Below, piece by piece: positions 1 to 32,695 of a stretch of 32,695 bases of DNA. Under the pieces are notes generated by a model. That model saw only the letters and a program-made list of their open reading frames with translations, did no database searches and was not told the origin of the DNA. The DNA comes from Oscillospiraceae bacterium (GTDB lineage: Bacteria > Bacillota > Clostridia > Oscillospirales > CAG-272). Every line of letters starts with the position of its first letter. Positions within the stretch are counted from its first letter, which is position 1. A program made the position numbers and the translations under genes. The stretch spans positions 1-32,695 of the forward strand of contig SVSC01000011.1 in assembly GCA_015064525.1 (NCBI GenBank), in the 5' to 3' direction.

Positions 1-814
1 CTTTTGCCTCACAGGTCCAAAGTTTGTGGCACACATGGAAATCACTACATCCCTCATCAAAAATCGAAAGTAATTTCTCGTGTGCGCGGCACCAAGATAG
101 CACCTTCTCATATTCTTTCTGTTCAAGTAAGGCTATTCTTTTCAGTTCGAAAAGTTGATCCATTATCCAATAGCAGTCCAACAAACTGTTTTCCGTAAAC
201 CTTGCGTGCTCTAAATAATCCTTGCGGTATTCTAATATTTGTGCTTTTCCAACTACCTTTTGTCTATAGCTGGTTGCACTGATTTTTTCCACTGCATCAA
301 CGGCTTTTTCATATTCGCCTATTTCACAATATATTCTCCGCAACATATTAAGAGCACCGTCTACCTTTTTGATATCTCCGCAAGTATTTACGACCTCATT
401 ACACAGCTTAATAGCTTTTGCAATAGCTTCTTTTCGTTCTTTTTCGTCCTTTGAGAAGCGATTTACCATAGACAAAGAAAACGCAAGATAAATTTTCAAA
501 TCAGGACTGTTTGGATATTTTTTCAAGCCCTCGCTGATAATTTCAATTTCTTTATATGTGTCCATGCTATCGTCGGCAGCCTTCATAATTGCTTCCACAT
601 CGTCATTATAACTGCTTGTATGATATCCAAAAAGACGATCTATGGAGACGCCAAAAAATTCTGCGATGATTGGGAAGAGACTAACATCGGGAGCGCATTG
701 ATCATTCTCCCATTTTGAAATAGCTTGTTCCGAAACACCAAGCTTTTCGGCAAGCTGTGCTTGAGTAATTTTCTTCTCCTTGCGGAGCGTGTATATATTC
801 GTACCAATATTCAT
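1..814 (-). CDS. XRE-family helix-turn-helix regulator (partial, 3' end outside window)
   Basis: The frame starts at the ATG at 814 and stays open to the window edge (271 codons, no stop seen), so the C-terminus is missing. An AAGGAGAT ribosome binding site sits at 821-828, six bases before the ATG. Residues about 5-60 form a Cro/C1-type HTH, with QLAEKLGVSEQAISKWE as the recognition region. The rest reads as amphipathic helices with TPR-like character and no second recognisable catalytic domain. This is the usual shape of a cytoplasmic DNA-binding regulator with a helical sensing part; the signal it senses is unknown. The DNA is visibly richer in A and T than the genes to its right, which may mean separate origin. 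It is transcribed on its own promoter and probably regulates itself. Confidence 0.88.
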   Translation of the reverse strand, partial: MNIGTNIYTLRKEKKITQAQLAEKLGVSEQAISKWENDQCAPDVSLFPIIAEFFGVSIDRLFGYHTSSYNDDVEAIMKAADDSMDTYKEIEIISEGLKKYPNSPDLKIYLAFSLSMVNRFSKDEKERKEAIAKAIKLCNEVVNTCGDIKKVDGALNMLRRIYCEIGEYEKAVDAVEKISATSYRQKVVGKAQILEYRKDYLEHARFTENSLLDCYWIMDQLFELKRIALLEQKEYEKVLSWCRAHEKLLSIFDEGCSDFHVCHKLWTCEAK

Positions 815-845
815 AAAATTATCTCCTTAAAAGTTTTTCGTGATC

Positions 846-883
846 ACTGTAATAATTATATCACAGTTTTTTACAGCTTCCAA
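846..883 (-). promoter_or_regulatory. Promoter of the XRE gene with overlapping inverted-repeat operator
   Basis: On the minus strand a -35 box TTGGAA (878-883) and a -10 box TATAAT (855-860) are separated by 17 bases. The -10 box lies between inverted ACTGT (846-850) and ACAGT (863-867), and a second overlapping pair CTGTAA/TTACAG spans 847-852 and 871-876. A dyad covering the -10 box of an XRE gene is typical of autorepression; that role is inferred. Confidence 0.65.
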
Positions 884-943
884 CATACTAAAAAGAGATT
901 TTGAGTGAAGAAAAGTCAACTTGAGGTTGGATTTAAGAAAAAC

Positions 944-978
944 AGAACGGCATAACCATTTTTAGGTTATACCGTTCT
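944..978 (-). terminator. Rho-independent terminator of the AraC/UroD-like pair
   Basis: A 14-bp stem (944-957 pairing with 965-978, one G-T wobble) with a 7-base loop is followed on the minus strand by GTTTTTCTT. It lies 115 bases past the stop of the UroD-like gene and before the XRE promoter, so it fits as the end of the transcript coming from the right. Confidence 0.75.
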
Positions 979-1092
979 ACCTGCTTTATCGCAGGCGTCC
1001 CAAAACCGTCTTTTTTTGCAAATTCGCTTTTGGAGGCGATCAAGCCGTGATCACGGTTGAAAATTGATGCGTAGGCTTGGGGAATCGGGTTC

Positions 1093-2223
1093 TTACCCGT
1101 CCGCCAGCGCCCGCGATGCCCGTGCCAGGGCAAGAATGCTTTCGGCGGTGGCGTTCGGAGGCATGGCGCAGCCCGATCCAACGGCAAAGCGTCCGTTGTT
1201 TTTTCTGCCCGCCAGAATACAAGCGCGCGCCTCCTCCTCCACCTGCTCCGGGGTGCGGTTCAGAAAGGAAAGGGTATTCATGCCGCCCATCAGCATCACG
1301 GAGTCCTCCGTTACGCGGCGGATCTCCTCAATGGAATTTCCGCCCAACGGGTCCAGGGGCGCAATGCAATCCAGCCCCGTTTCCACCAGATCCCGCAGAA
1401 TGGGCATCACGCCGCCGCAGATGTGGCAGTAGATCCTTGCCTCGGGGCAAAAGGCGTGAACCTCCTTGCAAAACCTTGTAATATGGGGCTTGATGAATTC
1501 CCGCCAGCAATCGGGGGATATGACGTTCATGTTGGCGGCGGAATCGTTGTAGCGCAGAATGCGGATTCCCTTGGAGATCAGAAATTTGGCGGTTTGAATA
1601 CTGAGATCAATGCCGCGCTCCATCATGGCATGGAGCAGCTCGGGCTCGTCGTAAATATCCATCAACGCCTTGGACATTCCGTTCATGGCAACGCAAAACG
1701 CCAGCGTTCCCGAATTGCAGTCGCCTGCCAGATCCAGCCGTCCCGCGGCGCGCTGTTGGCAAGCCTCAACGGTTTTGCCGAACACCGCCTCGTATTCTGC
1801 CGGGGTGGGGATGCGGAGCCGTTGCACGTCTGCCACGGTGGGCATGAGGGGCTCCCGACATTTGTAGATGTTGTAATGAATGGCGGTGGCGGGATCGGAG
1901 AGATCCAGATCGGCGGGATCGGAGAGAAGGGTGGCGCAGCCTCCGCGCGCGTCCACCTTACCGATGACGCGACCGTTTCGCACGTGGAACGCGCCCTGCT
2001 CGGTCACCTCGATCTGACGGGGGGCGAACAAGAAAAGCCGAGAGCAATCGTTTTCGGTGCGTATGGCGGCTTCAACCACCGTTTCTGCCGCTGCGGCGGA
2101 ATCGGAAAACAGGGGCAACGGTGCTTTTCCCGTGAGCTTTGCCGCCAGATCCAGCCAGATTTTTGTCATCACGGGCGCTCTGTTGGTCTGCTTGCCGTTG
2201 ATTGTGTCGAAAAAAATACCCAT
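1093..2223 (-). CDS. Uroporphyrinogen decarboxylase-family (MtaA/CmuA-like) methyltransferase
   Basis: A 376-residue cytoplasmic protein of the UroD/methyltransferase fold. The motif YCHICGG places H267 and C269 as the H-x-C metal pair, and GSGC near the C-terminus supplies C352. In MtaA-type methylcobamide methyltransferases an H-x-C plus a distal Cys bind zinc, so the residues favour corrinoid-linked methyl transfer over haem synthesis (established for the family; the substrate here is inferred to be unknown). No corrinoid protein gene is next to it. The ATG at 2223 is preceded by AGAGG, and the gene starts 15 bases after the AraC gene stop, so the two are almost certainly one transcript. 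Members of this family beside AraC regulators are common in gut Clostridia and are mostly uncharacterised. Length is normal for the family. Confidence 0.82.
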   Translation of the reverse strand: MGIFFDTINGKQTNRAPVMTKIWLDLAAKLTGKAPLPLFSDSAAAAETVVEAAIRTENDCSRLFLFAPRQIEVTEQGAFHVRNGRVIGKVDARGGCATLLSDPADLDLSDPATAIHYNIYKCREPLMPTVADVQRLRIPTPAEYEAVFGKTVEACQQRAAGRLDLAGDCNSGTLAFCVAMNGMSKALMDIYDEPELLHAMMERGIDLSIQTAKFLISKGIRILRYNDSAANMNVISPDCWREFIKPHITRFCKEVHAFCPEARIYCHICGGVMPILRDLVETGLDCIAPLDPLGGNSIEEIRRVTEDSVMLMGGMNTLSFLNRTPEQVEEEARACILAGRKNNGRFAVGSGCAMPPNATAESILALARASRALADG

Positions 2224-2238
2224 TTTGATACCTCTGTT

Positions 2239-3192
2239 CTACTCCTCCGCGGGGACTCGGTGGGGGAGGAGCTTTGTCTCATTGCTTTTGTTGGCTCGGA
2301 ACTGGGAGGGCGTGAGCCCCGTGTGGCTTCGGAAAATATCCAGAAAATGACGGTAGTCGTGAAAGCCCACGAAGGTGGCGATCTGGGAGATTGAATAGTT
2401 GGAGGAGCAAAGCAGGGTTGTTGCCGCCTCGATGCGATATTGGATCAGATATTGCTTGGGAGAAACGCCCAGCTTCTTTTTGAAGAGCTTGCGGAAATAG
2501 AGGTCGTTGAGCCCGATGGCGGGACCGATGGATTCGATCTGAAAGTCAGCCTCTCTATGATGCTGTTGAATATAGACCAGCGCTCTGTCAATATGCTCCT
2601 GGGAGACCGACTGTGGTGGCGAGGGTGGGTCGGCGGACTCCTCCAAGGAGGGAACCGTGAGGGAGAGGAGTCGGAAAAAGCAGGATTCCAAAAAGAAATC
2701 GGTTTGATGCTTGGGATGCTCGTTGTAGATCATATCGTAGAAGATTTCGCAAACCTCGCTGAGATTCTCGGTGTGAAAGATCATATTCTTCTGAAAAAAG
2801 CCCGACTGCTGCAGCAATTGGCTGCACTCGGGACCCTGAAAGGTAATCCACGCGTAGCAGCAGGGGTCTTGAAAATCCGACGAAAAGTTGTGAACCTGAT
2901 CTCTGTCAAAAAAGATGACGTCTCCCGCGCCAACCGCCCTTTTTCCAACCCAGCCCTTGCCGCTCAGAACGTAGTGAAGACTGTATCTCTTGGAGATGCG
3001 GTTGAAAAAATGATAGTCGGGGTAGCAATGCCGCACGCCCACCGTTTTCACAAAGCCCTCATAGGGCTTTTTCTTTTCGCTGCGGTAGATATAGTCCTCA
3101 AAGTAGCGGTCGTGAAATTGCCAAAGCTCCAGGGGAGAGGTGTAGGAAGGGGATAGGATATCGTAAACACGGTGCTGCCAATAAAAGGGCAT
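2239..3192 (-). CDS. AraC-family transcriptional regulator
   Basis: A 317-residue regulator. Residues about 70-150 form a cupin-like ligand-binding domain (YVLSGKGWVGKRAVGAGD, then a predicted beta-rich stretch ending near WITFQG). Residues about 205-305 carry the double HTH, with the typical second helix pair ISQIATFVGFHDYRHFLDIF and the closing GLTPSQFR. The ATG at 3192 follows an AGGAGGG site at 3200-3206; an earlier ATG at 3197 is out of frame. The gene leads the minus-strand pair with the UroD-like enzyme and faces the plus-strand surface/lipoprotein operon across a 238-base region containing both promoters. AraC proteins in this layout usually activate a neighbouring carbohydrate gene set in response to a sugar; here that target is inferred, not shown. 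Confidence 0.9.
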   Translation of the reverse strand: MPFYWQHRVYDILSPSYTSPLELWQFHDRYFEDYIYRSEKKKPYEGFVKTVGVRHCYPDYHFFNRISKRYSLHYVLSGKGWVGKRAVGAGDVIFFDRDQVHNFSSDFQDPCCYAWITFQGPECSQLLQQSGFFQKNMIFHTENLSEVCEIFYDMIYNEHPKHQTDFFLESCFFRLLSLTVPSLEESADPPSPPQSVSQEHIDRALVYIQQHHREADFQIESIGPAIGLNDLYFRKLFKKKLGVSPKQYLIQYRIEAATTLLCSSNYSISQIATFVGFHDYRHFLDIFRSHTGLTPSQFRANKSNETKLLPHRVPAEE

Positions 3193-3233
3193 GGCATTTC
3201 CCTCCTGCTGCGATTTGATTCTATGGTGTTGGT

Positions 3234-3262
3234 ATTATAGCATAATTTATATAAAAAGTCAA
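3234..3262 (-). promoter_or_regulatory. Promoter of the araC-type/UroD-like pair
   Basis: Minus strand TTGACT (3257-3262), 17-base AT-rich spacer, TATAAT (3234-3239). This is a near-consensus vegetative promoter 42 bases before the AraC ATG. Confidence 0.75.
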
Positions 3263-3338
3263 GTGGAAAGGCGGTCGGATTTTGTCATGAAGATGAAAAA
3301 CATACCAAAAAGCGGATAGAATGATTACAGAAACCGTA

Positions 3339-3368
3339 TTGTTATTCCGAGCATTGCCGTGATATAAT
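3339..3368 (+). promoter_or_regulatory. Promoter of the plus-strand EEP/beta-helix operon
   Basis: TTGTTA (3339-3344), 18-base spacer, TATAAT (3363-3368). The -10 is perfect and the -35 matches four of six consensus bases, which suits a promoter that needs an activator such as the divergent AraC protein. It lies 62 bases before the first start codon of the operon. Confidence 0.6.
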
Positions 3369-3430
3369 TAAGATGTCTTACCATCGTTATATTCGACCCC
3401 GAGGGGATGACGGAAAGGAGCATCAGCGTT

Positions 3431-4213
3431 ATGAAAGATTTGAAGGTTATGAGCTTTAATTTGCGGATCAATTCTCAGGGAGATGGAATCAACCGATTCT
3501 TCAACCGAACCCATCGCGTGCTGGAGGCGATTCGCGGAGAGGATCCCGATCTCATTGGATTTCAGGAGGCGAGCGACGCCATGCGGGCGTTTTTGCGGCG
3601 GGAGCTGAAGGACTATACCGTTCTCGGCTGTGGCAGACACGAGGCATACAACGGCGAGGGGATTCCCGTTGCCTACAAAACCGACAAATTTGAGCTGATC
3701 GGTTTTGAAACCAAATGGCTTTCCAACACCCCCGAGGTACCCGCCTCCCGCTTTGCGGATTCCGACCAGAGCAAATGTCCCCGCATCTACCATTGCGTTC
3801 AGCTGCGGTGCTTGGAGAACAACCAAGTGATTGTCCTTGTGAACACGCACACCGACCACACGGGCAAGGAGGCGCAGGTTCTGGAGGCGCGCCAATTGGT
3901 GGAGCGGATGCGTGCCGTCCGCGCCGACGGATTGATCCTCACGGGAGATCTGAACGCTACGCCCGAGAGCGAAACGGTTCAAACGCTGCTGGGGGATCCC
4001 GCGCTCGGTATGAGGGATGCCACCGCGGGCATTGCGGGAACCTTCCACAACTACGGCAGGCGTATTCCCATGCTCAAGATCGACTACGTGCTGTCCAACA
4101 TGGAATGCGCGGCTTGCTATTGCGTGGAGGACACCCCCGTGGACGGAATTTATATTTCCGACCATCAGCCCACCCTTGCGATTCTTCACATGAGGGACGG
4201 TGAGGAGGCGTGA
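3431..4213 (+). CDS. Endonuclease/exonuclease/phosphatase (EEP) family hydrolase, cytoplasmic
   Basis: A 260-residue protein with the full set of EEP motifs: N10 in VMSFNLR, metal-binding E46 in LIGFQEA, H140 in VNTHTDH, D173 and N175 in TGDLNA, and the closing D244-H245 in YISDHQP. The fold covers DNase I-like nucleases, sphingomyelinases and phosphoesterases, so the substrate cannot be named. There is no signal peptide, so it should act in the cytoplasm. The start is taken at 3431 because AAGGAG (3415-3420) lies ten bases upstream; a frame start at 3407 would leave no such site. It is the first gene of the operon. The lipoprotein encoded at 6312 has a related EEP domain, including the shared KWLSNTP segment, so the two appear to be an inside/outside pair. 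The stop overlaps the next gene by four bases. Confidence 0.85.
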   Translation: MKDLKVMSFNLRINSQGDGINRFFNRTHRVLEAIRGEDPDLIGFQEASDAMRAFLRRELKDYTVLGCGRHEAYNGEGIPVAYKTDKFELIGFETKWLSNTPEVPASRFADSDQSKCPRIYHCVQLRCLENNQVIVLVNTHTDHTGKEAQVLEARQLVERMRAVRADGLILTGDLNATPESETVQTLLGDPALGMRDATAGIAGTFHNYGRRIPMLKIDYVLSNMECAACYCVEDTPVDGIYISDHQPTLAILHMRDGEEA

Positions 4214-4731
4214 ACGGGAGAGAGGTGCGGCTGAAAAAGCCCTTCTGCGGCTATTGCGTCACCAATGTCTCCGCGGAATATCTGGAGGAGAACCGCGCGT
4301 GGCAGGGCGCTCCCTGCATTGCTCGCACAACAGGGGGGAGATTGTATCTTTCCTTCATGACAGGCGGCATCTACGAGCCGGACCCCCGCAATTATCGCCC
4401 TCATTACTATAGCGACGACAACGGCGAAACCTGGTCCAAGCCCTTTATGGTGCTGGAGAGTGATCCCGCCAAGCGGATGCGGGTGAGCGACGGAGCGCTT
4501 TGGACGGCGCCCGACGGAACCCTTTTCATTGTCTACGATCGCGAGCGGAACAACAAGGTTCGCAAGAGCCTTGTCACCCAAAGCTCCGAGGCGGCAAAGG
4601 AGATCCTTTTTGCCCGCGTTTCCCGAGGTGCTGTTGAAAGCGGCGTTTTGGATGAGGAAACGGTGCGGGCAAGGGTGATCAGCAAGGCAAAAATCAACGA
4701 GCTGAACAATCGGTTCGTCAATGATAATTAA
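4210..4731 (+). CDS. Short BNR-repeat/sialidase-like protein, apparently internally deleted
   Basis: A 173-residue protein. Residues about 25-80 look like the first blade of a bacterial exo-alpha-sialidase-type propeller (AWQGAPCIARTTGGRLYLSF and the Asp-box SDDNGETWS). This is followed directly by a segment (DGALWTAPDGTLFIVYDRER, then KEILFARVSRG) that resembles the last blade and C-terminus of the same family. Family members are usually around 350-400 residues, so the middle blades seem to be missing and catalysis is doubtful. No signal peptide is seen. The GTG at 4210 overlaps the upstream stop (GTGA), but AGGAGG (4203-4208) is only one base away; an in-frame GTG at 4225 is an alternative start. 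The reading frame is otherwise intact. The similarity call is from memory of the family, so the deletion is an inference. Confidence 0.6.
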   Translation: MNGREVRLKKPFCGYCVTNVSAEYLEENRAWQGAPCIARTTGGRLYLSFMTGGIYEPDPRNYRPHYYSDDNGETWSKPFMVLESDPAKRMRVSDGALWTAPDGTLFIVYDRERNNKVRKSLVTQSSEAAKEILFARVSRGAVESGVLDEETVRARVISKAKINELNNRFVNDN

Positions 4732-4748
4732 ATAAAGGAGGAATCAAA

Positions 4749-6284
4749 ATGAACAACACGCGTCTCGCAAAATCCCTTTTGTGTGTGATGCTGGTGCTGC
4801 TGATGCTTGCTTCCGCGGTTTCCTGCGACAAGGGCAATCAGCCTGCCGATCCCACGCAAAGCGGAGCCACCGCCACCTCCCCCGCGGGAAACAATCCCGG
4901 AGGCAACTCGGGCAATTCGGGCAATGAGTTGACGGAGGAGGAGCTTTACAAGCCCGAGAGAAAGGACTATGACCGCGACCTGAATATTTGGGTGAATCAG
5001 AACGGCGGCGACATCAACTTCTACTTCTGTGAGGCGGAGGCGTACACGGGCTCGATCGTAAACGACGCCCTCTACCGCCGCGAGCTTTTCATGGAGGAAA
5101 ATTTCGGTGTTTCCGTGGAAATGAAGGTGGAGTCCGATAAAATCTACGATAAGCTGTCGGTTCCCCTGAGCGCGGGCGAGTACGTTTGCGATGCCGCTAT
5201 GCTCACGGGGGTGGAATCCTTCAAGCTGGCGCAGAACGGTCTTTTAAAGGATCTTGCCCTTCTGGAGGAGCTGAATCTGTCGGCGTCCTATTGGGATCAG
5301 CGTATTCAGAGCGAATATGCCATCGGCGACCGTATTTTTATGCTGGAGGGTGACTACACCATCTACGATGAGATGAGAACCTACGTGGTGCTGTATAACG
5401 ATACTCTCTACAGCAAGTACGATTATTACACCACCTACGGCACCCCCTACGAAATGGTTGAGAGCGAAACCTGGACGCTGGAGAAGATGCTGGAGATGGC
5501 GAACGGAATGTACGTGGATAACAATACCAACCAGATCCCCGACGAGGCGGATACCTACGGCATTGTTGGAGAGCTGACCCTCCCCTTCTATGCCTTCCTC
5601 GGATCGGGCATGAAAACCATTGCCAACAACAACGGCAAAATGACCCTTCTGATCAAGGACAGCACCATGTATCAGCTGATCTACGATACCTTTGAGGATA
5701 CCATGCAGATCGCCTTGGATGAGGATATTCTCATGCCGCAGCTGTTAACCGTGGAGGACTATTGGACCGCTGCCTCCAACGTGTTTGAATACGGAAGAGC
5801 CTTGTTCCGCACCACCTCTCTTTCCGCCGCGCTTCGACTTGGCAATATGGAGTCGATCTTCGGCATTCTCCCCATTCCCGCCTACACCGAGAATCAGGGC
5901 GGTTACTACTGCTGGGTGAGCGGAAACAATCATTCGCCGATCACCATTCCCCACACCGTTGCCGATGCCCATGAAACGGCTGAAATTCTGGAGGCGTTCT
6001 GCTACTATTCCAAGTATATGGCAAACGGCTCTCTCTACGATGCGTTCTTTGAGGAATTCCGCTTGGCAAAGCTTTGCCGCACCCCCGAGGACGTTGCCAT
6101 GCTGAATCTGGTGTTCGATTCCAAAACCTTCGATTTCGATCAGACCACCAAGATCACGGGAATCGAGTCCGCTCTGTATTCCATGGCGAAGCAGGGGGAT
6201 CTCACAACCCTTTCCTCCACGCTCTCGGGCTTGCGGGAGTCGGCGCAGGCAAAGCTCAACGAGTTCCTTCTGAAAATGTCGTAA
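4749..6284 (+). CDS. Extracellular solute-binding lipoprotein (carbohydrate ABC transporter type)
   Basis: A 511-residue protein with a lipoprotein signal: basic start, hydrophobic core, then SAVSC with C26 as the lipidation site. A Gly/Ser/Pro/Thr-rich spacer follows to about residue 60. The mature part has the layout of a large two-lobe binding protein, including a metal-free hydrophobic patch region with many Trp/Tyr residues suited to a sugar or glycoconjugate ligand. The C-terminal helices (GIESALYSMAKQGDLTTLSS) are typical of the clostridial family-1-like binding proteins. AAGGAGG at 4735-4741 is eight bases from the ATG. No permease or ATPase gene is adjacent, so it either uses a transporter encoded elsewhere or acts as a free ligand-binding surface protein. 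It lies 17 bases after the BNR-like gene, in the same operon. Confidence 0.8.
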   Translation: MNNTRLAKSLLCVMLVLLMLASAVSCDKGNQPADPTQSGATATSPAGNNPGGNSGNSGNELTEEELYKPERKDYDRDLNIWVNQNGGDINFYFCEAEAYTGSIVNDALYRRELFMEENFGVSVEMKVESDKIYDKLSVPLSAGEYVCDAAMLTGVESFKLAQNGLLKDLALLEELNLSASYWDQRIQSEYAIGDRIFMLEGDYTIYDEMRTYVVLYNDTLYSKYDYYTTYGTPYEMVESETWTLEKMLEMANGMYVDNNTNQIPDEADTYGIVGELTLPFYAFLGSGMKTIANNNGKMTLLIKDSTMYQLIYDTFEDTMQIALDEDILMPQLLTVEDYWTAASNVFEYGRALFRTTSLSAALRLGNMESIFGILPIPAYTENQGGYYCWVSGNNHSPITIPHTVADAHETAEILEAFCYYSKYMANGSLYDAFFEEFRLAKLCRTPEDVAMLNLVFDSKTFDFDQTTKITGIESALYSMAKQGDLTTLSSTLSGLRESAQAKLNEFLLKMS

Positions 6285-6311
6285 TTCCATTTATGAAAGG
6301 AGAAAACCCAC

Positions 6312-8141
6312 ATGACGAAAGCGAAAAAGCTGTTGGCGCTCCTGATGGCGCTGGTCCTGCTGCTCTCCATGGCTGCCTGCGGAGATGAGCAGCCCCCCGT
6401 GAGCGGAACCACCGCGCCGCCCGCCAACGTAACCACCCCCGAAACGCCTCCCGAGGATCGCCCCGAGATCTTTCTCATCTCCCAGATCAAGGATTTCAAG
6501 ATTGCCTATTCCACCGAGGTAAGCGACGCAACCATTGCGGCGGCAATTGATCTTTCCGATCGCATCAAGCAAAAGTGGGACGTGAAGATCCCCGTTACCA
6601 GCGATTTTATTCTGGAAAGCAACAAGCAGCAAAAGGAATGGGAGCATGAAATTCTGATCGGTGAAACCAACCGCCCCGCTTCCGCCGCGTTTGGCTCCAA
6701 GCTCCGTCAGAATGACTACGGCTACGGCTTCGTTGACGGTAAGATTGTGATCTACGGCGGCAACGACACCGCGATTCAGAACGCCATCACCATGTTCGCG
6801 CTGGACATTGTTGTGAACCCGCGGGCGGAGGGCGTCTTCTTCCAAAGCGATTGGGAGAAGATCGAGCGCTATACTTATGCCACCGAGGGGCTCACCGTGA
6901 ACGGCGAAGCCATCGACAGCTTTGAGATTATCTACGCGGCAGGCAACACCATGTTTGAAAAGGCAATGGCAAGCCGCCTGCAGAACTACATTGCCGACAG
7001 AACCGGCGTTAACCTTTCCATTCTCACCGACGAGGGCAGCCGCACCGAGGGCAAGAATGCCTTCCTGATCGGAACAACCAAATTCGCCGCCAACGCTCCC
7101 TCCGTTTCGTTGGAGGCAGGCGAGGGCTGTGTGGTTGGAAGCGGCAAGGACGTTGTGGTGCTTGGAAATGACGTTGAGGGCGTTGTGAACGGCTCCAAGC
7201 TGCTCACCGAGCTTCTTTTCCCCGCCAACGCCGAGGCAACCCGCAACGTGGAGATCACCACCGCCCAAAAGTCGGTTGACACCGAGGGCTTCTCCGCCAT
7301 GACCTTCAATCTTTGGGTCAGCAACATGACGGGAGACCGCGTGGATCGCGTGATGAACACCATTTATAAGTATATGCCCGACACGCTGGGCATTCAGGAG
7401 GGAAGTCCCGAATGGATGAACAAGCTCACCGAGAACCTTTCGGGCTATTATGGCATCGTTGGCGAGGGTCGTGAGGGCGGATCCAAGGGCGAGCATACCG
7501 CGATCCTCTATGCCAAGGAAAAGTACAATCTGATCGAGTCCGGCACCAAGTGGCTCTCCAACACTCCCGATAAGGTTTCCAAGCCTGCCGACGCCGAGTA
7601 TTTCCGTATCTTCACCTACGCGCTCCTGGAGGACAAGGAAAGCGGCGTTCGCTATCTCCACCTGAACACCCATCTGGATACCGCCGGCAGCTCGGTGCGC
7701 TCGGCAGAGGTAAAAATCATCCTTCAGTTCCTGCAGGAGTACAACAACGTTGCCGTTGTGATGACGGGTGACATGAACTCCCGCATCACCTCCGCTGAAA
7801 TGCAGCTTTTGATGAAGCACGGCTTTGACAGCGTCACCGATTTTGAGGAGCTTAAGGATATGACCGTGATCGGTCAGGGCGCCAGCGTGATCGACTGGAT
7901 CCTCGTAACGCCCACCTGCATGACCCTCACCTACTACACCACCGATAACAGCTACTACAACGGCGAATACGCCTCCGACCACTTTGCCTACTACGCGGAA
8001 TTCACCGTAAAATATCCTGCCCAGGGAGAGGTGAACAACGGCTGGGACGGTGAGATCAACGATTATCCCGACGAGTGGCTGAACGTGATCCCCGACGGCG
8101 AGGGAAGCGAATTCGGTGACCTCCATATGAACAGAAGATAA
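6312..8141 (+). CDS. Surface lipoprotein: two GH67N-like domains fused to an EEP hydrolase domain
   Basis: A 609-residue lipoprotein (lipobox MAAC, C23) with an AAAGGAG site upstream. After a Pro/Thr-rich linker come two tandem copies of a domain at about residues 55-185 and 205-315. Both share the order FxI-Y, a helix, an extended strand, (F/I)LIG-T, and a VVxGND or IYGGND turn; this pattern recalls the non-catalytic N-terminal domains of alpha-glucuronidases and hexosaminidases. The C-terminal half is an EEP domain: N333 in MTFNLW, E363 in GIQEGS, H454 in LNTHLDT, D487 and N489 in TGDMNS, D556-H557 in ASDHFA. All catalytic positions are present, so an active extracellular phosphodiesterase or phosphatase is likely; the substrate is unknown. 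The KWLSNTPD segment also occurs in the cytoplasmic EEP protein encoded at 3431, which suggests one was derived from the other. Confidence 0.8.
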   Translation: MTKAKKLLALLMALVLLLSMAACGDEQPPVSGTTAPPANVTTPETPPEDRPEIFLISQIKDFKIAYSTEVSDATIAAAIDLSDRIKQKWDVKIPVTSDFILESNKQQKEWEHEILIGETNRPASAAFGSKLRQNDYGYGFVDGKIVIYGGNDTAIQNAITMFALDIVVNPRAEGVFFQSDWEKIERYTYATEGLTVNGEAIDSFEIIYAAGNTMFEKAMASRLQNYIADRTGVNLSILTDEGSRTEGKNAFLIGTTKFAANAPSVSLEAGEGCVVGSGKDVVVLGNDVEGVVNGSKLLTELLFPANAEATRNVEITTAQKSVDTEGFSAMTFNLWVSNMTGDRVDRVMNTIYKYMPDTLGIQEGSPEWMNKLTENLSGYYGIVGEGREGGSKGEHTAILYAKEKYNLIESGTKWLSNTPDKVSKPADAEYFRIFTYALLEDKESGVRYLHLNTHLDTAGSSVRSAEVKIILQFLQEYNNVAVVMTGDMNSRITSAEMQLLMKHGFDSVTDFEELKDMTVIGQGASVIDWILVTPTCMTLTYYTTDNSYYNGEYASDHFAYYAEFTVKYPAQGEVNNGWDGEINDYPDEWLNVIPDGEGSEFGDLHMNRR

Positions 8142-8170
8142 CTTCAAATTGAACCAAAAGGAGAAAAACA

Positions 8171-9832
8171 ATGAAACGCAACGTAAAGCTTTTTTCCATA
8201 ATTCTTGCGCTGATCTGCGCGTTCTCCACGCTTTCCATGATGGCGGTGTCGGCTGAGGCACCCGCCTACGTTGAAATTCCCGAGGGCGCGGAAACCGTGA
8301 CCGTTGACGGCGCAGAATATACTGTCATCCGCACCGCCGAGGAAATGAACGCCAACGCGGACGCGAAGATCAACCTTATTCTTGCCAACGATCTGGACTA
8401 TACCGGTCTGGAGTTCAAAAAAATCAGACTGAACGGCACCACCGTCAATGGCAACGGCTATGCGATTTATGGCTTTAGCCTTACAGGCACCAATGATATT
8501 AGTGCGTTCGGTGCAGACAATGCGGCAGGCTTCAACGTGATCAAGAACTTGACCATTGGCCAGCCCAACAACAAGGTTCAGATCAAATCCGAAACCAGCG
8601 GCAAGTCTGTAGGCACTATTCTCGGGTATTCCAATGCGAAGCATACCATTGAGAACGTTACCGTTTATGCCGATATCAGCACCGTGAACGGCAACACGGG
8701 AGGCTTCGGTGGCAATATCAAGGGTACTCTGAATATGAAAAATTGCGCCTTCTACGGCACCATCACCGATAAAAGCGGCAATCCCAACGGCGGCTTAATC
8801 GGTAAAACCAACAGTCTTGTGCTGACCATGGAAAACTGCTGCAATTACGGAACCATTGATTGCAGTGCGGATGCTGCGGGCATCATTGCCAAAACCAGCG
8901 GAACCGGAATCCACACCTTAACAAATTGCGCCAACTTCGGAACGATCAAGGGCAGCTCCGCCGCGGGGATCATCGGCTCCCACGGAACCAACAGTGAGGT
9001 AACCGTTGAAGGCTGCTTGAATGCGGGCACCGTCAACGCAGTTAACAATGGCGGCGGTCTTTTGGGTTGGTCCCATGCGGATAGAACAATCTCCTTCACC
9101 AACTGTGTGAATATTGGTGTTATCACCTCCAATGGTAAGGCAGGCGGTCTTGGTGCTTTCTCCTACCAAAAGCACTCCTATAACAACTGCGGCTCCTTTG
9201 GCTCCGTTGCTTCTGCCGGCACCGAGTGCGGCGTATTCTTCGGTCAGAACGATGCAACCACCGGCACCGCAACCAACCTGTTCTACACTCCCATTGAGAA
9301 TACCACCAACTCCATTCTCGTTGAGGGGGCAACCCAAAAGACACTCGCCGAGGCAATTGCTTGGACGAATGAGCTGATCGGTGCAAATGTTGGTAATCTT
9401 GTTCTGAACACCGCGGGCAACGGCGCGGTTCTCGCGGCTCCCAAGTTTGCGGGTGTGCAGGAATCCGCTGTGGCAGAGGGAACCTTCGACGTTCGTTTTG
9501 TTGCAACCCTCAACGATTCTCTCAACTATTCCGCGGTCGGCTTTGAAGTTGCACTGGTTGGCGGCAAGACCGTTACCAAGGAGTGCGGCAGCGTTTACGG
9601 CAAGCTCCTCAGCACCACCGAGCAGGGCTTCGACGCAGAGGTAACCGCCGCTCAGCTGCAGGGAACCTATCTGTTCGCGCTGGCAATCGAGAACGTTCCC
9701 GCAACCGGCACCGTCACCTTCACGGTAACTCCTTACGCAAAGGCTTTGGACGGTACCACCGTTTACAGCGGCGCTTCCTACAACGTAACCTACGCCAACG
9801 GCGTGTACGTTGGAATCAGCGCTTGCGTTTGA
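8171..9832 (+). CDS. Secreted parallel beta-helix (GLUG-like repeat) protein, cassette 1
   Basis: A 553-residue exported protein with a signal peptide ending near AVSA (residue 28) and no lipobox or LPxTG anchor. Residues about 44-100 form a cap with the pattern TAEEM...LANDLDYTG...NGNGYAIYGF. From about 110 to 375 there are repeated NCxNxG(T/V)I...GG(L/I)xG turns, like GLUG-type beta-helix adhesins and glycan-binding proteins. Residues about 425-553 form a separate beta-rich domain (GVQESAVAEG to VTPYAKALDGTTVYSG) shared with the second copy. AAAGGAG stands seven bases before the ATG. No catalytic motif was seen, so binding or structural roles are likely. It is a close paralogue of the gene at 10054, and each is followed by a short acidic peptide gene 31 bases later. 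Confidence 0.78.
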   Translation: MKRNVKLFSIILALICAFSTLSMMAVSAEAPAYVEIPEGAETVTVDGAEYTVIRTAEEMNANADAKINLILANDLDYTGLEFKKIRLNGTTVNGNGYAIYGFSLTGTNDISAFGADNAAGFNVIKNLTIGQPNNKVQIKSETSGKSVGTILGYSNAKHTIENVTVYADISTVNGNTGGFGGNIKGTLNMKNCAFYGTITDKSGNPNGGLIGKTNSLVLTMENCCNYGTIDCSADAAGIIAKTSGTGIHTLTNCANFGTIKGSSAAGIIGSHGTNSEVTVEGCLNAGTVNAVNNGGGLLGWSHADRTISFTNCVNIGVITSNGKAGGLGAFSYQKHSYNNCGSFGSVASAGTECGVFFGQNDATTGTATNLFYTPIENTTNSILVEGATQKTLAEAIAWTNELIGANVGNLVLNTAGNGAVLAAPKFAGVQESAVAEGTFDVRFVATLNDSLNYSAVGFEVALVGGKTVTKECGSVYGKLLSTTEQGFDAEVTAAQLQGTYLFALAIENVPATGTVTFTVTPYAKALDGTTVYSGASYNVTYANGVYVGISACV

Positions 9833-9863
9833 TTATGTGAAATTTGATTTGGGAGGTAACAGT

Positions 9864-9989
9864 ATGAAATACGTAACACCCTACCTGGAGCTTCTCGCCA
9901 TGGAGGAGCAGGATATTCTGACCTTCAGTGTTCAGGAGGCGGGCAACGCCGATAACGACGTGCTTGACTTTGGTGATCTGCTCGGCTAA
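9864..9989 (+). CDS. Short acidic 41-residue peptide, cassette 1
   Basis: An ATG at 9864 with GGGAGG at 9851-9856 opens a 41-residue frame. The product begins MKYVTPYLELL and ends GNADNDVLDFGDLLG. It has nine acidic residues and one lysine, no cysteine, no signal peptide and no membrane segment. A degraded second copy lies at the same place after the paralogous beta-helix gene: of the last 26 residues 23 agree, and in the 81 aligned bases 8 of 11 changes are silent, which is strong evidence of a real, selected protein. The N-terminal YxxPxLE...DILTxS layout resembles short hypothetical proteins common in gut Clostridia (recalled, not searched). The function is unknown; a partner, chaperone-like tag or secreted signal for the beta-helix protein are all possible. 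Confidence 0.75.
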   Translation: MKYVTPYLELLAMEEQDILTFSVQEAGNADNDVLDFGDLLG

Positions 9990-9994
9990 TAAAA

Positions 9995-10009
9995 ATCGGC
10001 TTTGCCGAT
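9995..10009 (+). other. Small intercistronic hairpin
   Basis: ATCGGC and GCCGAT pair around a TTT loop just after the peptide stop and 45 bases before the second beta-helix start. There is no U-tract, so it is not a terminator; it could mark an mRNA processing or stability point between the two cassettes. Confidence 0.35.
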
Positions 10010-10053
10010 CTAACGGTCGGCGCACAAAACTACGATAAGGAGAACAAGAAAAT

Positions 10054-11742
10054 ATGAAACGCAACGTGAGACTCTTTTCCGTGATTCTCGCTTTGATCTG
10101 CGCGATTTCCATGTTCCCGGCAATGCGCGCAACGGCGGCTCCCGCGCCTCACGAGCAGATTGATCTTCCCGACAATATGGAGACGATCATGATCGAGGGT
10201 GAGGAATATCGGATCATTCGCACCGCCGAGGAAATGAACAACTATGCCGAAGCAAGGGTGAACGTGATTCTTGCGGCAGATCTGGACTACACGGGTCTGG
10301 ATTTCAAAAAGATCAAAACCGCGGGAACCACCTTCAACGGCAACGGCTACGCAATTTACGGCTTCGAGGTGGGAGGCGATGGCAATCCCTCCGTATTCGG
10401 ATGCGACAATATGTCGGGCACCGACGATTTCAACGTCATTCAGAATATTACCGTTGGTCTGCCCGATCGGAAGGTTAAGATCAGCTCCGAGCTGAGCGGC
10501 AAATCGGTTGGAGCCATTCTGGGCTATTCCAACGCAGAGCATACGCTGGAGAACATCACCGTTTACGCCAACGTTTCCTCCAAGGGAGGCACCACGGGTG
10601 GCATTTGCGGAAACGTGAAGGGCATTCTGAACATGAAGAACTGCGTCTTTTACGGCACCGTAACCGAAACCGACGGCGGAACCGTTGGCGGTCTTTTCGG
10701 AAAGGTGAACAGTCTTTCCCTCACCATGGAGGATTGCGTCAACTACGGCGCGGTCAGCGGAACCAACGATGCGGGCGGCATCATTGCCTCCGTAACGGGG
10801 AATGCCTCCGCTCCCAGCACGGTTGTGATTCGGGGCTGCGCAAACTTCGGCATGGCTGCGGGCTCCTCTGTTGCGGGCATGATCGGCTCCGCGGGAACCA
10901 ATGGCACCATCGCCATGGAAAACTGCCTGAACGTGGGCTTGGTTGATGCCAAGAGCAACGGCGGCGGACTTTTCGGCTACTTGAAGAACTGCGCCTCCGT
11001 TGAGGTTTCCAACTGTGCCAACGTGGGCGCCGTGAATTCCAAGGGCAAGGCGGGCGGTCTTTTTGCAATGACCGTTCCCACTCTGAAGATTGATAACTGC
11101 GGAACCTTCTCTCTGGTTTCCTCCACAGGCACCGAGTGCGGCTCTCTGGTTGGTCAGAACGATGCAACCGTGGCGTCGGCAACCAATCTGTTCTACACTG
11201 CCGCAAAGACTACCACCAACACCCTTCTCACCGAGGGGGCGACCCAAAAAACGCTGGAGGAGGGCATTGTGTGGACAAACGCTCTGTTCGGCAAGACCTT
11301 TGGAAACCTGATTCTGAACTCCGACGGAAATTGCGCTGTTCCCGCCGATCCTCAGCTGGTGGGTGTTCAGGAGTCTGCCGTTGCGGAGGGCAAGTTCAAG
11401 GTTCGTCTGGTTGCAACCTTGAACGACTCTCTGCGCTACAGCGCCGTGGGCTTCACCGTTGCGCTGGAGGGCGGCAACACCGTTACCAAGGAGTGCCAAA
11501 GCGTTTATCGCAAGCTGATCTACACCAAGGCGGATAACACCACGGGCGAGATCACCGCGGCGCAGCTGGACGGCACCTATGTGTTTGCCCTTGCCATCGA
11601 CAACGTCCCCGCAACGGGAACAGTTACCTTCAAGGTAACCCCCTACGCAAAGGCTCTGGACGGCACCACCGTTTACAGCGGCACCTCCTACAACGTAACC
11701 TACACCAACGGCGCGTACGTTGGCACCCTTGCTTGTGATTGA
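10054..11742 (+). CDS. Secreted parallel beta-helix (GLUG-like repeat) protein, cassette 2
   Basis: A 562-residue paralogue of the gene at 8171, clearly alignable from end to end by eye. The signal peptide starts MKRNVRLFSVILALICA; cleavage is likely near TAA-APA (about residue 28). The cap, the NCxNxG...GG(I/L)xG turns (about 110-385) and the C-terminal beta-rich domain (about 436-562, starting GVQESAVAEG) are all retained. A small insertion near residues 110-120 contains a cysteine absent from copy 1. AAGGAG precedes the ATG by about 13 bases. The close similarity of signal peptide and C-terminal domain with more divergence in the middle turns suggests that the helix face is the variable, ligand-facing part. 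It is probably in the same operon as copy 1 and is followed by a broken peptide gene. Confidence 0.78.
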   Translation: MKRNVRLFSVILALICAISMFPAMRATAAPAPHEQIDLPDNMETIMIEGEEYRIIRTAEEMNNYAEARVNVILAADLDYTGLDFKKIKTAGTTFNGNGYAIYGFEVGGDGNPSVFGCDNMSGTDDFNVIQNITVGLPDRKVKISSELSGKSVGAILGYSNAEHTLENITVYANVSSKGGTTGGICGNVKGILNMKNCVFYGTVTETDGGTVGGLFGKVNSLSLTMEDCVNYGAVSGTNDAGGIIASVTGNASAPSTVVIRGCANFGMAAGSSVAGMIGSAGTNGTIAMENCLNVGLVDAKSNGGGLFGYLKNCASVEVSNCANVGAVNSKGKAGGLFAMTVPTLKIDNCGTFSLVSSTGTECGSLVGQNDATVASATNLFYTAAKTTTNTLLTEGATQKTLEEGIVWTNALFGKTFGNLILNSDGNCAVPADPQLVGVQESAVAEGKFKVRLVATLNDSLRYSAVGFTVALEGGNTVTKECQSVYRKLIYTKADNTTGEITAAQLDGTYVFALAIDNVPATGTVTFKVTPYAKALDGTTVYSGTSYNVTYTNGAYVGTLACD

Positions 11743-11773
11743 CCCGCAGGTTGATTACAAGGTGGCAGACACA

Positions 11774-11898
11774 ATGAAATACGTACCCCCCACGCAGCCC
11801 TTTTCTCCTCGGAGGCTCAGGATATTCTAACTCTCAGCGTACGGGAGGCGGGCAACGCCGATAACGACGTTCTCGACTTTGGAGAGCTGCTTGGCTAA
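11774..11898 (+). pseudogene. Frameshifted second copy of the short acidic peptide gene
   Basis: ATGAAATACGTA at 11774 matches the start of the peptide gene at 9864, but the span to the aligned stop is 125 bases instead of 126. The missing base lies at or next to a run of six C at 11785-11790. In the initiating frame a stop comes after 18 codons. One base further back, the frame reads EAQDILTLSVREAGNADND and ends FGELLG, the same as copy 1 apart from three substitutions. Its ribosome binding site (AAGGTGG) is weaker than that of copy 1. Options are a recent pseudogene, a base-calling or assembly error in the C-run, or slippage that restores the frame. Confidence 0.7.
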
Positions 11899-11903
11899 AA
11901 AAC

Positions 11904-11936
11904 AAAGGCGGCGTCATTTTCGGATGGCGCCGCTTT
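11904..11936 (+). terminator. Probable terminator of the EEP/beta-helix operon
   Basis: AAAGGCGGCG (11904-11913) pairs with GCGCCGCTTT (11926-11936) with one bulged G, six bases after the peptide-copy stop. The tail is only weakly U-rich (TTTCGCGTTCTGT), so termination may be partial. Confidence 0.6.
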
Positions 11937-12020
11937 CGCGTTCTGTAAAGTTCGTTTTGGTTGGAGGGGGGATTTTGGAACCTTCTTAGGGGAAGTTAGT
12001 TTGGAAAGGAAAGGGTGGAT

Positions 12021-12050
12021 TGTGGAACCTTCTTGAAAGAAGGTTCCACA
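12021..12050. repeat. 30-base perfect palindrome, copy 1
   Basis: TGTGGAACCTTCTT and its exact complement AAGAAGGTTCCACA flank a central GA. The same 26-base core appears at 14853-14880 and, identical in all 30 bases, at 32380-32409. Confidence 0.9.
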
Positions 12051-12160
12051 CCTCCAAGAACTTCCTCAGGGGTTGTTTTGGAGTTTGTTGTACATGGCGG
12101 CTCGGTCTATAGTTTTATGTCGCCCATCTGCTGTACGCTGATCGAGCAATAGCTCCCGCA

Positions 12161-12189
12161 AGCGGCTGGGTCCCGCCACCCCATCCGCT
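12161..12189. repeat. Covarying hairpin, variant form
   Basis: AGCGGCTGGG (12161-12170) pairs with CCCATCCGCT (12180-12189), with one C-T mismatch. In the other two clusters the same stem reads AGCGTTTTGG/CCAAAACGCT. Two T-A pairs have become G-C pairs on both sides. Confidence 0.7.
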
Positions 12190-12533
12190 CCATGATGTTA
12201 GTTTGTTTGAACTGTTTTGGAAACAGATAAAATTTCATTCTCGGGGACGGAATAATCAAATTTTAACTGAACGAACGTCGATCCTTGAAAGCGGGCTTGC
12301 CCGCCCGCCACCCTAAACGCTCCATAAGGTTAGATTGTTTGAACTGTTTTGGAAATAGATAAAAATTCATTTTCGGGGACGGTATCAAGGAATTTATTCT
12401 ATACGAAGGTCGAGTTTGGAAAGTGGGCTTGCCCGCCCTTCTTGAAAGAAGGTTTCAAAATCCAATCTTCCTTTCCCAAACCAATTCTCCAAGAAGGCTC
12501 CGCGAACCATGCTTTCCTTTCGAAACGAGCCTC

Positions 12534-13250
12534 TCAAATCCAAATACGGTTCTGATAGTCGGTGGGGAGTCCCTCGCGGTAGAGGTGGGAATCGTTGGAG
12601 AGCTGAAGCACCTTTGGAATCGAAATTCCGTTGAGATTTTCCAGCTCGATCACAGTCACACCCGAATGTCCCATATCGAAATGCGAACAGATCATGGGGA
12701 ACGGAATGTCCAAAAGGCAGCTCAAAAAGATCAGACCAAAGCCCTGATGGGCAAAGAGCGCCACCCGACCGGTATTCTCTTTTTCCACCTTGTAATGTCC
12801 CTCCTCGGCGCAATGACGGTATCCCAGCGACGCCATAAAGCGATCGGTTTCGGTCTGCACTCGCGCAAGTCCCCGCTCGCAGGAGCCCGAGGCAAACGCC
12901 TCGTGGCGATACCACTCCCGCCCCAGCCCTTGGACGGCAGAGGAGGTGAGCAGAGGGAGCAGCTTTTCGTCCTGAAAGAGCCAATGCCGATGGCCTTGGT
13001 CATCCACTACCGAAAAATCACGGTAGGCGTAATGCTCCTTGCACCAATCGAGAACGGTGGGCGTGAGCCCCAGCGCCTCGCAGGTGGGCTTTGCGGTTTG
13101 TTGGGCGCGGTTGGAGGAGGAAACGTAAATTTCGTCCAAGCCGTATTTTGCCAAGCGGGGCGCCAATGCCCGCGCTTGCTCCTCGCCCTTTGGGGTAAGA
13201 GAATCGGGGTTATAAATGGGGTCGCCGTGGCGAACGTAAAACAGCAGCAT
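12534..13250 (-). CDS. Histidine phosphatase (phosphoglycerate mutase-like) superfamily protein
   Basis: A 238-residue cytoplasmic protein of the branch-1 histidine phosphatase family. The phospho-acceptor motif is RHGDP with H8; the supporting motif SSSNRAQQTA follows at about 47-56 and the second catalytic histidine is H168 in FAHQGF, with HFDMGHSG after it. The family includes broad-range sugar-phosphate and nucleotide phosphatases; the substrate is not evident. The ATG at 13250 is preceded by GAGGAGGAAA, which overlaps the uxaC stop region; the gene starts 14 bases after uxaC ends, so it is co-transcribed with a sugar-acid isomerase and may dephosphorylate a related metabolite. No clear terminator follows before the repeat cluster. 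Confidence 0.85.
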   Translation of the reverse strand: MLLFYVRHGDPIYNPDSLTPKGEEQARALAPRLAKYGLDEIYVSSSNRAQQTAKPTCEALGLTPTVLDWCKEHYAYRDFSVVDDQGHRHWLFQDEKLLPLLTSSAVQGLGREWYRHEAFASGSCERGLARVQTETDRFMASLGYRHCAEEGHYKVEKENTGRVALFAHQGFGLIFLSCLLDIPFPMICSHFDMGHSGVTVIELENLNGISIPKVLQLSNDSHLYREGLPTDYQNRIWI

Positions 13251-13264
13251 ACAGAATTTCCTCC

Positions 13265-14677
13265 TCAGTTTTGAAAGAACGGATCGCGATCCAAGCCGAA
13301 ATAGCGGATGGAATTGCGATAGCAGACGTCGCGCACGACCTCGCCAACTGCCTTCTCGTCCGACGTCATCTCGCCGCGGCTCATCATGCCGCCCAGATAA
13401 TTACAGAGAATACGACGGAAATAGTGATGGCGGGGATAGGAGAGGAGAGAGCGACTGTCGGTGAGCATTCCCACAAAGGCGGCAATGTGACCCGTGGCGG
13501 TGAGATCCTCCAAGTGTCGCTCCATGCCCACCTTGTTGTCCAGGAACCACCAAGCCGCGCCGTACTGGAGCTTGCCCCGCGCCTCGCCGCTTTGGAAGCA
13601 GCCGATCAGCGCCATGATCTCGGCGTTCATTTTGGGATTCAGATTAAAGACGATGGTTCTGGGAAGCGCGCCCTCGCTGTTGAGACGGTCGAACAAGCGG
13701 GACATCAAGGTGATGCTGTTGGCATCGGAAATACTGTCGAAGCCGGTGTCCGCGCCGATTTTGGAAAGCATCACGGCGTTGTTGTTCCGCATGGCGCCAA
13801 CGTGAAGCTCGGTGGCGAGATTGTGCTTGGCGTAGAGCTTCATCAGAAAATAGGTGAGATAGCCCTTGAAGGTCTCTGCCTCGGCGGCGGTGGGGGCTTG
13901 TCCGTTCAACACCGTTTGAAGCACGCGGTCTGCCTCCTCCTCCGAGGGGATGGCATAAACGCGCTCCACGGAAATATCGCAGGCGCAGGTGCCGCGCTTC
14001 CGAAACTCCAGCAGGCGAAGCTCCAACGCGCTCTCCAGATCCTCTAACCCCTTGATGGGGTGGGTAAGCGCCGCCAAACGATCAAGCTGGGCGCGATAGT
14101 CGGAAGCGTCAATATTCATGATCTTATCACCGCGGAAGGCAGGCATCACGCGGAAGCCGTAGCCATTTTCGGCAATTCTGTCAAAAACAGTAAGATCGTC
14201 GAAAACCTCGTTGGTGGTGCAAAGCGCCCGCACGTTGGAGCGCTCGATCAGCTTTTGGGGTGTGACGCCGTTCTCCCGAATATAGGAATTGCATTGCGCG
14301 AGAATGGCAGGGGCGTTTGCCTCGTTGATCTCCAGCTCACAATCGAAAAAGCTCTCGATCTCAAGCTGCGACCAGTGGTAGATGGGATTGCCGTAGGCGG
14401 TTCCCAGCACCTTGCAAAAGGCGACAAACCGCTCCTCCGGGCTTTTTTTGCCCGTCACGTACGCCTCGTCGATGCCATAATTTCGCATTAGCCTCCATTT
14501 ATAATGATCCCCCGAAAGCCACAGATCGCAGAGATCGGCGCAAGGGAGATTTTCCAAGATCTGCCGCTCCGGCAGGTGACAATGGTAATCAAAGATGGGC
14601 ATATCCTTGGCGTAATCAAAATACAGCCGCTCGGCGGCGGGAGTTGACAGCAAAAAATTCGGCTTCATGTAGCTCAT
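13265..14677 (-). CDS. uxaC: Glucuronate/galacturonate isomerase
   Basis: A 470-residue enzyme matching the normal length of uronate isomerase (EC 5.3.1.12), which converts D-glucuronate to D-fructuronate and D-galacturonate to D-tagaturonate in the cytoplasm. The amidohydrolase-like metal motif DYHCHL supplies H32 and H34; other family marks are the WSQLEIESFF segment, ELHVGAMRNNN near residue 290, and AAFVGMLTDSRS followed by YPRHHYFRRI near the C-terminus. The ATG at 14677 has AGGAGG eight bases upstream. No other uronate pathway gene (uxaA, uxaB, uxuA, kdgK) is in the window. Its presence fits use of host or plant glycans with uronic acids, as does the GH67N-like module in the nearby operon. 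It leads a two-gene operon with the histidine phosphatase. Confidence 0.95.
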   Translation of the reverse strand: MSYMKPNFLLSTPAAERLYFDYAKDMPIFDYHCHLPERQILENLPCADLCDLWLSGDHYKWRLMRNYGIDEAYVTGKKSPEERFVAFCKVLGTAYGNPIYHWSQLEIESFFDCELEINEANAPAILAQCNSYIRENGVTPQKLIERSNVRALCTTNEVFDDLTVFDRIAENGYGFRVMPAFRGDKIMNIDASDYRAQLDRLAALTHPIKGLEDLESALELRLLEFRKRGTCACDISVERVYAIPSEEEADRVLQTVLNGQAPTAAEAETFKGYLTYFLMKLYAKHNLATELHVGAMRNNNAVMLSKIGADTGFDSISDANSITLMSRLFDRLNSEGALPRTIVFNLNPKMNAEIMALIGCFQSGEARGKLQYGAAWWFLDNKVGMERHLEDLTATGHIAAFVGMLTDSRSLLSYPRHHYFRRILCNYLGGMMSRGEMTSDEKAVGEVVRDVCYRNSIRYFGLDRDPFFQN

Positions 14678-14703
14678 CAGATAATCCTCCTGTATTCGCG
14701 CAC

Positions 14704-14727
14704 TGACCGACGCTCATCCAACGGTCA
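14704..14727. promoter_or_regulatory. Inverted repeat in the uxaC leader
   Basis: TGACCG (14704-14709) and CGGTCA (14722-14727) form a dyad with a 12-base centre between the promoter and the uxaC ribosome binding site. It could be a repressor operator or a leader hairpin; no regulator gene for it is adjacent. Confidence 0.35.
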
Positions 14728-14746
14728 ATCCTTCATTCTACCTACC

Positions 14747-14775
14747 ATTATACAACAACCCCCTCGAAAATGCAA
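14747..14775 (-). promoter_or_regulatory. Promoter of the uxaC-phosphatase operon
   Basis: Minus strand TTGCAT (14770-14775), 17-base spacer, TATAAT (14747-14752). The -10 is perfect and the -35 is weak, 70 bases before the uxaC ATG. Confidence 0.6.
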
Positions 14776-14852
14776 GCAAAATTGCAAAAAAACAGCGCCG
14801 TCTGTTCCCCTGCGCGCTTCATGGAAGTTAGTTTTGAAAGGAAGGGGGGATT

Positions 14853-14880
14853 TTGGAACCTTCTTGAAAGAAGGTTCCAA
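14853..14880. repeat. 28-base perfect palindrome, copy 2
   Basis: TTGGAACCTTCTT, central GA, then AAGAAGGTTCCAA. The outer base differs from the other two copies on both arms, so the pairing is kept. Confidence 0.9.
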
Positions 14881-14991
14881 GCCTCCAAGAACTTCCTCAG
14901 GGGTTGTTTTGGAGTTTGTTGTACATGGCGGCTCGGTTTATAGTTTTATGCCGCCTATCTGCGGTACGCTGATCGAGCAATAGCTGCCGCA

Positions 14992-15020
14992 AGCGTTTTG
15001 GTACCACCACCCAAAACGCT
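14992..15020. repeat. Covarying hairpin, main form
   Basis: AGCGTTTTGG (14992-15001) pairs perfectly with CCAAAACGCT (15011-15020) around a 9-base loop. The identical stem occurs at 32524-32552. Confidence 0.8.
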
Positions 15021-15450
15021 CCACAAGGTTAGCTTATTTGAACTATTTTGGAAACAGATAAAATTTCATTCTCGGGGACGGAATAATCAAATTTTAACTG
15101 AACGAACGTCGAGTTTGGAAAGCGGGCTTGCCCGCCACCCAAAACGCTCCATGATGTTAGTTTGTTTGAACTGTTTTGGAAACAGATAAAATTTCATTCT
15201 CGGGGACGGAATAATCAAATTTTAACTGAACGAACGTCGATTCTTGAAAGCGGGCTTGCCCGCCCGCCACCCAAAACGCTCCATGATGTTAGTTTGTTTG
15301 AACTATTTTGGACACAGATAAAGTCTCATTCTCGGGGACGGTATCAAGGAATTTAATCTATACGAAGGTCGAGTTTGGAAAGTGGGCTTGCCCACCGGGC
15401 TTGCCCGCTCGCCACCCTAAACGCTCCACAACGTTAGATTATTTGAACCA

Positions 15451-15486
15451 AAAATGCGTGACGCTCTTGTGAGCATCACGCATTTT
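15451..15486 (-). terminator. Strong terminator of the protease/Opp operon
   Basis: A 16-bp stem (15451-15466 with 15471-15486, one mismatch) and a TTGT loop start four bases past the stop of the last gene. On the minus strand the right arm ends in a TTTTTGG tract; the other side ends ATTTTGTATT, so it could act both ways. Confidence 0.85.
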
Positions 15487-15489
15487 GTA

Positions 15490-15747
15490 TTATTTCAAGA
15501 AGAAATACATGAGAAGAGCGGCGGCAAGGAATGCCACGAGAACGCAAAGGAAAAGAGGACCGTAAACCGAAAAGGCGGCGGCGATCATGGCGCGCCGTTC
15601 GCCTCTCGACCAGAAGCCCTGTTGCTTCCGCTTGCGATCAAATTCCTCTTGCTCCTCGGGGGTTCTTCCGTCCAGCGCTGCCATGGAATAAATGGTCTCG
15701 CCCTTGTCCTCAAGGTAAACGACCCGAGGCTTACGCTTCCGCTTCAT
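15490..15747 (-). CDS. Small basic single-span membrane protein at the end of the Opp operon
   Basis: An 85-residue protein with a very basic N-terminus ([10 protein letters not shown]), a charged helical middle part, and one C-terminal membrane helix at about residues 56-83 ending in FFLK. Positive residues before the helix predict the N-terminus in the cytoplasm. The ATG at 15747 lies inside the end of oppF (17-base overlap, different frame) and is preceded by GAGGAG ten bases upstream, so translation is probably coupled. It is not one of the standard Opp components; being last in the operon, it may assist assembly or control of the transporter. No family recognised. Confidence 0.72.
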   Translation of the reverse strand: MKRKRKPRVVYLEDKGETIYSMAALDGRTPEEQEEFDRKRKQQGFWSRGERRAMIAAAFSVYGPLFLCVLVAFLAAALLMYFFLK

Positions 15748-16795
15748 GGCTGTTCATCTCCTCGGGAGAGAGGTGGCAGGCAACGAAATGTCCCGGATGA
15801 ACCTCGCGCAGAGCGGGCGCCTCGTCCTTGCACTTTTGGGTGCAGAACTTGCAACGGGTGTGGAATTTGCAGCCCTTGGGGGGATTTGCGGGGCTGGGAA
15901 GCTCTCCCTCCAGCGCCACAGGCTCAGACTTTCTGTGGGGGTTCGCAACGGGAACCGCAGAGAAGAGCGCTTGGGTGTAGGGATGGCGGGGGGATCCGCA
16001 AATATCGTTGGTGGATCCGGTTTCCACAATGTTGCCGAGATACATCACGGCAATGCTGTCGGAGATGTATTTCACCACCGAGAGGTCGTGGGAGATGAAC
16101 AGATAGGACATCTCCTCCTCGCGCTGGAGCTTCTTGAGCAGGTTGATGATCTGCGCCTGAATCGAAACGTCCAGAGCCGAAACGGGCTCGTCGCAGATCA
16201 CCAGCTTGGGCTTCACCGCCAAGGCTCTGGCAATGCAGATTCTTTGGCGCTGTCCGCCCGAAAATTCGTGGGGGTAGCGATCGAAATGATGCTCCTGCAG
16301 TCCGCAACGCTTCATGACGCCGCGAACGTACTCCCGAACCTCGGCGTCGGGAACGATGTGATGCACCCGCACAGCCTCGCTGATGATCTCGCCAACGGTC
16401 ATACGGGGAGGCAGAGAGGAATAGGGATCCTGGAACACCAGCTGCAATTCGGTGCGGAGCTTTGCCAGCTCGCCGCGGGAGAGGGTTGCAAGGTCGTAGT
16501 CCTTCACCTCGCCGTTTTCCTTTTTGGAGGTGTAAACGGCGGAGCCCTCGGTCACGTCGTAGAGGCGGAGGATGGTTCTGCCCAGGGTGGTTTTGCCACA
16601 GCCCGACTCACCAACAATGCCAAGGGTTTTTCCGCGCTCCAGCTTGAAGGAAACGCCGTCAACAGCCTTGAGGAAGGCGGTGGGCTTGCCGAACAGATTT
16701 TTTTGAATGGGAAAATGTTGCTTGAGTCCGTCCACCCGGAGGATATAGTCCACACCCTCGGTGGGCAGGGCGATTTTTTGATCTTCCATGCTCAT
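15731..16795 (-). CDS. oppF: Oligopeptide/dipeptide ABC transporter ATP-binding protein
   Basis: A 354-residue ATPase of the Opp/Dpp family. Walker A is GESGCGKTT at 62-70, the Q-loop is VFQDPYSSL, the signature FSGGQRQR lies near 177, Walker B is [12 protein letters not shown], and the switch histidine is in LFISHDLS. The C-terminal extension has the spaced cysteines of Opp/Dpp ATPases ([14 protein letters not shown] and a later Cys near VACHL). Together with the gene at 16792-17964 it should form the cytoplasmic ATPase pair that drives peptide uptake. The ATG at 16795 overlaps the oppD stop (ATGA); an ATG two codons later is better spaced from GGGAG and may be the true start. Substrate specificity cannot be read from the ATPase. 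Confidence 0.92.
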
Positions 16796-17964
16796 TCTCC
16801 CTTCTCGTTGTCATACAGGTGGCAGAACACGCTGTGGGTTTCGGTGATTTTGATTTCCTTGGGATATTCGCCCGCGCACTTGCCGCAGCGCTTGTCGCAT
16901 CTGCCCTTGAACAAGCATTCGTTGGGAATGTTGATGGGGTTTGGCACGTTGCCGGGAATGCTGTAAAGCTCGCCGGAGGCGTTGGAATCCAGAGAGGGCT
17001 TTGCCTTCTGGATACCAATGGTGTAGGGATGGAGGGGGTTATCGAAGATTTCGTAAACCGTACCCTTTTCCACAATCTTGCCTGCGTACATAACAACAAC
17101 GTAGTCAGCCATTTCGGCAACCACGCCAAGGTCGTGGGTGATGAGCATAACGGATGCGCCGCAGTCCTTCTGTACCTTTTTGAGGAGCTTGAGAATCTGG
17201 CTTTGAATGGTAACGTCAAGAGCCGTGGTGGGCTCGTCGGCAATGATCAGCTTGGGGTTCCCTGTGAGGGCGATTGCGATCATCACCCGCTGTCTCATAC
17301 CGCCCGAAAGCTGGTGGGGGTAGTAGTCCACAATGGTTTCGGGCATGGGGATTCCAACCAGCGAAAGCATTTCAATTGCCTTGCGGCGGGCATCCTCCTT
17401 GGTGGCGTTGGGGGTGTGGAGCAGGTAGACCTCCTCGATCTGGTAGCCCACGGTGAACACGGGGTTCAGGCTGGTCATGGGCTCCTGGAAGATCATGGAA
17501 ATGTCCTTGCCGCGAATACGGCACATATCCTGGGTGGGCATTTTCACAATGTTGTAGCAGCGGCTTCTGCCCTGCTCGTCCTTGCCCAGCTCGTCGGACT
17601 GGAAGCGGATCTCGCCGCCAACAACCTGACCCTGCGGCGCCTGCACCAGCTGCATGATGGAAAGGCTGGTAACGCTCTTTCCGCAGCCGGATTCGCCCAC
17701 CAGACCGATGATGGAGTCCTTGGGAACGTCGAAGGAGATCTTGTTCACCGAGCGAACCACACCGTTGTCGGTGAAGAAGCAGGTTTCCAGATTGTCGATC
17801 TCCAGAATGTTGTCAGGTGACTTCATTACGGTGGTGAACTGATCGGGGGTGAGCTTGGCTCTTTTGAGCTGCTCCAGGCGCTTCATCTCCCGAAGATTGC
17901 TTTTGATAATGGCACGGCTCTCCTTAATGGTGAGCGTGTTGGGATTTTTACGGTGCTTGTTCAT
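16792..17964 (-). CDS. oppD: Oligopeptide/dipeptide ABC transporter ATP-binding protein
   Basis: A 390-residue ATPase. Walker A is GESGCGKS at 90-97, the Q-loop is [12 protein letters not shown], the signature LSGGMRQR is at 219-226, Walker B is [10 protein letters not shown] and the switch region is LITHDLG. The C-terminus carries the OppD-type cysteine cluster ([14 protein letters not shown]). About 55 basic residues precede the ATPase core, longer than usual. I take the ATG at 17964 as the start because AGAGG lies eight bases upstream; a GTG at 17973 that overlaps the oppC stop is possible but badly spaced. The gap to oppC is five bases and the end overlaps oppF, as expected for subunits of one complex. 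Confidence 0.92.
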
Positions 17965-17969
17965 TCCTA

Positions 17970-19034
17970 TCACCTCTTAGATTTGGGATCCATCGCGTCG
18001 CGCAGACCGTCGCCAACGAAGTTGAAGGACAGAACGGCGATCACGATGAGAATGCCCGCGGGGATCCACAGCGTGGGATAGGACGCCATGGTCACGGGAT
18101 CGGTGGAGGAGGAGATCATCGTACCCCATGCGGCATAGGGCAGGGGAATACCAAGACCCAGATAGCTCAGGGTGGATTCATAGAGGATGATGCTACCAAG
18201 ACCCAGCGTCATGGAAACGATGAGCTGAGGCATAATGTTGGGAACCAGGTGCTTGAAGATACGGCGCCAGGTGGGAATGCCCATCACCTCGCAGGCAACG
18301 ATATATTCCTGCTCGCGGAGGTAGAGGATCTGACCTCTCACCATGCGGGCGGTGCCGCTCCAGCCGAAGATGGTTAGGATCACCATCAGGTAGTAAATTC
18401 GCATTTGCGCCTCGATCTGCCAGGAATCCAGCACAGCGGAGGCGATCAGCAGGATGGGGAGGGTGGGGATACAGTTCAGAATATCCACGATACGCATGAT
18501 GAGCTGGTCCACCTTGCCGCCGAAGTAGCCCGAGATACCGCCCATCAGGATTCCCAGAAGGGTTTCCAGAATCACAACCACAAAGCCCAGCGTCAGGGAG
18601 ATGCGTCCGCCGTACATCAGGCGGATAAACACGTCCAAGCCCTTTTCATCGGTGCCGAGGGGGTGAGAGGCGGAGATCGGTGCGTAGGCGTTGATACCAA
18701 CCTCCTCCTCGATATACTGATAGGTGGAGACCTTGTTTCCGTTGGGATCGGTCCAATCCACCCAGTAGCCCGCCCGCTTGAGGGTGGGGGTCAGGTCGGT
18801 TTGGGTCTCCTGCCATTGATAGCCCAGCAGATGCATCACGGGGGGGCCTGCGAAGGAGAACACAAAGAGAACGATCAAAAGGATCAATCCCACCAGAGAG
18901 AGGCGGGAGCGGAAGAACCGCCGCGCCACCATTTGCGCGGGGGACATCTCTTTGTAGTAAACCTCCTCGGTTTCCTCGGGAGCCTGCGCGGGCTCTAATT
19001 TTTTGTCCATTGTTTCGTCCATAAAACTCTCCAT
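17970..19034 (-). CDS. oppC: Oligopeptide/dipeptide ABC transporter permease (OppC type)
   Basis: A 354-residue inner-membrane subunit. A charged cytoplasmic N-terminus of about 40 residues leads into the first membrane helix (about 45-68), then an extracytoplasmic segment of about 60 residues with PLGTDEKGLDVFIRLMYGGR, the standard OppC entry motif, and five further helices. The EAA-type coupling loop (EYIVACEVMGIPTWRR, near residues 241-256) contacts the ATPase. The closing NFVGDGLRDAMDPK is typical. The ATG at 19034 has AAGGA very close; the ATG at 19022 has GGAGAG four bases away, so the start is uncertain by four codons. It lies 18 bases after oppB. Confidence 0.92.
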   Translation of the reverse strand: MESFMDETMDKKLEPAQAPEETEEVYYKEMSPAQMVARRFFRSRLSLVGLILLIVLFVFSFAGPPVMHLLGYQWQETQTDLTPTLKRAGYWVDWTDPNGNKVSTYQYIEEEVGINAYAPISASHPLGTDEKGLDVFIRLMYGGRISLTLGFVVVILETLLGILMGGISGYFGGKVDQLIMRIVDILNCIPTLPILLIASAVLDSWQIEAQMRIYYLMVILTIFGWSGTARMVRGQILYLREQEYIVACEVMGIPTWRRIFKHLVPNIMPQLIVSMTLGLGSIILYESTLSYLGLGIPLPYAAWGTMISSSTDPVTMASYPTLWIPAGILIVIAVLSFNFVGDGLRDAMDPKSKR

Positions 19035-19052
19035 TTTCCTTGCTCGACAGGC

Positions 19053-20375
19053 TTACTTCGAGAGCTTGACGCGCGGGTCAACCACCGCGTACATCAAGTC
19101 GGAGAAGAGCGTGCCGATCACAGTTAATACAGCCAGGAACATATTGTATCCCATGATAAAGGGAATATCTCCCTGTTGGAGCGCCTTGTAGGCAAGGCGA
19201 CCGATACCGTCGATACTGAAAACCTCCTCGGTGATCATGGCACCGCCGAACAGAGAGGGCAGAATACCCGCCAGAAGGGTCATCAGAGGGATCATGGTAT
19301 TGCGGAAGGCGTGCACGTAGATGACCTTCTTTTCGGAAAGTCCCTTGGAGCGCGCGGTGCGGATGTAGTCGGAATTCAGAACCTCCAGCATATTGGTTCT
19401 GGTGTAGCGCATGAGACCTCCGATGGAAAGCACCACCAGAACCACCATGGGAAGCACCATATGCCAGAGAATATCCAATGCGTGGGCAAAGCCAACGCTG
19501 GCGGAGCCGCCGCTCACCAGACCCGAGGCGGGGAACCAACCCAGCCAGCTGGAGAAGATCTTGATCAGAAGGGCAGCGAAGAAGAAGGAGGGAAGCGAAA
19601 TACCAACCATGGTGATCACCGTTACGGTGTAATCGCGGGCGGAATACTGGTGCGTTGCGCTGGTGATACCCATGGGGATGGCGATGGCGAACTGCAGAAT
19701 CAGAGCCACAAAGGAGATGATGAAGGAGGTCCACATATGGTCCGCGATCACGGCTCCAACGGGCTTGTTGTGAATAAAGGAGTCACCCATGTCACCCTTC
19801 AGCATATTTCCCAGCCAGGAGAAGTAGCCCGAAAGGATGGCGGAGAGCTTATTCCAGAAGGTTGCCTTGGTGTAGGTAATCTCGGAGGTAAAGTCGGCGG
19901 TGCCTTCCTTCATGCGAAGTCCGCTCTCATCAGCGGTAAAGAGGCCCGATGCCAGGGATTTGGTTTCGGTGAGAACGCTTTTATCCAGCAAGCGATAGGT
20001 GCCGTCGTCCTTCAGCTCCAGCACAATGCCCTCGCGGTCACAGGTGTAGGTGCCTGCGTAGAATTCGGCATAGGAGAGGAGCTGCGTTTCCAGCTCCTCC
20101 AGCTTGGATTGCTTTGTGTCGGCTTGGAATTGGGTTCCGGACTCCACACCGCCGCCCATGGTAAGCGTCAGATAGGCGTCGGGCATATAGAGACCGTATT
20201 TCTTTCGGAAATTATCCAGATCCTCTTGGGTGAGGGTACCCTCTCGCAGCTGAGCCGAGAACTTATTTTCCAAATAGTCCGTCGGCATCAGTCGAACGAG
20301 AAAGTAAATGATCACGGAAACACCCAACAGAACGATAATGGATAAACCGATTCTTTTCAGTATATATTTAATCAT
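19053..20375 (-). CDS. oppB: Oligopeptide/dipeptide ABC transporter permease (OppB type) with enlarged outer loop
   Basis: A 440-residue permease, longer than the usual 305-340 residues. Helix 1 (about 9-30) and the entry motif are followed by an extra segment of about 100 residues (about 80-185) containing EFYAGTYTCDREGIVLELKD and a second beta-rich stretch; it should lie outside the membrane. The rest is ordinary: GDMGDSF, the membrane core, and the coupling loop DYIRTARSKGLSEKK near residues 335-350, ending AVVDPRVKLSK. The start is the ATG at 20375, because AGAGGA lies nine bases before it; a TTG at 20393 would put the start on the ribosome binding site. The extra domain probably meets the equally oversized binding protein encoded just upstream (20403-22931). 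Confidence 0.9.
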   Translation of the reverse strand: MIKYILKRIGLSIIVLLGVSVIIYFLVRLMPTDYLENKFSAQLREGTLTQEDLDNFRKKYGLYMPDAYLTLTMGGGVESGTQFQADTKQSKLEELETQLLSYAEFYAGTYTCDREGIVLELKDDGTYRLLDKSVLTETKSLASGLFTADESGLRMKEGTADFTSEITYTKATFWNKLSAILSGYFSWLGNMLKGDMGDSFIHNKPVGAVIADHMWTSFIISFVALILQFAIAIPMGITSATHQYSARDYTVTVITMVGISLPSFFFAALLIKIFSSWLGWFPASGLVSGGSASVGFAHALDILWHMVLPMVVLVVLSIGGLMRYTRTNMLEVLNSDYIRTARSKGLSEKKVIYVHAFRNTMIPLMTLLAGILPSLFGGAMITEEVFSIDGIGRLAYKALQQGDIPFIMGYNMFLAVLTVIGTLFSDLMYAVVDPRVKLSK

Positions 20376-20402
20376 TCCGTTTGTTCCTCTCAAAAAGGAT
20401 GA

Positions 20403-22931
20403 TTATGCGGTTTCCTTCAGACCAACCTCCCAAATTCTGCTGAGAGGACCGTTATAGGGGGTGAGATCCTCCTTGGGAGTGAGGGTGGAGGTGTCGATGA
20501 TGTTGGAGTTATAGGCGAACAGGTCACTTCTCTGGTAGGTGGGAAGCTCAACAGCCAGCTCCATCACCTTGTCAAGGGCATCGGCATAAAGCTCGGTTCT
20601 GCGACCCTCGTCCAGCGTTTCTCTTGCCTGGTCGATGATGTCGGAAAGCTCTCTCACCAGCTTCTGCTCGGCTGCATACTTGCCGGTGGTGTCCTTGCGG
20701 ATTGCGCGGTAGCCCCAGTTTGCGGTGGAGCCTGCGGTGGAATCAATGTGGTAAACCTGATACATATCGGGGTCAACGCCTGCGCCCCAAGCGGCAGCCC
20801 AAACGGTGAGGTCGCCGTTGTTCAGCTTTGCCAGCGCGTTGATATCGGTTCTCACGTCAATGTCGAAGCCGTGCGCGTTGAGGATCTCGGCAGCGATCTT
20901 CAGAGAGTTGTAGGCAGGGTGGTCGGTGGTGTCGCCCGCGATGGTGAAGGTGTATTTGCAAACGTCGTTGCCCTTCTGGTAAACGCCGTCTGCGTTCTTG
21001 GTGTAACCGGCGTCCTTCACCAGCTGCTCGCTGATGGCGCCGGTGGAGTCAAACGCGTAGTACTGCTTTTGCTCCACGTCCTTGGGATATGCCCAGGATG
21101 CCATGGTCATGGGGCGGTAGATGCTGTAGGAATAGCCCATGTAGTAGTCAACGGCGTGCTGGGTGTTGATGGCGTGCATGATGGCGCGTCTCACGGACAG
21201 GTTGGGAACCTTCTCGGCGTTGATACCGATGTAACCGTAGCCGTTGGTCATCACGAAGGAGCTTTCAAAGCCCTCGGACTTTCTGGACTCCAGATTGTCG
21301 ATGTTTTCCTGCTTACAAGCGGGCTCAACGAAGTGAACGCCGCCGGAATAGAGGGTGTCCAGCATGAGGTTGGTGGATACCACCTGATAGTTGATGTACT
21401 TGATCTTAACGGGGAACATGAAATGCTCGTTGCGCTCAAAGTAAACAACGTTGAGGGCGCGGAAGGTGTCCTCGGTTACGTTGGAGGAATCGCCGCTCTG
21501 GGTGGTTGCCTTGTAGGGGCCTGCGCCTACGGGAACGCCGATCTTATCGGGATTCTTGATTACGTTGTCCTGGAACTCGATGCTACCGAATTCCACGCCG
21601 AAGTTCTTTTCATAGTCGAACTTACTGATCTGCTCCTCGTTGGAGTAGTAGTACATGGGAGCAACGGTGAAGGCAAAGTTCCAGATCGCCTTGGGGTCTA
21701 CCTCGTTGATGGTGATTTCCAGAACCTCGTTGCCGCTGGCAACGCTGCCGTCGGAGTTGAGGGTGGGAATGCCGTATTCCTTACCGTTCACGGTAACGGC
21801 TTCCTTGCGGTTTGCGTAGCGGATACCGGAAACGTTCTCGATCTTGTCTTGAACGCCTGCAAAGTACGCCTGCTTTTCCAGATAAGAGAAGTAGGTGAGC
21901 AGCTCGGTTGCGGTCTGCCACAGGGTCACAACCACGTCCATCTGATTGGGAACGTAGCTGCTGTAGATGGCGTCGATTGCCTGCTGCTGGCTCCAGTTCT
22001 TGCTTGCCTCGCCGAGAGAATACTCGAACTTGTACTCGTCCTTGTTCCACCAAATGAGACCCTCCGCAAAGAGGAACGCCTCGGTGTCGGTGGTGAGGGT
22101 TACCTTCTGACCGTTCTTATCGGTGTAAACAATGTCCTGAGCGGTGCCGAGATTGTTCTTGTAATCCTTCTCCAGCTCCTCGCGGAAGTACTTCTTTGCA
22201 AGGTTGTAGTCATCCACAACGGTGCCGTACTTTGCGTCCAGATCCTTTGCGTCGTTCATCACCTGCGTAAGAGCGGCGATCATGGCGTCATCGCTGAGGC
22301 TGGTGCCCTCGTTCTCGTCGTAAACGATCTCCAGGCAGTCCAAAAGTCTCTGCACGCGGTCTGCGGCGAGGGAATCGAACTGCGCGTTAAAGCTATCCTG
22401 CTCGTTCTCGTTTTTGCTCTGCGTGCGGTATTCCTCCAAGCCAACGATGTCGGTGGAGTAGATGGTGGCGCTGCCATAGTAAGCAGGATCCAGATACACG
22501 TAGAGGTTGAACAGCACGTCCTTCATGGTGAGGGGAGAGCCGTTGCTGAACTTCAGATTGTTTTTCAGAACAAAGCGGTAAACGGTTTGGGCGGTCTTGC
22601 CGGTGGCGTCCTGAATGGGCTTCGCCTCATAGTCAAGAACCACGCAAGCCTCGTTTTCTCCGTATGCCACCTTGCCGTACTTATCGGAGGAGAGCATGGA
22701 GATCTGGGTCATGCCAATGATGTTGCCATCGGCTGCGGAGGAGGAATAGAAGGGGTTGAACACGCCATCCAATTCCGCGGTGGAAAGCACGAGACGGGTG
22801 GATTCGTTGCTGATGCCGTTGCCGGTGGAGGGATTGTTGCCCTCTTGACCGCAGCTTGAGCAAGCCGTGAGGCTGCAGGCAAGCATAACCAACGCCAGCG
22901 CGAAGGTGAGGATTCTCTTCATTCTTTTCAT
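20403..22931 (-). CDS. Oversized family-5 (OppA-type) peptide-binding lipoprotein
   Basis: An 842-residue lipoprotein with lipobox LTAC (C24). Family-5 binding proteins are normally about 500-600 residues. The N-terminal lobe starts normally (STAELDGVFNPFYSSSAADG, then KFSNGSPLTMKDVLFNL), but about 200 additional, mostly acidic and helical residues intervene (about 190-390), before the usual hinge and C-terminal lobe (GVPVGAGPYK, SVRRAIMHAINTQ, VWAAAWGAGVDPDMYQVYH). The ATG at 22931 is nine bases from AAAGGAG. The gene lies 19 bases after the InlB-repeat lipoprotein and about 27 bases before oppB, so it is the receptor of this transporter. A peptide ligand is inferred from family and from the protease in the same operon. 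Confidence 0.9.
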   Translation of the reverse strand: MKRMKRILTFALALVMLACSLTACSSCGQEGNNPSTGNGISNESTRLVLSTAELDGVFNPFYSSSAADGNIIGMTQISMLSSDKYGKVAYGENEACVVLDYEAKPIQDATGKTAQTVYRFVLKNNLKFSNGSPLTMKDVLFNLYVYLDPAYYGSATIYSTDIVGLEEYRTQSKNENEQDSFNAQFDSLAADRVQRLLDCLEIVYDENEGTSLSDDAMIAALTQVMNDAKDLDAKYGTVVDDYNLAKKYFREELEKDYKNNLGTAQDIVYTDKNGQKVTLTTDTEAFLFAEGLIWWNKDEYKFEYSLGEASKNWSQQQAIDAIYSSYVPNQMDVVVTLWQTATELLTYFSYLEKQAYFAGVQDKIENVSGIRYANRKEAVTVNGKEYGIPTLNSDGSVASGNEVLEITINEVDPKAIWNFAFTVAPMYYYSNEEQISKFDYEKNFGVEFGSIEFQDNVIKNPDKIGVPVGAGPYKATTQSGDSSNVTEDTFRALNVVYFERNEHFMFPVKIKYINYQVVSTNLMLDTLYSGGVHFVEPACKQENIDNLESRKSEGFESSFVMTNGYGYIGINAEKVPNLSVRRAIMHAINTQHAVDYYMGYSYSIYRPMTMASWAYPKDVEQKQYYAFDSTGAISEQLVKDAGYTKNADGVYQKGNDVCKYTFTIAGDTTDHPAYNSLKIAAEILNAHGFDIDVRTDINALAKLNNGDLTVWAAAWGAGVDPDMYQVYHIDSTAGSTANWGYRAIRKDTTGKYAAEQKLVRELSDIIDQARETLDEGRRTELYADALDKVMELAVELPTYQRSDLFAYNSNIIDTSTLTPKEDLTPYNGPLSRIWEVGLKETA

Positions 22932-22950
22932 TTTTTATATCTCCTTTGAT

Positions 22951-24045
22951 TTAAGAATTCGTTTCAACCTTTTCAACGGTGATATTAGCGGTAAAATTGT
23001 TTACGGTAATGGGGGATTTTTCCTCATAAACGGGTTTGGTGAGGCTTTCGGTGAAATCGGTTGCGGAGTTGGTTTTCAGCACGCCCGAAACCGTAACGTT
23101 TTCGAGCTTACCGCCGTTGCAGTCTCTTGCGAGGGCGGCAACCTTCACCTTGCTGGCGCCATCCACATCCATGAATTGGTAGGTGACGTTGGTGAAATTA
23201 ACGTTGCGGATTTCGGCATTGGCGCCGAGGGTTTGGAAGATCGCTGCGGTGGGCATCAGCTTACCGCCCGACTTTTCCACGGTAAAGTTGCTGACGGTAA
23301 AGCCGTTCCCCTCAAAGACGGAATCGAAGGTGCCGCTGAAGCTGAGAGGCTGACCTTGGCAGTCGATATCCGCTGTGAGGTAGATATTTCCGCTGTTTTT
23401 GGCGGCGATCAGCTTGTCGTAGGTGTCCACAAGGATCCAATCGCCCTCAACGTAGTCAACGTACACGGGAATATCGGTGTCGGTGTCTCCGCCCGGGTGC
23501 TTGGTTGTGAAATCCCAGGGGGTGGTGCAGGCGGCGTCGGAATAGAAGCCTTTTGCGGTAAAGCCGTCACGCTTGTTGGCGTGCTTGCGATAATCCTCGA
23601 AAACGGCATCGGGCTCCACGGAATAGGTGCCGAGAACCACGGTTTCCTCGCCGTTTTTATAGCAGACCGAATAGGTATAAGAGATCTTTTTTTCCCAGCC
23701 CGCATAGAGCGCGAGGCTCTCGCGGTCGATCACGTTGGTGTTGAAATCCCAGCGCTCCTCCGGGCGGCAATCGGGGGAGGTGTACCAGCCCGTAAAGTTG
23801 TAGCCCGAGCGGTAGATCTCATAGTTGCTGTAGCCGGAGGGATCCAGAATCAGGGAATTTGGGTCGTAGGCATAGTTGATCTTGGTGGAAACGTTGAAGG
23901 ACTTCAGGTCAAGGGTACCGCCGTTCAAATGGAAGGTGGCAACGTACTTGCCGTCCAGATTGTTCTCCGTCCTGCCGCACCCCGACAGCAGAAGCGTCAG
24001 GGTGAGGACAAGCAGAGAAAGAAGAAGCAAATGTTTTTTTGTCAT
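22951..24045 (-). CDS. Lipoprotein with two InlB-type repeats and a beta-helix-like C-terminus
   Basis: A 364-residue lipoprotein; lipobox LSGC with C23. Two InlB B-repeat (Listeria-Bacteroides) units follow, at about 35-110 (ATFHLNGGTLDL ... YNFTGWYTSPDC ... ALYAGW) and about 120-200 (GTYSVEPDAVF ... GFTAKGFYSDAACTTPWDF). From about 210 to 345 there is a segment with YDKLIAAKNSG...LTADIDCQG...FEGNGFTVSNFTV, which closely recalls the cap of the beta-helix proteins encoded at 8171 and 10054. The start is the ATG at 24045, one base after the protease stop (TAAAATG), with AGAGGA eight bases upstream; the two are surely translated in series. Binding or adhesive roles are likely; no enzyme motif is seen. 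Confidence 0.82.
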   Translation of the reverse strand: MTKKHLLLLSLLVLTLTLLLSGCGRTENNLDGKYVATFHLNGGTLDLKSFNVSTKINYAYDPNSLILDPSGYSNYEIYRSGYNFTGWYTSPDCRPEERWDFNTNVIDRESLALYAGWEKKISYTYSVCYKNGEETVVLGTYSVEPDAVFEDYRKHANKRDGFTAKGFYSDAACTTPWDFTTKHPGGDTDTDIPVYVDYVEGDWILVDTYDKLIAAKNSGNIYLTADIDCQGQPLSFSGTFDSVFEGNGFTVSNFTVEKSGGKLMPTAAIFQTLGANAEIRNVNFTNVTYQFMDVDGASKVKVAALARDCNGGKLENVTVSGVLKTNSATDFTESLTKPVYEEKSPITVNNFTANITVEKVETNS

Positions 24046-24046
24046 T

Positions 24047-27000
24047 TTACGATCCTCTTTTTTTGTTGATATTGGTGACAATCCGAATCGCCGTTATGAG
24101 AACCAATCCAACCACGGGAATTGCATAGGCGGGGAGAGAGGACTTTTTCTCCTCCTCCTCGGAGGCTGCCTCCTCTGCGGGAGCCTGTTCGTTGGATTTC
24201 TCCGCGGAGAGGCGCTTTGCGTTTCTTTTTTTGTCGATGACGGCAGTGACGATCCAGAGCGTGATTACCAGAACCACCACGGCTGCCAGCGCGATGCAGA
24301 TCAGGAGTGTGGGATCCTTCTTGTTTTCAACGGGAGGCTCCACAACGGGAGGATCCTCGGGCGTGGGCTCCTCGGGGAAATGCTCGCGGAAGGGGCGGTT
24401 GAAGTCGGGCTCCATGCCCATCACAACGGTCAGCTCCTCCAGCTTTGCGGAAAGGCGAGGCGCGTTTTCAACCAGCGCTTGCTCCTCCTTGGAGAGGGCT
24501 TCAAACGCTTCCTTTGCTTCCTTCACGGCCTCAAAGGCGTACTCGGAGCAATCCAGATCAAAGAGGTGCGCGATCTTATCCTCGGCAACGTCAATCAGAT
24601 ACTCGCTGCGCGCCTTTTGGAAGCGGTCGATCAGCGCCTGATCAACAACTGCAAGCTCCTCGGGATGACCCTCCAGGGCGTTGTAGGCAACGATGGCGGC
24701 ATCAACCAGCAGCTTATCGAAGCGATCGGTTACGGCGGGCAGCTTCTTGGCGGCGTCGGTAAAGGCGATGGCGAACTTTCCTGCGGTTGCTCCGGAGGTT
24801 TCCTCGGCAACGGTGAAGTATGCGCGGTAGATCATGGAATCGTAGCCCTCGCAGTTATCGGGAAGCACGCAGGTAAGTCCCTGTGCGTCGACGGATCCAA
24901 CCGTACCAATGAAGTTCGAGTAGTAGAAGGGAGTTCCGAGAATTCCCTGGGTGTAGAAGTAATAGTCGTAGGCGTAGAGCTGATCAAAGCCGGGGAACTG
25001 ATCAACGTTTTCCTTGTTGATTCCGATCTCCTCGCTCATGGTGCCCTCCAGATCGGGCGCGTAGTAGGAGCGGAAAACGAAGGTGTCCAGATTTTCGCAC
25101 AGATAGAATGCGTAGTTGCCGATCACACGGAGGGATTCGGGAAGAATCACCTTTTCCAGATACTTGTTGAGCATCACGGCACAGTACTCGATGCGAACGG
25201 TTCCCTCTGCCACGGTGAAGGTGGAGTCGGTTTTTGCCGCGGGATAGCAGGAAAGCTCATAGCCGTTCTCGATTACTCTGTAGAGAACACCGTCCTTGAT
25301 CATGATGTGATCAAACTGATGGTCGGTCAGCTTTTTGCCGTCCACGGTTGCGTAGAAGCTCTTGAGGCTGTCGGCTCCCTCGAAGGCACTGAAGCCCATC
25401 TCCTTGAGGGTGGAGGGAATTTCAAACTCCTCCAGAGCGGTGAGGGCGAAGGCGCCCGCGCCGATATGCTCCAGCTTGGGGGCGTAGAAGCCGCGGAGCT
25501 TTTTGCAGGCGGCAAATGCCTGGTCGCCAACGTAGAGCAGGTTGGGAGCGTTCACGAATTCCACGTAGTGGAGTCCCTGCTCCTCCATTTCGATAAAGGC
25601 GCTGGCGTCGATGTACTCAGCCTTCTCCAGATTCAGGGTTTTGGGCAGGGGAACGCCGTAGAAGGCGCCCATGCCGATGCGAACCAGATTGGAAAGGTCG
25701 ATCTCGGTGAGCGCGGTGCATCCGTAAAACACCAGCTCGGGCAGCGCGGTGAGGGTTTCGGAGAGGGTCACGCGCTTCAGGTTTTCGCAGAACGCGAAGG
25801 CGGTGGAGCTGACGCTGGTTGCCTTGGAAAGGTCGATCTCGGTGAGGTAGATACAGCCGTAGAAGGCGCTTTCGCCTATGGAACGCAGGTTCGGAGCGTA
25901 AATGGTGGTGAACGATGCGCCGCTGAACGCGTTTTCATCGTAGGGAGCGAATGCGTTCATGCCAACGATCGCCAGATTTTCGGCGCTGAAGTGCTTCAGG
26001 TTGGGACAATCCGCGAAGGCACCCACACCCAGCTCGGTGACGTTGGGCATATTCACGCTAACGATTCCGGTGCATCCGAAGAACGCGGTGTTGCCAACGG
26101 TGCCCATGAGCGCCTCAAAGTCGAAGCTGCGGAGGCTCTTACATTCCATGAAGGCGCCCTCCCCAACGGTCACGCCGTTGCCGGTCAGGCGAACGGTGGT
26201 AACGCCGGTTTGGCAGAAGGCGTAATCGCAGATGATCGCGTTGCTGCCTTCGATCACAACGGTTTTCAGCACGGGGCAGCCATAGAAGGCGGCGGCGCAC
26301 AGAATCAGGTTGTTTTGACGGAAGGTGACGGTGGTGAGCGCGGTATTCTCGAAGGCGAATTCGCCAACAAAGGTAACCAGCTCGGTGTTCAGGGAGCTGA
26401 GCATATTGGACTCAAAGAATGCGTAGTTGCCGATCCTAACCGCTCTTTCGGGAAGCGTTACGGTGGTGAGGATGGGGCAAAGCGCGAATGCCGCGTCGCC
26501 GATTTCCTTCAGCTGAGAGCCTGCCTCAAACCGTACGTCGGTGATGCCGTTGTTTGCGGAGAAGGCGCCCGGCGCGATGGTGGTTACGCTTGCGGGAACG
26601 GTGAAGGTGCCGGAAACCGCGCCGGGAACGGCGAGAACCAGCGTTTTCATATCCTTGGTGTAAACCACACCGTTGGAAAGAACGTAGGGATTGGATGCGT
26701 TGAGGTTAAAGGTGATGCTGCTCAGCTTTTCAAACAGACCTGCGCCTGTTTGCGTCAGACGGGTGTTCTCCGCGAAGATCAGCGTGTTGAGCGCGGAGGA
26801 GGAGAAGCAGCCATCGCTCAGAGTAAGGGCGTTGTTGGGAAGGGTGAAGGACTTCAGGGAGGTGCAATCGGCGAAAGCGTAGGCGCCGATGATCTCGCAG
26901 ACCTTATTGAAGGTGACCGTGGTCAGTCTCTTACAGCCGCGGAACGCCTCGCTGCCCAGATAGGTGAGGTCGCCGCTGAGGGTAACCTGCGTGAGCTTGG

Positions 27001-30000
27001 AGCAATTCTTGAAGGAGGAGTCGGCAATCGAGTCGCCGAAGATTTCCACGGAGGTTACGGCAGAGCCCTCAAACATACTCTCGGAAATTCTGGTGCGCTG
27101 ACCGAGAACAACGGTTTCCAGCTTTGCGCACTCCGCAAAGGAGCCCTTGCCGCTGAGGCTCAGGTTGGAGAGGGTCACGGACTTCAAACGGGTTTTTGCG
27201 AAGGCGTAAGCACCGATGGAGGTAACGCCTGCCAGGTTCACACCGCCCAGATCCTCGCAAGCGAGGCTGTTGCAGTTATAGAAGGCGTAGTCGTTAATCA
27301 CGTGAACGTTATCGAAGTTGACGTTCTCCAAACGTTCGCAATTGTAGAAGGCATACTGATTGATGGTTTTGCAGCTGGTGGGAAGGGTTACGTTTCTCAG
27401 AAGCTCACAGTTGTAGAAGGCGTATTTCTCAATGGTTTCCACGTCCTCGGGGATCACCACGGAGGTCAAGGTCTTGTTACCGATAGGCTCTTTCTTTTCA
27501 TCAATATCGTAGTAACCGTTTTCGTCCTTTTCCACTTCCTTTTTATTATCCATATCGAAGTGAGAGAAGGCGAAGGAGCCGATGATGGTAATACCCTCGT
27601 CATCGGGAATCACCACGTCGCCGCCCTTGCCCTTGTAGGCAACCAGCATACGGTTCTCGATAATGAACTCGCTCTTAACCTCCACGGAACAACGGGCTGC
27701 CAGCAAGGAGGTTTTGCCGTCTATGGTGATCTGCAGGGTAATGCGCGCCCGACCCTCGCTCTCGGCGGTGACAATGCCGTTCTCGTCAACGGTTGCGACC
27801 TTGGGATTACTGGAGGACCACTTCAACGTGTAGCGATCGGGAGTGAGGTTCCAAGGCTTGAGCTGATAGAAGAGCTGCACCTGCTCGGAGGGGTAGAAGG
27901 AGAGGGACGCCGACTTGCCGAAATAGCCGGTGGAGCCGGTGATTCCGATCTCGGAGTAATCAATATCGCTGTTAAAGGCGAACAATGTATAATAGGAAGA
28001 GAAATCCAAGGACTCGATCTGGGGCTTTTCAACGTCTGCCTCCTTGCCGCTGACGTTGATCACAATGGTGCGGTAGAGGGGTTTTTCCACCTTCTCGCCG
28101 TTCACCGTTTCCGTGTACGTCCAGGTAGAGCCCGTAACGCTAACGGTGGCGGAGCCGCTCTTCAACGCCTGAATCTGACCGTTGTGGACGGCAACCACCG
28201 ATTCATCGGAGGAGGTCCAGGTAAGGGTTTTCAGGTAATCAACGGTTACAGCCTCGTCGCTGTCGGGGCGCGCCAGATAGGTGGTGAGGTCGAAGGTCTG
28301 GTTGATGTCCAGATCCATCGAGGGAACGATGAATTCCAACTCCGAATTTTTGGTTTCGGGGAAGGGAACGAAGCAAATGTTGGAGTTCATTGCATAGTCA
28401 TCCAGGAAGAAGGTGATTCCTTCGGGGTTTGCGGACGATGCAATGCGATCAATATAGTCGGTGATCTCAATCTTCACCTTGGTGGACTCCCCGCGGTTTT
28501 CCTGATATACGGGAATGGGGTTGTTGCTGAGGGAGGCGTAGGTTCTCTCCAGCTCGCCCTTGGGGTTGGTGAACTCATAAGCGATGATGGGGCGAACCGA
28601 CATTGCGTAGTGGTTGTCGTAAACCGTGAGGTCCACGTAGTAGCGGTTTTCCTTCAGGGTTTTATCGTATTCGGAGTAGAAATAAGCGTCGGTAACGGTG
28701 GGAGCCTGGTAGTCGATATAGAAGGAGAAGCTATAGCTGTCGGAATCGTTGCTTCCGCCGTTCCAGTCGGCCTTCGCGGAGAGGGTAACCTCATATTTCG
28801 CGTTGTTATAGCCGAACACCTCACCGGTTTTGTAATTTGCCATCGGAATATCCATCATGGCAACGTAGGGATAAGGAGATCCGTTGTAGTGTGCCTTGGG
28901 GCAATCGTACTTGGTTTCGGTCCAAACCACCTCGCCCGTTGTGGCGTTGGAGATGGTGATGTTCAGCTCCTTGGCTCCGCGGAGCAGACCCGCGAAAACG
29001 CCGTAGATTCCGCTGATGGCATCCTGATAGTAGGAAATTGCGGCATGCTCACGGGTTGCGGGAATGGGCGTGTACTCGGATTCGTCCATCTGATAAACGT
29101 AGCTTCCGAGAGGCAGAATGTAGTCGTAGTAGTAGGAGCCTGCGGGGGTTGTGGGATAGTAATCGGCCTTGATCTTGTCGTCGTCATCAATGGCGTTGTT
29201 GTGCGCCTCGGTTTCCACCTCGTAGTAATCCAGGTCGAAGATGGGAGCCTCGCCCCAGTCGCCGTAGAAGGCGAGGAAGGGAGCGTTCAGGTCAACGCCG
29301 TTCTCTCGGGTGTTTTCAAAGGTCAGGAAGCCTTCAATAAACATACCGTTGGCGAAATTGGCGTTGAGGTACGCCTTATCCTCCTTGGAGAGGGTGATGG
29401 TTGCGGTTACGCTGGCGCATCCGCCTGCGGGAACGGTGAGAATTCCGTTCTCAAGGGTACCGTTCGCAACGGCGTAGCTTGTGGAATTGGAAAGGAGGTA
29501 GCCGATTTCAGCCACCACTTCGGGATCGGAGGTGGAAACGCTTTCGGTCATGGCAATGTTGCCCAGCTTGTAGCTCACGGCAGCATCCGAAAGGTTCTTC
29601 AGCTGAATGGTCATGATGTAAACGCCCGAGCGGTGAGGATCGTCTCCCAGCTCCAGCTTGGTTTTGCCGCTTCCCTCAACCAGAAGATAAGCGTCGGTGG
29701 TGGTTGCCTTGAGAATATCGGCAATGCCCGCGCCCTGCTTTCTGGGGGAATAGGGGTTGCCGTTACGATCCAGCGCGATGGTTGCGGTGGACATACACAG
29801 CTGATTTACAAGGTCACGCACCTGCTCGGCGGTGAGGTTCGGGTACTTTTCCTTCACGTATTGGCGGATCAGCACGGTGATACCGCACATATTGGGTGCC
29901 GCCATGGAGGTTCCGCTGAGCTTATCGTAGCCTCCGCCAACGATTGCGGAAAGAATGTTTCCGCCGTGGGCGGTGATCTCGGGCTTGAGCGTCAGATCGG

Positions 30001-31816
30001 GGTTGGGGCCCCAGCTGGAGAAGTCGCTCATAAAGGGACCAGCCAGATTGTTGATATCGAAGAGCAGGGTTCCGCCGGGCTGCATGGCGAGGAGATCGCC
30101 GTCGTCCTTACCAATGGAAACCGCGGGAATCTTTGCGTCGTTACCGATGGTCATCATAATGTCGCCGAACACGTTGTTATAAATGATCACGGCGATGGCG
30201 CCTGCCTCATAGGCGAACTGCACCTTTTCCTCAAAGGTGATGTCGCCGCGGCGAACCAGCGCGATCTTTCCGTTCATGTCCAGACCCGCATAGTTGATGG
30301 CGAGACCGAAGCCGGGAACCGATACGTACTCAAACTCGGTGGGATTATCGGCGGTAATGCCCATCATTGCGAAGAAGTCGTACTCCTTGGCATTCTGGTT
30401 TACGGACTCATGGAAGAAGACCTCGCGAGTTCCGTTCGCCAGCATATAGCGATCCTTGTTACCGTTGATCGAGGCAACCGAGAGGGCAGCCTTGTAGGTG
30501 GAGGGAGCGCCAACCGTGGAGGAATCGGGATTATCGGTTTTATTGGTGTTACCGCCCTCGGAGCCGAAGGCGCTGCTATAGTCGTTGGATGCGGCAACGA
30601 TCAGGGAGATGCCGGCGCGCTCGATGTTATCGTAAAGGGTGTTTTTGTAATCGTCATCTGCCTCTCGGGTGAATCCGCAGGAGGTACCCAAGCTCATGTT
30701 GATGGCGTCCACGCCCAAAATGATGGAGTCCTCCAGCGCGGCAAGAATGTCACCGTCGTCGGCGCCCACCTCATAGTCGCTGAACACCTTCATGATTGCC
30801 AGCTGCGTGTCAATGGCAACGCCCGTGATGGTGTCGTCCATACCGCCGATGATGCCGGCAACGTGGGTTCCGTGCTCATTGGAGAAGGGCATAATATCGG
30901 CATCGCGATCGGCGTAGTCATAGCCGAAGGCAATTTTGTTGCCGGTAATGTTTCCGTAGTAAACCTCTCTTGCCTCCAGGGAGGGATCATAGCTGTATGC
31001 CATGGTTTTGGGGAGCATATCTGCAATATCGTCGCGGTCATAGAGGGGGGATACCACCTGATGAGAGGTGAAGGCGGTGTGCGTGTAGTCACAGCCGGTA
31101 TCCAGAATCGCAACGATGGTTCCCTTACCCGTGTAGCTGATGTCGCTGCTGTTGAAGATACCCGTATCGTAAACGTTCACGGGGTTTTCCACGGCGGCGG
31201 CTGCCTCATAGGTATCGGAGATCGTAATGCGCTCCACGCCCGGAATCTCGGCAATCTCGTCCAGCTGCTCAAAGGTGGTGGTCACGTAGGCACCATCCAT
31301 AATGCTGCTGTAGGTGTACTTCACCTCGGAGATCAAGCCTTTGCCCTGCAGCATGGAAAGCACCTTTTTCTGGTTGTCCTGCAGCTGCAGCTGCAGGCGT
31401 CTTGCCTCGGCGCTTCCGCTGAACTCGCGGTAGCTCATGCTTTTCGAGGCAGAGGAGGAGCTGTAGGTGTTGATCAGGGAATTCTCGGAAAAGGAGAGAA
31501 TCACGCCCACGGAGCCCGTGAGCTTCAGCTCATCAACCTTTTGGATGAGATCCTGATTGATCGACTGCAGAAAGTCCTTTTTCAGCTTTGCGATCACCTC
31601 GTCGCTCTGAAAGTGACCGATCCCCGAGGCTTGCCCCGTGAGATTGGAGCCCGAAGAGCCCGAGGAGCCGGGGAGCAGGGAGGAGATGTCGCTGATCGCC
31701 GCCATACAGCCCAAAGAAAGGGACTGCACCAGCAATGCGATGAGCAACAGCCAGGTGGTCAGAGCGGCGAGGGGGCGCCCTGTGCGTTTGGTTTGGGAGT
31801 TTTTACTTGTTTGCAT
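24047..31816 (-). CDS. Giant surface subtilisin-like (S8) protease with PA, Ig-like and LRR_5 repeat domains
   Basis: A 2589-residue exported protein. A signal segment covers about 15-40. A propeptide-like region precedes the S8 catalytic domain, whose triad is complete: D239 in ILDTGCD, H315 in HGTHVAG, S637 in SGTSMAAP. A PA domain is inserted before the serine (about 460-560, with LVRRGD at 525), as in C5a-peptidase and lactocepin-type enzymes. An Fn3-like region follows, then two BIG2-like domains (about 1175-1260 and 1310-1380), a long run of BspA-type LRR_5 repeats (about 1395-2260; repeats of YAFYNC and similar), a helical FIVAR-like stretch (about 2370-2465), a Pro/Glu spacer, and two hydrophobic C-terminal segments (about 2502-2527 and 2562-2585). 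There is no LPxTG. The ATG at 31816 follows AGAGGA; a frame start at 31900 lies within the promoter and is ruled out. Confidence 0.9.
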   Translation of the reverse strand: MQTSKNSQTKRTGRPLAALTTWLLLIALLVQSLSLGCMAAISDISSLLPGSSGSSGSNLTGQASGIGHFQSDEVIAKLKKDFLQSINQDLIQKVDELKLTGSVGVILSFSENSLINTYSSSSASKSMSYREFSGSAEARRLQLQLQDNQKKVLSMLQGKGLISEVKYTYSSIMDGAYVTTTFEQLDEIAEIPGVERITISDTYEAAAAVENPVNVYDTGIFNSSDISYTGKGTIVAILDTGCDYTHTAFTSHQVVSPLYDRDDIADMLPKTMAYSYDPSLEAREVYYGNITGNKIAFGYDYADRDADIMPFSNEHGTHVAGIIGGMDDTITGVAIDTQLAIMKVFSDYEVGADDGDILAALEDSIILGVDAINMSLGTSCGFTREADDDYKNTLYDNIERAGISLIVAASNDYSSAFGSEGGNTNKTDNPDSSTVGAPSTYKAALSVASINGNKDRYMLANGTREVFFHESVNQNAKEYDFFAMMGITADNPTEFEYVSVPGFGLAINYAGLDMNGKIALVRRGDITFEEKVQFAYEAGAIAVIIYNNVFGDIMMTIGNDAKIPAVSIGKDDGDLLAMQPGGTLLFDINNLAGPFMSDFSSWGPNPDLTLKPEITAHGGNILSAIVGGGYDKLSGTSMAAPNMCGITVLIRQYVKEKYPNLTAEQVRDLVNQLCMSTATIALDRNGNPYSPRKQGAGIADILKATTTDAYLLVEGSGKTKLELGDDPHRSGVYIMTIQLKNLSDAAVSYKLGNIAMTESVSTSDPEVVAEIGYLLSNSTSYAVANGTLENGILTVPAGGCASVTATITLSKEDKAYLNANFANGMFIEGFLTFENTRENGVDLNAPFLAFYGDWGEAPIFDLDYYEVETEAHNNAIDDDDKIKADYYPTTPAGSYYYDYILPLGSYVYQMDESEYTPIPATREHAAISYYQDAISGIYGVFAGLLRGAKELNITISNATTGEVVWTETKYDCPKAHYNGSPYPYVAMMDIPMANYKTGEVFGYNNAKYEVTLSAKADWNGGSNDSDSYSFSFYIDYQAPTVTDAYFYSEYDKTLKENRYYVDLTVYDNHYAMSVRPIIAYEFTNPKGELERTYASLSNNPIPVYQENRGESTKVKIEITDYIDRIASSANPEGITFFLDDYAMNSNICFVPFPETKNSELEFIVPSMDLDINQTFDLTTYLARPDSDEAVTVDYLKTLTWTSSDESVVAVHNGQIQALKSGSATVSVTGSTWTYTETVNGEKVEKPLYRTIVINVSGKEADVEKPQIESLDFSSYYTLFAFNSDIDYSEIGITGSTGYFGKSASLSFYPSEQVQLFYQLKPWNLTPDRYTLKWSSSNPKVATVDENGIVTAESEGRARITLQITIDGKTSLLAARCSVEVKSEFIIENRMLVAYKGKGGDVVIPDDEGITIIGSFAFSHFDMDNKKEVEKDENGYYDIDEKKEPIGNKTLTSVVIPEDVETIEKYAFYNCELLRNVTLPTSCKTINQYAFYNCERLENVNFDNVHVINDYAFYNCNSLACEDLGGVNLAGVTSIGAYAFAKTRLKSVTLSNLSLSGKGSFAECAKLETVVLGQRTRISESMFEGSAVTSVEIFGDSIADSSFKNCSKLTQVTLSGDLTYLGSEAFRGCKRLTTVTFNKVCEIIGAYAFADCTSLKSFTLPNNALTLSDGCFSSSALNTLIFAENTRLTQTGAGLFEKLSSITFNLNASNPYVLSNGVVYTKDMKTLVLAVPGAVSGTFTVPASVTTIAPGAFSANNGITDVRFEAGSQLKEIGDAAFALCPILTTVTLPERAVRIGNYAFFESNMLSSLNTELVTFVGEFAFENTALTTVTFRQNNLILCAAAFYGCPVLKTVVIEGSNAIICDYAFCQTGVTTVRLTGNGVTVGEGAFMECKSLRSFDFEALMGTVGNTAFFGCTGIVSVNMPNVTELGVGAFADCPNLKHFSAENLAIVGMNAFAPYDENAFSGASFTTIYAPNLRSIGESAFYGCIYLTEIDLSKATSVSSTAFAFCENLKRVTLSETLTALPELVFYGCTALTEIDLSNLVRIGMGAFYGVPLPKTLNLEKAEYIDASAFIEMEEQGLHYVEFVNAPNLLYVGDQAFAACKKLRGFYAPKLEHIGAGAFALTALEEFEIPSTLKEMGFSAFEGADSLKSFYATVDGKKLTDHQFDHIMIKDGVLYRVIENGYELSCYPAAKTDSTFTVAEGTVRIEYCAVMLNKYLEKVILPESLRVIGNYAFYLCENLDTFVFRSYYAPDLEGTMSEEIGINKENVDQFPGFDQLYAYDYYFYTQGILGTPFYYSNFIGTVGSVDAQGLTCVLPDNCEGYDSMIYRAYFTVAEETSGATAGKFAIAFTDAAKKLPAVTDRFDKLLVDAAIVAYNALEGHPEELAVVDQALIDRFQKARSEYLIDVAEDKIAHLFDLDCSEYAFEAVKEAKEAFEALSKEEQALVENAPRLSAKLEELTVVMGMEPDFNRPFREHFPEEPTPEDPPVVEPPVENKKDPTLLICIALAAVVVLVITLWIVTAVIDKKRNAKRLSAEKSNEQAPAEEAASEEEEKKSSLPAYAIPVVGLVLITAIRIVTNINKKRGS

Positions 31817-31881
31817 GTTTGCTTTCCTCTCGTTTTTTGCTTTTTGATGTCGAAAACACCTATGGATAAATATACTATAAT

Positions 31882-31910
31882 ATAATACCACAATAGCCAC
31901 CTTTTGTCAA
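31882..31910 (-). promoter_or_regulatory. Near-consensus promoter of the protease/Opp operon
   Basis: Minus strand TTGACA (31905-31910), 17-base spacer, TATTAT (31882-31887). Transcription should begin near 31875, leaving about 60 leader bases before the ATG at 31816. No other clear promoter was found between the genes down to 15490. Confidence 0.8.
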
Positions 31911-32330
31911 TAAGATTTCGGCAATTCATTCCTTATTTTTTAATTTATAATTAAGTTTTCTAAGTCATTTGCCCGTGTCGCGGTTGGTTTTGGTGATTTT
32001 TTGACGTTTGGGACGAGAACAGGGACGGTTTGGAGGCGGTTTGTCGCCGTTTGAAGTTGGATCATTCTTCGCGGCTTGTGGACAAAACGAACGGATTTTG
32101 TCGGTTAGACGAAGATTTTTGGGAAAACACGCCTTTGGTCTGCACCCTGCGTTCGCGCATCTCAAAGGCGCTGACCTGCGCGCTGAATCGGCAACCTTCG
32201 GGTGAATTTTTATGGTGGCAAGCCTGGCTTTTAGATGAGATTTTGCAATACATCCCCCCAAAAAACGCTCGTGAAGCATGGATAAATAGTCATCTGAATT
32301 GCATGATAAAGCACTTTTTAAAAGTTCGGT
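31911..32330. other. Intergenic stretch with no supported gene
   Basis: This holds AT-rich promoter-upstream DNA to about 31970, then about 360 bases of mixed composition. An open plus-strand frame begins near 32030 but runs on into the repeat cluster and has no ribosome binding site or recognisable motif, so it is not called. It may be old coding debris. Confidence 0.5.
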
Positions 32331-32379
32331 TGCCTTCACTCGCGCGCTTCACGATGTTAGTTTGGGAAGAAAGGGCTGG

Positions 32380-32409
32380 CTTGTGGAACCTTCTTGAAAG
32401 AAGGTTCCA
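32380..32409. repeat. 30-base perfect palindrome, copy 3
   Basis: Identical in all 30 bases to the copy at 12021-12050. Confidence 0.9.
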
Positions 32410-32523
32410 CACCTCCAAGAACTTTCTCGTAGGTGTTGGTTTGGAGTTTGTGATACATGGCGGGTTGGTCGGTAGTTTTTTGCCGCCCATCTGCGGTACG
32501 CTCACCAAGCAATAGCTGCCGCA

Positions 32524-32552
32524 AGCGTTTTGGTACCACCACCCAAAACGCT
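32524..32552. repeat. Covarying hairpin, main form, second copy
   Basis: AGCGTTTTGG (32524-32533) pairs with CCAAAACGCT (32543-32552), as at 14992-15020. Confidence 0.8.
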
Positions 32553-32596
32553 CCACGATTTTAGTTTATTTAGGAGAGGGGAGCTTATGGTTGTGT

Positions 32597-32685
32597 CATC
32601 CTGAGCGGAGGCGGTGAGGAGCGAAGCGAGTCTCAGCCGCAGTCGAACCCGTAGGGCGATGCGGAGCATCGGGATCTACGAAGGA
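32597..32685. repeat. Different extragenic palindromic repeat at the right edge
   Basis: The stretch TGTCATCCTGAGCGGAGGCG is followed by AGTCGAA, a pattern I recall as a widespread bacterial intergenic repeat. Next to it, CGTAG (32650-32654) and CTACG (32676-32680) enclose CGATGC-GGA-GCATCG (32657-32671), a nested hairpin. It is unrelated to clusters 1-3. Confidence 0.6.
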
Positions 32686-32695
32686 AAAAGCAACT

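Follow-up and report, generated by a model that had tools for sequence, protein, structure and literature searches.

Proposed LPP-like RiPP precursors encoded beside secreted proteins in an Oscillospiraceae bacterium

Results

A tandem cassette of a secreted protein and a small peptide

The window, i.e., the whole stretch of DNA analyzed here, comprises 32,695 nucleotides from an Oscillospiraceae bacterium, whose genome we refer to as the host genome. It carries two beta-helix ORFs in tandem, 62% identical to each other (553 aa versus 562 aa), and each is followed by a small peptide frame. The features are as follows, in window coordinates:

6312..8141, + strand: Exo_endo_phos-domain protein (Pfam E 1.2e-8), with a lipoprotein-like start as read by eye
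8171..9832, + strand: secreted beta-helix protein, copy 1, 553 aa (ORF)
9449..9811, + strand: C-terminal domain (A2 type) within copy 1, about 120 residues (profile A2, E 2e-43)
9864..9989, + strand: 41-residue peptide, intact copy, proposed LPP-like RiPP precursor (ORF, profile match, GGGAGG)
9864..9923, + strand: proposed leader, residues 1-20 of the intact peptide (alignments A1 and A5; comparison with LPP leaders in excerpts of PMC13381572)
9927..9929, + strand: Ser22 codon, proposed phospho-acceptor, 19 residues past the leader Tyr (conserved aromatic-19-Ser spacing)
10054..11742, + strand: secreted beta-helix protein, copy 2, 562 aa (ORF)
11359..11721, + strand: C-terminal domain within copy 2 (profile A2, E 1.6e-41)
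11774..11898, + strand: second peptide copy, frame-broken near its start (ORFs, profile match)

The ORF coordinates bear out a tandem two-gene unit that had been noticed in an earlier sequence-only reading, with the peptide ATGs (9864 and 11774) both located 31 nt past the respective beta-helix stop. The intact peptide ATG is preceded by GGGAGG, a Shine-Dalgarno-like site. In copy 2, the ATG frame runs for 18 codons and then stops (11830), while the conserved tail stays open in another frame to 11898, in agreement with the defect described in that reading. Only 29 nt separate the Exo_endo_phos gene from beta-helix copy 1 directly downstream, and this gene possibly belongs to the cassette's transcription unit. 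Since a terminator scan gave no signal around the cassettes above that of shuffled sequences, our statements on transcription units are not based on it.

The AlphaFold model of beta-helix copy 1 (mean pLDDT 58 overall) shows a beta-helix at about residues 120-370 and had one PDB match below E 0.001 (3n6z, E 1.9e-4). No Pfam family matched this protein at E<=1, and its one NCBIfam match (E 0.0033) was far below that model's cut-off. We also analyzed the secretion signals of genes located upstream of peptides. Under a strict signal-peptide rule, 25 of 33 such complete genes passed, compared to 15 of 167 control genes; a lenient rule was discarded, as it also accepted half of the control ORFs (103/202 and 46/88).

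The peptide is selected as a protein and belongs to a family

When the two window peptide tails were compared from the QDIL codons on, 8 of 11 base changes were silent. Over 27 codons, with one more included, the NG86 method gave a dN of 0.077 and a dS of 0.67, a ratio of 0.11 from a small sample of two sequences; for the two beta-helix genes, dN was 0.31 and dS 1.05. In a relative (G125), five dispersed peptide copies share an identical 26-residue stretch, in which 15 of 26 codons vary, all silently. The suggestion that the peptide is under selection as a protein is upheld by both the ratio and this silent variation. Because the host genome contains 16 profile matches and variation in G125 is exclusively silent, the peptide family is, at the level of sequence, beyond chance.

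The 16 host matches lie on 14 contigs, and among 35 genomes of the genus, 8 have 10-21 matches, 22 have 1-8 and 5 have none. The peptides follow the pattern MKxYxxPxhE…D[IV]hxTxS, then an acidic core that carries W/F close to its end. In the window peptide, the YxxPxL of the leader corresponds to Y3, P6 and L8, accompanied by a conserved D17, and it is the leader-like YxxP...S half that is best conserved in the alignments. The aromatic-19-Ser spacing is present in 40 of 45 rows of alignment A5 and in 11 of 14 peptides picked by genome position. Cleavage is proposed near DhhTxS. No convincing match was found for 45 peptides in Pfam or for 12 peptides in NCBIfam, one of the 12 matching a lasso model weakly (E 0.087).

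Peptides are paired with genes for a C-terminal domain

The A2 C-terminal domain has 18 matches in the host genome. When 14 members were compared with Pfam and NCBIfam, no two members matched the same family (best E 0.0019 and 0.0032, respectively), and no fold is claimed for the domain since structure predictions for two sequences were of low confidence. Using peptide and domain profiles built from host-genome loci, 14 of the 16 peptide matches in this genome were found to adjoin genes with the C-terminal domain. Conversely, 12 of the 16 host domain genes uncut by a contig end have a downstream peptide (one frame-broken); for those on C78 and C29 the peptide is upstream, the gene at C94:17134 begins some 20 nt past the peptide of its neighbour, and for the gene on C88 no peptide was found on its contig.

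We then analyzed the other members of the genus. A test using coordinates only placed a downstream peptide at 26 of 75 domain genes, and the DNA of 41 of the 49 remaining genes was then read, which raised the pairing count. At 32 loci with >150 nt of downstream DNA, a motif rule found 7 downstream and 6 upstream-only peptides, two of the latter being false by eye; a further 7 downstream peptides missed by the rule were accepted by eye, as were 3 upstream peptides found by the rule at loci outside the 32. An adjacent peptide was thereby assigned to 47 of 61 decidable domain genes, with none seen at 14 of 61. Genomes of the genus with more domains also tend to have more peptides (Spearman 0.75 when the host genome is included, 0.73 without it). 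The sequence-only reading had proposed searching downstream of homologous genes in relatives and named the absence of such a frame as the outcome that would count against it; the arrangement recurs, so this is not what was found.

The pairing is not exclusive. Some peptides adjoin proteins without the C-terminal domain, in G118 peptides lie upstream of other genes, and the 10 peptides of G001 occur in a genome without any such domain. In G125, five different large ORFs each precede the same peptide core.

A kinase-RRE-peptidase locus co-occurs with the peptides

Away from the cassettes, contig C79 of the host genome encodes a discrete PqqD-type RRE (PqqD E 1.3e-18). Its profile matched TbiB1 (2.5e-7), TfuB1, LppB (9x8z, 3.6e-4) and PbaB1 in the PDB, with TbiB1 scoring above LppB, and it also matched lasso PqqD models. 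An Asp is invariant in 9/9 rows at the position aligned to D70 of LppB, the residue that holds the leader Tyr according to excerpts of the LPP paper (PMC13381572). The RRE adjoins an HprK-like kinase with a P-loop GVGKSTH. Matches of the kinase are weak and far below the cut-offs, both in the host (HprK_rel_A E 0.0012, ScmC E 0.0076) and in G023 (ScmC E 6.1e-7); no Pfam family was matched, nor was any PDB entry at E<=0.1 for the host kinase. The third gene is archaeal signal peptidase-like (TIGR02228 E 2.6e-6 in the host, 0.0012 in L174 and 7.7e-5 in L176, all under the cut-off), and Ser, His and Asp can be read by eye in its product at GxSMxP, LHR and RGDN.

Among 33 named loci, all three genes are present in 32 and directly consecutive in 28, the kinase being directly beside the RRE in 29 and the signal-peptidase-like gene found on 32. 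In 5 of the 33, a peptide is encoded no more than 1.5 kb from kinase and RRE, some loci being cut by contig ends; none of the 16 host matches is on C79. NTP_transf_5 is encoded in 24 of 35 genus genomes, with the host copy on C118, apart from the RRE contig. G023 has it at the enzyme locus itself, and the peptide-rich genomes G017, G025 and G027 have none.

In a family sample, the RRE was detected in 45/45 genomes with peptides versus 42/101 without (p 1.2e-13, kinship not corrected). After removal of the four genus members, it was present in 41/41 peptide genomes (p 1e-12, again not corrected for kinship). Within the genus, 27 of 30 peptide genomes have the RRE, and five peptide-less genomes lack both a standalone RRE and NTP_transf_5, four of them being only 71-80% complete. 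Two peptide genomes outside the family sample had neither RRE nor kinase found: G006, with 2 peptides, and G030 (94% complete), with 21 peptides and 31 domain genes, which is a real exception to the co-occurrence.

Discussion

A proposed pathway working in trans

What the sequences establish is that the peptides form a family, that they pair with domain genes, and that an enzyme locus exists and co-occurs with them. These observations lead us to propose that the 41-residue ORF is probably the precursor of an LPP-like RiPP, processed in trans and made together with its secreted partner. The peptide would be translated from the beta-helix transcript, for which the spacing and Shine-Dalgarno site are seen and co-transcription is what we infer. 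The following steps are modeled on the LPP paper. The PqqD-type RRE on C79 would bind the YxxPxL leader, the adjacent HprK-like kinase would phosphorylate the conserved Ser22, and the archaeal-type signal-peptidase-like protein encoded with them would cut off the leader near DhhTxS, while the NTP_transf_5 protein on C118 may modify the phosphate further. Finally, the acidic core would be exported, and it may then work together with the secreted protein encoded beside it, or act on it, as a ligand, tag or surface linker.

RiPPs are usually released, and the peptide might likewise be phosphorylated and cleaved but serve as a cell-cell signal or antimicrobial, with the secreted protein separate and merely co-regulated. 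The same core after five different ORFs in G125 fits this account, as it implies that a core need not match its neighbour; yet the host precursors are distributed singly among the domain genes instead of being grouped at the enzyme locus, and we regard such a released product as unlikely.

Closer to the sequence-only reading, which had suggested a dedicated partner or export helper, the peptide could be an unmodified companion of the C-terminal domain, such as a chaperone, a pilot for export or a binding peptide. The tight pairing, the parallel peptide and domain numbers, and G030 with its peptides and domains all agree with this. However, the leader-like half is best conserved, the RRE accompanies the peptides throughout the family sample and in most peptide genomes of the genus, peptides also accompany domain-less proteins, other genes (G118) and the domain-free G001, and some loci bring a peptide close to kinase and RRE, making an unmodified companion improbable. 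What stands of the earlier idea is a real, selected peptide that accompanies such secreted proteins; the export helper as such does not, since a leader-like YxxP...S stretch co-occurring with RRE, kinase and peptidase genes points to a modified, cleaved precursor.

A macrolactam-threaded lasso precursor with an incidental secreted neighbour is highly improbable and was rejected because no B2 protease (PF13471) exceeds the cut-off in 35 genus genomes (none in the host at E<=0.001): the YxxPxL leader, the T near the proposed cleavage site, the one weak lasso-model match, the RRE's lasso PqqD and best PDB (TbiB1) matches and five weak PF13471 matches (E 4e-4 to 7e-4, under cut-off) favour it, whereas the signal-peptidase-like gene occupies the locus instead of B2 and pairing across many genomes argues against an incidental neighbour.

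Implications

Returning to the LPP-like precursor, our results suggest that a RiPP pathway could serve, in trans, as many as about 20 precursors in one genome. Mining based on clusters would fail to link these to their enzymes. The results also describe two protein families, the peptide and the C-terminal domain, for which no named family gave a convincing match. The biological role of LPPs is given as unknown in excerpts of the 2026 LPP paper (PMC13381572). Here, precursors come singly, each beside a protein partner that can be identified, and they do so in many relatives, which opens the question to testing. More tentatively, protein decoration might be genome-wide, most secreted proteins of the domain family being co-expressed with their own precursor, and one central kinase-RRE-peptidase set making phosphorylated, perhaps glycosylated, peptides that bind the partner or tether it to the cell surface or the matrix. 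If so, RiPPs of the LPP kind would serve the secretome structurally instead of acting as free natural products.

Comparison with known systems

Paeninodin-like and other lasso peptides share an RRE-bound leader motif and HprK kinase and NTP transferase tailoring genes with the present system, as far as excerpts of PMC13381572 and PMC7533575 describe them; kinase, PqqD and nucleotidyltransferase genes are reported for ruminal lasso clusters in the latter. They differ in the B2 protease, over cut-off in 0/35 genomes here. In addition, the lasso leader carries a Trp where the present one has a Tyr, and the RRE Asp aligned to the Tyr-binding one is invariant here.

Prochlorosin precursors also lie dispersed in the genome and are not known to be linked with genes for secreted proteins. 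As in our proposal, one promiscuous enzyme (ProcM) serves many precursors, although prochlorosins are lanthipeptides of the Nif11 family (excerpts of PMC10783134).

The closest likeness is to the linear polyphosphorylated peptides (LPP), a term used only by PMC13381572 among the matches listed. Separate literature searches listed no paper on precursors of this type beside secreted or surface proteins (bioRxiv and most subscription journals lay outside the search). According to excerpts of that paper, the Paenibacillus lpp cluster has a discrete RRE, an HprK-like kinase, an archaeal-type signal peptidase I-like gene and a precursor with YxxPx[hydrophobic] at its N-terminus and a conserved Ser further on, all in common with the present system, in which, too, no lasso B2 exceeds the cut-off. 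The LPP consensus YxxPxVLxHQxIxFETxxS is partly matched by our peptides: YxxPxh and a later S are present, with T nearby in most, but HQ and FET are absent, and Ser3 of LPP sits 18 residues past the leader Tyr compared to 19 here. The NTP transferase belongs to the core LPP cluster; here NTP_transf_5 is encoded in 24 of 35 genus genomes, at the enzyme locus in G023 and on another contig in the host. An MsbA-like transporter is a further characteristic of LPP. LPP clusters contain one to three precursors, whereas up to 21 matches per genome occur here, in the host mostly beside domain genes. Since its precursors lie outside the biosynthetic cluster, we call the host system, whose modified products we infer, LPP-like rather than a member of LPP.

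A tandem cassette and its peptide family

The sequence-only reading had described a two-gene cassette occurring twice in tandem, a secreted beta-helix gene followed by a small acidic peptide. On the window sequence, the peptide start lies 31 nt after the beta-helix stop in both copies, and the peptide tail is kept between them, with 8 of the 11 base changes in the tail silent, as that reading had stated.

8171-9832, + strand: beta-helix ORF, copy 1 (ORF call)
9864, + strand: start of peptide copy 1, 31 nt past the beta-helix stop; intact, 41 aa
10054-11742, + strand: beta-helix ORF, copy 2 (ORF call)
11774, + strand: start of peptide copy 2, 31 nt past the beta-helix stop; frame broken close to the start, tail recognisable

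The two beta-helix ORFs are 62% identical in pairwise comparison. The structure predicted for copy 1 places the beta-helix at roughly residues 120-370. Compared with the PDB, this model had a single match below E 0.001, which was also its best (E 1.9e-4): a Bacteroides protein annotated as a putative IgA1 protease. No protease domain was found by Pfam in either of the window's two beta-helix proteins, and structure prediction gave no confident fold for the C-terminal domain.

Scanning the full window for the peptide motif yielded no further intact member of the family. Also in the window are a 132-nt unit present twice in direct tandem downstream of cassette 2 (12172-12435; 81% identical); Exo_endo_phos proteins (Pfam) at 3407-4213 and 6312-8141, one directly 5' of the cassette; and, on the minus strand at 24047-31900, a 2617-aa subtilase with PA, fn3_5, Big_2 and many BspA-type leucine-rich repeats. 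By eye, proteins that look similar to these two adjoin peptide or domain genes in relatives (locus L116, contigs G025:C189 and G014:C43).

We then analyzed the peptide across its own genome, an assembly of 2.18 Mb in 149 contigs with a completeness of 82%. A single-peptide query gave 7 matches at E<=10, and a 12-row profile gave 16 on 14 contigs, every one at E <0.004. Alignments showed the consensus MKxYxxPxLExxxLxxxD[IV][IL]xTxS with an acidic tail after it, and the starts inspected in own-genome loci are mostly preceded by Shine-Dalgarno-like sites. None of 45 peptides matched Pfam at E<=0.1. The core, i.e., the part after the proposed YxxP leader, was delimitable in 51 of 59 peptides by an aromatic residue 19 before Ser; 46 of these 51 cores carry W or F within the final 12 residues, and acidic residues exceed basic ones by a mean of 3.9.

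Pairing with secreted-protein genes

The last ~120 residues of the beta-helix proteins (the A2-type domain) were found at 18 places in the own genome, on varied N-terminal modules. Two of these genes are truncated by a contig end; among the remaining 16, the peptide lies directly downstream in 12 (one being the frame-broken copy) and directly upstream in 2 (contigs C78 and C29), while the domain gene at C94:17134 starts ~20 nt past its neighbour's peptide and that on C88 has no peptide anywhere on its contig. This count is not independent, since the profiles were made from these very loci. Two other own-genome peptides (C3:9328 and C1:10110) come after proteins with different C-terminal ends.

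In a genus set of 35 genomes including the own, 30 had peptide matches at E<=0.01 (10-21 in 8 genomes, 1-8 in 22). We examined 60 non-own peptide places from the top of the match list, partly redundant through near-identical contigs of G011, G014 and G020. An ORF ended -10 to 80 nt upstream of the peptide in 49 (median gap 16); several of the other 11 sit at contig ends. A strict signal-peptide-like start was present in 25 of 33 complete upstream ORFs versus 15 of 167 control genes, and 23 of the 49 carried the A2-type domain.

In the reverse direction, 75 non-own domain matches (top of the list) were compared with ~95 peptide places from domain-bearing genomes. By coordinates alone, 26 had a listed peptide <250 nt downstream, and 0 of 75 had one on the opposite strand. 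DNA was read for 41 of the 49 remaining matches, with peptides judged by motif rule and eye: the peptide was downstream in 14, upstream in 7 and not seen in 14 (in 3 of which the upstream side was beyond the DNA read), and in 6 the stop fell outside the DNA. An aromatic residue stood exactly 19 before Ser in 11 of the 14 downstream peptides (mean 1.4, maximum 6 in 2000 shuffles), 7 of the 14 having come from a motif rule that already required a Ser following an aromatic residue at a loosely set distance. Coordinates and DNA reading combined, 47 of 61 decidable non-own domain genes have an adjacent peptide, so the peptide frame expected beside homologous secreted-protein genes in relatives is indeed there in most cases.

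The domain is not obligatory, since 10 peptides occur in genome G001, which lacks any A2-type domain. Outside the genus, G118 has 10 peptides, 9 of which precede a gene flagged by a signal-peptide rule used here without a control baseline (at locus L297 the flag is wrong by eye). G125, also outside the genus, has 6 peptides 11-18 nt past large ORFs whose starts lie mostly beyond the DNA examined. Five dispersed G125 peptide paralogues (L299, L300, L301, L303 and L304) are identical over 26 residues, running from DIITLS to the C-terminus. Of the 26 codons, 15 vary, every change being silent, whereas 6 of the 11 preceding codons change the residue. The core is therefore maintained as protein. 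Because these identical cores follow different large ORFs, one core goes with various neighbours, which argues for a shared tag or signal rather than a fit to each particular partner.

A kinase-RRE-peptidase locus

Own-genome contig C79 carries a discrete PqqD-type recognition element (RRE) between two candidate enzyme genes.

C79:2448-2921: signal-peptidase-like gene (TIGR02228, E 2.6e-6, under cut-off)
C79:2924-3208: RRE (PqqD)
C79:3229-3972: kinase, flanking the RRE

A PDB profile search matched the RRE to solved RREs of lasso peptides and of linear polyphosphorylated peptides (LPP), and an Asp at the position we aligned to LppB D70 is invariant (9/9 rows). The YxxP stretch of the peptide resembles, in sequence, the motif bound by these elements. 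PqqD (PF05402) occurs in 31 of the 35 genus genomes, as a standalone copy (E <1e-16) in 27, and NTP_transf_5 in 24, the own copy being on contig C118. Lasso B2 exceeded the cut-off in none of the 35, with 5 weak matches below it. PMC7533575 reports that lasso clusters of ruminal bacteria come with genes for a kinase, PqqD and a nucleotidyltransferase.

We gathered 33 named loci with the kinase profile, two of them from one assembly (RGIG3898). All three genes are present in 32, the kinase adjoins the RRE in 29, and kinase, RRE and peptidase are directly consecutive in 28. By record title, most loci belong to Clostridia, Clostridiales or Oscillospiraceae and a few to Faecalibacterium, Erysipelotrichaceae and Ruminococcus; one belongs to Phocaeicola, a genus of Bacteroidota. 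Of the 33 titles, 16 mention a sample from a ruminant (deer, sheep, goat, buffalo). The Phocaeicola locus (L218, an uncultured MAG) holds a distant kinase relative, 33% identical over part, with two RRE matches and one signal-peptidase-like match nearby. Peptide and enzymes are tied directly by five of the 33 loci (L187, L210, L211, L212 and L217), where a family peptide lies <=1.5 kb from the set.

Co-occurrence was assessed in a family sample of 146 genomes from 71 genera (RRE at E<=1e-6, peptide at E<=1e-4). The RRE was found in 87 and the peptide in 45, mostly at 1-3 peptides per genome. All 45 peptide genomes had the RRE (Fisher p 1.2e-13, uncorrected for kinship), as did 41 of 41 after removal of four genus members (p 1e-12). 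Within the genus, 27 genomes had both, 3 the peptide only, 0 the RRE only and 5 neither (p 1.7e-4), 4 of the 5 peptide-less genomes being only 71-80% complete; peptide number tracks domain number (Spearman 0.75). Counting against co-occurrence, G030 carries 21 peptides and 31 domain genes at 94% completeness, yet its RRE and kinase searches were empty; alternative explanations are loss of the locus, a gap in the assembly or another set of enzymes. G006 (2 peptides; RRE and kinase not found) is a second exception, and in G031, the third, part of a kinase was found where a contig ends.

Comparison with the LPP system

For the Paenibacillus lpp cluster, PMC13381572 shows an RRE that binds YxxP, a kinase that adds phosphates to core Ser3 and a signal-peptidase-like enzyme that cuts the leader after Thr with the help of the RRE. 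By analogy, Ser22 of the 41-residue peptide would be the phospho-acceptor and the leader would be cleaved close to Thr20. Given the gene pairing, it is plausible that the product acts together with the secreted protein. Together, we consider it likely that the peptides are LPP-like RiPP precursors whose genes lie scattered, each mostly beside a gene for a secreted protein. We do not class them as LPP proper because, in contrast to LPP, the precursors here lie mostly outside the enzyme cluster and their motif matches the LPP motif only partly.
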